From Metallosphaera tengchongensis (lineage in GTDB: Archaea > Thermoproteota > Thermoprotei_A > Sulfolobales > Sulfolobaceae), in assembly GCF_013343295.1 (NCBI RefSeq), contig NZ_CP049074.1, forward strand, positions 1,159,501-1,223,500: a stretch of 64,000 bases of DNA. Reading direction: 5' to 3'. How positions within the stretch are numbered: the first letter of the stretch is position 1; each line of letters begins with the position of its first letter. The position numbers and the translations under genes are program-made. Under the pieces are notes generated by a model. That model ran no database searches. It worked only from the letters and a program-made list of their open reading frames with translations, and was not told the DNA's origin. This document shows positions 1-64,000 of this stretch, in pieces.

Positions 1-1
1 G

Positions 2-196
2 GGCGTTGCTCAGTCAATAGCATTTCCCGATACATTCTCATCTTACATACTGATTTCAACTCTAATTGCCATTAGTATTTGGTATATTACTGTGGGAAGA
101 AAGGGTAGACCTGGATCCCTTGTGGTGGATGAAAATAACCAAGTAGTAACAATAGAGGAGTATATGCAAAAGTTAAAGAAGAAAGTTACACCGTGA
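2..196 (+). CDS. C-terminal end of a membrane protein (5' truncated)
   Basis: An open frame enters from the left edge and stops with TGA at 194-196, giving 64 visible codons. The visible part has one hydrophobic segment (roughly YILISTLIAISIWYITV) followed by a basic and polar tail ending KKKVTP, which is the look of a last transmembrane helix with a cytoplasmic tail, as in amino-acid/polyamine permeases and other transporters. No family motif is visible, so the function is not assigned. A hairpin repeat at 301-329 lies between it and the oppositely oriented ABC exporter. Confidence 0.6.
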   Translation, partial: GVAQSIAFPDTFSSYILISTLIAISIWYITVGRKGRPGSLVVDENNQVVTIEEYMQKLKKKVTP

Positions 197-300
197 TAAA
201 TACAGCTACTTCTATCAGGAATAAATGGTTTATTTTATTACTAATCAATTGAATTAACAAAAAAATGTTATGATCCCTGCGTTACAAACTAACTGAAAGT

Positions 301-329
301 CCCGCCATTTATGGCGGGGAGGGAGTCAG
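301..329 (+). repeat. IS200/IS605-like end hairpin, solo copy
   Basis: A GC-rich stem (CCCGCC, loop ATTTAT, GGCGGG) is followed by GAGGGAGTCAG. The same design, a short GC stem followed by GAGG-N2-GTCAG, recurs at 38028-38057 and, on the other strand, at 10142-10167. I recognise it as resembling the right end and reRNA tail of IS200/IS605 elements in Sulfolobales; that assignment is from memory. No transposase or TnpB gene adjoins this copy. Confidence 0.45.
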
Positions 330-345
330 TATCCAGGAGAGTACC

Positions 346-1113
346 TTAGTCAGCGCTCAGGTACTTGTTTGTTAATACGCTGCCTAGAACTAACATAACC
401 AATGCGAATCCCGCAAGATACCCAAGGTAATTCCATGACGGATCGTTATATAGGAGCATACCTCTGTTAAGTTCAGCTGCGTAAGTCAGAGGATTGAAAT
501 CGCTAATGACTTTGAGCCATCCTGGGAAGAAGGCTCTTGGAAATAACGCTGTACTAGAGAACATTAGCGGAAGGTTTATCAGATTAGAGATAACGCCGGG
601 AGCTTGCCAGTCAGCGGTTTTCAGAGTAAACATGGAATATAATGAGGAGAAACCAATACCTACGAATGCAAGTGACAGTAACAGTACACCTATTGATACA
701 ACGTTAAGATCCAGCCTTACACCGAGAAAATAGCTCGCGAGAAGCAATATCGGAACTTGAAGTAGTCCTCTGGTCATCCCCCCTAAAGTTTTAGCAAGGA
801 AAACGTCATACTTCGGGGTTGGAGTTATCATTACCCTCTTTAGGTACCCAAACCTCTTATCTTGGATTAAACTCATGGAGCTAAACATCCCTACGAATAA
901 CATGGATATTGAAAGTTCTCCAGGAAGGATAAAGGCGATGTAGTTTGTAGTGTGAAAGAAGCTCACTAAGACCTGGGATGGAACTCCAGAGAAGCTACTT
1001 CCAAAGAAAACTAGCCACATAACTGGTTGGGATATCAGCATTATCCACATATACACGCTTCTAAATATCCTCTTGAATTCCCTCATGTATAGGGCGTAAA
1101 GTTTGTCCATCAT
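346..1113 (-). CDS. ABC-2 type exporter permease
   Basis: 255 residues with about six hydrophobic segments and the ABC-2 membrane layout (DrrB/NodJ type): a cytoplasmic start, a first helix near residue 20, and a central stretch IQDKRFGYLKRVMITPTP that matches the usual ABC-2 signature, where LxxERExGTLExLLxTP is typical. It starts 4 bases inside the end of the ATPase gene, so the two are translationally coupled and form a two-gene exporter. The substrate (drug, lipid or polysaccharide precursor) cannot be told from sequence. The family call is firm and the substrate unknown. Confidence 0.85.
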   Translation of the reverse strand: MMDKLYALYMREFKRIFRSVYMWIMLISQPVMWLVFFGSSFSGVPSQVLVSFFHTTNYIAFILPGELSISMLFVGMFSSMSLIQDKRFGYLKRVMITPTPKYDVFLAKTLGGMTRGLLQVPILLLASYFLGVRLDLNVVSIGVLLLSLAFVGIGFSSLYSMFTLKTADWQAPGVISNLINLPLMFSSTALFPRAFFPGWLKVISDFNPLTYAAELNRGMLLYNDPSWNYLGYLAGFALVMLVLGSVLTNKYLSAD

Positions 1114-2063
1114 CGTCTCGCCCTCCTTATCATTGCGTAAAACTTTCTCGCATCGAAGTCCTGCTCCTCAATGCTTCCTCCCGTTAGGTTTATGAAAACG
1201 GTGTCTAAGCTTGATTTTTGAATCCTTACAGTTTTGATGTTATTATCCCCTATAGCCTTGATAATATCCATTAGTGATGACTCGGCGTTGTTCACCTTAA
1301 TTCTCACCCTGCTGTCGGAGATAATTGCGTTTTGAATATCAAATTTCAGTTTATCCTTCTCCTTCAGCTCTATTTCTATCATATCTCCACCATATCTCGA
1401 TTTAAGCTCCTCAGGGCTCCCCAACGCTATGATCTTCCCCTTGTTAATGATCCCTATTTTTGAACATAAGGAATCGGCTTCCTCCATGTAGTGTGTGGTC
1501 AATAATATTGTGACCTGATAATCCCTGTTGATCTCTCTTATCAGGTTCCACATAGTAGCTCTGGTGTTGACGTCTAAACCTATGGTTGGTTCGTCCATAA
1601 ATATAACTTCAGGAGAGTTTAGGAGAGCCATTGAGACCTCTAATTTCTTTCTCATACCTGTTGAGAATTTTCCAGTTTTTCTGTCCTTGAACTCTGCAAT
1701 GCCAAAGTATTTTAGGAGATCGAGGGATCTTTCCTTCCAGTTCTTCACTCCAGTGAGCCTAGCTTGTATCTCCAGGTTTTCCCACGCCGTAAGATCGTCA
1801 TCAAGGATAACCTCTGAGGAAATCCACCCAATTCTAGACTTAACCTCAATTGGTTTCTCCTTAACGCTAAAACCTGATACAATGGCGTCTCCCTCGGTTG
1901 GTGGTGTTAACCCTGTCAGCATCTTTATTGTTGTTGTCTTCCCTGCACCGTTTGGCCCTAAGAGTCCAAAGATCTCACCTTTTTCCACTTTGAAGGATAT
2001 GTGATCCACAGCAGTGAAGTCCCCGTATCTCTTTGTAAGGTCTTTTACCTCTATAGAATACAT
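1110..2063 (-). CDS. ABC exporter ATP-binding protein (DrrA/CcmA type)
   Basis: 317-residue cytoplasmic ATPase that powers the neighbouring ABC-2 permease. Walker A is GPNGAGKTTT (about residue 35), the signature loop is a variant, FSTGMRKKLEVSMAL instead of LSGGQ, Walker B with the D-loop is VIFMDEPTIGLD, and the H-loop is TTHYME. The region after about residue 220 is the short accessory domain of DrrA-like ATPases, ending in a basic tail. It is the first gene of the pair and a T-rich TATA-like box lies about 27 bases before its ATG, consistent with a leaderless mRNA. Confidence 0.9.
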   Translation of the reverse strand: MYSIEVKDLTKRYGDFTAVDHISFKVEKGEIFGLLGPNGAGKTTTIKMLTGLTPPTEGDAIVSGFSVKEKPIEVKSRIGWISSEVILDDDLTAWENLEIQARLTGVKNWKERSLDLLKYFGIAEFKDRKTGKFSTGMRKKLEVSMALLNSPEVIFMDEPTIGLDVNTRATMWNLIREINRDYQVTILLTTHYMEEADSLCSKIGIINKGKIIALGSPEELKSRYGGDMIEIELKEKDKLKFDIQNAIISDSRVRIKVNNAESSLMDIIKAIGDNNIKTVRIQKSSLDTVFINLTGGSIEEQDFDARKFYAMIRRARR

Positions 2064-2084
2064 GTATTATCATTACTTACTACA

Positions 2085-2095
2085 AGATAAAAAAG
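2085..2095 (-). promoter_or_regulatory. TATA box of the ABC exporter operon
   Basis: Read on the minus strand the sequence is CTTTTTTATCT, centred about 27 bases upstream of the ATG at 2063. This spacing fits an archaeal TATA box driving a leaderless transcript. Assigned by eye. Confidence 0.4.
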
Positions 2096-2106
2096 ATATA
2101 TCTTAT

Positions 2107-2502
2107 TCACTTAACCACGAGAACGGGAACTTCAGATTTACTCACGAGAGAGTTTGAGACACTACCCATAACTATCCTCTTTACTCCTGTTAATCCCCTG
2201 CTCCCGGTAACAATTAGGTCGCACTCTATCTTCTTGCAGTACTCGATTATGGTGGAAGCTACGTCAGCCCCCTCCAGTATGTGGGTCTTTACGTTGTATC
2301 CTTCTATTTCCTTCTTTATGGAATTCAACGCATCTTCAGCCTTCTTATCGTTCTCCAGTACCACTTGTTCTGGGCTTCGAGGAATCTCCTTCACTACAGA
2401 AATGAGATGCAACTCGTCCTTTTCCTTCATTATTTGAAGGGCAAAGAGAAGGGCCTTCTTGGCGTTATCTGATCCGTCATAACCTAAAACTATCTTCATC
2501 AA
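2107..2502 (-). CDS. Universal stress protein, UspA family
   Basis: 131 residues covering one complete Usp domain. It begins MKIVLGYDGSDNAKKAL, the usual first beta strand with the ATP-contacting Asp, and ends with GSRGLTGVKRIVMGSVSNSLV, which matches the G-x2-G-x9-G-[ST] nucleotide-binding motif of the ATP-binding Usp subgroup, so nucleotide binding is expected. Two Met codons open the frame, and the second (MKIVLGYDGS) fits family starts better. It stands alone between the ABC operon and an MFS gene. The cellular role is not determined; Usp proteins generally accompany stress responses. Confidence 0.9.
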   Translation of the reverse strand: MMKIVLGYDGSDNAKKALLFALQIMKEKDELHLISVVKEIPRSPEQVVLENDKKAEDALNSIKKEIEGYNVKTHILEGADVASTIIEYCKKIECDLIVTGSRGLTGVKRIVMGSVSNSLVSKSEVPVLVVK

Positions 2503-2558
2503 ATTACTATTAGGGTAAAATAGTATATTAATTTTTTATCATGTTATTTAAAAAGCTA

Positions 2559-3887
2559 TTATGTAGTGCCCTTTTCCGCTATTGTTCCAGATGAAAACTC
2601 TATCGGAGTCATGTTAACATCAAATCCCTTGAAGAACCAGGTCAGGGACGCGATTGCTCCCAAAGCCCATAGGACGGTGTTATATAACACGTAGTCGAAT
2701 GGAGAGTTGAGGAAACTTGCAAAGTAAACTGAGACTGTACTTAGGGTTATTGGAAATACCCTCACGAGGCCTATGAGAAAGGCCCTATTTCTGGTGGGAA
2801 GGATTAAAGGTTCGTAAATAGTTCGTACAGCCCAACCGAACTCACTGAAGGCCATATTAAGCATTAGAAGGCCGTAAAATAACTCCATATTTTTGGAAAT
2901 AATGTTAATGGTTGCCAAGATACCTAGGATAGTTATGGTACCTCCCATGAAGGAAAAGAGCGAGAACTTTCTACTTTTAATCTTGTTTATTGCCATTGCA
3001 GCGATGAAACCCGCAACGCTTGCACCAACGTTGGCTACAAAGACTATCAGGTTCTCCAGGTTAGGGAAGTAAAAATCACCTATGTAGAATGCCATGAGAC
3101 CGTAGGTTAAGTACTGTGATATTGCAATGGCTACTAAAAACCAATACCTAGAGAGAAGATTGAGGGGTCTGACGCTCTTGTTTTCATTCAGTTCTTGAAT
3201 CTTGTTACCCAACTTAGTTACCTCCTTCTCAGCGTTTTCCACTCTTCCTTTCTCCAACAGCCAACGGACAGACTCGGGTAACTTTAACCTAACGATTATA
3301 AGAAATGCTAGCCCTACAAGGGCCGTTATGGAAAGAGCCAGCAGATCGATCACTGCACTATCTGCGACTGCTGAGGTTACGAGAACTACGGCTGAGGCTA
3401 CCATCGCCCCCACATTGTCGAAATTAGGTGCCAATACTAGAACCTGGTCTCTCCTTCTCAAAGGCATCATCTCCGCTGCATAAGATAGCATCACAGGCAC
3501 TTCCCCTTCTACCCCTAACACTCCCAGAACTATGCCGATGGTAAGCAGGTAGAGCACAGGTGTATAAGTTAAAGGAGTTCCTGTCAACTGAGAGAAGACA
3601 GCCAACGATGCGATCATTAGGGAACCTATTCCATACATCCCCATCGTTATCATAAAGGTCTTTTTCCTTCCGTATATCCTATCCGAAAGTAGTGGGAAGA
3701 CAATGTTACCCGTTAGGGTGGCAATAATGGGAGCGAGAATGAAGAATAGGTAGTTCACAGATGGGTAAAGGAGGGGGGCAATTGTACTGATTGTTCCCCA
3801 CATAAAAAATCCTAGAGCCAATGAGGCGAGAAGAAGTGAATGTGTTCTACTCCACGCAACTTTATCCACTTTATCCGGAATCTGCAT
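2559..3887 (-). CDS. MFS transporter, sugar-porter-like
   Basis: 442 residues with about twelve predicted membrane helices. The loop after helix 2 carries a GRKK motif (SDRIYGRKKTF) and the central loop has LPESVRWLLEKGR, which matches the PESPRWLL motif of the sugar porter/metabolite:H+ symporter group. The long central loop after it is rich in charged residues, as usual between the two six-helix halves. It probably imports a small organic solute by proton symport across the acid-facing membrane; the substrate is unknown. It is monocistronic, with its own promoter region shared divergently with the dehydrogenase at 3993. Confidence 0.85.
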   Translation of the reverse strand: MQIPDKVDKVAWSRTHSLLLASLALGFFMWGTISTIAPLLYPSVNYLFFILAPIIATLTGNIVFPLLSDRIYGRKKTFMITMGMYGIGSLMIASLAVFSQLTGTPLTYTPVLYLLTIGIVLGVLGVEGEVPVMLSYAAEMMPLRRRDQVLVLAPNFDNVGAMVASAVVLVTSAVADSAVIDLLALSITALVGLAFLIIVRLKLPESVRWLLEKGRVENAEKEVTKLGNKIQELNENKSVRPLNLLSRYWFLVAIAISQYLTYGLMAFYIGDFYFPNLENLIVFVANVGASVAGFIAAMAINKIKSRKFSLFSFMGGTITILGILATINIISKNMELFYGLLMLNMAFSEFGWAVRTIYEPLILPTRNRAFLIGLVRVFPITLSTVSVYFASFLNSPFDYVLYNTVLWALGAIASLTWFFKGFDVNMTPIEFSSGTIAEKGTT

Positions 3888-3992
3888 ATAGATATTTAAT
3901 ATAAGCAGGTTATAAACCTAATTTTATATCTTAACGGAGGGTAAATGGCTCAGTCTTGAACGTTAAAAAGGAGTATACAAATAAAGAATGTA

Positions 3993-4937
3993 ATGTACAA
4001 GGTTCTAATCACGAGGAAATTACCAGGTAAGTGGGTTCATGAACTTTCACAGGAAGCAGAGGTAGAGCTATGGGAGGAGGACTATCCACCACCAAAATCT
4101 TGGATAATCTCAAGGGTAGCTGATAAGGAAGGAATCCTCGTCACATTGACGGAGAGGGTGGATAGAGAAATAATAGATTCCGCTAAAAGGCTGAAAGTAA
4201 TAAGTACCTATAGTGTTGGAGTGGACCATATTGACGTGGCCTACGCGAAGGAGAGAAACATAAAGGTTACCTACACCCCTGAAGTCCTTACAGATGCAAC
4301 TGCTGACCTTATATTTGGGCTCCTAATCGCCGTGGCTAGAAGGATTGTGGAGGGAGACAAGGTAATAAGGGCAGGTCAATGGAGTTTGCCCTGGTTCCCC
4401 ACCTACATGTTAGGTAAAGAGGTTAATCATAGCACGCTAGGGATATTGGGAATGGGTAGAATTGGGCAGGCTGTGCTCAAGAGGGCAAAGGGATTTGATA
4501 TGAGGGTCATATATCATAGTAGAAAGAGACATGAAGTGGAAGCAGAGTTCGTGGACTTGGACACTTTACTAAGGGAGTCAGACTTTCTTGTGGTGACAGT
4601 TGACTTGAATAAAGAAACATATCATTTACTTGACTACGAAAAGCTCTCTAAGCTTAAGAGGACTGCATTTCTAATAAACGCGTCTAGAGGGGCTGTTATC
4701 AACCAACAAGACCTGGTAAAGATCCTGAAAGAGAACAAGATCGCGGGTGCAGCCCTTGACGTGTTCGAGAAAGAGCCTATAGATAAGGATGATCCCTTAA
4801 TTCAGTTTCCAAACGTGGTATTAACTCCACACCTAGGAAGCGCGACAGTGGAAACTAGGGAGAGGATGGCTGAGATAGCAGTTAAGAACTTGATTTTATC
4901 TCTGAAAGGGGAGCGCCCACTTTATGAGGTTACGTAA
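3993..4937 (+). CDS. D-isomer 2-hydroxyacid dehydrogenase (glyoxylate/hydroxypyruvate reductase type)
   Basis: 314 residues, a usual family length. It would reduce a 2-oxoacid such as glyoxylate or hydroxypyruvate with NAD(P)H. The nucleotide-binding loop is LGMGRIGQAV (about residue 153), the substrate-binding Arg is in INASRGAVIN, the acid partner Glu is in DVFEKEP and the catalytic His is in TPHLGSATVETRERM (about residue 279), so the Arg-Glu-His triad is complete. The basic residues after the second beta strand (YHSRKRHE) suggest NADP preference, which is inference. Its end overlaps the start of tmcA by 14 bases, so the two are likely cotranscribed although functionally unrelated. Confidence 0.88.
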   Translation: MYKVLITRKLPGKWVHELSQEAEVELWEEDYPPPKSWIISRVADKEGILVTLTERVDREIIDSAKRLKVISTYSVGVDHIDVAYAKERNIKVTYTPEVLTDATADLIFGLLIAVARRIVEGDKVIRAGQWSLPWFPTYMLGKEVNHSTLGILGMGRIGQAVLKRAKGFDMRVIYHSRKRHEVEAEFVDLDTLLRESDFLVVTVDLNKETYHLLDYEKLSKLKRTAFLINASRGAVINQQDLVKILKENKIAGAALDVFEKEPIDKDDPLIQFPNVVLTPHLGSATVETRERMAEIAVKNLILSLKGERPLYEVT

Positions 4938-7104
4938 TGTACATGAAATGTTGGAGGATGGATCAAGGGGATACTATAGGCATCTCGTGGTCATTGAGGG
5001 GGAATACAAACCCTTTTTGTTTGAAATAATAAATGAGTATCTCAAAGTTAACAAGAAACCTTTAGTGGGATACTACTTCCATCCTTGGATAGTTGGAAGT
5101 AAGGAGAGGTTATCCATAATTAAGTCCAAGTTTAACTACGTTAAGGACATAGACTACTCCTCATCGGAGATGTATCTAGGTGAAACCTTTGACGTTGCCT
5201 TAATAGATGCAGTAGATGATTTCCGGCCCTCCTATATAGCCAGAGCTGTGGAGACTGTAAGAGGGGGAGGAATAGCAGTCATATTTTCCGATGACATAGA
5301 ACATGAGAAACTGTATAAGTCCACAATTGTAAGAGATGGAAAGTCCTTCAACTTTTTTGAAGAGAGGTTCAGGAGGAAGCTGGAGGACCATAGGGGGATA
5401 GTATATTATCACAACGGAGATGTTACCTTGAGGCCGTTCTCCAGTTCTGAGACCTCGAGACCAAAAAGGACTAAGGATGGACGTTTTCCTATCTTGTCAA
5501 GGCTGTGCGCAACCGATGACCAGGTCAAGGTGTTAGACGAGGTTGACTTCCTCTTGGAGGAGGGGAAGAAACTTCTAGCAGTTACTGCAGCTAGGGGGAG
5601 GGGAAAAAGCGCATCGGTTGGACTCTCCCTATCCCTGTTGTTGTCATTGAGCAAATACCCCGTGGTAATAGCGGTAACATCGCCGACATATTGGTCTGGT
5701 AAGGAGATCATGAGCTTCGCTGAGGCTGGCCTTAGGCAACTTAAGAAGAAGTTCAGGGCCGTGAGGTCTAAGGACGGGAAATTGATGGCCTTAGAAGCTG
5801 GGGAGAGCCGCATTAGATGGTTACCACCAGAGCTTGCGCGGGACTCCCACGGCGATATCATAGTGATAGACGAGGCCGCAGCTTTGGGCAAGGAGTACTT
5901 AGACTATGTATTGAGGAGGTGGAACAAAGTGGTGATAGTTTCAACCATACAGGGATATGAGGGTTCAGGAAAGATTTTCCTGAAGTTCCTTGAACAATTC
6001 CAAGGCAAGCACGATCTTCAGCGGCTGAGGCTCGACTCCCCAATAAGATACGCTAAGGGTGATCCAGTTGAAAGATTCCTTTACGATACCATGTTACTGG
6101 ATGTCGACAACGAGGGCTCAATCTTCCTTAACAGAATAGAGGAAATCAAGGTCCAGGACATCTTTCAAAGCGAAGAGAGTTTAAGGAAGATTTACGGTAT
6201 CCTAGTTACTGCACACTACAGAAATTCTCCCGATGACCTGATGATGCTGGGGGACGCCAGCTTTCAGAGGTTATTTGAGGCCAAGGACGGAGCAGGGGTA
6301 GTCCAAATAGTTGAGGAAGGTGGACTAGAGAAAAGTAAAGTGGAGGCCATATCCAGAGGGGAGGAGAATCAGGGACACCTAATCCCTCAGAGGCTTATCA
6401 AATATTTGAGGGCATCCTCAATTGGCCATATGAAAGGGTGGAGGGTCATGAGGATAGCAGTTACTCCTCATCTTCAAGATAGAGGTGTTGGTACTGCACT
6501 CCTCTCCCACATTGAAGCTGTTGCCCTCAAGGAAGGAGTGGACTGGTTAGGGTCTTCCTTTCTTTCTACGCCAAAGGTGTTGAATTTCTGGATAAGGAAC
6601 GGTTACACTCCAGTGCATTTGGCTACTAAGAAGAATGAAGGTTTAGGGGGCTACTCTGTAATAGTTATTAGACCCCTTAGCGAGAGGTCTAAGGAACTCG
6701 TTCAAGAGCTTTCGACTTTGTTAAAAGATAAGCTACTGAGAACCTCGCATCAGGTGTACTTTAACCTAGACCCGATTGTTATCGTAAAACTCTTAAAAGC
6801 TACACCTAAGATTCCCCATAGTGTAAGGTTTAACCCCATTTTAGTTGAGAGGTTAAGGGCTTATTTGGAAGGGATTATTCCCTATAACTCAGTCGCGGAT
6901 GCTGTACATACCCTTGCTGAGATCTACTTCAAGGAACTCTCCTTCGATGTTGACGATCTCACCTTGTCTTGCCTAGTGTCTAGAACCCTCCAAGGCAAGA
7001 GCTGGTATCACGCAGGGCTCGCCCTTGGGCTCAAAAGTTCAGAGGTCGAGGACAAACTTAGGGAAGCGGTCTCTAGGATATTAAACGGATATAGTCTGAC
7101 ATAA
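4924..7104 (+). CDS. tmcA: tRNA(Met) cytidine acetyltransferase TmcA
   Basis: 726 residues with the full TmcA/Kre33 order. An N-terminal domain of about 180 residues is followed by a RecD-like ATPase module with Walker A AARGRGKSAS (about residue 224) and a Walker B-like IIVIDEAAALG. A GNAT acetyltransferase domain follows, with the acetyl-CoA motif VTPHLQDRGVGTALL (about residue 515), and then a C-terminal tRNA-binding region. It makes N4-acetylcytidine in RNA, a modification abundant in thermophilic archaea. The ATG at 4924 lies inside the previous gene; ATG 4948 (MLEDGSRGYY) is an alternative start. The family call is firm. Confidence 0.92.
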   Translation: MRLRNVHEMLEDGSRGYYRHLVVIEGEYKPFLFEIINEYLKVNKKPLVGYYFHPWIVGSKERLSIIKSKFNYVKDIDYSSSEMYLGETFDVALIDAVDDFRPSYIARAVETVRGGGIAVIFSDDIEHEKLYKSTIVRDGKSFNFFEERFRRKLEDHRGIVYYHNGDVTLRPFSSSETSRPKRTKDGRFPILSRLCATDDQVKVLDEVDFLLEEGKKLLAVTAARGRGKSASVGLSLSLLLSLSKYPVVIAVTSPTYWSGKEIMSFAEAGLRQLKKKFRAVRSKDGKLMALEAGESRIRWLPPELARDSHGDIIVIDEAAALGKEYLDYVLRRWNKVVIVSTIQGYEGSGKIFLKFLEQFQGKHDLQRLRLDSPIRYAKGDPVERFLYDTMLLDVDNEGSIFLNRIEEIKVQDIFQSEESLRKIYGILVTAHYRNSPDDLMMLGDASFQRLFEAKDGAGVVQIVEEGGLEKSKVEAISRGEENQGHLIPQRLIKYLRASSIGHMKGWRVMRIAVTPHLQDRGVGTALLSHIEAVALKEGVDWLGSSFLSTPKVLNFWIRNGYTPVHLATKKNEGLGGYSVIVIRPLSERSKELVQELSTLLKDKLLRTSHQVYFNLDPIVIVKLLKATPKIPHSVRFNPILVERLRAYLEGIIPYNSVADAVHTLAEIYFKELSFDVDDLTLSCLVSRTLQGKSWYHAGLALGLKSSEVEDKLREAVSRILNGYSLT

Positions 7105-7191
7105 TTTTTGAAGAGTACCATTGAAGGTATGTTAAAAAGTTTAATCCTATATCAAGTTTTTTAAGCTGCACCGAAATGAAGTAAGATCGGC

Positions 7192-8358
7192 TTGAAGAGA
7201 GACTCTTCGTTTCTATATACAGCTATTACGTTGTCCCTAATGACCATTGCAGCAAGGGCCACAAACAATATGGTGACCACAACCGTTGGACCTCTGTCAA
7301 AGTATGGGTTCAATTTCTCCAATACCCTTGTCGGGCTGGTCACTGCAGTCATGTTCGCAACGACGTTTGTTACAACTTCATACATAAACCCCTCTCTTAG
7401 TTCTCAGCTGAGGCGAAAGGCATTCGTAGCCTCGAATCTTGTTATAGTTGTACTGCTCTTATGGCTCTATTTTTCAAACCCCTTCACCATATGGATAATA
7501 GCAGCCCTCATAGGCTTCGCGTTCGGTTTAGTAATGCCAAACCTTATAACGGCAGCGTCTCTAACCAATGACAGAAGGACAGCAGAGAGATTACTTTCCC
7601 TTTACTCCACTAGCTTAAGCGTCAGTCTGATCTTAGGTCCTTCCTATGAGAGCTTCCTTTTAGGTAGGCTTGGATATAGGGAGGTATTTCTTGCCTTCAT
7701 CCCGTTGGCTATTATAGCCTTGACCTTGTCCTGGACGGTCAAGTTCCCGGACGTTAAGAAAGAAATAAGGGGGATGAAAGCGCTGAGAAATAGGGGTTTC
7801 CTTTCATCTGTCCTATCTATAACTACGTACAATGTCCCATTTGCGGCCATTACGGCGTTCCTCACAATCTTGGCAATTGATAAATTTCATGTTCCAGGAG
7901 ACCTAGCCTACTCTACGTACGTTCCATTCTTCACTACATCATTCCTTACAAGGCTTTACATGACAGTGAGGCCCTTCAATTCCCTGAGATTACCCATGCT
8001 AGTGTCGGTGATTATTACCGTGCTTGGGTTGTGGGGAACCGTTTTCTCCCCCACGTACGGGTTCTTTCTAATCGTTATGGCCTTTTTGGGGATTCCTCAT
8101 GGATCCGTCTTTCCCATGTCAACTATTATGATCCAGAGAGCCACAGGTAAGGAAGAGAGAAATGCTGTCAACTCTTACTTTCTTGCTTTCAACAACTTTC
8201 TGTTCATCGCAGTTCCGGCTATTGTGGGCTACATGTCTGAATATCTAGGTTTAGATATTACCTTCGGTCTCCTGGCGATTCCTGTACTTGTGGTAGCGGT
8301 AGTTTTCTTTAAACAGTTCTGGAACGACCGGATACTCAAAGGATTTCAGGGGCAATAA
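7192..8358 (+). CDS. MFS transporter
   Basis: 388 residues with about eleven or twelve hydrophobic segments in two halves separated by a charged loop (VKFPDVKKEIRGMKALRN). It begins with TTG; the nearest upstream ATG (7176) runs into a stop after one codon. Helix 1 ends with a polar segment, TNNMVTTTVGP, typical of drug/metabolite efflux MFS. No sugar-porter motifs are seen. It is monocistronic downstream of tmcA. The substrate is unknown. Confidence 0.8.
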   Translation: MKRDSSFLYTAITLSLMTIAARATNNMVTTTVGPLSKYGFNFSNTLVGLVTAVMFATTFVTTSYINPSLSSQLRRKAFVASNLVIVVLLLWLYFSNPFTIWIIAALIGFAFGLVMPNLITAASLTNDRRTAERLLSLYSTSLSVSLILGPSYESFLLGRLGYREVFLAFIPLAIIALTLSWTVKFPDVKKEIRGMKALRNRGFLSSVLSITTYNVPFAAITAFLTILAIDKFHVPGDLAYSTYVPFFTTSFLTRLYMTVRPFNSLRLPMLVSVIITVLGLWGTVFSPTYGFFLIVMAFLGIPHGSVFPMSTIMIQRATGKEERNAVNSYFLAFNNFLFIAVPAIVGYMSEYLGLDITFGLLAIPVLVVAVVFFKQFWNDRILKGFQGQ

Positions 8359-8563
8359 GAAAACCTTATTGAGCACTAGCCGAACCTCACTCCACATACT
8401 CCGATGTTTTAACGTAATCTTTTATTTTTAAATTTGATAGGAAACAAATAGAAATCATGAATTAACCTGAAAACTCGGGCTTGATCTGTCCATTCTCTGA
8501 TAAAGCCGTTGATTAGGGATTTGTGTCGTTTTGAATAGAAAGGACGTTCAAGACAGCATCCCG

Positions 8564-9457
8564 TTACTCAAAGTCTTGGATCTCAGCGTCCTTCTTGATG
8601 AAAGTTCCCTCTGAAAGTTCCCTAAACGCTTCCCTCAACTCAAACTCATAGTTCATGACTATAGGACCATACCAGGCGACAGGCTCCTCTAAAGGTCTAC
8701 CGGAAAGAACTAGTATCCTCATGGGCTTGTCCTTGGCCCTTATGGAAATGATGTCCCCTTCCCTGTTATAGACAGCTAGTTCTCCTTCCTTTAAGACCTT
8801 CTCAGAAGAATCAGCAAAGCCCTCTCCCGAAAATGCATATACCAATGAAGTGTACCCATATTTTACATCATGGACAAAGGATGTCTCTGGAGGAATGTAT
8901 ACATCGAGGTACTGCGCGTCAACCAACGTGTCTTTAATCGGTCCTACAACGTCTCCTGCCGTTCCTACAACGACTTTTACTCTAACTCCATTTTCGAGGG
9001 TAATTTCGGGAATAGCCTTCGCCCTTAGATTTCTGTACTTAGGTCTCATCATTTTCTTTTCACTAGGGATGTTTAGCCACAACTGAAAGCCTCTCATTTC
9101 TCCATCAGCATTGACCTCTGGCATCTCTTGATGAAATATCCCGGAGCCAGCAGTCATCCACTGTATATCTCCGGTCTCAATTACACCTTTATTTCCTGTG
9201 CTATCTTCGTGCTTCACTCTGCCCTTTAACATGTAGGTGACTGTCTCGATTCCCCTATGAGGATGCCAAGGAAATCCTGCCATGTAGTCTTTGGGATCCT
9301 TTGAGCCGAAGAAGTCCAGTAAGAGGAAAGGATCTGTAAGTTCTACTGTTCCCTGACCGCCAAAAACTCTGTACAACTTAACGCCAGCGCCGTCGACCGT
9401 ATATCTGCCCCTAATTATCTGTAATACTTTTCTTATGTGAAGATCCGATTGAGTCAT
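8564..9457 (-). CDS. Pirin family bicupin
   Basis: 297 residues with the two-cupin pirin layout. The N-terminal cupin keeps the metal ligands: HPHRGIETVTYML (two His), then HEDS and GSGIFHQEMPE (His and Glu). A C-terminal cupin follows. Pirins bind Fe or Zn; some have quercetinase activity and others act as redox-sensitive cofactors, so the specific job here is not known. The start ATG at 9457 (MTQSDLHIRKVLQI) fits the family. It stands alone, with 200 gene-free bases on its 3' side. Confidence 0.88.
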   Translation of the reverse strand: MTQSDLHIRKVLQIIRGRYTVDGAGVKLYRVFGGQGTVELTDPFLLLDFFGSKDPKDYMAGFPWHPHRGIETVTYMLKGRVKHEDSTGNKGVIETGDIQWMTAGSGIFHQEMPEVNADGEMRGFQLWLNIPSEKKMMRPKYRNLRAKAIPEITLENGVRVKVVVGTAGDVVGPIKDTLVDAQYLDVYIPPETSFVHDVKYGYTSLVYAFSGEGFADSSEKVLKEGELAVYNREGDIISIRAKDKPMRILVLSGRPLEEPVAWYGPIVMNYEFELREAFRELSEGTFIKKDAEIQDFE

Positions 9458-9628
9458 AACTTAATACTTTTACTTGGGCAAATAAAAAACTTTTGGGAAC
9501 GTCGATTAGCACGTGGGATCTAGATCTGAGTTCTATCTTAACCTTAGAATAACTAATTTAAGACATGTAAAGACAGACCCTCACCAGAAAGATATAAAGA
9601 ACAATGTCTTTAGGCTAGTAGAGTAAGA

Positions 9629-10000
9629 TTGAAGTTCGAACTGGCCCCAGATGTTAAGAAAACGGCTGAAACAGTTAACCTGAAGTTAGATCTAGGACTA
9701 GACCTAGAGAGGGTTGAATTCATCAGGAGCTTCGGTTCTAGATCGAGAGCGTATGCTAGAACCCTAGCTCTTCCAAGTCAGTGGAGGTATATTCTAGATT
9801 CCAGGAAGATATATATTGTCGAAGTCATTTCAGAAAAATTCGACCGGTTAACTTGCGAAGACAGGGTTTATATTGTGGTCCATGAACTGATGCACATTCC
9901 TAACGGAATGCGTGGTGGATTAAGGAATCATAGTTATGCTGGTTTTAGAAGAATTCGTCATTTAACGCGAAAAGTCCTCTCGGAACAGGAGTTATGTTAA
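9629..10000 (+). CDS. Small putative metallopeptidase (HExxH, COG4900-like)
   Basis: 123 residues starting at TTG, because no ATG lies upstream in frame. The C-terminal half has VVHELMHIPNG, an HExxH zinc motif, followed by GGLRNHSYAGFRRIRHLT, whose later His could be the third ligand. The N-terminal half is a small alpha/beta domain. This matches short archaeal predicted metallopeptidases of the COG4900 kind. No signal peptide or membrane segment is seen, so it is probably cytoplasmic. The substrate is unknown and peptidase activity is unproven for the family. Confidence 0.7.
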   Translation: MKFELAPDVKKTAETVNLKLDLGLDLERVEFIRSFGSRSRAYARTLALPSQWRYILDSRKIYIVEVISEKFDRLTCEDRVYIVVHELMHIPNGMRGGLRNHSYAGFRRIRHLTRKVLSEQELC

Positions 10001-10141
10001 TTAAATACACTCTATCAGGGTTACTTGAAAAAAGGACGAATTTGGAAAAATCAGAAGAAGACTTGACATTTAAATGAAGGGTTAGTCTAGGCATTAGAAA
10101 CCCCTATCCAGAACGTAAGGGTTCATTAGATCAATTGAGAT

Positions 10142-10167
10142 CTGAGCTCCTCCCCGCCTTAAGGGCC
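10142..10167 (-). repeat. IS200/IS605-like end hairpin, solo copy (minus strand)
   Basis: On the minus strand the sequence reads GGCCCTTAAGGCGGGG followed by AGGAGCTCAG, the same stem-plus-tail design as at 301-329 and 38028-38057. It lies in a 268-base spacer between the metallopeptidase and two membrane-protein genes with no transposase gene nearby. It is either a solo end left by an excised element or an unrelated conserved hairpin. Confidence 0.4.
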
Positions 10168-10220
10168 AGGTTTGTGGTTAAATTATCGATGTAGGGAAGT
10201 TGTTTATGGATACACTTAGA

Positions 10221-10231
10221 AATTTTATATA
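10221..10231 (+). promoter_or_regulatory. TATA-like box before the 10269 operon
   Basis: The sequence AATTTTATATA lies about 40 bases before the ATG at 10269. It would place a transcription start near 10250 with a short leader. Assigned by eye only. Confidence 0.35.
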
Positions 10232-10268
10232 CTGGCAGTTTTCAGTTACCAAAACAATGTGAAAAAAC

Positions 10269-10673
10269 ATGGACTCAGTGAAGTTGGCGGCAGTCTTCAT
10301 ATCAATTGCTTTTCTAGTAGCGTTCGTAGTCATGCTTAATGTAAAAACCCTTCTCTTGACAAGCGTAAACCAGATTAATCAGTTGAGAGAGTCATTGGGG
10401 AAAGTGAAAATTTCTTCCGTTTCGTCATCCCCCAAGAACATTACACTTTCAATTTATAATCCATTTAACGTTTCTATTTATATCTATAACGTGTCTGGAC
10501 CCTATGTCACTTTAGACCAACCAGTAAAGGTTTCGCCCAATACCACTGAGGACTTCGTGATTCTCATCACGAATCCAGGCTCTTTCTACAACTTGGCAAA
10601 CGCTAGACAAGAGAACATTACACTTTATATGGGTCTAGGGAATTTTAATTTCACTCAGGTGGTCAATATATGA
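10269..10673 (+). CDS. Unknown membrane-anchored extracellular protein
   Basis: 134 residues. An N-terminal hydrophobic helix (about residues 6-28) is followed by a domain rich in Thr, Asn and Ser with many N-x-[ST] sites and segments such as NITLSIYNPFNVSIYIYNVSG, which looks like a beta-sandwich facing the outside of the cell. I do not recognise a family; LEA14-like or pilin-accessory folds are possible. Its stop overlaps the start of the next gene by 4 bases, so the two membrane proteins are cotranslated and may work together. The architecture (one helix plus beta domain) resembles the protein at 58980 in the oxidase locus, but I see no clear sequence match. Confidence 0.65.
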   Translation: MDSVKLAAVFISIAFLVAFVVMLNVKTLLLTSVNQINQLRESLGKVKISSVSSSPKNITLSIYNPFNVSIYIYNVSGPYVTLDQPVKVSPNTTEDFVILITNPGSFYNLANARQENITLYMGLGNFNFTQVVNI

Positions 10674-11194
10674 AAAACAAGTTCTCAGTAGCCTACTACG
10701 GCTTAGTCGCGTTGGTCACTGTAATTCCATTGCCTTGGTGGTATTACAGCGTAGGGGGCATTGTTACCATATCAGACTCACCTTTTCAGGTTCTAATCCT
10801 GTTCTTGGGAACTAGACTGTTCTTGTCTGATGTAATTACTTTCTTTCTAACTGCCTTTAGGATATACGTGTTCATTATTTCGCTAGGTTACATGGTTCAG
10901 GTTTCAAGGGGCTACAAAAAAGTTTACTCTACTATGTTCTGGTTCCCCGTATTCTATATTTTAGATCCTGTGTTAATATATGTACTATTCAATTTCATTC
11001 CTCAACTTCTGGGGATCCCAATACAATACCCTTTCTTCATATGGGGTACAGAAAAACTCTCCTCTAGTTATAAGGGGAATATGATAACCGCCTACGTTCA
11101 GAGTTACCCCACCTTCACATATTGGATCGCTCTTGCAAGTGCCTTCCTTTATCCTCTCTCAAGGTTAGAGCTTAGGAAAGCAGCTACCAAGTAA
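10670..11194 (+). CDS. Unknown polytopic membrane protein
   Basis: 174 residues with about four or five hydrophobic segments (near 8-26, 42-58, 64-82, 92-116 and 148-164) and a basic C-terminal end. The loop ending PLPWWYYSVGG probably faces outside. No known motif is recognised. It is translationally coupled (ATGA overlap) to the anchored protein before it, which suggests a two-component membrane complex of unknown role. A 345-base gene-free stretch follows. Confidence 0.65.
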   Translation: MKNKFSVAYYGLVALVTVIPLPWWYYSVGGIVTISDSPFQVLILFLGTRLFLSDVITFFLTAFRIYVFIISLGYMVQVSRGYKKVYSTMFWFPVFYILDPVLIYVLFNFIPQLLGIPIQYPFFIWGTEKLSSSYKGNMITAYVQSYPTFTYWIALASAFLYPLSRLELRKAATK

Positions 11195-11539
11195 TTTTAA
11201 GGTTGTTATAGAGGGAAGATAATAAAGTGCTCACTCGAACCAAAATTCTAATAGATGGGTGATAAGGTATCTCGTTGATTTTAACCCCCCAGTAGAAAGT
11301 CTATTATTTCATTTCTCAATCCTGTCTTGACACAACATACTCGCTTGACTGAAATTTGGACAAAACCAAATAACCTAAGTCATTATTCTATAGATATATT
11401 TAATTCAACTTATAATTGTCCTCTTAGAGTTAATTGGATGTAAATCATATTAACTATATTTGATAACTTTGAGTAAATCTAATATCTTTCAATCCCCTTA
11501 CTTATTTATAAGCTTTAGAAAGTAAAGTAGAGTTAGAAG
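11195..11539. other. Gene-free spacer
   Basis: 345 AT-rich bases. I see no convincing ORF, RNA gene or repeat. The stretch ATAAGCTTTAGAAAG just before 11540 may hold the promoter of the DoxX gene. Confidence 0.5.
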
Positions 11540-11953
11540 ATGAATCAGATGGATCAAATACTAAGTTCAACGGGAATCTTGATCTTTAGGTTGCTCTACG
11601 GAGTGGCATTAATTCCCCACTCTTTTCCTAAAATAAATAGGGCCGGAAATAAACAGATGAAAGGCTACATGAAACAAATCGGTATTCATCCCGCATTCGT
11701 AGATCTGTCTATGATAATTGAGTTGTTAGGTGGTATCCTAGTTATTTTGGGAACGTTATACATTCTTGTTGGTGCTGTTCTTGTCCTGTTCTTCCTAGGC
11801 ACAGTCGTAACGAGCATAGCTAAGATGAAGAAACCTCTTCCATCAATGACGAGCCCAGGATATGACTTAGATATTTTATTTCTCGCCGGTGCCATATTAT
11901 TACTAATAACTGGACCTGGGAGCTTTTCTATACTAGCTGGGCCATCCCTATAA
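11540..11953 (+). CDS. DoxX family membrane protein
   Basis: 137 residues with four hydrophobic segments and the DoxX-family opening (LIFRLLYGVALIPHSFPKI), here with the conserved Gly-x2-x2-HG-like turn written as IPHSFPK. The middle has GGILVILGTLYILVGAVLV and the end GAILLLITGPGSFS, both usual for the family. DoxX/DoxD-like proteins are linked to quinone-dependent oxidation or membrane stress, but this short type has no proven reaction. It is monocistronic; the ATG at 11540 follows an AT-rich promoter region. Confidence 0.8.
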   Translation: MNQMDQILSSTGILIFRLLYGVALIPHSFPKINRAGNKQMKGYMKQIGIHPAFVDLSMIIELLGGILVILGTLYILVGAVLVLFFLGTVVTSIAKMKKPLPSMTSPGYDLDILFLAGAILLLITGPGSFSILAGPSL

Positions 11954-12018
11954 CCTAAGGAAAAGCCAACGTTAAGGAATTTCCAACCATTTTTATTGGA
12001 AGTTGTACCTGAAAAAAG

Positions 12019-12450
12019 TTATTCCTCTTTTTTTACCTTTCTTCCCCTTATAATGTACCAGGTCCCCAAACCCTTAGCACCTATCCTCCCATCCTGGTCT
12101 CTGAGCTCTATGTCCACAACTATGGCAGTGTAACCTTTGCGTAACACTTTGGCCCTGCAAAGGAACGGACCTTTATACATAGGTTCTAAGAAATTAACTT
12201 TCAGTTCCTGCGTTACCTGGTCATCGCCATCATTAACACTTGCCACAGCAATCCCCCCAGCGAAATCCATTATGGTCATTATCATACCACCGTTCAGCAC
12301 TCCTCCCCTTCTGGTAATCTCGGTCTTATAAGGAATTTCAAGAAGTGCTTCACCTGTCCTTAATTCCCTTATTTTACCTTCCAACATTCTAAAGACCGGG
12401 TCTCCTTCCTCAAGGTAAGACTGTAATTCCTGAAGGGTCTGAAAATTCAT
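12019..12450 (-). CDS. PaaI-type hotdog thioesterase
   Basis: 143 residues forming one hotdog domain. The motif [22 protein letters not shown] contains the usual PaaI pattern H/N-GG-x4-L-D with Asn in place of His, followed by the long central helix, and [11 protein letters not shown] matches the strand that binds the pantetheine arm. It likely hydrolyses acyl- or aroyl-CoA esters in the cytoplasm. It lies beside the acyl-CoA catabolic block and the HxlR regulator, so it may release CoA from its intermediates; that link is inference. Confidence 0.85.
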
Positions 12451-12527
12451 ACGTTACACTACGTGGTAATGGTATAAATAAGTCACGTAGTTTATCATAT
12501 TATTTTCATTATATTGAATGCTTTCTC

Positions 12528-12554
12528 CGACCTTTAGGGCAGGGAGGAAGTCGG
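12528..12554 (+). repeat. Degenerate IS200/IS605-like hairpin
   Basis: The segment reads GACCTTTAGGGCAGGGAGGAAGTCGG. It keeps the loop, one arm and the GAGGAAGTC tail of the hairpins at 301 and 38028, but the 5' arm is eroded. It is probably a decayed copy. Confidence 0.35.
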
Positions 12555-12575
12555 CCTAGGTTTGCAAAAGAACTA

Positions 12576-12944
12576 TTAGTGAGAGATCTCTCTAGGTTTA
12601 TCTTTGCGTCCAGTAGGGCTCAGAACCCATTTTTCTCCCCATTCACCCATTATCTTGAACAGCGATTGAAGTTCCTTTCCTTTATCTGTTAGGCTGTACT
12701 CTACCTTAAACGGTCTAGTGCTTACTATTTTCCTTTCCACAATGTCATTATCTTCCATGAATTTAAGGGTGGAGGACAAGGTCTTTGAGCTAAGTCCAGT
12801 TTCCTTTAATAACTTATTGAAGCCTCTGGGTCCCTCAAACAAGTACCTTAGCACCAACAGTCTAGGTTCAGTGCCTATGATCTTTATGGTCTCCACTATG
12901 GGGCAGGCAGACTTATTTTGTTCATTACGTGAAATTGATGCCAT
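12576..12944 (-). CDS. HxlR-family winged-helix regulator
   Basis: 122 residues. The pattern CPIVETIKIIGTEPRLLVL and then FNKLLKETGLSSKTLSSTLKFM gives the HxlR winged helix with its N-terminal Cys (CPI), and the wing and dimer helix follow (VEYSLTDKGKELQSL). HxlR/DUF24 proteins are often thiol- or aldehyde-responsive. It sits just downstream, on the same strand, of the thioesterase's promoter side and upstream of the acyl-CoA block, which makes it a candidate local regulator; the effector is unknown. An AT box at 12971-12980 lies about 30 bases before its ATG. Confidence 0.87.
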   Translation of the reverse strand: MASISRNEQNKSACPIVETIKIIGTEPRLLVLRYLFEGPRGFNKLLKETGLSSKTLSSTLKFMEDNDIVERKIVSTRPFKVEYSLTDKGKELQSLFKIMGEWGEKWVLSPTGRKDKPREISH

Positions 12945-12970
12945 CTACTTTACTTTGGCTAGTTCCCACT

Positions 12971-12980
12971 AAATAAATCT
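12971..12980 (-). promoter_or_regulatory. TATA box of the HxlR gene
   Basis: The minus-strand sequence AGATTTATTT is centred about 31 bases before the ATG at 12944. Assigned by eye. Confidence 0.35.
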
Positions 12981-13128
12981 TCTCTTTTTTTAGCAACGGA
13001 ATATTACGTTACCCCTCTTTCTCTTAATTGAAATGAAAATAGTTTTCAAATAGTTTTTCCTTAAGAACGTTACGCGGGAAAAGTTGACTCAGTGGAGCTT
13101 GTTCTTAATACTTCAGTTCACAGTACTG

Positions 13129-14958
13129 TCATTTACCTATGGATTTTTTAATGATTTCTAAGGATTGAGGGTTTTCCAAGGAAGAAATATCACCTAAATC
13201 CCTGCCCAAGATTGTATTTCGTATCAACCTCCTCATTATCTTTGCGTTTCTAGTCTTAGGAAGTTCGGGGACTAACCTCAATTCGGATGGCATGAGTGCC
13301 TTCCCCAATTTTTCTTCTAAGTAGTTTACAATATCCTTTTCTAGTCCGTCTTTTATTATCTTCGGAACAGCTAGACAGATTATTCTCTCCCCCTTTAACT
13401 GATCCGGTACGCCCACGCATGCGCTCTCCACGACGGCTGGGTGCGAGTTAATTACCGCTTCGATCTCTCCTGGACCTACTCTCTTACCTGATACTTTTAT
13501 GGTATCATCGCTTCTTCCAAGTATGTAGAAATAACCCTCACTGTCCTTCATAGCCAAATCACCGTGAACCCACACACCTTTCCATTTGGACCAGTACGTG
13601 GAAATATACCTTTCTGGGTCCTTCCAGAATCCTCTAGTCATACCTGGCCATAAACTCAGTATTACGAGCTCACCCTCGTAGTTTGGGGGAGCGGCCTGAC
13701 CGTCTTCCCTCATCACTTCAGCCCTTATACCAGGGGACTGTCCGTTGAACGCTGAAGGCTTCATTTCCTTTACGACGTAGTTACCGAGTATCCCACCAGA
13801 AATTTCTGTACCACCAGAGTAGTTTATTACAGGAGCAGACGTAGCCTCAGCCACCCAGTTCCAGGACTCGGGATCGATTGGTTCTCCAGTGTTTCCTACC
13901 ACCCTGACGTCTAATTTCGCGTTGGGTCTAGAAGCCCTAAGGCTCCTAATTAGACTTGCCGAAAGTCCTAAAACCTTAACGTTGGCGGAGGATATGAACC
14001 TTTGAAGCGTTTCCGAGTCCGCAAAACCGTCGAGCAAAGCCATGTTAGCGCCTAAAATTAGCGAGCCAAACACCAGCCACGGTCCCATCATCCAGCCCAT
14101 GTCAGAAATCCATGAAACGAACTCTGTTTTTCTTACGTCAAAGTGGAAATACATATCTGCAGCTGCCTTTATCGGAAATCCGCCATGTACGTGGACGCAT
14201 CCTTTAGGTTTACCCGTAGTACCGGAGGTGTATATTATCATAAGAGGATCTTCACTCTCGGTCTCTTCATATCCGTCTCCTCCCTCCCTCAATAGATCCT
14301 CTAGGTTCCAATAGTCCTTAAGCTCCTTGTTTGTCTTCAAAGCAATTTTGATCAAATTGAACTTTTCCAGATTTCTAAAAGGTTCAATTTCTTTCCCCTT
14401 TCTCTTGTAACTATCGACAGTGAAAATTGCCCTCGCTTCGCTGTCCTCTAACCTAACCCTTATTGGTTCTTCTCCGTATCCAGAAAACAACGGAACCACT
14501 ATCATCCCAGCTCTCACTATACCTAGCATGATTGGCACTATCTCAGCCCTCATGGGCATATAGACTGCTACTCGATCTCCCTTCCTCAACCCGTTTCTTT
14601 TAAGCCAACTGGAAATCGACTTGGACCATTGTAAAACCTGAGAGGAAGTGAGCTCCTTTATATCCCCTTCTTCATTCATGGACCTAACCATTACATCTGG
14701 ACTATCCTTTATCTGATCCGAGATGTTTAGGCTGGCTCCAACAAACCACTTTGCCCACTCTCTACCTAGAGAAGTGTCGAGAACTCTTTTGGGTTTTTTC
14801 TTAAGAACAAGAGAAACCTCATCAAGAAAATCAGGCCAAAATACCTCAGGTTTACTCCAAGAGAGTTCTTGAAAATGGTTTAGAGATATACCTCGATGTG
14901 CCAGCCACTTTCCAATATTGCTTTCTTCTATCCAATCCCTATCAGGTCTCCATATCAT
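13129..14958 (-). CDS. Acyl-CoA synthetase (acetyl/acetoacetyl-CoA synthetase-like, ANL superfamily)
   Basis: 609 residues of the ANL adenylate-forming fold. The P-loop motif IIYTSGTTGKPKG lies near residue 240, the A5 motif is YSGGTEISGG, and the C-terminal hinge and lysine region is GRSDDTIKVSGKRVGPGEIE; the catalytic Lys appears in TRNAKIMRR. The long N-terminal part (WRPDRDWIEESNIGKWL) matches acetoacetyl-CoA/acetyl-CoA synthetase-like enzymes. It activates a carboxylic acid to its CoA ester. Its start overlaps the stop of the DUF35 gene by 4 bases, so it is the last gene of the minus-strand acyl-CoA operon. The substrate is unknown and may be a branched or cyclic acid. Confidence 0.9.
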   Translation of the reverse strand: MIWRPDRDWIEESNIGKWLAHRGISLNHFQELSWSKPEVFWPDFLDEVSLVLKKKPKRVLDTSLGREWAKWFVGASLNISDQIKDSPDVMVRSMNEEGDIKELTSSQVLQWSKSISSWLKRNGLRKGDRVAVYMPMRAEIVPIMLGIVRAGMIVVPLFSGYGEEPIRVRLEDSEARAIFTVDSYKRKGKEIEPFRNLEKFNLIKIALKTNKELKDYWNLEDLLREGGDGYEETESEDPLMIIYTSGTTGKPKGCVHVHGGFPIKAAADMYFHFDVRKTEFVSWISDMGWMMGPWLVFGSLILGANMALLDGFADSETLQRFISSANVKVLGLSASLIRSLRASRPNAKLDVRVVGNTGEPIDPESWNWVAEATSAPVINYSGGTEISGGILGNYVVKEMKPSAFNGQSPGIRAEVMREDGQAAPPNYEGELVILSLWPGMTRGFWKDPERYISTYWSKWKGVWVHGDLAMKDSEGYFYILGRSDDTIKVSGKRVGPGEIEAVINSHPAVVESACVGVPDQLKGERIICLAVPKIIKDGLEKDIVNYLEEKLGKALMPSELRLVPELPKTRNAKIMRRLIRNTILGRDLGDISSLENPQSLEIIKKSIGK

Positions 14959-15383
14959 TTCACTCTAACCCTAAGAGGAATATCGTATGTTTCGATTTCA
15001 ACCTTTCTCCCAATCTCAGGAACGCCGTCTAAGTAAGCCAACAGACCGCCAGAAGCTCCGTGGAATCTAATTAGTCCTATGGTTACAGGTTTTTCAAGAC
15101 GATTTCCGTCACTATCATAATACACCACGGTAAAAGTTTCAAGGTATGCCTCCTTAAGTTCCAAGTACTCTCCATTTTCAACGAAGCACTCCTCGCAGTA
15201 CATCCTTGGGGGTACGTAGACTTTCCCGCACTTTGGACACTTCCTCCCCAGGATCTTCCCCTCCTTCAACCCCTTTAGGAAATTCTCTCCGTCGCTTCCT
15301 ACCGTATACACGTAACTGTTAACTTCCATTACGTCCTTCCAAGTTAGGAGATCAGTTTCCCTTCCAGTCTTATCCCATGACAT
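14955..15383 (-). CDS. DUF35 OB-fold protein with zinc ribbon (paralog A)
   Basis: 142 residues. A rubredoxin-like zinc ribbon (RKCPKCGKVYVPP, then YCEECF; C-x2-C and C-x2-C) is followed by an OB fold (LETFTVVYYDSDG onward). DUF35 proteins are partners of thiolase-fold enzymes: in archaeal acetoacetyl-CoA thiolase/HMG-CoA synthase complexes and in the Ltp2/ChsH2 aldolase they bind the CoA ester. It is separated from paralog B by one base and carries a 102-bp stretch (15183-15284) identical to one in paralog B. It most likely pairs with one of the two thiolase-fold proteins upstream in the operon. Confidence 0.88.
   Translation of the reverse strand: MSWDKTGRETDLLTWKDVMEVNSYVYTVGSDGENFLKGLKEGKILGRKCPKCGKVYVPPRMYCEECFVENGEYLELKEAYLETFTVVYYDSDGNRLEKPVTIGLIRFHGASGGLLAYLDGVPEIGRKVEIETYDIPLRVRVK
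15183..15284 (-). repeat. 102-bp perfect direct repeat, copy in DUF35 paralog A
   Basis: By direct reading this segment is identical to 15682-15783 at all 102 positions. It encodes the zinc-ribbon portion of the DUF35 proteins. Outside it the two genes differ strongly, so recent gene conversion or partial duplication is likely. Confidence 0.9.
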
Positions 15384-15384
15384 A

Positions 15385-15894
15385 TTAGATCACCTCGAAG
15401 CACTCAATATCGTCTATGCTTCCTACCCTTTTTTCCGTAGGCCTCCATCGGGCTTTAACCCTCCTACCAAAAATCTTCATGTTTTTAACCTCCTCGTAAG
15501 AGCAACATATCCTGTGGAATAGTCCGGGGTAAACATAGTCCCTAGAGGTTGAAGGGAAAAGCCTTATGGTCCCTACAATCTCGGGTTCCTCTAACCTGTC
15601 CCTAGTCCAAGAGATGAAGCTAGCCACTGCCGTCATCACAACTCCCTCGTCTGAAACCTGCGTCCAGCTGGAAGTTGGGCAGAAGCACTCCTCGCAGTAC
15701 ATCCTTGGGGGTACGTAGACTTTCCCGCACTTTGGACACTTCCTCCCCAGGATCTTCCCCTCCTTCAACCCCTTTAGGAAATTACTTATTGCCTGTCCAG
15801 CGGTATAAGAGTATTTAGCCTCTGGTTTGTAGGTTATTGTAAAGTGGGTTTTCAATTCCTCATCCTTTAAAGGATGTAGAGTCATGTTCCTCAC
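15385..15894 (-). CDS. DUF35 OB-fold protein with zinc ribbon (paralog B)
   Basis: 169 residues: an N-terminal helix (residues 1-40, GQAISNFLKGLKEGK), a zinc ribbon with the same four Cys as paralog A, then an OB fold (VVMTAVASFISW onward). The zinc-ribbon segment is identical in DNA to that of paralog A, but the OB folds are only distantly alike, which suggests the two serve different partners or substrates. Its start abuts the stop of the thiolase-fold gene at 15895, so it is in the same operon. The partner role is inferred from the known DUF35-thiolase pairing. Confidence 0.88.
   Translation of the reverse strand: MRNMTLHPLKDEELKTHFTITYKPEAKYSYTAGQAISNFLKGLKEGKILGRKCPKCGKVYVPPRMYCEECFCPTSSWTQVSDEGVVMTAVASFISWTRDRLEEPEIVGTIRLFPSTSRDYVYPGLFHRICCSYEEVKNMKIFGRRVKARWRPTEKRVGSIDDIECFEVI
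15682..15783 (-). repeat. 102-bp perfect direct repeat, copy in DUF35 paralog B
   Basis: Second copy of the repeat at 15183-15284, in the same orientation and in the same reading frame, starting 499 bases away. Identical at every position by eye. Confidence 0.9.
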
Positions 15895-17070
15895 CTAGTT
15901 CCTCATAACTATCACAGTGGAGGCTTGCATTAGATCCCCCCACGCTTGGGCCACTCCTGTGTGAACAGGTCTTTTGACCTGCATTTTATCAGCTGTTCCC
16001 TTTAGTTGCCAGTAAATACTGATCACTTTCATTAACCCTGCAGCGGCTATGGGATTGCCAACCCCCAGTAACCCGCCGGAGGGACTGCTGGGAATGTCCC
16101 CGTCCTTGTCGAAGAACCCCTCTTTGAGCAGAGCTGGTGCCTCTCCCTTCCTGGCAAGAAGCAGCCCCTCTAAGTGGTGAAGTTCCTTGTAATCAAAGGG
16201 GTCATAAGGTTCAACCACGTCTACCTCCTTTTGAGGTCTTTCGACTCCAGCCATTTTGTAGGCCATCCTCGCGGCGTTCTCCAAATACCTAGGGTAAGCT
16301 AGTTCCCTGTTGGGCCAGGTTGTGTTGTCCAAAGTCCATCCGACCCCTTCAATCCACACAGGGGTATCTGTGTACCTTCTAGCTACATCCCCATCTACCA
16401 TGACCATGGCTGCAGCCCCATCACTAACAGGACTTACGTCAAGTAGCTGAACTGGCCATACTAGAACCTCGCTCCTAAGCACATCATCCACGGTGATTTC
16501 CCCTCCCAGTTGAGCGTATGGGTTGACTGAGGCGTTTCTCTTGTTCTTAACTGACACTAAGGCTATCTCTTCCTTACTAACGTTATTCACGTGCATGTAC
16601 CTGTGCATTTCCATTGCGAAAATCCAGATCAGGTTCGGGTTGAGAGGTTTTTCGGTGATCGGATCCCAGATGTATCTAAATACTGCTTGAGGGTGTGGTC
16701 TACCAGGGCTCATCTTCTCTTCAGCCACAGCTAGGACTTTCTTGCACATGCCACTTGCCACATGGTACCACGCAGAAATTGCTGTCATTACCCCAGTGGC
16801 ACCTCCAACGAAGACTCTGCTCACAGGCCTCCCTGTACCTCCTGAACCGTGGGCCAGGTATTCGCCCTTCATATGAACCCCATCAAACGCATCAGGGGCA
16901 CTTCCTATTACGACGCAATCTATATCCTTCAACTCCAAGTTTGCCTCCTCCAGCGCCTTCCTGGACGCTTCCCACGCTAACTCTTGTGGGGTTTCAAGGA
17001 ACCTTCTCCTGAAGGGGGTCATCCCGGCCCCTATGGCTGCTACTTTCCTATACTTTAAGTTTACCCTCAT
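15895..17070 (-). CDS. Thiolase-fold protein without catalytic Cys (SCP2/Ltp2-like), paralog 1
   Basis: 391 residues from ATG 17070, which overlaps the stop of the upstream gene (ATGA); a longer frame to 17118 exists but would run into the neighbour. The fold is SCP2-type thiolase (VAAIGAGMTPF start, EASRKALEEANLELKDID). The position of the nucleophilic Cys (usually CASG) reads GGATGVM, and the usual GHP motif reads GVGNPIAAAG, so classical thiolysis is not expected. It keeps EPYDPFDYKELHHLEGL, resembling the Tyr-rich segment of Ltp2 aldolases. With DUF35 neighbours it may cleave or form C-C bonds by an aldol route; this is inference. Confidence 0.82.
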   Translation of the reverse strand: MRVNLKYRKVAAIGAGMTPFRRRFLETPQELAWEASRKALEEANLELKDIDCVVIGSAPDAFDGVHMKGEYLAHGSGGTGRPVSRVFVGGATGVMTAISAWYHVASGMCKKVLAVAEEKMSPGRPHPQAVFRYIWDPITEKPLNPNLIWIFAMEMHRYMHVNNVSKEEIALVSVKNKRNASVNPYAQLGGEITVDDVLRSEVLVWPVQLLDVSPVSDGAAAMVMVDGDVARRYTDTPVWIEGVGWTLDNTTWPNRELAYPRYLENAARMAYKMAGVERPQKEVDVVEPYDPFDYKELHHLEGLLLARKGEAPALLKEGFFDKDGDIPSSPSGGLLGVGNPIAAAGLMKVISIYWQLKGTADKMQVKRPVHTGVAQAWGDLMQASTVIVMRN

Positions 17071-18182
17071 CTCCTTACCACCACCACCCCTCCTGTAAAA
17101 GTGGGAATGCCCCTCCAACTCGCTACAATGGCGCTTTCCCCTCCTTCTCTCAGAAATTCCACAGCGTCGACAAGTAGCGAGAGGCCAGACGCTTCCAAGG
17201 GGAAACCCTTAGCCAAGTGGCCTCCCTTAGGGTTAACAGGCAAGTAGCTACCCCGATGGAAATATCCCTCGCGTAGTTTATCTGCAACCTCTTTGATACC
17301 TAAGGCCTCTAAGTGCATTAGCTCCTTGTAGCTATATCGGTCATCCACGAATATTCCGCTCACCTTAAGAGGAGACTCCAACCTAGCCATAGAGTAGGCG
17401 TTCTGCGCAGAGATCCTTACGTACTTTGCTTCCCCGAGACTGGCGAGCTCCAGATTCGAATTGTCCGTTGCGAAACCAATTCCGTTAATCCAAATTGGTG
17501 TATCGTTAAATTTTCTTGCGTAACTTTCAGATGCTAACACCACAACAATTGCTCCATCCACAGGTCTTGCTATATCAAGCGCAGTTAGAGGATGTACTAA
17601 AACCTCCTGGGAAAGGACGTCTTCCTTGTCTAGGAGGGCTGAAAAGGGCGCTCTATCCGTCTTTAATCCAGCCGATCTGTTTTTAACCACAACTTCCGCT
17701 AGGTCCTCCCTTGTAATTCCCGTCCTACTCATGAATTTCGTGGCGTCAAGTCCAGCTATGAAGTGATAGTTTACTACACTCCTCCTGATGTAAGTGGGAT
17801 CCATGGCCAATTCCATTATCTTCGAAAAGGTCAAAATATCGCTTGGTTTAGCGTGAGATTCAACTGCTACCACATCAGCTACACCAGAGTTTATGAGCAT
17901 AATACCGTGAGCGATCCCCTGTAAGCCGTCTCCCGCCACGGTCATTGTGGGTCTCATGGCCCCTCCTATAGGGTCTGGGGCGAATTCATCTGAAATAGAT
18001 ATACCTTCCCAAAAATCTTCCTGACATGATATAAATGCATCCACTTGTTCTCTTGGATTTATCCCTCCCGCATCATAATACGCCCTTTGAGATGCCTCGA
18101 ACATCATTTCCCTGAAGGATAGATCATGAACGTGGGGTGAAAAGCCGTACCATCCTACCCCCACTATTCCAACACTTTCCAC
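17067..18182 (-). CDS. Thiolase-fold protein without catalytic Cys (SCP2/Ltp2-like), paralog 2
   Basis: 371 residues, a second thiolase-fold protein and diverged paralog of the next gene. The Cys position reads VAGDGLQG (family CASGLQ), and the late His motif reads AKGFPLEASG instead of GHPxGATG. It shares with paralog 1 the segment DDRYSYKELMHLEALG and the ending GxxVVVR. Loss of both catalytic residues in both paralogs argues for a heteromeric, non-thiolytic enzyme such as an Ltp-type aldolase or an acyl-binding partner. It is the first gene of the thiolase-DUF35-synthetase operon; an AT-rich promoter lies at about 18190-18230. Confidence 0.82.
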   Translation of the reverse strand: MESVGIVGVGWYGFSPHVHDLSFREMMFEASQRAYYDAGGINPREQVDAFISCQEDFWEGISISDEFAPDPIGGAMRPTMTVAGDGLQGIAHGIMLINSGVADVVAVESHAKPSDILTFSKIMELAMDPTYIRRSVVNYHFIAGLDATKFMSRTGITREDLAEVVVKNRSAGLKTDRAPFSALLDKEDVLSQEVLVHPLTALDIARPVDGAIVVVLASESYARKFNDTPIWINGIGFATDNSNLELASLGEAKYVRISAQNAYSMARLESPLKVSGIFVDDRYSYKELMHLEALGIKEVADKLREGYFHRGSYLPVNPKGGHLAKGFPLEASGLSLLVDAVEFLREGGESAIVASWRGIPTFTGGVVVVRR

Positions 18183-18288
18183 TATCTCACAATACTTGTA
18201 ATGTTTAAAATGATATTTAAATTTTCGTTATTCTGTCATGTTGTTAAAATTCTTTTAGAAAAATTAAAAAATACGGTCATGAGTGGGT

Positions 18289-19371
18289 TTAGGAATGGAG
18301 GGTTTTATCAACGTACCTAAATAATATCAGTCTTTGTACCTCGTCAGTTCCCTCTCCTATCCTGGTCAGCCTTGCGTCCCTAAATGCTCTCTCTACCCTT
18401 GTGGACTTAGCGTAACCCATCCCTCCCATGATTTGCACCATGTTGTCCACTACTCTGTTGACCATCCTAGAGGAATTCAACTTCAGGGACGAGATGAGAG
18501 GTTCAGCTTCTACCCAGTCTCTAGTGAACGCAGCGCAGGTTGTCTCCAAGAGGGATCGCGTAGCCAGTATCTCCGATAAAGAGTCAGCGAACATCCATTG
18601 AATTCCCTCATGTTCGACCAACTTTCTTCCAAAGACGTTTCGCTCAGATGCCCAGGCGTAAGCTTCTTCCATTGCCCCTAACGCCAAACCTAGCGAAAGG
18701 GCTGAAATGGCAATCCTCCCTATGGCTAAAGCGTACTTTACCACTTCCCATCCACCCACCTTTGCTTCCGCTTTGCAGTCAGAAAAAAGGATCTTTGCTG
18801 TCCCTGTCCCCCTATTACCCTGAACTTCTACTTTCTCCCTTTCAATGCAATTTCCCTTTGAAACTAGATACGTTGAAATTTTACCGTTATCCGCATCCCT
18901 AGCAGCTACTAAAAACAAGTCAGCATAGAGACCCTGCGTTATCCACATTTTATCTCCATTTATGACTATCTTCCCGTCCTCTTTCCTGGCTGTTGTTCTC
19001 ATGGACCTAGTGTCCGAACCACAGCAGGGCTCGCTTAAGGCGAAAGACCCTATAATCTTTCCCTGAGCTAGTTCGTCTGATAACCCTGACCCTAAATACT
19101 TCCTAATTGGGGCATTAACCAGTTCCCCCTGTACGTCCTGGATTAGGGCTACAGACCCGCTCACCCTAGCTATCTCTGACAAGGAAAGCATGGAGTCGTA
19201 AAGATCAGCACCGTAGTGAAGAGGATCTAAAATTCCCACTTCACCCATCTTAGCAATTATCTCCCTAGGATACCAATCTTCCCTATCTATCTTCTCCGCT
19301 AGGGGCAGTATGTATTTTCTGCTGAAATCTCTGACGGTATCTAACAATAATTTATCCATAAGAATTACCAT
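18289..19371 (-). CDS. Acyl-CoA dehydrogenase
   Basis: 360 residues of the ACAD fold. The FAD/substrate motif is ALSEPCCGSDTRSMRT (about residue 110) with MWITQG after it, and the C-terminal active-site region GEGTDEVQRLILFRY holds the catalytic Glu of the MCAD type. The first Met (MVILMDKLLLD) may be preceded by a better start at the second Met. It dehydrogenates an acyl-CoA to a 2-enoyl-CoA with electrons passed to ETF. It is slightly short because its N-terminal helical domain is reduced. It lies on the same strand just upstream of the thiolase-fold genes, with about 100 bases between. Confidence 0.9.
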   Translation of the reverse strand: MVILMDKLLLDTVRDFSRKYILPLAEKIDREDWYPREIIAKMGEVGILDPLHYGADLYDSMLSLSEIARVSGSVALIQDVQGELVNAPIRKYLGSGLSDELAQGKIIGSFALSEPCCGSDTRSMRTTARKEDGKIVINGDKMWITQGLYADLFLVAARDADNGKISTYLVSKGNCIEREKVEVQGNRGTGTAKILFSDCKAEAKVGGWEVVKYALAIGRIAISALSLGLALGAMEEAYAWASERNVFGRKLVEHEGIQWMFADSLSEILATRSLLETTCAAFTRDWVEAEPLISSLKLNSSRMVNRVVDNMVQIMGGMGYAKSTRVERAFRDARLTRIGEGTDEVQRLILFRYVDKTLHS

Positions 19372-19469
19372 GATAAATTATTATTGGAAAGTTTTAAATC
19401 AATGTCAACTTTCAGGAGGACACGGGCTCAGGGGATAGGAGACAACGATTATCCTCATGGCCATCGATT

Positions 19470-20630
19470 TTAACCGAAGAGTCTCTTGGAAATAATGAGC
19501 TTCATAACGTTCATTGCACCCTCCGCTCCAACCATATAGGACACTACGCCTCTAAATCCCATCTCAATTAGGGCGTCTTTAGTATAACCGTAAGCTCCCA
19601 TCCACATCATTACTGATTTGATGATTTCGAAGGCGGTTTGAGGTCCCGTGAGCTTGCTCATCGCAGCCAGCATTGCGGTTTCATCGGAATTCGGGAACCT
19701 GTCCATCATCCAGGCTGCTTTATAGGTAAGAAGCTTCGCCATCTCAAGCCTAGTCTTCAGTTCCGCTGCCTCAAAGGCAATCGCCTCATAGTCCTTGAGT
19801 TTCTTGGAAAATACTTCTCTGGACTTAACGTATTCTATTCCCATATCAAGGATAGTCTCGCCAGCGCCTACGCAGGCAGCAGATACCAAAACTCTGGCGT
19901 GATTGAAGCCGTCCATGGCATAGTAAAAACCCTTATCCTTCTCTCCAACCATGAAATTTTCAGGCACCTCAGCGTTTAAGTACCTCAGGATACCGGACGA
20001 TATTCCCATTCTGCCCATGTTTTCAATCTTGCTTACTTCTACACCCTTGCTCTTTATGGGAACGTAAAACATTGATATCCCCTTGTGTCCAGCTTCTGGA
20101 CTGGTTTTAGCTAATGTGAGATGCCCTCCTCCCCACTCGAGAGCCTCCGTAACTCCGCTGATGTAAATCTTCTGTCCATTTAAAAGGTAAGTGGAATTTT
20201 CTCGTTTAGCAGTAGTTTTGATTCCAGCCACATCGCTCCCACCAGTAGGTTCCGTTGAAGCAATTCCCAAGAACCAGTCCCCCGAGGTGACCTTTGGGAG
20301 GACTGTCTCCCTAAGGTCCCTAGACCCATACTTATCCAGGACGTATCCCCAACCGCTCTCAAGAAGAAAGAGGACTGCCGTAGCCATGCTAAAATCTGCC
20401 CTAGCAATTTCCTCAGCAGCTATGGATGAGACAAGAAAGCTTGCACCCTGCCCTCCAACCTCCTGCGATACAGGCATGGCCCATATTCCAAGAGGAGCTG
20501 CTTTCTTGACGAATTCATGGGGAATTCCTTCTCTGTCTATCTTAGGGGTAATCGGACGTAACTCCTTCTGCAAAAACTCCCTCAATTCCTCTTGAAATAA
20601 CCTCTCTTCTTCAGTTAAGGAAAAGTCCAT
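19470..20630 (-). CDS. Acyl-CoA dehydrogenase with atypical C-terminus
   Basis: 386 residues. FAD motifs are intact: IASTEPTGGSDVAGIKTTA (about residue 128) and IYISGV. The catalytic region differs from standard ACADs: where YEGTxxIQR is usual it reads VGAEGAMNVMKLI, which keeps a Glu but loses the Gln-Arg that contacts the neighbouring flavin. It may therefore act on an unusual substrate. It is on the same strand as the acyl-CoA block and begins with its own TATA box at 20651-20660, so it is probably the first transcription unit. Electrons would go to ETF. Confidence 0.88.
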   Translation of the reverse strand: MDFSLTEEERLFQEELREFLQKELRPITPKIDREGIPHEFVKKAAPLGIWAMPVSQEVGGQGASFLVSSIAAEEIARADFSMATAVLFLLESGWGYVLDKYGSRDLRETVLPKVTSGDWFLGIASTEPTGGSDVAGIKTTAKRENSTYLLNGQKIYISGVTEALEWGGGHLTLAKTSPEAGHKGISMFYVPIKSKGVEVSKIENMGRMGISSGILRYLNAEVPENFMVGEKDKGFYYAMDGFNHARVLVSAACVGAGETILDMGIEYVKSREVFSKKLKDYEAIAFEAAELKTRLEMAKLLTYKAAWMMDRFPNSDETAMLAAMSKLTGPQTAFEIIKSVMMWMGAYGYTKDALIEMGFRGVVSYMVGAEGAMNVMKLIISKRLFG

Positions 20631-20650
20631 ATATATAGTGGTATGCTCAA

Positions 20651-20660
20651 GATATAAAAT
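20651..20660 (-). promoter_or_regulatory. TATA box of the 19470-20630 acyl-CoA dehydrogenase
   Basis: The minus-strand sequence ATTTTATATC is centred about 25 bases before the ATG at 20630, the spacing of a leaderless archaeal transcript. Confidence 0.45.
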
Positions 20661-20774
20661 TTATGCAATATATAAAAAGATTAAAATGTCTGATACACTT
20701 AATCATAAAGTACTGCATAAGCTAACCTGATTACATAATTTCTACATTCTTTAGAATAGAAAAATGAGAGAGTA

Positions 20775-20784
20775 GATTTATATT
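20775..20784 (+). promoter_or_regulatory. TATA box of the aminotransferase operon
   Basis: GATTTATATT is centred about 27 bases before the ATG at 20806. With the box at 20651-20660 it marks a divergent promoter region of 175 bases between the two catabolic blocks, a likely site for a shared regulator. Confidence 0.45.
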
Positions 20785-20805
20785 GGTAATGATAAATATA
20801 AACAT

Positions 20806-22059
20806 ATGGAACTTGCATACAAAGTAATAGAGGAAGATTCAAAGTACCTCATGCAGTCATTCACTAGATGGTACCCCCTGGTTATAGACCATGCCAAGGG
20901 ATCCCTCATTTATGACGTCGACGGGAAGGAATATATCGATATGAACGCAGGAATAGGTGTTATGGCACTAGGTCATGGCAACGAAAAGGTGATTAAGGCA
21001 GTGGAGGACCAGATGAGGAAGTTCTTTCATTACAGCCTCACGGATTTCTACTACGATCTTGCAGTTAGAGTCGCAAGGAAGTTGGTCTCCCTTTTACCTT
21101 TTGACGGAAAAGTCTTCTATACCAATAGTGGTACTGAGAGCGTTGAAGCCAGCATAAAGATAGCTAGAGGGCACACTGGGAGACAGTACGTTATAGGTTT
21201 TCTCAACTCCTTTCACGGGAGGACCTTTGGCTCGATGTCTTTCACATCTAGCAAGAGCGTCCAGAGATCCATGTTTTCTCCCCTCTTACCCTCCACTTTA
21301 CTAGTTCCTTATCCAGATCGTCATAACCCCTTGTGTAGGGAGGACTGTAGCTCCTCCGTGCTCTCTTACATAGAGGACTGGATTCTTAGGAAAGTGGTTG
21401 ATCCCAACGACGTAGCCGCGTTCATACTTGAACCAATTCAGGGTGAAGGGGGCGTGATAGTGCCACCGAGAGAATTTTTACAGGGCTTAGAGAAAATATC
21501 AAGAAACAACGGAATTCTTCTCATCATGGATGAGGTTCAGACAGGGATAGGACGAACAGGAAAGATGTTTGCTTTTGAAAACTTTAACGTCAAGCCTGAT
21601 CTGATCTGTTTAGCTAAGGCATTAGGGGGAGGTATCCCTCTGGGAGCCGTGGTGGGCAGAAGCGAGGTCATGGACCTCCCAAAGGGTTCCCATGCAAACA
21701 CCTTCGGTGGAAATCCTCTTGCCCTTGCTGCTTCCGAGGTTGTATTGGAGGAAATTCCAGGTCTTTTGAGTAGGGTGTCTAAACTGGGAGAAGAGATAAG
21801 GGATATACTATCATTAGCTAGGTCTCCTTATCTAGATGAGGTCAGGGGAATGGGGTTGATGATTGGAGCGGAGCTCACCAAGGACGGAAAACCCTATGAG
21901 GATGGACTAGCTAAGGTTCTCAATAACTCCTTCAAACGTGGAGTCCTTGCCATAGGTGCAGGGGAGTCCGTTGTTAGACTTCTGCCACCTCTCACGATTG
22001 AGGAGGATCTTGCAGTTAAAGGAGCTAACGTAATTAAGGAGGAGATGGAGAAGCTATAA
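20806..22059 (+). CDS. Class III aminotransferase (4-aminobutyrate/beta-alanine type)
   Basis: 417-residue PLP enzyme. It has FYTNSGTESVEASIKIAR (phosphate-binding), EPIQGEGGVIVPP, MDEVQTGIGRTGKMFAFE (Asp for the pyridine nitrogen) and CLAKALGGGIPLGAV with the Schiff-base Lys, then a C-terminal RLLPPLTIEE. Length and motifs fit GabT-like omega-aminotransferases acting on 4-aminobutyrate, beta-alanine or 3-aminoisobutyrate. As first gene of a block with acyl-CoA dehydrogenase, PrpD, PrpB and citrate synthase, an amino acid giving a methylmalonate- or propionate-type product is a plausible substrate; this is inference. Confidence 0.9.
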   Translation: MELAYKVIEEDSKYLMQSFTRWYPLVIDHAKGSLIYDVDGKEYIDMNAGIGVMALGHGNEKVIKAVEDQMRKFFHYSLTDFYYDLAVRVARKLVSLLPFDGKVFYTNSGTESVEASIKIARGHTGRQYVIGFLNSFHGRTFGSMSFTSSKSVQRSMFSPLLPSTLLVPYPDRHNPLCREDCSSSVLSYIEDWILRKVVDPNDVAAFILEPIQGEGGVIVPPREFLQGLEKISRNNGILLIMDEVQTGIGRTGKMFAFENFNVKPDLICLAKALGGGIPLGAVVGRSEVMDLPKGSHANTFGGNPLALAASEVVLEEIPGLLSRVSKLGEEIRDILSLARSPYLDEVRGMGLMIGAELTKDGKPYEDGLAKVLNNSFKRGVLAIGAGESVVRLLPPLTIEEDLAVKGANVIKEEMEKL

Positions 22060-22076
22060 CTAGGGGATGAAACCGA

Positions 22077-23273
22077 ATGGTTTTTCCTTTCAAGAACCTA
22101 GAGGACTTCAAAGTTGACTTGAACCAGGATCACGAGCTCCTCAGAACAACACTGAGAGACTATCTTGAAAGGGAAGTGCAGAGTAAGGTGGAGATCGGAG
22201 AGAGAAGCGGTGATCTAGGAGAGGTGAGGGAAAAGATAAAAGAACTCGGATTAAACGGTCTCGATGTTCCAGCGGAGTACAGTGGATCGGGTGGGGATTA
22301 CATTAGTCTACTAGTAGCAACTGAGGAGATGAGTAGGGTCTGGCCATCCCTTTCGACATTCTTCCTTATCAACTGGATGTTTACCAGTGCGCTACTTAGG
22401 TTCGGCTCGGACGAGATAAAGAAGAGATATGTACCCCCAGTCGCTAGGGGAGACAAAATAGCAGCGTTCGCAAACACCGAGCCATCAGCAGGGACTGATG
22501 TGGCTGGAATAAAGACCACAGCGAAAAAGATAGACGGAGGATACGTTATAACCGGAAGGAAGATCTTCATCACAAGCGGTGACCTTGCAGATTACATTAT
22601 AGTTACAGCCAGGACGTCACCCATAGCCGAGCCGAGATGGAGGGGCATTACTATGTTCGTTGTGGAGAAGGACTTCCCCGGTTTTAAGGTTGAAGGGAGA
22701 ATAGATACTACGGGTTTGAAGGCTTCCCATACCACTGAGATCTCGTTTAACGAGGTCAAGGTACCGGAGGAGAACGTTGTAGGGGAAGTAGGACAGGGGT
22801 TTAAGTACGCTGTATCATCTTTCGATTACGCCAGGACTATAGTATCCGCTCAAGCGTTAGGGATAGCACAATCAGCCTTAGAGAAGTTAGTGAAGTACTC
22901 TGTGGAGAGGAAGAGCTTCGATAAGAGCATAGCGTCTTACCAGATGGTTCAGCAAAAGGTTTCAGAATCGCTGGCTGACGTTACTACCTCGAGGCTTCTA
23001 GTGTATTGGGCAGGGAGTCTATATCAGAGGAAAATGGAGAACGAGTACATCATGGCCGCTTCCCTAGCCAAGTTCTTTGCTACTGAGGCTGCAGAGAGAG
23101 TGGTGCTGAGAGCCATATCTGCTCATGGAGGCTACGGTGTCACAGTTTCAACAGGACTGGAGAGGATGTTGAGGGATATACAGATCCTTAAAACCTATGA
23201 AGGTACTAACGACATCCAGAGGACGTCTGCAGCAAGGCACTTTTATAGGAAGTTTATGGGGCAAAACGTATGA
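22077..23273 (+). CDS. Acyl-CoA dehydrogenase
   Basis: 398 residues with complete ACAD motifs: FANTEPSAGTDVAGIKTTA (about residue 136), IFITSGDLAD, and the catalytic KTYEGTNDIQRTSAARH at the C-terminus. It lies 17 bases after the aminotransferase gene and overlaps the start of the molybdenum hydroxylase gene by 4 bases, so it is in the same operon. It would oxidise a short or branched acyl-CoA and pass electrons to ETF. The start ATG at 22077 gives MVFPFKNLEDF. Confidence 0.9.
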   Translation: MVFPFKNLEDFKVDLNQDHELLRTTLRDYLEREVQSKVEIGERSGDLGEVREKIKELGLNGLDVPAEYSGSGGDYISLLVATEEMSRVWPSLSTFFLINWMFTSALLRFGSDEIKKRYVPPVARGDKIAAFANTEPSAGTDVAGIKTTAKKIDGGYVITGRKIFITSGDLADYIIVTARTSPIAEPRWRGITMFVVEKDFPGFKVEGRIDTTGLKASHTTEISFNEVKVPEENVVGEVGQGFKYAVSSFDYARTIVSAQALGIAQSALEKLVKYSVERKSFDKSIASYQMVQQKVSESLADVTTSRLLVYWAGSLYQRKMENEYIMAASLAKFFATEAAERVVLRAISAHGGYGVTVSTGLERMLRDIQILKTYEGTNDIQRTSAARHFYRKFMGQNV

Positions 23274-25537
23274 TAGGCAAACCCATGAGGAGAGTGGAGG
23301 ATCCAAGACTTCTGACCGGTAGAGGTAGGTTTATCGATGATATCTCATTACCAGGGGAGCTATTCCTGGGAGTGGTTAGATCCCCTTACCCTAGGGCCAG
23401 ATTCAAGGTTCATACAACTAACGTTGATGGAGCACAAGTAATTACGCAGAATGACCTGAGAACCAATCCTTTGCCTTGTTTTTTCTTTAACGAAGCCCCT
23501 AAGGAGTACCCTTTGGCAGTGAACGAAGCGAGGTATGTGGGGGAACCAGTTGCCCTTGTAGTGGGAAGGGACAGGTATGAGGTTGAGGATCTTAAGGAAA
23601 GGGTAGACGTTGAATATGAACCCCTAACTGCAGTGGAGTCCTTCCAGGACGCCTTGTCTGGGGGGAATTTCGTTCACTCAGACCTGGGGAAAAATCTAGT
23701 ATATGAAGATGTTTTTGAGTACGGAAAATTCCCAACTTCGTATAGGACAGTCGAGAAGAGCTTTAGGGTAAATCGCATATCTCCGATGCCCATGGAAACC
23801 AACGGAGTCATAGCGGACTACTCGCCTGGGGATGGAAGTCTAACAGTGTACGCCAACACGCAGGTCCCGCAGATATTTAGAACAGCCCTAAGTATAGTGT
23901 TTCAAATACCCAGGAGCAGGATAAGGATAATAGTCCCAGACTCCGGTGGGGGCTTTGGGGGAAAGATCTTCCTAAAACCCTTGGTTTTAGCGACCCTGGC
24001 ATCCATCCTCACTGAGAGGCCTGTCAAATATGTGGAAACTAGGACTGAGCACGTGACATCTGCAGTCCAAGGACCTGATAGGGAATACAGGGCGAGGATA
24101 ATGTTCCGCGACAGCGAGATCCTGGGGATGGACGTCGATTTACTTGAAAATTTTGGCGCTTACATGCACACCTACCAACCCCTCCCAGTCCTTAGGCAGA
24201 TATATCACCTGGCTGGAGCTTACGACCTAAAATACCTGAGGTTCAGGGTGAGAGGTGTTCTAACCAATATGCCTCCCACAGGGCCATACAGGGGGCTGGG
24301 GATTCCTCCTGCAGTTTTGGTTCTTGAAAATATGGTAAGCTCCGTTTCTAGAGTCATAGGAATCGACCAGTGGGAAGTAAGGAAAAGAAACTTCATAAGG
24401 AGCCTTCCCTTTACATCTATTTCAGGGGCCATATACGACAGCGGAGATTACGAAAAGTCCCTTGAGACATTAAGGAATGCACTAGGCGACAAAGGGCCTG
24501 GACTTGAGGGTTTGGGCGTGGCCTTCGCCCTAGAACCCGGATCCTCATTGGCGTTCCAAACCCTAGTTGTGGGAAAGCCCAGAACTCCCTATTACGAGGG
24601 CGTTTATATAAAGATGGACAGCGGGGGAGATGTAACGGTCCAAATTAGTACAAACTCAATGGGAACTGGACACGAAACCTCTGTGGTCCAAGTGGTTTCA
24701 CATGAACTCGGTATATCACCCGAAAAGGTGAGAGTAATAATGGGGGACACTGCAGGACCACCCGGAACTGGCTTTTATGGTAGCAGGTTCTCAGTTGTGA
24801 CCATAAGTGCAGTTTACAAGGCAACGCTTAAGTTGAAGGAGAAAATGAGGAGATTACTCTCCCAGGCTCTAAATGTGGAGATGGACAAGATCGAAATGAG
24901 GGACGGAGCAGTAAGGATTGGGCAGAAAAGCGTTACCCTGGAGGAGGCTGCAAACATCATTTATAACAGATACCACTCCCCCATAGACGATATTGGGTTG
25001 GAGGCGACGGAAGTCTTCAATTCCCCCAACGTTAACGTAGCAGACGAGAAGAGAAGGGTAAACTTTTCCTCTACCTACGGGGTAAACGCTCACGGCGCTA
25101 TATTAAAAATCGATCCAGAGACTGGGTTTGTCAAGATAAAGAAGTACGTAATCGTCAGTGATAGTGGTACCATAATCAATCCCGTAATAGTCGATGGGCA
25201 ACTAATGGGTGGCACAGCCATGGGGATAGGTGCTGCTCTATATGAGATTATAAAATATGTCTCAGGTACACCCCTCCAATCTAACCTGGGGGACTACTGG
25301 ATGCCCACCGCAATGGAGGTGCCGAAAATGGAGATAAGACACTTGGTCTCTCCGTCTCCCTTTACCCCATTGGGGACCAAGGGTGTGGCAGAGGGAGGAG
25401 CAACCGTTCCTTATGCCGTGATAGCTAACGCACTAGAAGACGCATTGGGAGTGAACCTGGAGAGGATAGAAGTTCCCATAACACCCGAATTCGTTCAGGG
25501 ACTCCTCAGGGAGAGGCTGAAAGTTAGTGTCGGGTAG
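23270..25537 (+). CDS. Molybdenum hydroxylase large subunit (xanthine/aldehyde oxidase family), orphan
   Basis: 755 residues, the full length of the Mo-binding subunit. It begins KPMRRVEDPRLLTGRGRFID, has GGGFGGK for the cofactor loop, a PYRGLGIPP segment where aldehyde oxidoreductases have PYRGAGRPE, and the C-terminal KGVAEGGATVPYA holding the catalytic Glu. It is not a CO dehydrogenase because the AYRCSFR loop is absent. No FeS or FAD subunit gene is beside it, in contrast to cutBCA at 41955-45500. It may borrow those subunits or use others elsewhere. The operon position next to an acyl-CoA dehydrogenase suggests hydroxylation or aldehyde oxidation of a pathway intermediate. Confidence 0.85.
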   Translation: MIGKPMRRVEDPRLLTGRGRFIDDISLPGELFLGVVRSPYPRARFKVHTTNVDGAQVITQNDLRTNPLPCFFFNEAPKEYPLAVNEARYVGEPVALVVGRDRYEVEDLKERVDVEYEPLTAVESFQDALSGGNFVHSDLGKNLVYEDVFEYGKFPTSYRTVEKSFRVNRISPMPMETNGVIADYSPGDGSLTVYANTQVPQIFRTALSIVFQIPRSRIRIIVPDSGGGFGGKIFLKPLVLATLASILTERPVKYVETRTEHVTSAVQGPDREYRARIMFRDSEILGMDVDLLENFGAYMHTYQPLPVLRQIYHLAGAYDLKYLRFRVRGVLTNMPPTGPYRGLGIPPAVLVLENMVSSVSRVIGIDQWEVRKRNFIRSLPFTSISGAIYDSGDYEKSLETLRNALGDKGPGLEGLGVAFALEPGSSLAFQTLVVGKPRTPYYEGVYIKMDSGGDVTVQISTNSMGTGHETSVVQVVSHELGISPEKVRVIMGDTAGPPGTGFYGSRFSVVTISAVYKATLKLKEKMRRLLSQALNVEMDKIEMRDGAVRIGQKSVTLEEAANIIYNRYHSPIDDIGLEATEVFNSPNVNVADEKRRVNFSSTYGVNAHGAILKIDPETGFVKIKKYVIVSDSGTIINPVIVDGQLMGGTAMGIGAALYEIIKYVSGTPLQSNLGDYWMPTAMEVPKMEIRHLVSPSPFTPLGTKGVAEGGATVPYAVIANALEDALGVNLERIEVPITPEFVQGLLRERLKVSVG

Positions 25538-25603
25538 TTTGACTAAAAAATAGACAAATTTGCTCAAATTTGAGTTTTTCATAACTAATTTAAACTCCAG
25601 TTC

Positions 25604-26902
25604 ATGAATATAAGTATGGAGCTTGCAGATATATTTGCAGAATACGCATCCTCTGTGACTTTTTCAGACCTTTCAGATCAGGTCGTTCATGAAGTGAAAA
25701 GGAGAGTATTAGATTCGTTGGCTGTGGCTTACGCTTCTAAAAGTTCTCCCCCAGCTTTAGTGGTCAGGGACGTACTCCCTCAATTTCCTGGTAACGGGCT
25801 CCTCCTCGGGGGAGGAAATGCCTCTCCAGATATTTCGTCCTTTTACAACACTTTACTAATAAGGTACCTGGACTTTAACGATACTTACCTATCCTTAGAG
25901 CCGTTACATCCTAGCGATATGATAGGTGGGGTCTTGGCAGTTAACCCTAGGCTAAACGGTAAGGAACTAATAAGATCAATCGCGCTAGGATATGAGGTTT
26001 CCACGAGGCTCTGCGACTCCACTTCGCTCAGAAAGAAAGGATATGACCACGTTAACTTCCTTGAAGTAGGGGCTACTGTGGCCATAGGTTCCGCCCTTGG
26101 ACTAAGCTCTGAACAGATGAGGAATGCCATATCTATCTCTTTAGTACCACACGTAGCGCTCAGGGAGACCAGGTCTGGGAGCCTCAGCATGTGGAAAGCT
26201 GGGGCAGCCGGAGAAGCTGTAAGGAACTCAGCGTTCGCCTGCATACTGGCTAAATCAGGATTCACCGGTCCCAGAACTCCTTTCTCAGGTAAGATGGGCT
26301 TCACAAGGATCGTTGCCCCCGACATGAGTTTCTCTCCATTTGAAAAAATGGGGACTGACAAAATCATGAGCACGTACATAAAGAAATATCCAGTGGAGTA
26401 CCACGCGCAGGCGGCAGTCGAGGCATCTCTCAAATTGAAGGAAAGGATAAAGGGCGAGATAAAGAAGGTAACCGTTGAGACCTATGAGGCAGGGGTCACG
26501 ATTTTAGCCGACGAAGGGAAATGGGATCCTAAAAACAAGGAAACTGCAGATCATAGCCTTCCTTTCATTGTTTCAGTGTCCCTCTTAACCGGTAACTTTT
26601 GGCTAAACTCATACGATCTAATTGGGAATCAGAAAGTGTTAGACCTCATGAAACAGGTCGAGGTTGTGGAAAACGAGAACTTTACGAAGGTCTACCCTGA
26701 AGAACTACCTACAAAGATAGTTGTGTCAACCAAGGACGGAACATATGAGGAAGAGGTGAGGGTTCCTCGAGGTCACTTCAAAAATCCAATGAGCGACCGA
26801 GAGCTAGAGGAGAAAGCCCTTAGATTAGGTCTCAGTAGAACCCAAATAGAGAAAATATGGAGTTTAGAGAATTTGGAGGGGAAGGACATTGTTACCTGGT
26901 AA
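25604..26902 (+). CDS. MmgE/PrpD family dehydratase (2-methylcitrate dehydratase-like)
   Basis: 432 residues of the MmgE/PrpD fold: VVHEVKRRVLDSLAVAYAS at the start, FLEVGATVAIGSALGL, and KAGAAGEAVRNSAFACILA near residue 200, with SLPFIVSVSLL later. It probably dehydrates 2-methylcitrate to 2-methyl-cis-aconitate, though other members isomerise or decarboxylate related acids. A TATA-like TAATTTAA at about 25586 fits a leaderless start at the second Met (25616, MELADIFAEY) better than at 25604. Its end overlaps prpB by 14 bases. Confidence 0.88.
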   Translation: MNISMELADIFAEYASSVTFSDLSDQVVHEVKRRVLDSLAVAYASKSSPPALVVRDVLPQFPGNGLLLGGGNASPDISSFYNTLLIRYLDFNDTYLSLEPLHPSDMIGGVLAVNPRLNGKELIRSIALGYEVSTRLCDSTSLRKKGYDHVNFLEVGATVAIGSALGLSSEQMRNAISISLVPHVALRETRSGSLSMWKAGAAGEAVRNSAFACILAKSGFTGPRTPFSGKMGFTRIVAPDMSFSPFEKMGTDKIMSTYIKKYPVEYHAQAAVEASLKLKERIKGEIKKVTVETYEAGVTILADEGKWDPKNKETADHSLPFIVSVSLLTGNFWLNSYDLIGNQKVLDLMKQVEVVENENFTKVYPEELPTKIVVSTKDGTYEEEVRVPRGHFKNPMSDRELEEKALRLGLSRTQIEKIWSLENLEGKDIVTW

Positions 26903-27713
26903 AGAGTTCACCATAGTGCCTGGAGTTTTCAACCCCTTCTCTGCCCTATTGGCTGAAAGGGTCGGCTTTAAGGCCGTGTACCTTTCTGGGGGTGCCTTGA
27001 CTTCCTCCTTGGGTTTGCCCGACATTGGTATAATAGACATGTATGAACTTGCAGATATGGTAAGGAGAATTAGGGAAGTGACACAGATACCCATGATAGT
27101 TGACGCAGACACAGGTTTCGGTGAGGCTTTAAACGTGTACAGGACGGTCTCAGTATTGGAAAAAGCGGGGGCAGATGCAATTCAAATAGAGGATCAGAGG
27201 ATGCCTAAGAAATGTGGTCATCTGGAAGGGAAGGAGGTAGTTCCCCACGACGAAATGATATCGAAGATAAAAGCCGCTGTTAGAGCAAGAAAGGAAGCCA
27301 GGATAATTGCAAGGACTGACTCTAGGGCAGTTTTTGGCTTAAGAGACGCGATAGAAAGGGCTAAGGCTTATCTAGACGCAGGTGCAGACATAATATTCCC
27401 GGAGGCCTTAACGTCAAAGGATGAATTCAGAGAGTTCGCTAAGGAAGTTAAAGCCCCTCTCTTAGCTAACATGACGGAGTTTGGGAAGACACCGTTGATC
27501 TCAGCTCGAGAGTTCCAAGAAATGGGATACGTCTATGTGATATTTCCAGTTACCATATTTCGTGTAGCAGCAAAGGCTATGGAAGATGCGCTCAAAGTCC
27601 TGAAGGAAGAGGGGACCCAGAGAAACCTCATGGAGAAAATGATGACCAGGAAAGAGCAATATGAGGTAATTCATTATGACTATTACGAGAAGTTAGATAG
27701 GGAACTAGCATAA
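26889..27713 (+). CDS. prpB: 2-methylisocitrate lyase (PrpB-like, PEP mutase/ICL superfamily)
   Basis: 274 residues. The family motif KKCGHLEGKEVV carries the catalytic Cys, VDADTGFGEALNVYRTV holds the metal-binding Asp residues, and IARTDSRAVFGLRDAIERA follows. It splits 2-methylisocitrate to pyruvate and succinate. The TTG start lies within the end of the PrpD-like gene, so the two are translationally coupled, which supports a methylcitrate cycle. Oxaloacetate-hydrolase or carboxyPEP mutase activity is less likely because of the PrpD neighbour. Confidence 0.88.
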   Translation: MLPGKEFTIVPGVFNPFSALLAERVGFKAVYLSGGALTSSLGLPDIGIIDMYELADMVRRIREVTQIPMIVDADTGFGEALNVYRTVSVLEKAGADAIQIEDQRMPKKCGHLEGKEVVPHDEMISKIKAAVRARKEARIIARTDSRAVFGLRDAIERAKAYLDAGADIIFPEALTSKDEFREFAKEVKAPLLANMTEFGKTPLISAREFQEMGYVYVIFPVTIFRVAAKAMEDALKVLKEEGTQRNLMEKMMTRKEQYEVIHYDYYEKLDRELA

Positions 27714-27722
27714 CTTTTATTA
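27713..27722 (+). promoter_or_regulatory. TATA box of the CBS-citrate synthase pair
   Basis: ACTTTTATTA is centred about 29 bases before the ATG at 27747, overlapping the 3' end of prpB. It suggests separate transcription of the next two genes. Confidence 0.4.
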
Positions 27723-27746
27723 TTATCGAAATGTAATATATCTATT

Positions 27747-28172
27747 ATGGCGAGTATAGTAAAACAGTTAATAAGTAAAAACCCAATAACTGTGGAGAAG
27801 GGCACTTCTACTTTGAAGGTCATTGAGATCATGGCGTCTAATAATGTTGGATCTGTTATTATTATGGAATCGGGAAAGTTAGCAGGAATAATTACAGAGA
27901 GGGACGTAATAAGGGGAATCGCAAAGGGCGTAAGCATAGTTCAGCCTGTTGAGGAGTTTGGAACCATGAAGGATCTTGTAACTGTGCGGGAGGACGATAC
28001 TATTTATACAGCGGTGAAGAAGATGGCGGAGAAGAACCTTAGGCACCTAATAGTGGTAGACAAGTCCGGAAACTTGAGAGGAGTGATCTCCGTTAGGGAC
28101 ATAATAAGGGAATCTCACGTGCTAAAGGCAATCTCAGACGTGGAAAGAGAGGAATTTGTGGGGAGTGATTGA
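27747..28172 (+). CDS. CBS-domain protein (one CBS pair)
   Basis: 141 residues that form two CBS motifs: NPITVEKGTSTLKVIEIM with IITERDVIRGI, and LVTVREDDTIYTAVKKM with VISVRDIIRES. A CBS pair (Bateman module) usually binds AMP, ATP or SAM and acts as an energy or metabolite sensor; here it is free-standing with no catalytic domain. Its stop is one base before the GTG start of citrate synthase, so it may modulate that enzyme or its flux; the regulatory link is inference. Confidence 0.88.
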   Translation: MASIVKQLISKNPITVEKGTSTLKVIEIMASNNVGSVIIMESGKLAGIITERDVIRGIAKGVSIVQPVEEFGTMKDLVTVREDDTIYTAVKKMAEKNLRHLIVVDKSGNLRGVISVRDIIRESHVLKAISDVEREEFVGSD

Positions 28173-28173
28173 C

Positions 28174-29310
28174 GTGAGCCAAATAAGCAGAGGATTGGAA
28201 AACGTCTTCATAAAGACCACTGCCCTCACCTATATTGATGGCGATAACGGTATACTTAGGTATGGCGGTTTTGACATAGATGATCTAGTTGAGCACACTA
28301 GTTTTGAGGAGGTTATTCATCTGATGCTATATGGCGACTTACCAACTAAGGTACAGCTTCAGAGGTTGAAAACCTCACTCAACGAGGCTTACGAAATCCC
28401 TCAACAGGTTATAGATACCATATACTCGCTCCCTAGGGAATCAGATGCCATTGGTATGATGGAGACAGCCTTTTCGGCGCTATCTTCCATATACGGAGAG
28501 ATGTGGAACAAGAACACCAATAAGGAAACTGCCATAAAACTAATCGCCAAGGCATCTACAGTAACAGCGAATGTGCTTAGGGCCAAGGAGGGTAAGAAAC
28601 CAGTTATACCTGAGTCCTCAGATAGCTTTGCCAGGAGCTTCCTAAGCGCGAGCTTTGCCAGAACACCCACCAACGACGAAGTGAAGGCAATGGATGCAGC
28701 GCTGATTCTTTACGCCGATCACGAAGTTCCTGCATCAACTACCGCTGCTCTAGTCACGTCTTCTACTCTCTCCGACATGTACTCATGCGTTGTCGCAGCG
28801 TTAGCTGCGTTGAAAGGTCCTCTTCATGGTGGAGCAGCGGAGGAGGCTTTCAAGCAGTTCTTAGAGATAGGTGAACCGGAGAGAACTGAGGAGTGGTTTA
28901 AGAAGAAGATATTAGAGGAGAAGTCTCGGTTGATGGGTTTCGGCCATAGGGTTTACAAAACTTATGATCCAAGGGCTAAAATATTCAAGAGATACGCGCA
29001 GAAGTTATCGGAGAGGAGCAACGAGGCACGGAAGTACTTCGAAATTGCCTTAAAGGTTGAAGAATTGGGAATAGAAAAGTTCGCAGAGAAGCACATTTAT
29101 CCAAACACGGACTTCTTCTCTGGAGTAGTCTTCTACTCTCTAGGTTTCCCTGTGTATATGTTCACGTCTCTGTTTGCCCTTTCAAGGACTTTAGGTTGGA
29201 CCGCTCACGTTATAGAGTATGTGGAAGATCAACATAGGTTGATTAGGCCTAGGGCACTGTATATCGGTCCATTGAAGAGGGAGGTTATACCAATAGAGTT
29301 GAGAGGATGA
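28174..29310 (+). CDS. gltA: Citrate synthase (possibly also 2-methylcitrate synthase)
   Basis: 378 residues from GTG 28174 (SQISRGLENVFIKTT), which fits the known archaeal start; the longer frame to 28156 would overlap the CBS gene. Active-site motifs are present: LYADHEVPAST (His, as in the archaeal enzyme), GPLHGGAAEEAFKQF (His), MGFGHRVYKTYDPRA (His and Arg) and YPNTDFFSGVVFY (Asp). It condenses oxaloacetate with acetyl-CoA and, in thermophilic archaea, often with propionyl-CoA too. With PrpB and PrpD upstream, the dual role is attractive. The enzyme is cytoplasmic. Confidence 0.92.
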   Translation: MSQISRGLENVFIKTTALTYIDGDNGILRYGGFDIDDLVEHTSFEEVIHLMLYGDLPTKVQLQRLKTSLNEAYEIPQQVIDTIYSLPRESDAIGMMETAFSALSSIYGEMWNKNTNKETAIKLIAKASTVTANVLRAKEGKKPVIPESSDSFARSFLSASFARTPTNDEVKAMDAALILYADHEVPASTTAALVTSSTLSDMYSCVVAALAALKGPLHGGAAEEAFKQFLEIGEPERTEEWFKKKILEEKSRLMGFGHRVYKTYDPRAKIFKRYAQKLSERSNEARKYFEIALKVEELGIEKFAEKHIYPNTDFFSGVVFYSLGFPVYMFTSLFALSRTLGWTAHVIEYVEDQHRLIRPRALYIGPLKREVIPIELRG

Positions 29311-29445
29311 AGTTAGTACAAAGGAGTCCTCTCTCATCTTCTCCAAGCTCCCTACTTTTTAAATAGAATTTCGGTGGCCCTGTACTATATTATTTTAAAA
29401 TGTTTTGCCTCATTTCATCTACGGAATGTATATACCTGGAATCTT

Positions 29446-29455
29446 CATTTAAATA
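29446..29455 (+). promoter_or_regulatory. TATA box of the 29477 gene
   Basis: CATTTAAATA is centred about 26 bases before the ATG at 29477, matching a leaderless archaeal promoter. Confidence 0.4.
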
Positions 29456-29476
29456 GCTCCCATCAGTTTTTACATA

Positions 29477-30028
29477 ATGCCTAGGAGACCAAAATTAAAT
29501 ATCACCATATATGACGGAATAAGGAGGGGATCTCTTTCCCTAGTTCTTTTCGCCACTTTCCTGGGAATATCCATTGATGCTGAAGGTTCTATTCTATACT
29601 ATATACCTTTGGTGATATCGTACCTATCTTTGTTCCTATTTGGCTGGTTGAACAGGAGATCGTTCTCATCTATGGGCGAGGAATATAATTTAACCGTAAG
29701 ATTATTTATGGTCCTCATAGCTGGATTGGTTCTATCTTTAGCATCTTCAGTTCTAGTCGAGGAGAATTTCTCCGTTTATCTTTTTTCTATAACAGAACTG
29801 ATCGGTTCTATATTAGTACTTAGTTACATATTCGAGTATTCCTTTGAGATGGTGAGGTTAGGAAATCAGTTCAACTCTAGGGGCCTCAAAATAGCGTCTG
29901 GTATTCTACTGATTTCAACCGTACTTTATTTTATTTTAGGTGTCATCCCTTTTGCCATTGCGGTGACTGCCGCGGGAATGCTCATCTACGTAGAACTAAC
30001 CAAGATAGTCTCAATTTATAAAAAATAG
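29477..30028 (+). CDS. Unknown membrane protein, about five or six helices
   Basis: 183 residues with hydrophobic stretches near 17-33, 38-54, 72-90, 98-116, 138-158 and 160-176, and a basic N-terminus (PRRPKLN), so the start is probably cytoplasmic. No family motif is recognised. It has its own TATA box, and lies between citrate synthase and the small proteins at 30-32 kb, on the opposite strand to the latter. Role unknown. Confidence 0.7.
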   Translation: MPRRPKLNITIYDGIRRGSLSLVLFATFLGISIDAEGSILYYIPLVISYLSLFLFGWLNRRSFSSMGEEYNLTVRLFMVLIAGLVLSLASSVLVEENFSVYLFSITELIGSILVLSYIFEYSFEMVRLGNQFNSRGLKIASGILLISTVLYFILGVIPFAIAVTAAGMLIYVELTKIVSIYKK

Positions 30029-30041
30029 CCTTACTTGAAAA

Positions 30042-30497
30042 TTACAGTCTATATGTATATCTAGTTTTGGACGCTGGGATCATTACGAGGGAGATCAGAA
30101 GTAATATTGTAGGAACAAATAACCTAGGTAGCGGGGCGAAATAATCTAGAAGAGAAGTATCTAAACTCAAATAGTATAATATAATCGAAAGGATTAGTAT
30201 ACCTATTCCCAAGGCCAGCCATCCCTTCATGTAGACGTAGTGCACGAATAGCTCCTGCCAGTCTGCCTTATCCGTCTCTACCATCACTACCTCTCCCTTC
30301 ATGAAGGCTAGACTCTTTTTGCTCCCCATCATGGCGAACCCGTTCATCCTATTAAACCCAAGCTCCTTCGCTTCCTGATTCCCCTTCTCAACGTTAAATT
30401 TTAGAATGGAAAGTAGTTCATCGGGAACGTTAACCTTCTCGTTTATGTCCCAATTGTTATCAACTTTTATGTGACCTAAATAGCCTTTAATTTTCAT
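30042..30497 (-). CDS. DUF2173-like protein with membrane tail
   Basis: About 151 residues from ATG 30497 (MKIKGYLGHIKVDN); a longer frame to 30524 exists but the shorter one overlaps the upstream stop by 11 bases and matches the paralog. The first about 85 residues resemble the neighbouring 104-residue protein (GFAMMGSKKSLAFMKGEVVMVE against GFAMILDDLGIAYMGGYIVFVD in two shorter parts), the roadblock-like DUF2173 pattern. Two transmembrane helices follow (about 90-110 and 120-140), so the domain is membrane-anchored. Function unknown; DUF2173 proteins are often found near sulfur or respiratory genes. Confidence 0.65.
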   Translation of the reverse strand: MKIKGYLGHIKVDNNWDINEKVNVPDELLSILKFNVEKGNQEAKELGFNRMNGFAMMGSKKSLAFMKGEVVMVETDKADWQELFVHYVYMKGWLALGIGILILSIILYYLSLDTSLLDYFAPLPRLFVPTILLLISLVMIPASKTRYTYRL

Positions 30498-30801
30498 TAG
30501 TGACCACCTCCTTAAACGCCTCAAGTACCTTGTTCCAGTTGGTCTTCAAGGCGTCTACAAAAACTATGTAGCCACCCATGTAGGCAATTCCGAGGTCGTC
30601 CAGAATCATGGCGAACCCAAGTAGTGTTCCCATATCCAGTTTCTTTGCCTCTTCATCTCCAATTTTAGCGTTCTGCCTAATGATTTCCACTAGCTTTTTC
30701 ATGTTTATGTTCACGTCCTCCCCTTTTACCTTTGTCACTTCATCTCCAGATATTCTGTAAGCTGCCCTAAACCCAGGTATGACGTCAAACTTCATTTTCA
30801 A
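30487..30801 (-). CDS. DUF2173-like soluble protein
   Basis: 104 residues, soluble, starting MKMKFDVIPGFRAAYRISGDE. The order of a first strand pair, a helix (KLVEIIRQNAKIGDEEAKKL) and a final hairpin (FAMILDDLGIAYMGGY) fits the roadblock/LC7-like DUF2173 family. Family members have no proven reaction. It is upstream of, and overlaps by 11 bases, its membrane-tailed paralog, so the two are coexpressed and could form a complex at the membrane. The family call is from memory of the DUF2173 pattern. Confidence 0.65.
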   Translation of the reverse strand: MKMKFDVIPGFRAAYRISGDEVTKVKGEDVNINMKKLVEIIRQNAKIGDEEAKKLDMGTLLGFAMILDDLGIAYMGGYIVFVDALKTNWNKVLEAFKEVVTNEN

Positions 30802-30896
30802 TCATTATAATTTATCCATCTTTTTACTTTTAAACTTTTCTCAGATAACAAAGTATTCCAAATTCTTAAAATATAAAAAAATAAATTAAAATTATC

Positions 30897-31286
30897 TCAA
30901 TAGAATATACACGCGGTAGATGATAAGTAAGCCCCTAGAAAAGCTAGCGCCATGAGATAGGAGTAACTGTAATTTACTGTGCTGTAGAATAGCAATCCTC
31001 CAGCGGCAGCAATCGCCACAAAAATCACGTTGAGTAGACCAAGTAGTCTGAGCCCTCTTCTGCTCTCCCGGGCAGTCGCGGCGTATAGCGCTAGCCCAAA
31101 GAAAGCAGTGAGCATAGCGAAACTTATGTGGGCAGAGAGTATAAAGGACTGCCAACTGGCCTGGATCGGAAACTTATCATACAATAAGGCAGCAAGACCT
31201 GCAATGAATGCACCTGTCATAAAGAGGGACTCCACAACGGCTAAAGTAGTAGTTATCCTTGACTTGGAACCAGTGTATATAGCCAT
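30897..31286 (-). CDS. Four-helix membrane protein, paralog A
   Basis: 129 residues, four hydrophobic segments with a short basic loop (ATARESRRGLRLL) in the middle. It aligns by eye with the 31430-31861 product: both have an N-terminal segment ending in a small loop, the pattern ITAHIYG or LSAHISFAM, and a C-terminal LGxGxxF-type helix ending in a Phe-Tyr. No known family. It is near the sox operon on the same strand as soxL, so a membrane role linked to respiration is possible but unproven. Confidence 0.65.
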   Translation of the reverse strand: MAIYTGSKSRITTTLAVVESLFMTGAFIAGLAALLYDKFPIQASWQSFILSAHISFAMLTAFFGLALYAATARESRRGLRLLGLLNVIFVAIAAAGGLLFYSTVNYSYSYLMALAFLGAYLSSTACIFY

Positions 31287-31429
31287 AACTAACCCTAACT
31301 ATGATTTGAAAACTAGTTTTTAAAATTTTTTATTAAATCTATTTTGCTAGTCATTAGATTCAAGAGTTTGCTGGACAATACTACGAGATGCAAAAGACTC
31401 ATAGCGTATAAAAACATATTTAGAAAAAA

Positions 31430-31861
31430 TTATCTAGAAAGACAATAGAACAAAACTCCAGTCCCAGCGAAAAGAGTCCCTACAAACCCTACTCCCATTC
31501 CTAAGGCATAAGATGGGTCGATAAACCCACCGAAGTAGAATAGACCTTCAAATGCAGCAACTAAGATAAACAGGACATTTAATAACGAGAGGAACTTCAA
31601 CCCCATCTCATTAGTCCTCATAGCTGCAGCTAGTATCAGAATGCCTAAGATGGCGATGGTTATTGCACCGTATATATGTGCAGTAATGGCGGCACCCTGC
31701 AAGCCTAGGTTAAATATAGGTATTGACATACCTGCAGAATACAATCCTATCAGCGTCAAAACTTCCAGCATGGAAAGTCCTGTAACATAGTTATGTCTAG
31801 ACACCAGATCCATTAGCTTGTATACCTGAGTTTCCACACTCATTGCTCTCTCTATTAACAT
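31430..31861 (-). CDS. Four-helix membrane protein, paralog B
   Basis: 143 residues with four membrane helices, an ITAHIYGAITIAILGILILAA-like second helix pair and a loop MRTNEMGLKFLSLLNVLF. It is a diverged duplicate of the 30897-31286 protein. The second Met (31843, MSVETQVY) may be the true start because an AT-rich box (CTTTATAAAG) at about 31872-31881 fits it better. It is separated by about 93 bases from the 63-residue gene. Function unknown. Confidence 0.65.
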   Translation of the reverse strand: MLIERAMSVETQVYKLMDLVSRHNYVTGLSMLEVLTLIGLYSAGMSIPIFNLGLQGAAITAHIYGAITIAILGILILAAAMRTNEMGLKFLSLLNVLFILVAAFEGLFYFGGFIDPSYALGMGVGFVGTLFAGTGVLFYCLSR

Positions 31862-31954
31862 AACTTTTCGGCTTTATAAAGTTTTCACTCATATCATCTA
31901 GAAAATTAGATAATATAATTTATTTAAAAATTTTAAAATTAAAATATCTTTTAT

Positions 31955-32146
31955 TTATGAGAATTTCCTGAAAATAAATATAAATAATCCTGACATCAAT
32001 AATATGTATAGAGCTACTACTATTTCTATTGTGGAGCCGACTCCAAGGGAAAACCCTGAAAATATATTTAGTGGAATGGAGATGAAGAAGAATATTATAG
32101 CAATGGATGTTAGTGCAGCAATTAGTTTATCGTTCACCACTATCAC
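31955..32146 (-). CDS. 63-residue membrane protein of the sox locus
   Basis: 63 residues beginning at GTG 32146, which overlaps the stop of the 35-codon SoxD-like frame (GTGA), so the two are translationally coupled. Two hydrophobic segments (about 10-30 and 38-58). It could be a small accessory subunit of the quinol oxidase, such as the SoxD' of other species; I infer this from position only. It has no recognisable motif. Confidence 0.6.
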   Translation of the reverse strand: MIVVNDKLIAALTSIAIIFFFISIPLNIFSGFSLGVGSTIEIVVALYILLMSGLFIFIFRKFS

Positions 32147-32250
32147 CTAATTGGCGAAGTGTTCCACAACATGTTGTAGGCAATAAATATTGCAATTCCT
32201 ACCGTTCCACCAAAGATTAAAGATAAGATGAATACTCCGAGCTTGGTCAT
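32143..32250 (-). CDS. soxD: SoxD-like 35-residue membrane peptide
   Basis: A short frame of 35 codons read ATG 32250 to TGA 32143. It encodes MTKLGVFILSLIFGG then a second hydrophobic part ending IAYNMLWNTSPIR, that is one membrane helix. It starts 12 bases after the Rieske gene and overlaps the next gene by 4 bases. SoxD in Sulfolobus is a 38-residue one-helix subunit of the SoxABCD quinol oxidase, so size, position and hydropathy agree. Small peptides are hard to verify from sequence alone. Confidence 0.6.
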   Translation of the reverse strand: MTKLGVFILSLIFGGTVGIAIFIAYNMLWNTSPIR

Positions 32251-32261
32251 TGAGCTCTACC

Positions 32262-33245
32262 TCAAGATGTGAAAGTGTCCCCCTCATTATTAAGCTTTGA
32301 GTAGCACTGAGAGGGGGTCTGTCCTTTGTTCAACAACATCTTAGGACAACCTGTATCTTGGTTATAGGAGGATAAATAAGCGAAGCTCCCCAGATCCGAT
32401 GGTTGTCCCATGATAACTGGGGCCTTTAGATTCATACTTACGGCATAAAGGTAGTCCGTGTTTTGATCCCAGTAAAGCTCAACGTAGGGTAAAGGCCTCT
32501 GGGTCGGTCCAGTGAGGACTGCAGCCCCTCTCCACGGATCATAAGTTGAGCCATGGCAGTCACAGTGAATTACTGACGCTGCGTTTGCGCTCTGAGCTGC
32601 CTGGTATGCTACTGGAGGTAGGAAATTGGGGACTACGCCTCCAGGGGCAAAGTACTTGGGTGGGTAGAAGTGAATCTCTGGGGGCTGGCACCCTAGGTGC
32701 TGGCATATCGCGCTATAGGCAACTATAGACTTGTTGGGACCAACTCCGCCTGGAAAAGAGTAGGTACTTCCATCTTCTGGTATCACCACTGTGGTAGGCT
32801 GAATAGCTACCGGGTTGTCGTTAGCATCGCCCATGTTCAGTAAAAACGTTATGTCACCTTCCATGGGATACTGGAAGAGGAGTATGGAAGGGTCGTTAAC
32901 TGGGAGCTTAGAGGCCTCTATGGGGTTTCCGTCAGAATCTACAATAATTATCCAAGGGAAATTCTTAATGTAAACTGGGGGCTGGTTAAGATATGATATC
33001 ACAGGTACCGCGCTTGCAACTGCAAGTGCGCCTATACCTATCAGCATGCCCTTTAGGAACATTCTTCTCCCTGGATTAAGGGGACCTACCTTCTCCTCAG
33101 CGTAATTGTATAGATAGTCTCTTCCCTTTTCAGCGAACTTCCTCTCATCAAACTTAGTCTTAGGATCCCTCATTTTCCTTAGAAGCCTAGTGGCGAAAAT
33201 GAAATCGTCCCTCTTCAAAGCGAAATGTCTACCCATGATTACCAC
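32262..33245 (-). CDS. soxL: Rieske iron-sulfur protein SoxL
   Basis: 327 residues. The cluster-binding motifs are CQHLGC (first Cys and His) and HCDCHGS (second Cys and His), with the Pro loop GPTQRPLP after them. The N-terminal region has RRMFLKG and a hydrophobic stretch, GIGALAVASAVPVI, which looks like a Tat signal anchor, so the Rieske domain sits outside the membrane. GTG 33245 gives MVIMGRHFA, but ATG 33236 (MGRHFALKR) is equally likely. It passes electrons from quinol to the cytochrome b SoxC in the archaeal bc1-like complex. It is divergent from soxABC. Confidence 0.9.
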   Translation of the reverse strand: MVIMGRHFALKRDDFIFATRLLRKMRDPKTKFDERKFAEKGRDYLYNYAEEKVGPLNPGRRMFLKGMLIGIGALAVASAVPVISYLNQPPVYIKNFPWIIIVDSDGNPIEASKLPVNDPSILLFQYPMEGDITFLLNMGDANDNPVAIQPTTVVIPEDGSTYSFPGGVGPNKSIVAYSAICQHLGCQPPEIHFYPPKYFAPGGVVPNFLPPVAYQAAQSANAASVIHCDCHGSTYDPWRGAAVLTGPTQRPLPYVELYWDQNTDYLYAVSMNLKAPVIMGQPSDLGSFAYLSSYNQDTGCPKMLLNKGQTPSQCYSKLNNEGDTFTS

Positions 33246-33515
33246 TTCACTAAGTTCTTTCCAATGAAAGGTTTAAATATTTTGTTATAATAGATCTTAT
33301 CAAATATATCTCTCTTGATCTTATCTATAAAAATTAAATAAAAATTCATTAATTACCATCATAAACCTTTAGATGTATTTAGTTAATTTACGTTTTACTT
33401 AAAACTATTATTATAACTAATAAAGCTGAGGAAGTTAAACTAAAAATAAGTTAAAATAGAAAAGTTAAAAAGGGGGTCACATACTAAATTTTAAATGATA
33501 AAAGGGTGTTAAAGA
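33246..33515. promoter_or_regulatory. Divergent promoter region soxL / soxA
   Basis: 270 bases between two divergent respiratory genes. The sequence is AT-rich. A box like TTTTAAAT at about 33488-33495 precedes the TTG start of soxA by about 25 bases. No clear palindromic operator is seen. Confidence 0.5.
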
Positions 33516-34049
33516 TTGGCTGATCTCAAGGAAAAGTTGGCTCATCACGCTGAATTAGCTTGGTTTGTAGTTATGCTAATTCTCGTGGCTGTATTTTTCT
33601 CGTGGTCGGTTATAGAGGTAACTAACGGGTCAAGTACTAGCGTGAGATATGGACTACCCCTGTTCTCTGGTCTACCACCGGAAGCTCAGGCTGCAGTGAA
33701 GACCTTTGAAAGCTCCCCGCCCCCAAACGGGACTTCGGAAGTCGTGAACGGAATACTTGTGGTGAACATGACAGCTGTTCAGAACGCGACATTTTCCGAT
33801 GTCTTTAAGCCTAACTTCATAAAAGCAACGCCCGGGGAGCCAATAGTCATCATTCTCAACTCACCTCAGGTCATAACTGGTTTCTTCATTAGATTACCTG
33901 ACGGTGTTGTGAACGTTAACGCCATACCTGGAACACCTAGTTACGTTTACTTCCTTGCTCCCAATCAGCCAGGGAATTACACTTGGAGAGAGCCGGAACT
34001 AGCAGGGTATGATTTCTCCTATATGACCGGCACCCTAGAGGTGGTGTAA
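33516..34049 (+). CDS. soxA: Quinol oxidase subunit II SoxA
   Basis: 177 residues starting at TTG 33516. One N-terminal transmembrane helix (WFVVMLILVAVFFSWSVIE) and an outer cupredoxin domain. The CuA ligands (two Cys, His, Met) are absent and there is no Cys at all, as expected for a quinol oxidase subunit II of the SoxA type. The stop is directly followed by the soxB ATG. It forms the substrate-facing part of the complex. The family call is strong from length and place. Confidence 0.88.
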   Translation: MADLKEKLAHHAELAWFVVMLILVAVFFSWSVIEVTNGSSTSVRYGLPLFSGLPPEAQAAVKTFESSPPPNGTSEVVNGILVVNMTAVQNATFSDVFKPNFIKATPGEPIVIILNSPQVITGFFIRLPDGVVNVNAIPGTPSYVYFLAPNQPGNYTWREPELAGYDFSYMTGTLEVV

Positions 34050-35699
34050 ATGAGCTCCCAATTGAATGATTTGATTAAGGTTGTATCCAATTCTCTCAAA
34101 ATATTTTCTTTTTCTAAATTAAAATCTGTATTTTTCCCGAGTAGCACCTCAGGGGTTATATGGCAGTATTTCGCTGGATCGCTGGCTTGGCTGGCAATAG
34201 TCGGAATGGCGGCGATGAACTTAAGGACTTACTTGGTCTACCCTCAGAATAGTCCCCAAGTCGGTGTTACCTATTATGCGTTCCTCACTCTACACGGCTG
34301 GTCGGCCATGCTAGGGCTAGTCCCCTTCGCTGCGATATCCGTGATTGCCTTCTCGATGTACAAGGATGGGATGTCCATAAGGAGGACTAAGTTGATGAGC
34401 TCTATGTTTTGGATAGCGAACGCTGGCCTAATATTCGCACTCCTTGGAGGTCCAGATATGGGCTGGTACATGTACCCTCCGTTGGCAGTAGAGGATAACT
34501 CTAACTTCCATGCCTTCCTGAACTATCATGGACCCCTTATGGGAGTAGCTTACCTCGCGCTAGCTATTAGTTCACTTGCCCAGACCATAGCTACGGTGAA
34601 CCTAGTCAGTGACGCTTACGCTACGAAGCCTAAGGGTCAAAAGCTTGGCATATTCTCAGCCTACGGCGTTGCCTTCGCGGTCATAATAGCTTTAACCCTA
34701 CCTGCGCTTACAGCAGGGGAAATTTGGTACACTCTAAATATACTAGCTGGGGTGCCCATAAACACCTTGCTCTGGTTAGTGTTGTTCTGGTTCTATGGTC
34801 ATCCTGTAGTGTACTACGTACCCTTCCCCATCTTCGGTGCGCTTTACTATTACGTGCCAAAGTTCTCTGGGAGGTCACTTTACAGCGAAAAGTGGGCAAG
34901 ATGGAACATTTATCTGTTGGCTGTAGGTTCAATGCTGATATGGGTACATCACCTCCAGACCTTTCCAATACCCGTCCCAGTAAGGCTATGGATAAACCTG
35001 TCGACGTTAATTCTAGCTTCGGGGTCTGGGTTAACTGTACTTAACCTAGGACTTACAGTGCTCACGAGCAAGGGATACAACCTGAAAGACCCAGTAGGGA
35101 TGGCAACTCTGATGGCACTTATAGGTTTCATCTTGGGAGGAGTGCAAGCCGTTCCCTTACCAATGTTCCCTATAAACCCAATTGTTCACAACACATATTA
35201 CGTAGTGGGTCACTTCCACCTGGTTATTTGGACCCTCATATTAATGGGCTTCACTGCAGTATTCTTAGACCTGCTCAGGACCATGAGACCTGGTTTTAAC
35301 TTTAGTAGAACTTCAACCAGGATGATCAACGCAGGAATAGTTCTGTGGACAATACCCTTTGCCACAGTAGGCTATCTAATGAGTGTTGAGGGATATATGG
35401 GGATGTTGAGAAGGGTGATAGCTTATCCTGAAACGTTCTACCTATACAATGTGGCTATCTCTTTCCTAGCTGAGATAGGGATAGCTGGAATAGTTATGGC
35501 TGTGGGATCTGCCTTAGTAGACTTCTTAACCTACTCGGTACCCAGCAGCGTCGGAGTTTCCTCTTCAACTTCCACTGGTGGCACTCCTTCAGTCGTCTTA
35601 AGTCAAGGCAGTGATGAGAGGAAAAGTTTTGATAATTTTAAACTAATGCTTAATAACAGTGTTAATGGTAAGTATAGTCAAATAAGGAAGGTGAGCTAA
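34050..35699 (+). CDS. soxB: Quinol oxidase subunit I SoxB
   Basis: 549 residues with about twelve helices of the heme-copper oxidase. Heme a ligand region LTLHGWSAMLG, CuB and cross-linked Tyr motif GHPVVYYVPF, CuB His pair WVHHLQTF, and heme a3/a pair VVGHFHLVIW are all intact, so the enzyme should be active. It reduces O2 to water with quinol electrons and pumps protons. It is longer than the 517-residue SoxB of Sulfolobus acidocaldarius as I recall it, because of a Ser/Thr-rich tail after about residue 495. The stop abuts soxC. Confidence 0.93.
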   Translation: MSSQLNDLIKVVSNSLKIFSFSKLKSVFFPSSTSGVIWQYFAGSLAWLAIVGMAAMNLRTYLVYPQNSPQVGVTYYAFLTLHGWSAMLGLVPFAAISVIAFSMYKDGMSIRRTKLMSSMFWIANAGLIFALLGGPDMGWYMYPPLAVEDNSNFHAFLNYHGPLMGVAYLALAISSLAQTIATVNLVSDAYATKPKGQKLGIFSAYGVAFAVIIALTLPALTAGEIWYTLNILAGVPINTLLWLVLFWFYGHPVVYYVPFPIFGALYYYVPKFSGRSLYSEKWARWNIYLLAVGSMLIWVHHLQTFPIPVPVRLWINLSTLILASGSGLTVLNLGLTVLTSKGYNLKDPVGMATLMALIGFILGGVQAVPLPMFPINPIVHNTYYVVGHFHLVIWTLILMGFTAVFLDLLRTMRPGFNFSRTSTRMINAGIVLWTIPFATVGYLMSVEGYMGMLRRVIAYPETFYLYNVAISFLAEIGIAGIVMAVGSALVDFLTYSVPSSVGVSSSTSTGGTPSVVLSQGSDERKSFDNFKLMLNNSVNGKYSQIRKVS

Positions 35700-37397
35700 A
35701 TGACCGAGACGTCGCAGGAGAAGAAGGAAGGGAAGAAGGGATTAATTGATCAGATTCTCGACAGAGTAGGGGTTACTGAGGCTCCGTTTTTCAAAACTCC
35801 TGACTACATGTATAACGTATCTTATTGGCTAGGGGCAATGGTATCTGGTGCGTTTGCTTACACTGTTATTACAGGTCTGTTCTTGCTCTTATATTACATG
35901 CCGGCCAACCCATATCCTCAAACACAGGCGATCATAAACACTGTACCCTATGGGTCCGTCCTACTTTTCAGTCACCTATACGGAGCTTACATCATGATCA
36001 TCTTGGCTTACATCCACATGTTCAGGAACTTCTATAAGGGTGCTTACAAGAAGCCAAGGGAACTTCAATGGGTCACTGGAATTTTGCTTTTAGCCCTTAC
36101 AATGGGAGCTTCGTTCTTTGGTTACAGTTTAGTGAGTGACGTATTGGGTGTTAACGCAATAAACATTGGAGAGAGCCTACTTGTAGGAACAGGTTTCCCT
36201 GGTGCAACCACTATCGCAAACTGGCTGTTTGGCCCTGGAGGGGATGCGGCAACTGCAAGTAATCCCTTAGTCAAATCCCAGTTGTTTGACAGACTCTTGG
36301 GTTGGCACATCATAATGGTTTTCCTCATAGGACTACTTTTTGGGGTCCACTTCCTCATGTCAGAGAGATACGGTATGACTCCATCTACCAAGGAGAAGCC
36401 TAAAGTCCCTGCATTTTACACAAAGGAGGAGTGGTCCAAGTTCAATGAGTGGTGGCCTAGGAACGTTGTTTACATGTTGTCCATAGTTCTAATGACATGG
36501 GGTATAATCCTCTTCGTCCCAGATCTTCTAGCTAACATAAACGGCCTTCCTATAGTCATCAATCCATATCCAGCCCCAGAGCCTGGAACAGCCGCTGCAC
36601 TTTCCACTCAGCCTTATCCGCCGTGGTTCTTCTTATTCCTATATAAGTTTGTAGATTTTGAGCTTCCAAATGGACAGGCAATGAGCCCAGCCCAGGCTCT
36701 ATCCATCTTAGTTGTAATACTGTTAGTGTTAATTCTAATGCCCTTCTTTGAAAACAGCGAATACATGTTCCTCAAGAATAGGAAGTTCTGGACGTGGGTC
36801 ATGACTGTGGCCTGGATCTCCTTAATAGAATTGAGCGTGTGGGGATACTTAGCTCCAGGTGTACCCGCTCCTACTAGTCAACAGATCGAAATTTTAGGAA
36901 TACCGGCAGTGCTAGTTGGTATTGTGATTCTAGCTATGGGAAGAGATAAATCTCAAAAGTCAGAACCTTCTCTTAATACACCACAAACTGTTCCAAAAAT
37001 TGGGCCAACATCCCTATTGGGAACAGCAGTTGTATCCTTATTGTTTGCAGGCAATTTTGGAGTATGGTTAATGCATCCAGCGATGATTAATTTCCTCACG
37101 CTATTCCCACTGGGCGGTCTAATGGCCTACATGGTATATAGGATGGCTTCATCGTTCAAGAGAGGTCCAGTAAAGGCTACTGGAGGGTTATCGTGGGAGG
37201 AAGTTAAGTTCAGAAAGACTATTGCGCTTTTTGCTCTCCCTGTTATCTTAGTGGTGACCGCGATACAAACAGCTATTATGTGGAGACTGCCTAGCGTCGG
37301 TCCTCAGGCTACGTACGCCGGAATGGATCTAGGGATATTACTATTCCTCTGGGGAATTGCTATGCAGCTGTATCACTATATAGTTTATGTAAGGTGA
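35700..37397 (+). CDS. soxC: Cytochrome b SoxC
   Basis: 565 residues, the archaeal cytochrome b/b6-like subunit with two hemes. Heme ligand His residues lie in the pairs SHLYGAYIMIILAYIHMF and LGWHIIMVFLIGLLFGVHF, and the later PPWFFLFLYKF replaces the PEWY motif of the quinol-oxidation site, as in SoxC. It links the Rieske protein SoxL to the SoxA/B oxidase. Gene order soxABC is standard. About ten to twelve helices; N-terminus cytoplasmic. Confidence 0.93.
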   Translation: MTETSQEKKEGKKGLIDQILDRVGVTEAPFFKTPDYMYNVSYWLGAMVSGAFAYTVITGLFLLLYYMPANPYPQTQAIINTVPYGSVLLFSHLYGAYIMIILAYIHMFRNFYKGAYKKPRELQWVTGILLLALTMGASFFGYSLVSDVLGVNAINIGESLLVGTGFPGATTIANWLFGPGGDAATASNPLVKSQLFDRLLGWHIIMVFLIGLLFGVHFLMSERYGMTPSTKEKPKVPAFYTKEEWSKFNEWWPRNVVYMLSIVLMTWGIILFVPDLLANINGLPIVINPYPAPEPGTAAALSTQPYPPWFFLFLYKFVDFELPNGQAMSPAQALSILVVILLVLILMPFFENSEYMFLKNRKFWTWVMTVAWISLIELSVWGYLAPGVPAPTSQQIEILGIPAVLVGIVILAMGRDKSQKSEPSLNTPQTVPKIGPTSLLGTAVVSLLFAGNFGVWLMHPAMINFLTLFPLGGLMAYMVYRMASSFKRGPVKATGGLSWEEVKFRKTIALFALPVILVVTAIQTAIMWRLPSVGPQATYAGMDLGILLFLWGIAMQLYHYIVYVR

Positions 37398-37404
37398 TCC
37401 TTTT

Positions 37405-37956
37405 TTGTTGAATAATAAGTCAAAATTACCTTTTTTAATACTTTCCTTTTTGATTGTAGTTATTTCTGTTAACCCTATAACTATCTCCTTTTTACCTAAG
37501 AATCCGTTAGTCCTGATGGCCTCTCACTATGCATTGTACTTCGCAGGGATATTGGCAGGGGCATCCCTCCTTAGATTAAATAAGGCGTTTGTGATACCAG
37601 CTGTTGTTCCACCAATAATATTTCATTTTCCGTTCTTTTTTGTCCAATCTGGGATCAATTTGGCATGGACATTCACCGATTATTCAACGATGGTTGTTGG
37701 AGGCGTATTGCTCGGTGCAGCCCTGAGATCTGCAGGTAAGCTGATTAAAAGTTCTCTCTTCGTACTTTATATGGTGGGCGACACTACTTTAGCTATACTC
37801 TTGGTTCTAGGTTTTCCTGTGTATAGTCCACCTAGCGTAATATTCTCGCCATATTCTGTAAGTCAATTTTACGACGTCTCTTACTTCATGTTTGGAGTAA
37901 TGAACTTAATTTTGTTTGTAGTACTGGGCTATACTTTAAGAAAATTACTTAACTGA
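37405..37956 (+). CDS. DUF1404-like membrane protein
   Basis: 183 residues with about five or six helices starting at TTG 37405, with AAGGTGA as a possible ribosome site. The motif ASHYALYFAGILAGASLL and TDYSTMVVGGVLLGAALRS match the DUF1404-type proteins of Sulfolobales, as I recall. It follows soxC by 7 bases, so it is likely the last gene of the sox operon, and could assist assembly or heme delivery. No function is known. Confidence 0.7.
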   Translation: MLNNKSKLPFLILSFLIVVISVNPITISFLPKNPLVLMASHYALYFAGILAGASLLRLNKAFVIPAVVPPIIFHFPFFFVQSGINLAWTFTDYSTMVVGGVLLGAALRSAGKLIKSSLFVLYMVGDTTLAILLVLGFPVYSPPSVIFSPYSVSQFYDVSYFMFGVMNLILFVVLGYTLRKLLN

Positions 37957-38027
37957 GAATTTTTAGCTGCTTAAAACGAACTTCGAAGTCAGAGAGAGGG
38001 TATTAGATTTATAAAAGAAAAAGAAAA

Positions 38028-38057
38028 CCTCGCCCTTTAGGGCGGGGAGGAGGTCAG
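38028..38057 (+). repeat. IS200/IS605-like end hairpin, best preserved copy
   Basis: CCTCGCCCTTTAGGGCGGGG followed by AGGAGGTCAG. The stem CGCCC-TTTA-GGGCG is perfect. It is the clearest copy of the repeat family that includes 301-329 and 10142-10167. No mobile-element gene is nearby. Confidence 0.5.
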
Positions 38058-38174
38058 TAGACGGTTTAGGGTTTAATAAGAGACTTAGTAAGGAGTAATG
38101 GGACGGGATCAACTAAAAAGCACTTCTTAGATAACATGTTCTCAACAAGAATCTAAAAATCCACGATAGGGAGT

Positions 38175-38738
38175 TTATTCTTTACATTCTTGATAAGCTT
38201 CATCGAGCAGCTTTTTGGATAATGTCTCATTTATCTTGGTGTTAAACCTGTAGTTTTCGTGTATAACGTAAATCTCCATATTTGTGTCCTTGGCATTTTC
38301 AAGATCAAAAGTAAGAAATTGCACCGTGCTGAACTCATTCCCCTGCTCTCTACCGGCTTCCGGTTCTCCCTTAACTAGTTTATTACCGACCTTTAGAAAT
38401 ATACTATCGTATATCTTGGGTAATGTTTTGAACACAACCCTTAGGTCGTTTTCATCCTGAGCATATATGTACAGGCTCGCCTTTATCTTACCGTTGCACG
38501 GTAGTAGGGATTTATAGATCTCAATCTCTCTCTTGATCTCCTCCGGTTTGCTCAATTTGTCAAGGTAGACCATCTCTTGAACTTGCTGAAGGACTGTGTC
38601 GTGGTTTTCAAACAATATTGACATCCTCTCCCCAAGCTCGATTCTTCTATCTTTCTTCAGTTGGGCAGACCATCTTATCCTCTCTGCCCTAATCTTCTCG
38701 TATTCCTTCCAAGGTAAAACCTCACTTACCTGAATCAC
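38175..38738 (-). CDS. DUF3501 family protein
   Basis: 187 residues. The conserved DUF3501 opening is LPWKEYEKIRAERIRWSAQL followed by GERMSILFENHDTVLQQVQEM. It overlaps the upstream HdrD-like gene by 17 bases and closes the rubrerythrin-HdrD-DUF3501 operon, a gene set that recurs across prokaryotes. The function is unproven, but it probably belongs to an oxidative stress or thiol redox system together with its neighbours. It is soluble and has no Cys cluster. Confidence 0.85.
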   Translation of the reverse strand: MIQVSEVLPWKEYEKIRAERIRWSAQLKKDRRIELGERMSILFENHDTVLQQVQEMVYLDKLSKPEEIKREIEIYKSLLPCNGKIKASLYIYAQDENDLRVVFKTLPKIYDSIFLKVGNKLVKGEPEAGREQGNEFSTVQFLTFDLENAKDTNMEIYVIHENYRFNTKINETLSKKLLDEAYQECKE

Positions 38739-39924
38739 CTTTGATCACCTCCTTAAGTATAGATATGGGATGGACTGACTTCTTACCTGAAGCTTTTTCT
38801 ATCTGTAACCCAGCCAAAGGACATTCTGTTGCGAAAACTTCAGCTTTACTATTGGCAAAAGCGTCCATCATTTTTGCACCTACGACCCTGGCCTTACTAT
38901 AGTTTCTCAGTCCCCAACCACCATCTATTCCAGAGCAACCCTTGTCAGCAATTTCAACGTTCATCTTCAAAGTTCTCATGGTCTGCACCCCAGGTAAGCC
39001 CACCTTTAGGTATTTCATGTGACATGGAGTATGGTAGAGCACGTTCTTTGGGACCTCGCCCTTCCAATTTATTTTCCCTTCCTTTCTTAGCTTCATGAGG
39101 TACTCCATAGCATCATAGACCTTCACGTCAGAGTCGAGATCGAGGATGTATCTGTACTCTTTAGTCAGCATGAGAGTACAGGTGGGGATGGGAGAAACTA
39201 TGTCATAACCCTTCGAAATGTAATCCTTTAACATCTTGTAGTTTCTTTCAGCGTGCTTCTTCAACGAATCTGCGTCTCCGACGTCGAGCATTGGGGCACC
39301 ACAACACACGAAATTATCGATTGCTACCTCAATGTTGAGCGCGTTATAGACCTCCACTAGGTCTTGTCCTATATCCGGGTAAAAATTCTCAACTAGGCAC
39401 GTATGGAAAAGGACCACTTTAGCTACTGGGTTTTCCAACTTCTTCGGTTTTACGGTTTTTAGGAACCCATGATCTGCTAATCTAAGGGACGGCGCTTCAG
39501 GGCTGATCCCCATAAAGTCCTTCCCCGCGTCAAGGAACTTTTTGGCAATAGGTCTAACTAGGCCAGCTGTATCTAACATCTCGAATAGCCTGTCCCTTAG
39601 GGACAGACCTGTCTTACTTTTGTAGTGTAACCAAGCCCAGGACATGAGGTGAGGAAAATCCATATTGAATTCGTGGGGAGGGGTATAGGGGCAGTTGGTG
39701 AAACACATGTTACAATGGAAGCAGTCAGCTGATATATCGAAAAGGTCTTCTAAGGTCAACTTGGAAGGACCCTTTTTGTCAGTGTATTGGAACATTTTGG
39801 GAAATGCGGGACAGTAATTGAAACACAACCTACAGCCGTGACAAACCGTTGCCTGCCTTATGAACTCAGAAAGCAACTTCTTTGAGTCAAAAAAAGAAGG
39901 ATTATCTTTATTTAGGGAATACAA
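38722..39924 (-). CDS. Heterodisulfide-reductase-like iron-sulfur protein (HdrD/GlpC type, CCG domains)
   Basis: 400 residues. Two 4Fe-4S motifs, CHGCRLCFNYCPAFPKMF (about residue 34) and CFHCNMCFTNCPYTP (about residue 92), then two CCG-type domains: VCCGAPMLD and a second copy with GCSGIDGGWG where one Cys is changed. The CCG pair usually binds a non-cubane cluster. It is one base from the rubrerythrin gene upstream. It likely accepts electrons in a rubrerythrin-linked peroxide reduction system; the donor is unknown. Confidence 0.85.
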   Translation of the reverse strand: MYSLNKDNPSFFDSKKLLSEFIRQATVCHGCRLCFNYCPAFPKMFQYTDKKGPSKLTLEDLFDISADCFHCNMCFTNCPYTPPHEFNMDFPHLMSWAWLHYKSKTGLSLRDRLFEMLDTAGLVRPIAKKFLDAGKDFMGISPEAPSLRLADHGFLKTVKPKKLENPVAKVVLFHTCLVENFYPDIGQDLVEVYNALNIEVAIDNFVCCGAPMLDVGDADSLKKHAERNYKMLKDYISKGYDIVSPIPTCTLMLTKEYRYILDLDSDVKVYDAMEYLMKLRKEGKINWKGEVPKNVLYHTPCHMKYLKVGLPGVQTMRTLKMNVEIADKGCSGIDGGWGLRNYSKARVVGAKMMDAFANSKAEVFATECPLAGLQIEKASGKKSVHPISILKEVIKGDSGK

Positions 39925-39925
39925 T

Positions 39926-40357
39926 TCATTCCCCTTTTAGCATCTTCAAAGCATTGGTGAACTTCTCGGCGTGGCTCTTCTCTGCCCTAGCTAGGGTCTC
40001 GAACCACTCCGCTGCTTCGTCAAACCCTTCCTCTCTAGCAGTCTTGGCAAATCCGGGGTACATTTGAGTCCATTCGTAAGTCTCGCCAGCTATTGCGGAC
40101 TCTAACATTTGCTCGATTGTCTTTATGGGTTTGTCTGTAGCTGGATCTACGGAGTCTCCCTGTCTTATGAAATCAAGATGACCGAAGGCATGTGCAGTTT
40201 CTCCTTCCGCTATACTCCTTAGAAGTCCAGCTAGCTCAGGGTACCCCTCTTCATCAGCTCTCTTGGCAAAGTAAAGGTACCTTCTGTTAGCCATTGATTC
40301 TCCCTGGAACCCATGTTTGAAGTTTTGTTCCGTTTTAGTTCCTTTCATACTTTTCAT
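39926..40357 (-). CDS. Rubrerythrin (sulerythrin-like, no rubredoxin domain)
   Basis: 143 residues. Diiron ligand motifs are present: NFKHGFQGESMANRRY, EGETAHAFGH, AGETYEWTQMYPGF and ARAEKSHAEKF, with Glu and ExxH residues in the usual places. There is no C-terminal rubredoxin, so it resembles sulerythrin of Sulfolobales. It reduces hydrogen peroxide in the cytoplasm. It is the first gene of the operon with HdrD-like and DUF3501 proteins. A four-base offset start (MKGTKTEQ) is also possible. Confidence 0.9.
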   Translation of the reverse strand: MKSMKGTKTEQNFKHGFQGESMANRRYLYFAKRADEEGYPELAGLLRSIAEGETAHAFGHLDFIRQGDSVDPATDKPIKTIEQMLESAIAGETYEWTQMYPGFAKTAREEGFDEAAEWFETLARAEKSHAEKFTNALKMLKGE

Positions 40358-40447
40358 GGTCTCTACTAACTATCATCACGTTATAGTATAAAAGAGTTTC
40401 GAATCTATTGTTCATCTTAAGTAGTAGTAGTTCTAATTTAACTGGGT

Positions 40448-40651
40448 TTAAGGCCAGGGTTCCTCTGCATTATCAGGAGCCTTAGTGGATAAGCCGGCGA
40501 ATGACGCTACAATTAGCATTAAGATGCCTATGAATAGAGGTGCGTCTGGAGAAGAGCTAAAGTAACCTATCCTCCCCAATAGACCCTCAATCAAAATTAG
40601 AACTCCCACCAGGGAGAGTATGGAGCAGGAGCATATTTGTTTTAGTTTCAT
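40448..40651 (-). CDS. Small two-helix membrane protein
   Basis: 67 residues with two hydrophobic helices (about 10-28 and 38-55) and an N-terminal KQICSCS segment with two Cys. A TATA-like ATTTATAAG about 35 bases upstream supports expression. No family recognised. It stands alone upstream of the rubrerythrin operon. Confidence 0.5.
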   Translation of the reverse strand: MKLKQICSCSILSLVGVLILIEGLLGRIGYFSSSPDAPLFIGILMLIVASFAGLSTKAPDNAEEPWP

Positions 40652-40933
40652 ACTATCACATGATATAATAGTAAGAAAAGTCTTATAAATTTTGCTATCT
40701 TTAAGCTAAAACATACAAATGGAAATACAATAGTCTACTTGAACATACATTTTACTACTTTTATTTCATATTGTACCTCTCTTTAATTTCTGATCCAGAG
40801 ACAATAAGCAGTGTTAGGACGTAATTTACTATCTAAACGCGTTCAACATACCATGATTACTTCGTTGAGTTCTTTAAAACATGGGATGATACACATTCCC
40901 TAGCTAAAGGGTTGGGCTTTCATCAATTGTAGC

Positions 40934-41482
40934 TTATAGTAGAGCTAAACATACTGCCTTTAAGCTGTTCTCTTCGCACTTTCTCAGGAAGTAGTCTACG
41001 TTGAAGTCATATCTTCTCTTGGAGTAAATAATGATGTCCTTGGCCTTCAGAGCATCTCTTACTCCCCTATTGGTTGAACTCACAGCGTAAAGGACTGCTA
41101 GATCCTCTGGGGACAACACGTAGACTTTCCCTATACCTTCAAGGCTCATCAATCTCCTCCGGCTAATTACCTCCTTATCTATCTTGAACCCTGGGGGTTT
41201 TACTAGATCTACCCTTACACCTTTTATGAGCAACTTATATTGCCAGTGTCCAACATCCTTGGGTGAGATTTCGTACTCCAGCGATCGGTCTATGATTTCC
41301 GCCAGAACTTGATGATCATCGAGATCAACTAGAAAATCTATATCCAATGTGGTTTCAGGCATCGCATAGAAATTTCTGGCAAATCTGCCGATCAAAGCAT
41401 AGTCAGGATAAAATCTATCAATCAACCTAACTGCTTTTCTGAAGGCTTCTTTGAATCTCATCTCCACGCTCAAAAAGGCCAC
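40934..41482 (-). CDS. Nucleotidyltransferase-fold protein (AbiEii/MNT-like)
   Basis: 182 residues. The segment YALIGRFARNFYAMPETTLDIDFLVDL contains the G-[GS]-x(n)-D-x-D pattern of minimal nucleotidyltransferases (here TLDIDFLVD with two Asp), followed by an alpha/beta core. The frame overlaps the previous gene; ATG 41461 (MRFKEAFRKAVRL) is the more likely start. This family includes AbiEii-type toxins and metabolite nucleotidyltransferases, so a toxin or antitoxin role with the overlapping gene is possible but unproven. Confidence 0.65.
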   Translation of the reverse strand: MAFLSVEMRFKEAFRKAVRLIDRFYPDYALIGRFARNFYAMPETTLDIDFLVDLDDHQVLAEIIDRSLEYEISPKDVGHWQYKLLIKGVRVDLVKPPGFKIDKEVISRRRLMSLEGIGKVYVLSPEDLAVLYAVSSTNRGVRDALKAKDIIIYSKRRYDFNVDYFLRKCEENSLKAVCLALL

Positions 41483-41720
41483 CCACTACGAACGAGAGGA
41501 GAACGTACTCCCATTTAGTGTAATTCTTCTCCTTGTCTAAGTAGAGGTCTAGGTACTCCTTTATGGAATCTTCATCGACTTTGTAACCTCTAACCGTGTT
41601 AAATAGCGCCTCCCACTTCTCTATTTCCTCAGCCCTACCAAGGTAGAAGCGTTTGGGCTTCTTCTTCCCTCTGTCCCACAGAGTAACGTAGAGGTAACTG
41701 CCTTTGGCCTGTATTCTCAT
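41427..41720 (-). CDS. Small charged partner protein (97 residues)
   Basis: 97 residues, very rich in Lys and Glu, starting MRIQAKGSYLYVTLWDRGKKK. The first half (YVTLWDRGKKKPKRFYLGRAEE) looks like a short beta-hairpin seen at the N-terminus of phage-type integrases and small DNA-binding proteins. It overlaps the downstream nucleotidyltransferase-like gene by 35 to 56 bases, an arrangement typical of toxin-antitoxin pairs. I do not recognise the family; the TA idea is inference. Confidence 0.55.
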   Translation of the reverse strand: MRIQAKGSYLYVTLWDRGKKKPKRFYLGRAEEIEKWEALFNTVRGYKVDEDSIKEYLDLYLDKEKNYTKWEYVLLSFVVGGLFERGDEIQRSLQKSS

Positions 41721-41805
41721 TAATATACTATTAGTTCATAGTATATATAAGCTTTACACGGCTGTCCAACAAAGATAGGACAGGATTACATAGTTGAGGA
41801 AAAAG

Positions 41806-41833
41806 CCTCGCTTTTATGATGGGGAGTAAATCA
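41806..41833 (+). repeat. Degenerate IS200/IS605-like hairpin
   Basis: CCTCGCTTTTATGATGGGGAGTAAATCA keeps the outline of the repeat (CCTCGC arm, GGGGAG, TCA end) but with an imperfect stem. It lies between the TA-like pair and cutA. Confidence 0.25.
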
Positions 41834-41954
41834 CTAGCCTCTCAGAATGTCTCGTTAACTGTCGCTTCTAGAGTTCAAACGTTTCGAGAAGCTATAAAAG
41901 GACTATCTTAGTCCATAACTTTTAAGAAAATCTAATAAAAATTAAAAATAAAAA

Positions 41955-44183
41955 TTATTTTATTAATTCTTCCGGGAGTACAGGCGTTTTGTTCAGCCTC
42001 TTCCCTGTAGCGTCCTCAAGTGCCCTAACAATAGCAGCTGGTCCGACTATGAGGGACGCCTCCCCTACTCCCTTGCTCTTAGTCAGGTACGCTGATGGAT
42101 GGTATTTCTCAGCAAAGTAACTTTTGAACTTCGGTGCCTCAACTGCCGTGGGAACGAAGTAGTCAGCGTAAGTTACCGCAAGTTGACCGTTCTCATTTAT
42201 TATAGCCAGTTCGTACAACGCTTGTCCCACAGCCTGAGTCCCTCCACCATGTACTTGCCCCTCCGCCAATGCAGGATTTATTACTCTTCCTATATCGTCG
42301 TAGGCTCTGTATTCCTTCACCTTCGCTATCCCGTAATCGTCCACCTCAACTACTGCCATATGGACTCCATAGGGGAAGGTCACGTCTCCCTCCAACGTCA
42401 CGCTAGCTGTGACACCTGGTTCTCTCCCTGAGTAGGCTTCTCTGGCTACCGCGTCCCAAGTGACCTTCTTACCTTCCTTCTTATGCACAAACTCCCCATT
42501 CCTATACTCTATCTCCTCCACGTCAGCCTTCATGGATCTAGCTGCGACCTTTCTCATCTTCTCTAAAGCCTGTCTGCTAGATGCCACAGCTGCACTTCCG
42601 GCAATTGCTAACGTTCTGGAACCGTAGGTACCTGTACCTGATGGAACAGCGTCACTGTCCCCCCACACCACCTTAATCTTCTCTATGGGTATCTGCAACT
42701 CGTCAGCCACCAGTTGGGCTATAGCTGTCTCAGTACCTTGACCGTGGGGCGTTCCGCCAATGGAGACGATCACGCTCCCGTCCTCTGTCACCCTAGTTTC
42801 AGCGAACTCGTAGGGTCCGAACCCACATATTTCAAGGTAGAACGCTAAACCTACTCCAACTCTCTTACCTTTCCTCCTTTCCTCAGCCGCCCACTCCTTC
42901 ATTTTATTATACTCCATCACTTTAACTCCTTCCTTAAGTAGAGTTGGGTAGTCTCCAGTATCGTACTTTAGCCCAAAAGGATTCACGTAGGGCATCTGTT
43001 CCTCCTTGACAAGGTTCCTTAGCCTCACTTCAACGTCGTCCATCTTGAGCTCGTCAGCTACAGTGCTCATTATCCTCTCTATTATAAAGGTAGCCTCAGG
43101 TCTGCTGGCACCTCTGTACATGGTAATTGGGATGGTGTTTGTGTATATTGCTCTACTTTTAATCGCCAAGTCCCTGACCTTATACGGCCCTGGGATCATG
43201 GGTGGTATTATGGTTGGCTGAAGCCCCTCGGTATACGTAAGGTAAGCTCCCAACTCAACGTCTAAGGTCCCCTTAATAGCCACAAGGGTTCCGTCGTTCT
43301 TGAAACCTATTTCCCCCTTGAACACGTTATGTCTAGAGTTGGTCGCCATCATTTCTTCAGTCCTTGTGGCTGTCCATCTAACAGGTCTCCCCAATTTTAT
43401 GGAGGACGCTATTACGGCTAGCTCCTCTGGAATAAAGTGGGCTTTGCTACCGAATCCCCCACCGACGTCAGGCATTATTACTCTAATTCTGCTCTCTGGG
43501 ATTCCAAATATTCTGGAAAACTCTGACCTGGCGAAGTGCGGTATCTGTGTGGAGTACCATATGGTCAAGTTTATGCCATCATATTGAGAGATGATCCCCC
43601 TAGGTTCCATAGGTGAGGGGATCAACCTGTTGTTGCCTATCTCGACCTCGACCCTCCTATCGGCGTTGGCAAGGGCTTTTTCGACATCTCCCGCGTTGAA
43701 ATTCCCTTCATAACCTATGTTTGTCCCAAGCTCCTTATGAACCAGGATCTCGTTCTTGGAGGCTCTCTCCATGTCTATTACAGCGTCCATGGTCTCATAG
43801 TCCACGTTTACGGCATCCGCCCCATCCCTTGCGGAATACTTGTCTGTTGCTATTACCATGGCAATGGGCTCACCGTTGTACTTGGTCTCATGCTCCGCAA
43901 ATTTCCACTTGGGGATCTTCCAGGGTCTAGGGTCAATGTACGTGGTCCAGGGACCTATACCTTCCTTAATTATTTGATTTAGTTCGCTACCGGTATAAAC
44001 CGCGATTACGCCCTTGACCTTTAGAGCGTCTTCCTTGCTGACCTTGAACCTACCGTGAGGCACTGTGCTCCTGACAAATGCTGCGTAGAGGGCGTTAACT
44101 TTTAGGTCGTCTACATACGTGCTTCTTCCTGTGACAAACTTATCGTCGTATAGTCTTTTAACGGATTTTCCTGAGTAGCTCAT
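41955..44183 (-). CDS. cutA: Aldehyde oxidoreductase Mo-binding large subunit CutA
   Basis: 742 residues. It opens [20 protein letters not shown], has [11 protein letters not shown] for the Mo-cofactor loop, the [13 protein letters not shown] loop that marks aldehyde oxidoreductases and not CO dehydrogenase (AYRCSFR), [13 protein letters not shown], and the catalytic Glu in [14 protein letters not shown]. In Sulfolobus the CutABC enzyme oxidises glyceraldehyde in the non-phosphorylative Entner-Doudoroff pathway. It is the third gene of the operon, with a 4-base overlap with cutC. The substrate is inferred. Confidence 0.92.
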
Positions 44184-44668
44184 TGTCTCATCCTCCTTGA
44201 CGCATCCATTATGGCGTTAATAATGTTCTGGTAACCTGTGCATCTGCATATGTTTCCGTGAATCAGATCCCTCGCCTCTTCCTCTGTAATCTCCTTCCTT
44301 TCTGACAGGATATAATGAGTTTGGACTATCATCCCGGCTGTGCAGAAGCCACACTGCAGCGCGAAGTTATCCTTGAAGGCCTGTTGGATTGGACTAAGCT
44401 TGGAGTCTGAAGACAGCCCCTCAATAGTCACAATTTCCTTGCCATCGGCCTGAACAGCCAGCATGGTACAGGACTTGACTGACTTACCGTCTACCAGAAC
44501 CGTACAAGCTCCACACGTTGAGGTATCACACCCTACCTTTGAACCGGTTAGGTTCAAGTCCTCTCTGAGGAAGTCCACAAGGAGCTTCCTGGGCTCAACT
44601 TCTACCTCGTGGAGTACTCCGTTCACTTTTACCTTTATCTTAGCCTTTTGACCAGGTTCAACTAGCAT
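44180..44668 (-). CDS. cutC: Aldehyde oxidoreductase small [2Fe-2S] subunit CutC
   Basis: 162 residues. The plant-type 2Fe-2S cluster is [19 protein letters not shown] with another Cys in VKSCTML, and the second cluster is CGFCTAGM plus [11 protein letters not shown], in the standard order for this subunit. It moves electrons from the Mo site to the FAD subunit. It overlaps cutB by 11 bases and cutA by 4 bases. Cytoplasmic, soluble. Confidence 0.93.
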
Positions 44669-45500
44669 TTAAGATCCCCTCCAATGTATTTTTTAATAAC
44701 CTCCTCATCACCTCTCTTCTATAAGAGGAGGAACCTCTGGAATCGGAAGGTGGATTGGCTCCCCTAGACGCCAGATTCGAAGCCTCAGATATCTTACTTT
44801 CATCAAGCTTCGAGTCCATTAGAGCCTTTTCAGCTTCCCTAGCCCTGTAAGGCTTTTCATCAACTCCAGTGAAAGATATCCTAACATCCTTCACAATCCC
44901 AGAGTCCAGTTTTATCGCCAGGGCGAGACCAACGAGGGCGTAGTCCCCTGCTCTCCTAACGATCTTTTTGTAGGTTTGGTAATACCCCTTTAGAGATCTA
45001 ACCTTGATCTGCTCCAGGACCTCATCTTGCTTTAGACTTGTTGAGAAAGGCCCCTTGAAGAACTCGTTTGCGTCCACTTCCCTCACCCCTGACCTGGACC
45101 TTAGAACCATCCTGGCCTCTAAGGCAGTGAAGACTGCAGGGTAGTCAGCTGAAGGGTCTGCGTTGCAGAGACTTCCACCTACAGTCCCCATGTTTCTTAC
45201 CTGGACATCGCCTACCTTTGAGGCGGTCTCCTGGATCAGTTCTAGACCTGGGATTTTATGAGAGGCTAGATCCCTGTGTCTAGTTGTGGCCCCTATCGCT
45301 GTAACTTCTCCCTCCTTTATAAAGGATAGTTCCTTTAGATCGCCAATGTCAACGAGGTACTTTGGCCTTAAGATCCTGAGCTTAAGCATAGGAATAATGC
45401 TCATGCCACCTGCTAGAACCTTAGCGTCCTTGCCTTCAAGAAAATCTAAGGCGTCGCCCAGGCTGTCAGGTTTGTAATAGCCAATTTGGGCAGGATACAT
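44658..45500 (-). CDS. cutB: Aldehyde oxidoreductase FAD-binding medium subunit CutB
   Basis: 280 residues with FAD motifs [14 protein letters not shown] (about residue 31) and [18 protein letters not shown] (about residue 110), then a CO_deh_flav_C-like C-terminal domain. It carries electrons from the FeS subunit to the terminal acceptor. It is the first gene of the cutB-cutC-cutA operon; the ATG at 45500 ([11 protein letters not shown]) is the family start. An AT-rich segment at about 45503-45540 holds the promoter. Confidence 0.93.
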
Positions 45501-45930
45501 CTATAATATAACCTATTCCACGCTAATAAGAGATTATAGACGTAATCATCATTAGTTGTTATTTAAGCTAAATCTTAGAAACTCTAAAAAATTAACGATA
45601 GAAATTACAAAATGATGTTAGAAAAGCTTAAATGTTTTATCCTTTCTTAGAAATATTTCTACGTACTAAAATTTCTCCCTCAACTTGCGTAAGTCTGGGA
45701 AAATGGGAGCCGCAAAAGGCCAGGAATTTACTCTTAGAAGGATGTGAGGTTCTTAATCGTTGGTTTATCTTGCAAGGCAGTCTAGACCAAAAGGAATATT
45801 TAGGAACCTCCCATACGGGTTGTCATAGTGTCAGTCCAATACAACAGCTTGCCCAAATTTTTCGTCTCAAGTGATGGTTTGAACAAATTTAACGAGTAGA
45901 AATTTAATCTCCTAAAATCTTAAATCATAC
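45501..45930. other. Gene-free divergent spacer cutB / aminopeptidase
   Basis: 430 bases. It holds the two divergent promoters; an AT box AATTTAATCT at about 45900-45909 lies about 27 bases before the aminopeptidase ATG. An 80-codon open frame (45632-45874) has unremarkable composition and no recognisable motif, so I do not call it a gene. Nothing else is seen. Confidence 0.5.
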
Positions 45931-48249
45931 ATGAGCTACGTACCTCCAAGTGAAGCCCCTGAAGCGAGGTTGGGAAGGGGTTATCTACTTAAGGAACACG
46001 AAAAGCATTACCCTATAGCTATACCTTGTAGTATTGTCCAAGCCAATTACGAATTGAAGGTAGACGGCGTAGAGTTCGAGGGAATTGCAGAGCTTATATT
46101 GGAGTGCGTAAAGGGTAATATGTTCCTGGAAGGTGTTCACTTCGAAGTCATATCCTTTTCGTTAAATGGAGAGAGCAATTTCCAGTATGACGGAAGAACG
46201 TTTAGGTTCCAGGTGGAAAAGGGACGGAACTTAGTGGCAATAAAGTACAGGGGGAGGTTCCTTGGGACTGTAAGGGTGGTTAAGGGAGACACGCTGGAGA
46301 TAGCGTCAACTGGAGAGACCGAAAACCCGTCCTACTGGATACCGTGCATTACTGAACCTGGCGTTAAAACTAGGACAAGGATGAAGATAATGGTCAGGAA
46401 ACCTCTTCTGGCTATTTCCAACGGTGACCTGTTGGAAGTAAAAGAGGCAGGAGAGTGGAGAGAATTCACTTGGGAGATGTCCTACCCTCACTCTTTCTAT
46501 TTGAACAGCATAGCCATAGGGGAGTTCCACCAGTTTAAGGAAGAGTGGGAAGGGGTATCCCTCGAGTACTACCTGCCCAAAGGGAAAGAGGGCTTTCTGT
46601 GGAATTTGGGTGTGACTAGGCAGGCAATGGAATTCTTCTCCAATTACACGGGCGTAAAGTACCCTTACAAGAGATACTCCCAGGTTGTGCTATACGGAAT
46701 GAACGGAGGAATGGAGTACATAACCAATACCCATTTAACCTGGAGGGTTCTCCACGACAAGAGGGCAGAGCAAGACTACGATGCCAGTTCCCTGATCTCC
46801 CATGAGCTGGCCCACCAGTGGTTCGGCGACCTGGTAACCACTAAGGATTGGGCTAACATATGGCTCAACGAAGCCTTTGCTAGCTATTTTCAAGCCCTAT
46901 TCACGGAGAAGATAAAGGGGAAGGACGAGTTTATCTACGATCTGTATATAAAATTCAAGACATATCTGGAAGAGTACTCAGAGTACTCCAGACCCATTGT
47001 GTTTAGATATTATAAATGGCCAGACGAGCTTTTCGATAGGCACACCTACAGGAAGGGTTCCCTAGTGCTCCACACGTTGAGGAACATCGTGGGAGATGAG
47101 ATATTCAGGGAAGGGATAAGGAATTACCTTGAGGAATTTTCAGGAAAGGCCGTTGACACTGAAGACTTCAGAAAAGTTATGGAGAGGACCTCAGGGCTAG
47201 ATCTCACCCAGTTTTTTGACCTTTACCTATACTCGGCAGGGCACCCTGAGCTAAGCCTCAGCGTTAGGTACTCTGACAAACCTGTCATGATTCTGGAACA
47301 AGCCCAGGATGTTTTATTTCCCCTAGAGATCGATGTGAAAATTGTTACATCCAGTGGCGAGGAAATTAGGAAGGTAAAAATGGAATCCAAGAAAATGGAA
47401 CTAGACCTGCCCAAAAGCCTGCTTTACATATGTGTGGACCCTGAATTTCGAACCTTCGTGTGGGTCAACGATAATCAGGGCGAGGAGCTTCTCATACGCG
47501 AGGCTGACGATAGGGACGTTATGTGTAGCATAAGGGCAGCAAATTCGCTCTCCAAGTTCACGAGCGAAAGGGCTGTAAACGCTTTAGGTAAATTGTTGGA
47601 CCACAAGTTTTGGGGGGTATCTTATGAAGCAGCAATTAACCTAGGGAAAGTAAAGACCAAGGGGGCGTTAAAGGAGCTAAAGGACCACGTTCCTGCTAAT
47701 TCAAAGGCTAGGAGAGGTGTAGCTAAGTCTCTTTCAGAGTTTAAGTATGATGAAGAAGCAGCCGAGTTCGTCAATAGTTTACTTCAGAAGGAGGATAGCT
47801 ACTACGTTAAGGCAGAGCTTCTACGTAGTCTGGGCAAAATAAGCATTCAAAGGTATGAGGAGACCGTCAGGAAGTATTACTCTGAGGACAGTCACCTTGA
47901 TGTGGTGAGATCTGCAGTCATAGAGGCCCTTGCCAACTTCGGGTCTCAGGAGAACTTCAATTTCCTTGTGGAGAAGGCGTTTAATGGGGAAAGCCTCCCC
48001 ATAAGAGAATCTGCCACTAGATGGCTCGGTAAGTTTGGTGAAAGGGCCGTAGAACCGTTATCGGCCTTAGTTAAAGATGAGTTCCCCACGGTGAGGTCAT
48101 CCGCCATTGAAGCCCTTGCTGAGACCTCAAGTCTGAAGGCTATTCCTGTCCTGAAGTCGGTAGTGAACAATGAGGACGAGGATGGACGCCTGAGGGCAAC
48201 GGCTCTAAGAAAGGTTTACGCCATGGGAAAGGTTGAACCGAAAAAGTGA
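45931..48249 (+). CDS. M1 family aminopeptidase with HEAT-like C-terminal repeats
   Basis: 772 residues. The zinc motif HELAHQWFGDLV is near residue 291, followed by the second Glu in NIWLNEAFASYF, and the exopeptidase motif is GMNGGMEYITN (about residue 256; GAMEN in most family members). A long C-terminal part from about residue 525 is made of HEAT/PBS-lyase-like helical repeats (for example SYEAAINLGKVKTKGAL, VVRSAVIEALANFGS, TVRSSAIEALAETSS). It removes N-terminal residues from peptides made by the proteasome. No signal peptide, so cytoplasmic. A decayed fragment of a copy lies at 60258-60384. Confidence 0.9.
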   Translation: MSYVPPSEAPEARLGRGYLLKEHEKHYPIAIPCSIVQANYELKVDGVEFEGIAELILECVKGNMFLEGVHFEVISFSLNGESNFQYDGRTFRFQVEKGRNLVAIKYRGRFLGTVRVVKGDTLEIASTGETENPSYWIPCITEPGVKTRTRMKIMVRKPLLAISNGDLLEVKEAGEWREFTWEMSYPHSFYLNSIAIGEFHQFKEEWEGVSLEYYLPKGKEGFLWNLGVTRQAMEFFSNYTGVKYPYKRYSQVVLYGMNGGMEYITNTHLTWRVLHDKRAEQDYDASSLISHELAHQWFGDLVTTKDWANIWLNEAFASYFQALFTEKIKGKDEFIYDLYIKFKTYLEEYSEYSRPIVFRYYKWPDELFDRHTYRKGSLVLHTLRNIVGDEIFREGIRNYLEEFSGKAVDTEDFRKVMERTSGLDLTQFFDLYLYSAGHPELSLSVRYSDKPVMILEQAQDVLFPLEIDVKIVTSSGEEIRKVKMESKKMELDLPKSLLYICVDPEFRTFVWVNDNQGEELLIREADDRDVMCSIRAANSLSKFTSERAVNALGKLLDHKFWGVSYEAAINLGKVKTKGALKELKDHVPANSKARRGVAKSLSEFKYDEEAAEFVNSLLQKEDSYYVKAELLRSLGKISIQRYEETVRKYYSEDSHLDVVRSAVIEALANFGSQENFNFLVEKAFNGESLPIRESATRWLGKFGERAVEPLSALVKDEFPTVRSSAIEALAETSSLKAIPVLKSVVNNEDEDGRLRATALRKVYAMGKVEPKK

Positions 48250-48297
48250 ATCCAGGAGATGATTCCTGAAAATCTACCTTCTATTTAGACATTCCAA

Positions 48298-48885
48298 TCA
48301 GGCTTCCACGTTTATCTTTTTACTTAAGACATCAACCAGGAATCGCATTAAATTTGGGTTATTTAATATTCTCACATTCTTTCCGTCTGAATACACTGAA
48401 AGCTCCTTACCTATTATGAGTCTAGGTAACCGATGGAACATTGACCTCCCGTACACGTTATTTTCTTCCATGATCACCAAGTTACTTGTTACTATAGCAC
48501 CATTAACTTCTTGAAAAGATATTGAACGAGATTTCAATAGATCCCTTATCTCGTCCATTAACCCAAAGGAACTCTGAGTGAAAGAGTAGCCATCATCAGA
48601 GATAAGTCTCTGCAACCTCTCCCTAAGGGAGATCTCTTCACTTTTTATCTTGTCTAACCTCCTCATAATCTCTAACACCTCCATCCCCTTACCTGTAGTC
48701 CATATTTTTCTGTCCCTCTCCTCCACTAACTTCAACGATTCGAGAGTCATTAGATACTTCTTAAGAAGATCAAAGCTAAGCCTAGCCTTTATCATCAGGT
48801 TAGTCTTTCTTATCCCATCCTTACTCAATGATAGTATCTCCCTTACTATATCCATGTAGTTCCTCTTCTTCGAAGATACACTCAT
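48298..48885 (-). CDS. Winged-helix transcription regulator
   Basis: 195 residues. The N-terminal part matches a HTH_45-type winged helix: IVREILSLSKDGIRKTNLMI, then LSFDLLKKYLMTLESLKLV, then a wing. After about residue 70 a predicted coiled-coil-like helix (MRRLDKIKSEEISLRERLQRL) could dimerise the protein, followed by a small alpha/beta domain. It probably regulates nearby or distant genes, with target unknown. Archaeal regulators of this kind are common; its signal is not visible. Confidence 0.75.
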   Translation of the reverse strand: MSVSSKKRNYMDIVREILSLSKDGIRKTNLMIKARLSFDLLKKYLMTLESLKLVEERDRKIWTTGKGMEVLEIMRRLDKIKSEEISLRERLQRLISDDGYSFTQSSFGLMDEIRDLLKSRSISFQEVNGAIVTSNLVIMEENNVYGRSMFHRLPRLIIGKELSVYSDGKNVRILNNPNLMRFLVDVLSKKINVEA

Positions 48886-49208
48886 GAGAAACCTTATGAC
48901 CCCGACCTTTATAAGTTTTTATTTAAAAACATTTGATGCATAAATTTGTATGAAAGAAGCTAAATTTTTAACTATCCTTAATAATTTTAAAAACATTAAA
49001 CAAAGGAAAATGGGATGAATTACCACCAATTATATCCTAAGAATTTGACTTCGTATTGAAACTTGTATCTTGCCGGCTCCCTAGTGCTCCGTGGGTGTAT
49101 ATCCTTGTCTTTAAAGAAATGGAGGGGCTCTTCACCGAGCTTTAACGCAGGCTTCTTCACTTCAGGGCTTTAGCCTCCCACATGTCCAAGACGCTGTGAG
49201 AGTTAGGT

Positions 49209-49379
49209 GTCTTAACAGTTTACCTTGGTTACTCTTACTCCATCTCCCGGGACAAGGGTATCAAGTTCACTGCGAACACCCAATCGTATCATAAGTTAAT
49301 CGAGGGTATCACGTCCAAGCTCCACGAGTACGGTACAAAGGTGTTCCTAATCGTCCGTACAACGCATAAAGGAGAGTAA
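49209..49379 (+). pseudogene. TnpB/OrfB remnant (IS200/IS605 family)
   Basis: An uninterrupted frame of 56 codons starts at GTC 49209 and stops at TAA 49377. It reads TVYLGYSYSISRDKGIKF then TANTQSYHKLIEGITSKL and HEYGTKVFLIV, which I recognise as the middle of the RNase H-like domain of Sulfolobales TnpB (compare the YEYGIKV-type segment). The zinc-ribbon and the catalytic C-terminal part are missing or frameshifted. The bases after 49380 may be its decayed end. It cannot encode an active nuclease. Confidence 0.55.
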
Positions 49380-49461
49380 CACCCAAGACCTCGGAGGAAC
49401 CCTCGCCATGTCGGAGAAGAGGTCAGAGGAATGGTTAGGGACAGTTAGTCGTGAACTAGTC

Positions 49462-49483
49462 TTTCCCTAAAGGGTGAGGTTTT
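49462..49483 (-). repeat. IS200/IS605-like hairpin next to the TnpB remnant (minus strand)
   Basis: On the minus strand it reads AAACCTCACCCTTTAGGGAAAG, with the loop and arm of the hairpin family (compare 38028-38057). It faces opposite to the TnpB remnant, so it may belong to another element or to the other end. Confidence 0.35.
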
Positions 49484-49761
49484 CCGCTCTTTTACGAATG
49501 ACATAACTTTTTTGAGACGCATGTCTAACTCGGTGTCAAAATTGGTGTGTTGGAACTTTCATTACTGTCTGGGTAGCGTAGGTAAACCTTTCTCCCTTGT
49601 GACCTTTAAAAAATCCGGAGGTACTAAGCAGGTTTTTAATATTTACTTTAAATTAGTGCGTTATCATTTATAAAACACGTTAGGAGATGCATTAGATTTT
49701 TAGAAACTTTTTAATTAAAAAATTTAAAAGCTTAAAGGATCATTAGCGTATAAATATCTTT

Positions 49762-50631
49762 GTGTTAATCCTATCGGTATTGTCAATACCTATGTTTGCG
49801 TTGGGAGTCGAACTCATGTATAGGGGGGTGAAGATAGGTAGCCCTTATTTTATAGCCCTCATCTCTATTCTTCCTGAGCTTATTCTAACCATAGAGTCGT
49901 CTATGCGTTCCAACTATTACGTTGCCCTCTCAACGGTTTTAGGTAGTGTAGTTTCACTCTACGTCATAGGGATCAGTTTCTTCGGTATAGTCCATTTTCT
50001 GAGGTGGAAGAGCCATTTCAAGGTAGGCAAACAGAGGGAGTTCCCCTTTATAGTTGTCACTTCGTTATTACTAGGTTTACTGCCCTTGTTTGGGAGGCTG
50101 GATTTCCTTTGGGGTATAATTTTTCTCATCCTCTTCCTTTTTTATAGCGCAATAAAGATGACTTCAACGAAGATAAACGCCAGAGCCATCCCCTCATTGC
50201 TAGCAGGTGGACTAATAATCTGGTTCTCTTCCGGATGGCTACTCCAAGATATCTTCTCCATCTCCAGCGCTTTCCACATACCGCCCTACTATGTTGCCGT
50301 TTTCATTGTCCCCATCATGTCCAATATCCAAGAGATCTCCACCGCATTCAGGTCAAAGAAGGAAAACGTAATGAGGGAATTTCTATTGGGTGTAATAAAT
50401 GAAAACGTGATGGCATCTACGCTGCTTCTAGCTATAATAGGTTTTGCATCTGGGATTAACGGAGTTGAGCTCAACTACCTCAACCCCATGATAGAGATCT
50501 CATTTCTCGTTGGTACCTTAGCCTACGTTCTAGTAAAGAACGGAGAGATTAGGCTCTCCGACTCTCTTATAATGATTCTCGGTTTGCTTCTATTTATTTC
50601 TCAATTTTATGGAAAATTTATAATACTGTGA
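49762..50631 (+). CDS. CaCA-like cation exchanger (degenerate)
   Basis: 289 residues, about ten helices, starting at GTG 49762. It has two internal repeats like the alpha-repeats of Na+/Ca2+ (CaCA) exchangers: SILPELILTIESSMRSNYY, and then PIMSNIQEISTAFRSKKEN followed by MREFLLGVINENVMASTLL. The usual GTSLPEL is intact only in part: the first repeat keeps PE, and the second has QE with the Pro lost. So ion specificity or even transport may differ from classical members. It is the first gene after the decayed insertion region. Role is inferred from repeat architecture only. Confidence 0.6.
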   Translation: MLILSVLSIPMFALGVELMYRGVKIGSPYFIALISILPELILTIESSMRSNYYVALSTVLGSVVSLYVIGISFFGIVHFLRWKSHFKVGKQREFPFIVVTSLLLGLLPLFGRLDFLWGIIFLILFLFYSAIKMTSTKINARAIPSLLAGGLIIWFSSGWLLQDIFSISSAFHIPPYYVAVFIVPIMSNIQEISTAFRSKKENVMREFLLGVINENVMASTLLLAIIGFASGINGVELNYLNPMIEISFLVGTLAYVLVKNGEIRLSDSLIMILGLLLFISQFYGKFIIL

Positions 50632-50716
50632 ATGACTGGAGCGTCCTTGGGTAACAGGATTATACCCTTAAGACTAGCCAGTCTCCTGAAATAGACTTTC
50701 TTCATTTTCAAATACA

Positions 50717-50959
50717 TTATTTACTTTGGCACCAGAGAATTATCTTTTCGATGATGAGCCCCCTTCGTGTCGCTTCAAGGTCTTCCCCCACGATATTTTC
50801 TACCGTCTCGTTCAGGAGACTATCAAGCTCATCTTTGGATAGAGAACATACCCTGTATTTATCGTCTTCCGTCGCTTCTTGTAGGGTTACGTCTATATCC
50901 TTTATGGTTTTTGCCAGGAAATTTCTTATCAGTGCTGTTCTATAGAAATCGCTTTCCAT
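50717..50959 (-). CDS. Small unknown cytoplasmic protein
   Basis: 80 residues, acidic and largely helical, MESDFYRTALIRNFLAKTI to IIEKIILWCQSK. No motif recognised. An AT box CCTATAAATT about 24 bases before its ATG supports a real gene. It is divergent from the iron-sulfur membrane protein at 51020 and could regulate or assist it, but there is no evidence for that beyond position. Confidence 0.45.
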   Translation of the reverse strand: MESDFYRTALIRNFLAKTIKDIDVTLQEATEDDKYRVCSLSKDELDSLLNETVENIVGEDLEATRRGLIIEKIILWCQSK

Positions 50960-51019
50960 ATAAATTGTTTAAATTTATAGGTAATAAACCTTAATATCAT
51001 TCACGGTCACAAATAACCT

Positions 51020-52237
51020 ATGGCACAGCCTGTAGGATTAGAGAGGGAACTCAAACTAGGATTTACCTTTGACCACAACAAGTGCATACTTTGCAACGCA
51101 TGCGTCGAGGCTTGTAATAAGGCTTATGGAGGAAACTGGAGAGTGCTCCCAACCTTTCAAATAGACGGTAGTAAGACCGCTCTCTCCATTTCGTGTAATC
51201 ACTGTGACAACCCTGTATGTCTGAAGGCTTGCCCAGCCTTAGCTATCTCTAAGGACAGCAGGGGAGTAGTGAAGATAGACGCTGAAAAGTGCATAGGTTG
51301 CGGGTACTGTCAGTGGGCATGTCCCTACGAAGCCCTCCACTTCTCTAAGGAGGGAACCATGGGTAAGTGTCATCTCTGTGTGGATAGACTAGGTAAGGGA
51401 ATGCCGTACTGCGTTGAAAGTTGTCCCACAGGAGCTCTCACCTTTGGTTGGCTGGATGAACCAGATGGGAACGTTAGCTATCTAGCCCCTGCCGACATCA
51501 CGAAACCTAGGCTCAAGATAACTCCCCCAAAGGAGGAAATTAAGGTGTCACCGTTAAAGGAAAAGAGGGAAGAGAACTCGTTGGGCTTAGTAGCCTTTAC
51601 TCTGTCAAGTGAAGTGGCCCTGGTTTACTCCCTACTTAAGTTGCCTTACTTCTCCATAGTCTCTTTCGTTCTCCTGGCCCTGACCCTACTGCTTTCCGTT
51701 AACCACGCTAAGGTTACCACTAGGTCCTTGAGGGTAATACTGAACCAACGGACGTCGTGGCTTAGCAGGGAAGTGCTGTTTGGGGGACTCGCGTCAATTG
51801 CATTCCTAGTTACTGCTTTAAGTGAGTTGTTCTACCCTGTAGCTTTACTCTTTCTAGGTATTGCGGTGGCCTCATCCATAATGATTTACATGTTGAAGTC
51901 CAGACCATCTTGGTATAACCTGGACACTCCTATTTCATTTCTGGGTACTGGATTTACAGTTGTCTCACCCTTAGCTTACCTGTTTACCCATAGCCTAATC
52001 TTACTTGCGCTGGGAGCCGCGTTTTCGGTGATCGAGATAGCCTCTGCTAGAGGCAAGGCGAGGATGGGATTCAAGGATAGAAGGACTCTAAATTTGGTTT
52101 ACTTACCTCTATTGGCACTCTCCCTACTTGTCCCATACCTTTCCATAGCGTCAGTCATAGTAGCTCTTATATCAGAAATAATTCACAGACGTGAATTCTT
52201 TCAAAAGGTTATATATTATGGAGTTCCATCAGTTTAA
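51020..52237 (+). CDS. DmsB-type four-cluster ferredoxin fused to an eight-helix membrane anchor
   Basis: 405 residues. The first about 165 residues hold four Cys clusters in the DmsB/NrfC order: CILCNACVEACNKAYGG, CNHCDNPVCLKACPALA, CIGCGYCQWACPYEAL, and CHLCVDRL with CVESCPTGAL. The remainder has about eight hydrophobic helices, matching DmsC-type anchors, so B and C subunits are fused. No molybdopterin catalytic subunit is next to it; instead the por genes follow at a distance of 48 bases. It may pass electrons between quinol and an iron-sulfur partner. The pairing with por is inference. Confidence 0.85.
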   Translation: MAQPVGLERELKLGFTFDHNKCILCNACVEACNKAYGGNWRVLPTFQIDGSKTALSISCNHCDNPVCLKACPALAISKDSRGVVKIDAEKCIGCGYCQWACPYEALHFSKEGTMGKCHLCVDRLGKGMPYCVESCPTGALTFGWLDEPDGNVSYLAPADITKPRLKITPPKEEIKVSPLKEKREENSLGLVAFTLSSEVALVYSLLKLPYFSIVSFVLLALTLLLSVNHAKVTTRSLRVILNQRTSWLSREVLFGGLASIAFLVTALSELFYPVALLFLGIAVASSIMIYMLKSRPSWYNLDTPISFLGTGFTVVSPLAYLFTHSLILLALGAAFSVIEIASARGKARMGFKDRRTLNLVYLPLLALSLLVPYLSIASVIVALISEIIHRREFFQKVIYYGVPSV

Positions 52238-52285
52238 ATTTTTCAGTAACAACCTTTATTAGACTAATAAGTTAATAGTATATCG

Positions 52286-52852
52286 GTGAGATCATCGCTT
52301 GAGATACGCTTCCATGGCAGAGGGGGTCAAGGCGTTGTCACTGCCTCAAATCTCCTTGCAGTATCTGCAGGATTAGAGGGCCTTTACTCTTCGGCCTTCC
52401 CAATATATGGTGCAGAGAGAAGGGGGGCGGAGATAGAGTCCTATTGTAGGATTTCAGACTCTCCCATAAGGGAGACTTCTCCAATTGAGGAACCGGACGT
52501 GGTGGTGATATTAGATCCTACCCTCCTCAAGATCTCTAACCCCCTTAAGGGGTTAAAGAAGGAAGGAAAGGTCTTGCTGAACTGGAAGCAAGTCCCTCCC
52601 AATCTCTCCTCAAAGCTATTCCTTGTGGACGCTACTGGTATAGCCATAGAGCACAAGCTAGTCAAGTCTGGCTGGCCCCTTGTCAATGTAGTTATGCTAG
52701 GTGCCCTAGTCAAGGTTCTTGGAACCCCGAGTTTGGATTCATTGAAGACTGCTATAGATTCGGAGTTTAGCGAGTCCGTAGCCGAGCTTAACAAGAAGGC
52801 AGTGGAGGTCGCGTTTAACAGAGTAATGGAGGTGGGATCGGTTGTTGCCTAA
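52286..52852 (+). CDS. porG: 2-oxoacid:ferredoxin oxidoreductase gamma subunit
   Basis: 188 residues from GTG 52286. It opens EIRFHGRGGQGVVTASNLL, the GxGGQG motif of the gamma subunit, and has YGAERRGAEIESYCRIS. It is first of the G-D-A-B set typical of four-subunit archaeal POR/VOR, and its end overlaps porD by 11 bases. The complex oxidatively decarboxylates pyruvate (or a branched 2-oxoacid) to an acyl-CoA, reducing ferredoxin, or runs in reverse for CO2 fixation. Substrate preference cannot be read from this subunit. Confidence 0.9.
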   Translation: MRSSLEIRFHGRGGQGVVTASNLLAVSAGLEGLYSSAFPIYGAERRGAEIESYCRISDSPIRETSPIEEPDVVVILDPTLLKISNPLKGLKKEGKVLLNWKQVPPNLSSKLFLVDATGIAIEHKLVKSGWPLVNVVMLGALVKVLGTPSLDSLKTAIDSEFSESVAELNKKAVEVAFNRVMEVGSVVA

Positions 52853-53099
52853 CTACCAATTCTTCCCAGTTTCCCACCCAGAAGAGGGAGCTGGAGGGAA
52901 AACCGGGAACTGGAGGGTAGTGAGACCTGAGGTAACTAGTAAGTGTATTGGGTGTAATGCGTGCTTTTTGTGGTGCCCAGAGGGTACTATCATGGTGAAA
53001 GGGAACAAAGCTGAGGTAAACTACGTCTATTGCAAAGGATGTGGAGTCTGTGCCAATGTGTGCCCAGTTAAAGCAATAACCATGGTGAGTGAAGCATGA
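52842..53099 (+). CDS. porD: 2-oxoacid:ferredoxin oxidoreductase delta subunit (2x[4Fe-4S])
   Basis: 85 residues beginning at TTG 52842. Two 4Fe-4S motifs: CIGCNACFLWCPEG and CKGCGVCANVCPVKAI. It transfers electrons from the catalytic TPP site to soluble ferredoxin. Both ends overlap neighbours (11 bases with porG, 4 with porA), so it is within the por operon. Length fits the family. Confidence 0.9.
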   Translation: MLPNYQFFPVSHPEEGAGGKTGNWRVVRPEVTSKCIGCNACFLWCPEGTIMVKGNKAEVNYVYCKGCGVCANVCPVKAITMVSEA

Positions 53100-54292
53100 G
53101 GAAGATAATCTCTGGAAATGAGGCTGTGGCCCTGGCAGTTAAGCTGGCGAGGGTAGGAGTAGTTGGGATTTACCCAATTACTCCCCAAACGACCATAATT
53201 GAGGAGCTGGCGGAGATGAAGCTACGGGGAGAGGTAAGTGCTGATGTAGTCAGGGTCGAGAGTGAGCACTCTGCCATGGGAGTGACCTTAGGGGCAGCAG
53301 TATCTGGTGTAAGGGCTTTCACGGCGACTTCCTCTCAAGGTCTCCTTTACATGCACGAAATGGTCTGGTGGGCTGCAGGGAGCAGAGCCCCACTAGTTAT
53401 GGTGGTCGCCACGAGAGCTGTTGGAGCTCCTTGGAACATTTGGAACGAAAACACAGACTTCATGAGCGAAAGAGACAGCGGTTGGATAATGGCGTTCGCA
53501 TCAAGTCCACAAGAGGCTCTTGATCTAACTATACAAGCGTTCAGGGTCTCAGAGGATCCTAGGGTATTCCTCCCTATGATGGTTGGGATGGACGGCTTCG
53601 TTCTATCACACACCAAGACCAACGTATATATCCCCTCACAGGAGGACGTGGACGAGTTCCTTCCTCCAAGGAGACAACCCTACGTCATAGACCCAGAGAC
53701 TCAGGAAAGTATGGGGAACATTTTCCAACCTTTTGATTACATGAAACTTAGGCACTCCATCCACGAGTCCATAGAGAGCTCACAAGATGTCATAAGGGAG
53801 ATCGGTCGCGAGTACGAGAAACTGAATCCACTCTCAGACTATAAGACGCTTAACGTTGAATATAAGCTAGAGGACGCAGACTACGCGGTCGTGACCATGG
53901 GAGCGTGGTCCCTCGACGCCATGGAGGCTGTGGATAGGCTGAGACAGGAAGGAGTGAACGTCGGTCTATATAGAGTGAGGTACATTAGACCGTGGGCAAC
54001 TGACGAAATTATGAGGGCGCTCGGTGACAAGAAAGGAGTTATCGTGTTTGATAGAGCTACATCACTGGGTAGAGGGGGCCCTCTCTACCTTGAAATGAAA
54101 GCTACTATAGACTCCCCCGTTAAGGGAGTTGTGACAGGTCTAGGTGGCGTCTCCATAGGGAAAAAGGACTTCTATCATGTAATATCTAAGTCAATAGAGG
54201 AGTTTAGGTTCAAGTCGTTCAGGGAAGTAGAGTGGTACTATCCAGGTGAGGTGAAGGAGGTTGAGCTTGGCACTCCGAGATCTTCGATCTAA
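53096..54292 (+). CDS. porA: 2-oxoacid:ferredoxin oxidoreductase alpha subunit
   Basis: 398 residues. It starts ISGNEAVALAVKLARV, with YPITPQTTIIEELAEM (the family motif) and VESEHSAMGVTLGAA. A pyrimidine-binding alpha domain is followed by the C-terminal transketolase-like region with MGAWSLDAMEAVDRLR. It forms the active site with the beta subunit. It overlaps porD by 4 bases and porB by 32 bases. Family assignment is firm. Confidence 0.92.
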   Translation: MRKIISGNEAVALAVKLARVGVVGIYPITPQTTIIEELAEMKLRGEVSADVVRVESEHSAMGVTLGAAVSGVRAFTATSSQGLLYMHEMVWWAAGSRAPLVMVVATRAVGAPWNIWNENTDFMSERDSGWIMAFASSPQEALDLTIQAFRVSEDPRVFLPMMVGMDGFVLSHTKTNVYIPSQEDVDEFLPPRRQPYVIDPETQESMGNIFQPFDYMKLRHSIHESIESSQDVIREIGREYEKLNPLSDYKTLNVEYKLEDADYAVVTMGAWSLDAMEAVDRLRQEGVNVGLYRVRYIRPWATDEIMRALGDKKGVIVFDRATSLGRGGPLYLEMKATIDSPVKGVVTGLGGVSIGKKDFYHVISKSIEEFRFKSFREVEWYYPGEVKEVELGTPRSSI

Positions 54293-55148
54293 GTCCTTAC
54301 TTCCTGGCACTTCAGCGTGTCCAGGGTGTCCAGAAAATATGGCCATGAGAATGGTAGGGATGGCATTGGGCAACGATGTGGTCATGGTAGTAGTTGCAGG
54401 ATGTTCCTCCGTAATCCAAGGAATAGGGCCCAAGAACGCTTACGGTTATCCCGTTCTAAACATCGCGTTCGCTGCAGGTTCTGCCGCTGCTTCAGGGATG
54501 TGGAGGGCTCTCAGGCAAAGGAACAAGGATACTACAGTTGTGGTGTGGGCTGGAGACGGTGGGACTGCAGATATAGGATTTGCATCGTTGAGTGGAGCAG
54601 CGGAGAGAAATGAGAACTTCATTTATCTTTGCGTAGATAATGAAGCCTACATGAACTCGGGGGGTCAGAGAAGCGGTTCTACTCCTCACGGAGCTGTGAC
54701 TAGCACAACCCCCGAAGGGAAGAAGGAGAACAAGAAGGAGCTTCTGTTCCTAATGTTGGATCACCACATCCCCTACGTCGCAACAGCGTCCGTGGGATAT
54801 CCTCACGACCTCATCGATAAATTAAGAAGGGCTAAGAACATTGAAGGGTTCAGATATATTCAAGTATTGACCCCTGACCCTTATGGGTGGCTGTTTGACC
54901 CTTCGAGGACCGCCGAGGTAGCTAAACTGGCTGTTCAGACATGTTACTGGCCTTTAATAGAGGTATCGCACGATAAGGTTACTGTGAGCAACGAGTCCCT
55001 TCATTGCCTTAAGAAAGAGACTAGAAGACCTCTAAGGGACTTTACCTCTCTTCAAGGGAGGTACAAAAGACTCTCGGAGCAAGACTTCCAGGAACTGGAG
55101 AAGTACGTAGATTATTTGTGGGATAGGATATCCAAACTCATGGACTAA
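54261..55148 (+). CDS. porB: 2-oxoacid:ferredoxin oxidoreductase beta subunit (TPP-binding)
   Basis: 295 residues starting at TTG 54261 inside the end of porA. It holds CPGCPENMAMRMV and a later CLKK (Cys ligands for the third FeS cluster), plus the TPP motif AGDGGTADIG with DNEAYMNSGGQRSGSTP. It binds thiamine pyrophosphate and with porA carries out 2-oxoacid decarboxylation. The operon ends here; 322 gene-free bases follow. Confidence 0.92.
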   Translation: MSLALRDLRSKSLLPGTSACPGCPENMAMRMVGMALGNDVVMVVVAGCSSVIQGIGPKNAYGYPVLNIAFAAGSAAASGMWRALRQRNKDTTVVVWAGDGGTADIGFASLSGAAERNENFIYLCVDNEAYMNSGGQRSGSTPHGAVTSTTPEGKKENKKELLFLMLDHHIPYVATASVGYPHDLIDKLRRAKNIEGFRYIQVLTPDPYGWLFDPSRTAEVAKLAVQTCYWPLIEVSHDKVTVSNESLHCLKKETRRPLRDFTSLQGRYKRLSEQDFQELEKYVDYLWDRISKLMD

Positions 55149-55470
55149 TGGAGTGGAAAGTTGATGATCTTTAATGATCTCTTAACCTGAGATATCCTGC
55201 CTGGTTAGATGATCATTGAATAATAAGAGTTTTTATACCATTAAGAAAAACTATATTTCATTACCCAGTCTTACTTGGTAATTTTTAGAATTAATCTAGG
55301 GAAATCGCGTTACCTTTTAGCCAATATTAGTTCTATGTTCAAACTTATACCCGGAGTATCATTACTAATTATAGCGAGGTATAGTCCTAAAATAGAACAA
55401 TATATTAATTTCAGATTTTCTTATATTATTCATAGAAAAGCTTTAGTCTTTTGGCGTAGATATATTTCAC
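55149..55470. other. Gene-free spacer por / CBS protein
   Basis: 322 bases, AT-rich. An 84-codon frame at 55275-55529 overlaps the next gene and has no motif, so I reject it. The piece 55150-55230 has several GATGAT and CTGA words but no clean C/D-box arrangement. No other feature is seen. Confidence 0.45.
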
Positions 55471-56223
55471 ATGACAAAAGTCGCAGATGTAATGAGTCCT
55501 GTAGTGGTGTCATTGTCAGTGGACGCTAAAGCGAAGGAGCTCATAGAGGTATTAGCGAGAGAGAAATCTGGGAGGGTTATTATAACCAAGGATGAGAAGC
55601 CTGAGGGAATAGTAACTACCAGAGGAATAGTTAGGGCTTACGTGGAATACGGGAGAAATCTTTTGGAGCTAAAGATTAAGGACCTAATAAGGGAAAAGCT
55701 CATCTCTTCTAACGTTAACGACAGCCTACAGGATGTAATAAGGAAGATGATTAGTTTCGACATCGGCGGAGTTCCGGTTATGGATGGAGATATTATTGTT
55801 GGTATCTTCACTGAAAGGGATTTGGTCAAGTTCATGTCAACTCAGGTGTACTCCGGACTAGTGGACTCAATCATGAGTCAAAACGTAGTGGAGATAACAG
55901 GAAATGTTAACACGCTTGAGGCATCTAAATTGATGGTGGAACACGGAGTCAGGAGATTGCCTATAGTTATTGATGGTCAGCTTAAGGGAATAGTCACTGC
56001 TGCTGACATAGTTAAGTCTCTATCCAATTCAATTGAACCGAGACCAGTATTGGAAGTAGGCACCCGTAATCCAATCACTGTAAGGAGACTAGACACCATA
56101 ATGAAGGTAGTTAAGATAATGGATGAAAGGAGAATAGGCACCCTTCCTGTTGTAGAGGATAGACTTGTAGGCATTGTTACGGAAAGAGATCTCCTTTATG
56201 CAGCTATAAATTCAGTTAATTAA
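55471..56223 (+). CDS. Four-CBS-domain protein
   Basis: 250 residues with four CBS motifs in two Bateman pairs: VADVMSPVVVSLSVDAKAKE with VTTRGIVRAYV, LIREKLISSNVNDSLQDVI with VGIFTERDLVKFM, then VDSIMSQNVVEITGNVNTLE and LEVGTRNPITVRRLDTIMKV with IVTERDLLYAAI. It has no catalytic domain, so it is probably an adenine-nucleotide sensor. It lies beside the second oxidase locus but on its own strand with a 322-base spacer before it. Partner unknown. Confidence 0.85.
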   Translation: MTKVADVMSPVVVSLSVDAKAKELIEVLAREKSGRVIITKDEKPEGIVTTRGIVRAYVEYGRNLLELKIKDLIREKLISSNVNDSLQDVIRKMISFDIGGVPVMDGDIIVGIFTERDLVKFMSTQVYSGLVDSIMSQNVVEITGNVNTLEASKLMVEHGVRRLPIVIDGQLKGIVTAADIVKSLSNSIEPRPVLEVGTRNPITVRRLDTIMKVVKIMDERRIGTLPVVEDRLVGIVTERDLLYAAINSVN

Positions 56224-56422
56224 GACATTGAAAACAAGTAAGATGCCTTTATTCAAATCACGAATAGATTTTTTAAATCTTAATCTTTATGTATATTATC
56301 CATGAACAATGTTTATGAAGATCTCAAAGGGAAAATAATTTTTTATATTTTTAAAATAAGTAATACTAATCTAGTTTATATTTAAAATCAAAATTAGATT
56401 AGAGAAAAAAATGAGTATCTTT

Positions 56423-58222
56423 TCATTTCAGGTTGTCTAGACTAGTTAGTTTATCTTGCCCCTCAGCTTCTAACGAAGTAGATGCGGAGACTGCTTTAGT
56501 TCCCACTGGAGAACCTGCAGATATTCCGTTGCTCTCTTCCATCCTTATCATACCGTCAGCAGGTAGAGCTACTGGTAACTCCTCTTCCTTGTACCCTTCC
56601 CTCCTCATTCCGTACCTCTCGAGGGCAATGGTCTGTACAGCCCACAGGTCTATGTCAGTCTTAGGCATCTTCTCCCCGTACAGTAAGGTCAACACAAGGT
56701 TGTAGGCGAAGATTATGGTAGCGAACCCTGCTAACCATCCGCCAATCATTAAGAGCTGGTAGTAAGGCTCGTAGAACCCTGCCCACGCTACTTCCCTCCT
56801 TATTAGGCCGAAGAAACCACCCTCGCTTGATGCGATAGCGAAAAGTCCCATTCCAGCTTGCCATCCCCAGAAGTGCATCCACCCTAGCTTAGTGCTGTAC
56901 CACTTCTTTCCAAATAGATAAGGTCCTACGACATACAATACCCCAAGAAGACCTCCTACTGAGTATATTGCTAGCATTATGTGGAAGTGTCCGAATATCC
57001 ATCCAGTATTGTGTATTGTCGGGTCTAGTGCAGGAGTTGGATTAGTTGGCTCTGCCTGAATACCTCCTATGATGTTCCAGACAGCGCCAGCAAAGATGAA
57101 CGCAAACCCAGGATCCCACTTTATCTTCCTAGGATCTCCCAGAGTTATGAAGAAGAGCAACCATAGGGCGGCGAACGGTACTGCTATAAGGGCCGTACTA
57201 GTTTGGGCAAATATGTCCCTGAGTATGAGTGGCCAAGGGTCGTCAACAATGTGGTGTACGTAAACGCTTGAACCCAGCACAAAGAGCGTAGGTATCAGCC
57301 ACCTGGTAAACCTCACGCTATACATTGGTCTTCTGGCATAGAGTGGAGCTATAGCAATAGTCGCGCCTGTAAGAGTATATGGCGCGAAGTACACCAGTGG
57401 GTGGTCGGCGAACCAGAAAAGCCCCTTCCATACCTCAGCGTTGGGAATTCCGAACAGGTAGATGTTCAACCCACCTATGGGGGAGAACAGGCTCCACATG
57501 TCCGCTATGAACACGGAAATGTTTGCCAGCGCCATCATTATCATGTCCATCACGATGAACCCAATGGCAGTGGGGACTAGCCTCCCTTGGACCCTACCTT
57601 CGAAGCTCGTCCCTATTACCGATACCATTTCCATCCATTCGCCGACAACCATTAACCCGTACCCTATGTACCACGTCGGTGAAGCTTGTAATGGATTTAG
57701 AAAAGTGAACAAGTACTGATTCTGGATTCCGCCTAGGTTCATCAAAAACAGTGCAAAGTTATTAAGCCAAAAGCCGAAGTTAGCGACCTTAGGCCACTTT
57801 ACCAACCTACTACCGTTCAGAGCCGGCACTACATAGAAAGCCAGCGAAAACACCGCAGTGAACGCTAGACCAAAAACCATGTCCATAACGTGGTTGGTCA
57901 TAGCCTGGAAATAGTAGGAAGGATCTAACACGACCGGTACTCCTGTACTAGAAAGGCCAGATTGCGCCCTTAAAAATAGGGCGAAAGCTCCTCCGATGAA
58001 GAACCAAACTACAGCCGTTAGTAGTAATTTTATGCTTAAAGTTTTGTACTCCTCAGTGTAGAGAACTTTTATAAATACTGATCGTTTGGATTCTCTTTCT
58101 AACACCTCCTGGTATTTGGTTGCCCATTCAATTAGCTTTTCCTGATCTGTGCGTCTAACCTCCTCACGACTAACCATATTCTCTCTATTGTTAACCAAGC
58201 TAAATTCAGCTTTAAATTGCAA
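56423..58222 (-). CDS. Heme-copper oxidase subunit I (FoxA/DoxB type)
   Basis: 599 residues, about twelve to thirteen helices. Heme and copper ligands are intact: [11 protein letters not shown] (heme a His), [12 protein letters not shown] (CuB His with the cross-linked Tyr), YVHHIVDDP (CuB His pair) and [13 protein letters not shown] (heme a3 and a). The D-channel Glu position of A-type enzymes is not clear. The N-terminal extension of about 60 residues is unusually charged, and the true start may be the Met at residue 17 (MVSREEVRR). It is separate from SoxB and closer to the iron/sulfur-linked FoxA/DoxB group. Neighbours at 58.7-64 kb complete the locus. Confidence 0.85.
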
Positions 58223-58765
58223 AGTTTTAGAGAATAACCAAAGTACTCATTATGGTTCATCCCATCTTTAGTGTGACGTCCATGAAGATGGGATTTATTT
58301 ATATAAAGTTAATAAAAATAAGTAAAAGATAATAATTTTGAAAGTTTTACCCATGTAAATATCCAGTTAAAAATTAAATAATACTGTTCCTCATTCTCGT
58401 TAAATGTCTCCTGAACGTTTCAAAGGGGAATAAGATGAAATCAAGTTGTTAAACAATTTCTCAGGATCATCTCAACTATGTATCATTAACGTACCTAACT
58501 TGGTGTGCAGGAAAACGCCTTTTTTGGTATGTGAGTCAACACTTGACTACAGATCCAACCCTCTCCCTTTTCCTAAAGGAAGAACTGTCTTTATTTTATC
58601 CTGAATGACGTTATTTAGGATGCGCAAACCCGAAACCCACTAATTATCTTGTGTCTTTAATGTCGTTCAGCATTCACTAAATTACATCTTCTGACACTTA
58701 TAGAGTAAGGACATTTACAGAAAAGTTTTTTATTTTTGTTGATAAGCTAACTATTCGATCCAAAG
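58223..58765. other. Gene-free spacer of the oxidase locus
   Basis: 543 bases, very AT-rich from 58290 to 58390. It should hold the divergent promoters of the subunit I gene (minus) and the 68-residue gene (plus). I see no ORF worth calling, no RNA gene and no clear repeat. A decayed mobile sequence is possible. Confidence 0.45.
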
Positions 58766-58972
58766 ATGAACATGAAAGTGTGGGGTCTGATACTCCCTGG
58801 AGGATTTTTAGTTGCAATTTCTATAATAATGCTGTCAATATATAGCTACACTTTCCTTAAACCTAATCCAGCAGCATTTGCGTTCTCAGTCTCGGGCTTT
58901 GACATAGCTGGTATGGCTGTCGCTGTAATAGGGCTTGCGTTGATATTAGCTGGAGCATATCAGATGGACTAG
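58766..58972 (+). CDS. 68-residue two-helix membrane protein
   Basis: 68 residues with two hydrophobic helices (GLILPGGFLVAISIIMLSI and the last 20 residues), no motif. The gene is 7 bases before the next one, and lies divergent from oxidase subunit I. It is a possible small oxidase subunit, which is inference from position and size. Confidence 0.6.
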   Translation: MNMKVWGLILPGGFLVAISIIMLSIYSYTFLKPNPAAFAFSVSGFDIAGMAVAVIGLALILAGAYQMD

Positions 58973-58979
58973 GGTTTGT

Positions 58980-59453
58980 TTGGGGATAACCTTGAAGTTA
59001 CGAAGTTTTTTTGTAATTGTCATGGTTGCTCTTCTGATCGCCGTTACTATCTATTTTGTAGTTCAAAGTTTAGTCCCAAGCTCACCTTACGTGCCTAGCT
59101 ATAACGTCCAGTACGGCACCTTCGTGATTCAATTTTATTCTTCAGGATATCTAAATAGTGTAAATGTCCATGGGATAAAGGTAATAATGGATAACGAGGA
59201 CACAAATAACCTCAAAATAACGTCTATTTCCAACTCTACATTCTCCTTTAGTCCTTCATACTACCTTCAATTGGAGTCAGTGCCACTTTCGAACGGATCA
59301 ATAAGAAGTGCCTTTGTAAATACTACTGAAATCTATTTGGGGAGTGATACGATCATAATTCCGACCTCAATAAAGCTTTATCCTGGCGTTTACTCGATTA
59401 TTTTTAGTGACGGAAATGAGCTCAATTTTAATGTAAGCTATAACGCCAGCTAG
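58980..59453 (+). CDS. Membrane-anchored extracellular protein, oxidase locus
   Basis: 157 residues beginning TTG 58980 (MGITLKLRSFF). One N-terminal helix (FVIVMVALLIAVTIYFVV) is followed by an outer domain rich in Ser, Asn and Tyr with strands that suggest a beta-sandwich (VNVHGIKVIMDNEDTNN). I recognise no family. It is followed by a hairpin with a T-run at 59477-59508, so the two-gene unit ends here. It may be an accessory to the oxidase. Confidence 0.6.
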   Translation: MGITLKLRSFFVIVMVALLIAVTIYFVVQSLVPSSPYVPSYNVQYGTFVIQFYSSGYLNSVNVHGIKVIMDNEDTNNLKITSISNSTFSFSPSYYLQLESVPLSNGSIRSAFVNTTEIYLGSDTIIIPTSIKLYPGVYSIIFSDGNELNFNVSYNAS

Positions 59454-59476
59454 ATGTTAGTTAAAAGATCAATCCG

Positions 59477-59508
59477 ACCCCCTTTCGTAAGGGGTTAGGG
59501 GTTTTTTA
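59477..59508 (+). terminator. Hairpin plus T-run terminator
   Basis: The stem CCCCTT-TCGT-AAGGGG is followed by a short GC-rich stretch and TTTTTT. It lies 24 bases after the stop of the 58980-59453 gene and could end that transcript. Confidence 0.5.
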
Positions 59509-60257
59509 ATATTTTGAGATTTAGTATAGTTTTCTATCTTCATCCTTCCGCTGTACAATCAACAGATACGAACACCCATATCGTCCCTTTTCTTAGGGAG
59601 TAGATCAAAGATCACTCTTCTGCCATCTTCCCCTCGCAATCGTGATGCACACAATCCTTGCCAGTGAAGGGCATGTCTTGAAAGAGGAATGCATATACGT
59701 AACGATGTTGCATGCCTTGAAGTCCTCCCTCCTAAAAATGGATATATGTTCCGGAAAAATCTTCCATGTTCTCAGTAGCCAGATTTATCCTCATTTTGAT
59801 AGAGCCCACTTAAGTACATAGCTAAACTCAATTTTTGTCGGATCTATATTGCAAAATTGGTTTTCCAACTAAGGCTGCGTATAAGGGGTCAAGTTTTTAA
59901 TCTAGTCAGCTTGGCAGTTTATAATTACAATTAAATAGTATTGTATCTTTAACGGGGTTTGAAGATATTTTAGGAATTATATTGAAAAGGCAATCAAAGA
60001 AAGTTTTAAAAGTAAAGAATAGAAGTGGACAAATATATAAGTGACTGTTTTCACTGATTCTCAAAGATTTTCTGAAGAAATTTGATGGACTATATTCATC
60101 ACAAGATTCATTATTCCAAGAGAAGAATGAGAGGAGTAATTTTGTCTCATAAAGAGAATTATCGACTACTCATTTTAGAGCGTTAAGATAAAATTCTACA
60201 TGCGACGTTCCCTATAGAAGCCAAATAATTTTATTTAAAACCATAGCATGTAGAACA

Positions 60258-60384
60258 CGAGTTTTGGGGTCTAATGAGGCTGCAATTAACCTTGGGGGAA
60301 AGTAAATACGACGTAGGTGCTAAAGATTCACGTTGATGTTAATTCAAAGGTCGGAAGAGGTACAACTAATATGTTTCAGGTTTA
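60258..60384 (+). pseudogene. Decayed fragment of the M1 aminopeptidase HEAT region
   Basis: By eye this matches 47605-47743 of the aminopeptidase gene over most of its length: GTTTTGGGG, then a run AATGAGGCTGCAATTAACCT against ATGAAGCAGCAATTAACCTA, then GGGAAAGTAAA, and later TTAATTCAAAGG and GGAAGAGGT with a shared end CAG.GTTTA. Gaps and stops make it non-coding. It is a relic of a partial duplication of that gene. Confidence 0.65.
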
Positions 60385-60489
60385 CTATTCATATTTGTTC
60401 AACCTTCCTATTTTTTATGTTTAACACGGAAATGGCTACCCATAAATGAGGAAGTACGCGAGTAGGAAAATTTTTATTCTATCTACAGA

Positions 60490-61029
60490 TTGAAACATGG
60501 ACTCACTGCGATGTGCGATTATAGAATATCTAGGGTAGAGCGGGTAGTTCGCAAAACAGACAAGATAATTCTCTTGAAGGAGGACATTTTCCTAAAGATT
60601 ATAGACGATCCATATTTCTCTGTACTTGTTAAAGAAAAGCATGTTGGTTCTGGCGTCAGTAGAAGTTATTTCTACTCAATAGTCAGGGAACTTAGAAAAC
60701 TAAAAGTTCTGGAAGAGAACGCACTTGCTTTCAAAGTAATAGTTCCATATAAGTTTGACAATAATTGCATAAGGATCATTTCGGACAAACTACTATTCTT
60801 GTCAAATCAGCACATCGGTTTCACAATGATATTAGACGAGAAACCTGCATGCTTTGACTGCAGATTAATGACAGAGTGCGTATATGGGCTGAAGATAGTT
60901 AGTAAAGAATTAAGGATAAAAAGGGATTCGACGCTTCCACACTCTAGCTGGATACAAATGGTCGCTGAAATAGCAAATAGAATAAGAAATAATTCTAGTG
61001 ATGCTCAAATTATTATTAATAATAATTAA
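60490..61029 (+). CDS. Putative cysteine-containing regulator in the oxidase locus
   Basis: 179 residues from TTG 60490 or about 172 from ATG 60511 (MCDYRISRVE). The middle part FLKIIDDPYFSVLVKE and SRSYFYSIVRELRKLKVLE resembles a winged helix (DNA-binding). The C-terminal part has CFDCRLMTECVYGLK, a C-x2-C-x5-C pattern able to bind a metal or cluster. No signal or membrane segment. It sits within the oxidase locus, so an iron- or redox-sensing regulator is plausible; this is inference. A remote match to known families was not recognised. Confidence 0.55.
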   Translation: MKHGLTAMCDYRISRVERVVRKTDKIILLKEDIFLKIIDDPYFSVLVKEKHVGSGVSRSYFYSIVRELRKLKVLEENALAFKVIVPYKFDNNCIRIISDKLLFLSNQHIGFTMILDEKPACFDCRLMTECVYGLKIVSKELRIKRDSTLPHSSWIQMVAEIANRIRNNSSDAQIIINNN

Positions 61030-61350
61030 ATCTTCTAATGAGTAACTAGATTAATATTAGTTTAACTTCACATATTCGTTGTCTGATATTCGAATCCATT
61101 AGGTTGTAACATAGTATAATGCACGACGAATCAGCTTTATATTTCAAATTTTCCATAGTGAGATTTGGGGAACAACTTATTGGGGCTATCTAAACGTGGA
61201 TCTTCATGATTCTTTTGGTGGAAGTCGTTGTTAGAGGGTAATTATTTAGTTAATTTAAGGTTAATGTGAGGAAAATAAGAAAAAAGAATCTAACTAAAGA
61301 ATCAAAAAATTTTTAAGCGGGTTTAATACGCTAGATATTAAGGTGAAAAG
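61030..61350. other. Gene-free promoter spacer before subunit II
   Basis: 321 AT-rich bases between the regulator-like gene and the oxidase subunit II gene. A possible AT box near 61307-61315 (AATTTTTAA) lies about 40 bases before the GTG at 61351, with the AAGGTGA ribosome site at about 61340-61346. No ORF is seen. Confidence 0.4.
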
Positions 61351-61956
61351 GTGAAGCGTGGAACCGTAATAGCTCTGTTCTTCGTTCTAGTTATAGTAGC
61401 AATAATATCTCTAGAAGTCCAATATAGCACGTACGACTATTTAGGTTTCAATCCAAACTTCGTATCAGACCACATTCCAGCTGGTGAGGGCGTAGTCCAT
61501 GCAGAGTTTTCTAACGCCTTAGGGTCTTATAAGGGACCCTACGTAATAATATATGTTACAGGGCAACAGTGGCACTGGGACTTCTATCCCCACGATAAGG
61601 TTTACACTAATCTCACGGTTGTACCAGTCGGAGAGCCTGTCGTTTTCGTGATACACAGTGTAGACGTATTCCATGAATTCTTCGTACAAAGCGCCACTTC
61701 TAACTTCACAATTCCGTTAAGCATAGGCGCAGAGGCTGTCCCAGGGTACTATTCCTATCTGGTCTACGTTTTCCCCCAGCCAGGTCTATATCACGTAGCG
61801 TGTGCTGAATACTGCGGCACTGCTGCCACTGGGTTAGGACATTCTTGGTTAGTGGGCACAATAGTAGCGACCAGTAACGCAACTTATGCCTCTCTGCTCA
61901 CTGGTGGCGTGATGCCCCAAGGGACTTGGGATCCATATGTTAACTCTTCAGGGTGA
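61351..61956 (+). CDS. Heme-copper oxidase subunit II with variant CuA motif (FoxB-like)
   Basis: 201 residues from GTG 61351. One N-terminal helix, then a cupredoxin domain. The CuA-type parts are [10 protein letters not shown] (His) and [16 protein letters not shown] (Cys, Cys, His). In Thermus ba3 the motif is CNQYCGLGHQNMF; here five extra residues lie between the second Cys and the GLGH segment and the Met is replaced by Leu (SWLVG). So the site may be remodelled. It probably binds copper and forwards electrons to subunit I at 56423-58222. Its stop overlaps the next gene by 4 bases. Confidence 0.85.
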
Positions 61957-62207
61957 TGGAAATGGCTAATGGGAGAACTTTCCTATATTTAGGTGTCTTA
62001 CTAGCAATAGTTGGCATAATTCTCTTGGCAGTAGGTACAACGACATGGACATATCCGAGAGAAGTTTTCGCAGTAAATGGTATGAATCTAGTGACCGGAA
62101 GTACAACGCCCAACTACTTCTTCAACTTCATAGGGCTAGCAATACTACTATTCGGGGTAGGTTCTCTACTGTCTCACGTAGAATTAGGAAGGAGGTCAAA
62201 GAGATGA
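61953..62207 (+). CDS. Small two-helix membrane protein of the oxidase operon
   Basis: 84 residues from GTG 61953, overlapping the end of the subunit II gene (GTGA). Two hydrophobic helices (about 10-28 and 55-72) and a basic end, RRSKR. No motif is recognised. Placement between subunit II and the CbsA-like cytochrome suggests a structural or assembly subunit of the complex. Confidence 0.7.
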
Positions 62208-62239
62208 TTTTTATGATTATAGTTTCCGAGGTGAATTAA

Positions 62240-63886
62240 ATGGCAAACGGAAATAATGTTAAAACTCTCCTCATCTTAGGTTTTATTTTTATGATAGTCC
62301 TCGTTGGAGTAGCTTATGGGGCAGACGTCCTCTTAAACGCGGCTTCCAGTGCCTCAAATACAGTAACTGCGTATTACGTTCCTAACGCGCAGTTAAATGA
62401 AGGAACTCCAGGAGACGAGGCTTTTTGGGAAACCATCCCGTGGAGCTCAGTCCCTCTTGAACCTACTGTACCGGTACCTAATGGAATATCGGGTCATACA
62501 ACGATTGTATACGTTAAGGCTGCATGGACATATGTCCAAGGAGTACCTTACATCTTCGTGCTTATGAAAGCTCCAGTAGTAGGGCAGGAGTCATGGCTAG
62601 CTTGTCCCGAGAGAACACCACAGGGACAGCTTTGGCAGCCGTTCACACTAGTGTTACCTGATGGCTGGTACGTGGTGAATGTTTCGTATTCAGCCAGCAA
62701 TGAGGGAGTGGCATCAGTTTACACGCTGCCTGCTTCTGAACAAATGGGATATCCACCAGGCCAGGCCCTAACTAACCCAATTACCATATACGTTTACAAC
62801 CAGTCTGGTAAGCTGTACGGTCAAATAATGGGGGCCATAGATCCCTATGGGAACCCACTAAACAATGGTAACCCAATTAATATAACTACTATTAATTTAA
62901 ACTACAATGGCACACCTGTGACTTCACTATCTCAGTTCCTATCGTTAGGTCTAAATGGTACCACGTGGTTCCAGGATACGTATAATTTGTTCTATCCTGA
63001 GGACACTGCTGGATATGTATCGTTATTTTACAACAACACTTACATGTACCCAGAAAGGTTGGCAATAATGTGGCTACTGGGAGGTGTACCCAATTCTTGG
63101 ACCCAGGTTGCCTATACTCCTCACATGATGCCTGGAACTTCCGGTGCACTTTCCGCAGGACAAGCCGAGTTATGGGTCTTAAATGATAACCCAAGGGCTA
63201 ATAATACACAGGACTCAGGATACCCTGGACCTACATTCTTCAGTAGGACATCCCCGCCAGCATATATTCATCATAGGAGGTACAAGGATCCCCTTAACCT
63301 AGGATATCTACCTAACCAAGGTCTAATAGCTGACCTATATGTTAACGGGTCATCAATTTACTACATAGGAGGAAACTACCAGACTGCCTTCCCATCAATT
63401 GACAACCCTCACATTTCTCCATGGTCAGTAGCTAACGGTAAAGCTAACGTTTCTCAACTTTGGAATCCCTCAGTAGTAGCTACTGGTTTCGACTTCGTTA
63501 ACTCCCCCACAGGTCCCTACATGATTGCAGAGTTCGCGAGGACGTTCACGACTTACGGCGTGTCCGGAGGACAAGGTGAGTCGCACTATCAGATCCAATT
63601 ACAGCCTGGTCAGACCTATCACGTGGCGTTTGCGGTATTCCAGGGAGGCTCTGGAGAGTCTGTAGACTTTAAGGCCATATCCTTCTGGTGGAACCTATAC
63701 ATACAGCCTGACAATCAGAGTTCCATTTCATTCCTACCCTTATTCCTTATTGGTAGTTCTATATTGACTCCTGCTATGGCGTTCATACTACTTAATCCAG
63801 GGATGATGCAAGAAATGTCCCTAAGGCTAGTACCAATAATAAGACAAGTAAGGCAGATTGGAAATGAACAGAGATTTAGGCATTAA
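62240..63886 (+). CDS. CbsA-like cytochrome (ethylbenzene-dehydrogenase-type heme domain, FoxC-like)
   Basis: 548 residues with an N-terminal helix ([19 protein letters not shown]), a large extracellular domain and a C-terminal helix (about residues 497-517), the architecture of CbsA/b558/566 cytochromes. The outer domain opens with [18 protein letters not shown], the pattern of the EB_dh heme b domain. It likely carries electrons from an outside donor (Fe(II) or sulfur compounds) to the oxidase; the donor is inferred from the Fox loci. It is preceded by the subunit II gene. Many N-x-[ST] sites suggest glycosylation. Confidence 0.8.
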
Positions 63887-64000
63887 TTTAAATCTTTTTT
63901 CTATCATATATGTTATTTCACTTTTTCTTGAACTATTCTTTAATAGGGAGTTTTTGGCCGGTACCATTCCTATTGGTTTAATTGGAAACGTTCAGGTTAT
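63864..64000 (+). CDS. Start of a membrane protein (CbsB-like?), cut by the window edge
   Basis: An open frame starts at ATG 63864, overlapping the CbsA-like gene by 23 bases, and runs without a stop to the end of the window (45 codons). It reads [19 protein letters not shown], then a hydrophobic stretch and [13 protein letters not shown]. In cbs loci the cbsA gene is followed by cbsB, a hydrophobic protein, so a CbsB-like product is plausible. Identity is uncertain because only the start is visible. Confidence 0.4.

What the first reader, a model, noticed from the sequence alone, without database searches (positions are those of the whole stretch)
15183..15783. 102-bp perfect repeat between two otherwise diverged DUF35 genes
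Bases 15183-15284 and 15682-15783 are identical at all 102 positions by direct reading, but the sequences on each side differ widely (OB folds only distantly alike). This points to a recent gene conversion or fragment duplication limited to the zinc ribbon, or strong selection to keep one interface identical. Direct repeats in the same operon could also recombine and delete 499 bp in frame or out of frame.
Basis: seen in the sequence. Interest (0 to 1): 0.6.

Follow-up and report, generated by a model that had tools for sequence, protein, structure and literature searches.

The report
Twin gene segments kept identical together
In the hot-acid archaeon Metallosphaera, two neighbouring genes that otherwise look very different share one short stretch (about 90-104 letters, coding a zinc-binding docking module) that is letter-for-letter identical inside every species but different between species, showing that the cell keeps recopying this stretch from one gene to the other.

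Summary
The 102-bp perfect repeat is real (15183-15284 = 15682-15783). It codes residues 34-67 of DUF35-B and 38-71 of DUF35-A: the helix end and zinc knuckles of the zinc ribbon. It is neither chance nor a one-off. All six Metallosphaera genomes held have the same A-B operon, and in each the two ribbon segments are 100% identical over 87-104 nt. Between species the segment differs at 11-21 of 87 positions, mostly silently. Flanks are only about 30-45% identical. The 3' edge is at the same codon boundary in five of six species (2 nt further in the sixth); the 5' edge varies. None of 17 tandem pairs from other Sulfolobaceae genera shows it. This is domain-limited concerted evolution by recurrent, probably ongoing, short-range gene conversion. 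Selection on the protein alone cannot explain it, because silent sites match within genomes and diverge between them. A second example in these genomes is the shared tail of ribosomal L10/L12. In the window's genome every isolated perfect block of at least 60 nt is a direct repeat less than 1.3 kb apart. A known kind of process (compare MtrA-1/MtrA-2 in methanogens), on an unusually small module. Why it is kept identical (likely docking on a shared thiolase-like partner) is inferred.

The parts
15682..15783 (-). Homogenised block, copy in DUF35-A (codes residues 38-71, NFLKGLKEGKILGRKCPKCGKVYVPPRMYCEECF)
   Evidence: 100% identical to 15183-15284; zf-ChsH2 Pfam hit 41-71; orthologous block 87-104 nt identical to copy B in all six Metallosphaera
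15183..15284 (-). Homogenised block, copy in DUF35-B (codes residues 34-67, same 34 aa)
   Evidence: B is the orthologue of SSO2064/3IRB with Zn ligands C49, C52, C63, C66
15385..15894 (-). DUF35-A gene, 169 aa; zinc ribbon plus an OB-like fold that Pfam does not recognise
   Evidence: Pfam zf-ChsH2 only; AlphaFold model pLDDT 82 matches 3IRB, Ltp2-ChsH2(DUF35), PhlB and BbsA chains
14955..15383 (-). DUF35-B gene, 142 aa; zinc ribbon plus OB fold (SSO2064 orthologue)
   Evidence: Pfam zf-ChsH2 and OB_ChsH2_C; 3IRB E=4.6e-47 over 1-141
15895..17118 (-). Thiolase-fold partner 1, adjacent upstream gene (start codon uncertain); 88-92% identical across Metallosphaera; lacks the thiolase nucleophile Cys and both catalytic His positions
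   Evidence: Thiolase_N/Thiolase_C_1; alignment to 7YVY/6ESQ; synteny and identity
17067..18182 (-). Thiolase-fold partner 2 (diverged thiolase homologue)
   Evidence: Thiolase_C_1; 7YVY alignment; conserved in all six species
13129..14958 (-). Acyl-CoA synthetase (AMP-binding) gene directly downstream of B
   Evidence: Pfam, synteny

Best explanation
The repeat is the footprint of recurrent, short-range, non-crossover gene conversion between two adjacent DUF35 genes that started as ordinary diverged paralogues. In an ancestor of Metallosphaera the zinc-ribbon segment of one gene, mostly the A type, replaced that of the other. The resulting block of about 100 bp of perfect identity, 498-499 bp from its twin on the same strand, is long enough for homologous pairing, so each new mutation in one copy is soon erased by, or copied into, the other. 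The block stops where identity with the diverged flanks ends, hence the sharp edges. Both copies therefore evolve together and drift as a pair between species. It probably persists because the segment codes a shared docking module (helix end plus zinc knuckles) facing the same thiolase-like partner, so a converted copy is tolerated or favoured, whereas conversion into the OB folds would destroy function. SHOWN: the identity pattern, genus-wide recurrence, silent-site evidence, edges, and absence outside the genus. INFERRED: the recombination route (short-patch repair or fork-associated template switching), the initial direction, and the docking rationale.
For: 0/87 differences within each of six genomes versus 11-21/87 between species, and 8-16 of 29 codons differ synonymously between species. 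Silent-site divergence in the block is like that of its flanks, so it is not frozen DNA. The longest within-genome identity runs are 87-104 nt; permutations never exceed 29, p=5e-5 with 20,000 shuffles. Bound: within-genome divergence <0.57% (95%), about 3% of mean between-species divergence, so the last homogenisation in each lineage is recent. On the ribbon tree A and B pair by genome, not by gene; starred branches force 6 changes for 6 rows. Operon and spacing are conserved. No other exact repeat of at least 30 nt lies in the 19-kb operon regions fetched from four other Metallosphaera, although thiolase and acyl-CoA dehydrogenase paralogues are there. Metallosphaera ribbons carry the A-type residues R(-2) and P(+10), present in 16/16 other A genes. 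Independent positive control: L10/L12 tails are identical over 99-124 nt in 4 of 6 Metallosphaera and long runs occur in other genera. Short-patch gene conversion is documented in Sulfolobus acidocaldarius (PMC4471258).
Against: The recombination step itself was not observed; only one genome per species was available, with no reads. The initial direction is not clean: position +1 is B-like (Pro), and AU tests on 87 nt do not separate A-side from B-side origin (p 0.19 vs 0.26). A 100-bp direct repeat should also cause deletions, and none of the six genomes shows one, so deletion products must be rare or selected against. The docking rationale rests on homologous complexes, not on this one.
Confidence: 0.9

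Rival explanations
1. Purifying or convergent selection on the protein keeps one interface identical in both genes, without DNA transfer.
For: The block coincides with a zinc-ribbon docking module; amino acids are conserved within the genus.
Against: All silent positions are identical between A and B in each genome, while 8-16 of 29 codons differ synonymously between species. Protein selection cannot match silent sites within a genome. In 17 other Sulfolobaceae pairs the two ribbons differ (49-73 of 96 nt identical) and apparently work.
Confidence: 0.01
2. A single recent fragment duplication in this genome only.
For: Would explain one genome's perfect repeat.
Against: The same block, in its own species-specific version, occurs in all six species at the same codon position, spacing and right edge. 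Six independent identical insertions are implausible; an ancestral event with no later homogenisation predicts differences of the order of the 11-21 seen between species, and 0 are seen.
Confidence: 0.01
3. Assembly or sequencing artefact (collapsed or mis-copied repeat).
For: No reads could be inspected.
Against: Six genomes, each with its own version; five of them single-contig assemblies; a 102-bp repeat is shorter than common read lengths; the named record M. javensis AS-7 (AP024487.1, L033) is one of them.
Confidence: 0.01
4. The DNA or RNA sequence of the block itself is functional (regulatory or structural element needed twice), so it is conserved as nucleotide sequence.
For: Perfect nucleotide identity between copies.
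Against: The nucleotide sequence is not conserved between species (13-24% difference) and silent divergence is like that of the flanks.
Confidence: 0.02
5. The repeat is a programmed recombination site: deletion between the copies makes a chimeric single DUF35 as a phase-variable switch.
For: Direct orientation; deletion would be in frame and give a plausible 146-aa protein.
Against: All six genomes keep both genes; no recombinase gene was noticed among the conserved operon neighbours; repeat sequence and 5' edge vary between species.
Confidence: 0.04

Closest known systems
MtrA-1/MtrA-2 of Methanococcales and Methanomicrobiales (PMC4632066)
   Same: Two adjacent operon genes in archaea; one domain homogenised within each species by long-lasting gene conversion while another domain diverges; interpreted as keeping interactions in a complex.
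   Different: There a whole MtrA domain is homogenised (92-99.7% identity) and the other domains differ by fusion. Here only 87-104 nt are homogenised, to 100%, inside genes whose flanks are about 30-45% identical, with sharp edges.
Long-lasting concerted evolution in prokaryotes, 26 genes (Wang & Chen 2018, PMC6053082)
   Same: Within-genome paralogues closer than orthologues at silent and coding sites; mostly proteins of complexes.
   Different: The text names no DUF35, Sulfolobus or Metallosphaera; the cases described there are gene-level, here the unit is a block of about 100 nt.
Shared C-terminal tail of ribosomal stalk proteins L10(P0) and L12(P1) in Sulfolobaceae
   Same: Adjacent genes, blocks about 350-370 bp apart, share a perfect block of about 100 nt coding a binding tail; species-specific identity in 4 of 6 Metallosphaera and several other genera.
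   Different: The bodies of the genes are not DUF35-like paralogues; the block reaches past the stop codon; the homogenisation has lapsed in some species (G007 72/99, G009 88/99).
Short-patch gene conversion in Sulfolobus acidocaldarius (review PMC4471258)
   Same: Short, patchy non-reciprocal tracts in a relative of this organism; a plausible molecular route.
   Different: Measured between transformed DNA and chromosome, not between linked chromosomal repeats.
SSO2064 (PDB 3IRB) and DUF35-thiolase complexes (6ESQ, 6OK1, 7PXP, 5M3K, 9MYR)
   Same: DUF35-B is the SSO2064 orthologue; A has the same fold; thiolase-like genes adjoin.
   Different: Here there are two DUF35 and two thiolase-fold proteins; no structure of this complex exists among the hits.

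Membership tests
Concerted evolution by gene conversion | Paralogues within a genome are more alike than orthologues between species | tested here: met
   0/87 within, 11-21/87 between, 6 of 6 species
Concerted evolution by gene conversion | Synonymous sites share the pattern | tested here: met
   8-16 of 29 codons differ silently between species, none within
Concerted evolution by gene conversion | Duplication predates the species (orthologous, syntenic pair), not independent tandem duplications | tested here: met
   A and B flanks differ widely and are orthologous across the family; operon order conserved
Concerted evolution by gene conversion | Tract with edges against unconverted flanks | tested here: met
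   5' edges at -45 to -30 nt, 3' edge at +57 in five species and +59 in one; flank identity 21-26 of 69 and 15-21 of 48 nt
Concerted evolution by gene conversion | Transfer demonstrated experimentally | not testable with these tools
   no reads, no strains
DUF35 (zf-ChsH2 plus OB_ChsH2_C), gene B | Both Pfam domains above cut-off | tested here: met
DUF35, gene A | zf-ChsH2 domain above cut-off | tested here: met
   42.5 bits vs cut-off 23.2
DUF35, gene A | C-terminal OB fold | tested here: inconclusive
   no Pfam OB match, but the AlphaFold model (pLDDT 82, pTM 0.69) matches DUF35 chains including 3IRB, TMq 0.55
Catalytic thiolase (neighbour 15895-17118) | Nucleophile Cys and catalytic His residues | tested here: not met
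   CASG->GATG, HDAF->YDPF, GHP->GNP in the alignment to 7YVY
Steroid-aldolase-like (Ltp2/Sal) complex | Thiolase fold without thiolase nucleophile, with DUF35 partner, catalytic Tyr residues | tested here: inconclusive
   Fold, lost Cys and DUF35 partner fit; a Tyr replaces the HDAF His; activity and substrate not tested

The most novel reading that the evidence does not exclude
Metallosphaera and relatives run an efficient short-range copying process (for example template switching or short-patch repair at replication forks) that continually homogenises same-strand homologous blocks of about 100 bp lying within about 1 kb, without crossovers. Genomes exploit it to keep protein-docking modules of neighbouring genes identical (DUF35 zinc ribbon, ribosomal stalk tail).
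Probability: 0.25. Interest if true: 0.7.

Novelty: new member of a known kind. Interest (0 to 1): 0.5.

Why it matters
It is a clean natural assay of gene conversion in thermoacidophilic archaea: a module of about 100 bp kept 100% identical in six species between flanks too diverged to recombine. It bounds the minimal homology and range of ectopic conversion, warns against treating A or B ribbons as independent characters in phylogeny, and points to the zinc ribbon as the interchangeable part of a two-DUF35, two-thiolase-fold complex.

Tried and rejected
Genome-contig scan with protein A found only one relative (M. javensis), so it added a species name but no new species. AU tests on the 87-nt block could not decide whether the ancestral donor was A or B, and the test of a MetA clade failed to run because A and B rows are identical. 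Pilin genes (290-nt block, G000 only) were tested as a second genus-wide case and rejected: no linked repeat in the other species. Literature searches for gene conversion with Metallosphaera, or between L10 and L12 in Sulfolobus, found no prior report in the held library. Rejected: chance, artefact, one-off duplication, protein-level selection alone, conserved DNA element.

Full report
OBSERVATION. The two segments 15183-15284 and 15682-15783 are identical over 102 nt, 499 bp apart, same strand. The sequence occurs nowhere else in the genome. They lie in the same codon phase in two adjacent minus-strand genes, DUF35-A (15894-15385, 169 aa) and DUF35-B (15383-14955, 142 aa). They code NFLKGLKEGKILGRKCPKCGKVYVPPRMYCEECF, residues 38-71 of A and 34-67 of B, which is where Pfam places zf-ChsH2. 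B is the orthologue of SSO2064 (3IRB, E=4.6e-47), whose zinc ligands are Cys49, 52, 63 and 66 (PMC2954200). The block therefore runs from the helix before the ribbon to one residue past the last zinc ligand. A has no Pfam OB match, but its AlphaFold model (pLDDT 82) resembles DUF35 chains, best 3IRB.

COMPARATIVE TEST. A search of 31 Sulfolobaceae genomes gave the A-B pair in 23 genomes (G004 and G021 gave only one gene to the motif search). The window's genus has six genomes; one is M. javensis AS-7, and G009 has the length I remember for M. sedula DSM 5348 (memory, not tested). In all six, A and B are 100% identical over 87, 96, 101, 101, 102 and 104 nt. The 3' edge is 57 nt after the start of the first Cys codon in five species and 59 in one; the 5' edge lies between -45 and -30. 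Each species has its own version: 11-21 of 87 nt differ between species, with 8-16 of 29 codons changed silently. In 17 pairs from other genera only 49-73 of 96 nt match and no run exceeds 13 nt. Nine loci from other families of the order show no exact repeat of 18 nt or more. Permutation never gives a run above 29 nt in the six genomes. The ribbon tree pairs A with B of the same genome in every Metallosphaera.

TIMING. With 0 differences in 522 compared sites, within-genome divergence is below 0.57% (95%), about 3% of the mean between-species divergence. Homogenisation has therefore recurred recently in each lineage and is probably continuing. The initial event was most likely A onto B: Metallosphaera has Arg at -2 and Pro at +10, fixed in the A genes of other genera and absent or rare in their B genes. 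However, Pro at +1 is B-like and the AU test is undecided.

IS IT SPECIAL IN THE GENOME? I fetched the window's genome in pieces (5 kb is masked) and listed isolated perfect blocks, that is at least 60 nt with both 60-nt flanks under 60% identical. Eighteen pairs remain after removing contig ends and self-overlapping copies. All are direct repeats and all are within 1.3 kb; several belong to tandem arrays inside one gene. Between different adjacent genes the cases include DUF35-A/B, the L10/L12 tails (111 nt), two pilin genes (290 nt) and a pair of small HEPN-like genes (134 nt, name by appearance only). The L10/L12 tail is concerted too: identity runs of 111, 99, 124 and 113 nt in four of six Metallosphaera, 53 in G009 and none of note in G007, with long runs in other genera. 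The process is therefore not peculiar to DUF35. In the 19-kb operon regions fetched from four other Metallosphaera the DUF35 block is the only exact repeat of 30 nt or more, despite thiolase and acyl-CoA dehydrogenase paralogues.

MECHANISM. Silent-site identity within and divergence between genomes requires copying of DNA. Short-patch gene conversion is documented in Sulfolobus acidocaldarius (PMC4471258). I infer that once about 100 bp of identity exists, repeated non-crossover conversion maintains it, and the diverged flanks set the edges. The restriction of such blocks to same-strand, under 1.3 kb distances fits a local process such as template switching or short-patch repair, but local tandem origin of paralogues would give the same bias, so this is suggestive only. 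A crossover would delete 499 bp and leave an in-frame 146-aa chimera; no genome shows it, so both OB folds are probably needed.

WHY THIS MODULE. In Sal-DUF35 the DUF35 N-terminal helix and OB domain wrap a thiolase-fold helix, and the zinc finger packs against another and shapes the cleft (PMC12329534). In the window, two thiolase-fold genes precede A and B, in the same order in all six species; the nearer one is 88-92% identical across the genus, against 76-82% for A and 68-73% for B. That two DUF35 proteins dock through the same ribbon is a reasonable inference, not shown. It is not required for the conversion, since other genera manage with two different ribbons.

KNOWN OR NEW. Domain-limited concerted evolution between operon neighbours is known from MtrA-1/MtrA-2 (PMC4632066), and 26 long-lasting prokaryotic cases are listed in PMC6053082, whose text names no DUF35 or Sulfolobus. 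The present case is a new member, remarkable for the small size (about 100 nt), perfection and sharp edges of the block.

LIMITS. One genome per species, no reads, no experiment; the library holds only open papers, so an older report cannot be excluded.

Noticed in passing
window 15895-17118 and 17067-18182: Both thiolase-fold neighbours lack the usual nucleophile Cys (CASG->GATG in the first); the first also has HDAF->YDPF and GHP->GNP. It may be a retro-aldolase-like (Ltp2/Sal-like) or non-thiolytic complex, not a thiolase.
   Followed up: partly
own genome G000:C1:328826-328936 and 329178-329288 (L147): L12(P1) and L10(P0) genes share a perfect 111-nt tail block; species-specific identity recurs in Metallosphaera and other Sulfolobaceae, a second case of concerted evolution.
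   Followed up: yes
own genome G000:C1:499754 and 500451 (L159): Two tandem archaeal pilin-like genes share a 290-nt perfect block at their 5' ends; no such linked repeat in the other Metallosphaera, so probably a recent local duplication or conversion.
   Followed up: partly
own genome G000:C1:1520831 and 1521171: Two adjacent small HEPN-like genes share a perfect 134-nt block.
   Followed up: no
own genome G000:C1 ends (1-488, 742-1229, 2176410-2176897): The contig ends repeat the same 488-495 bp, which looks like an untrimmed circular overlap or a tandem repeat at the origin of the record.
   Followed up: no
own genome G000:C1 near 1948736-1949684: Array of GTTGATCTTCCATAGAGTTGAAAG-type repeats with unique spacers (CRISPR-like); a 106-nt block inside it is duplicated 248 bp away.
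   Followed up: no
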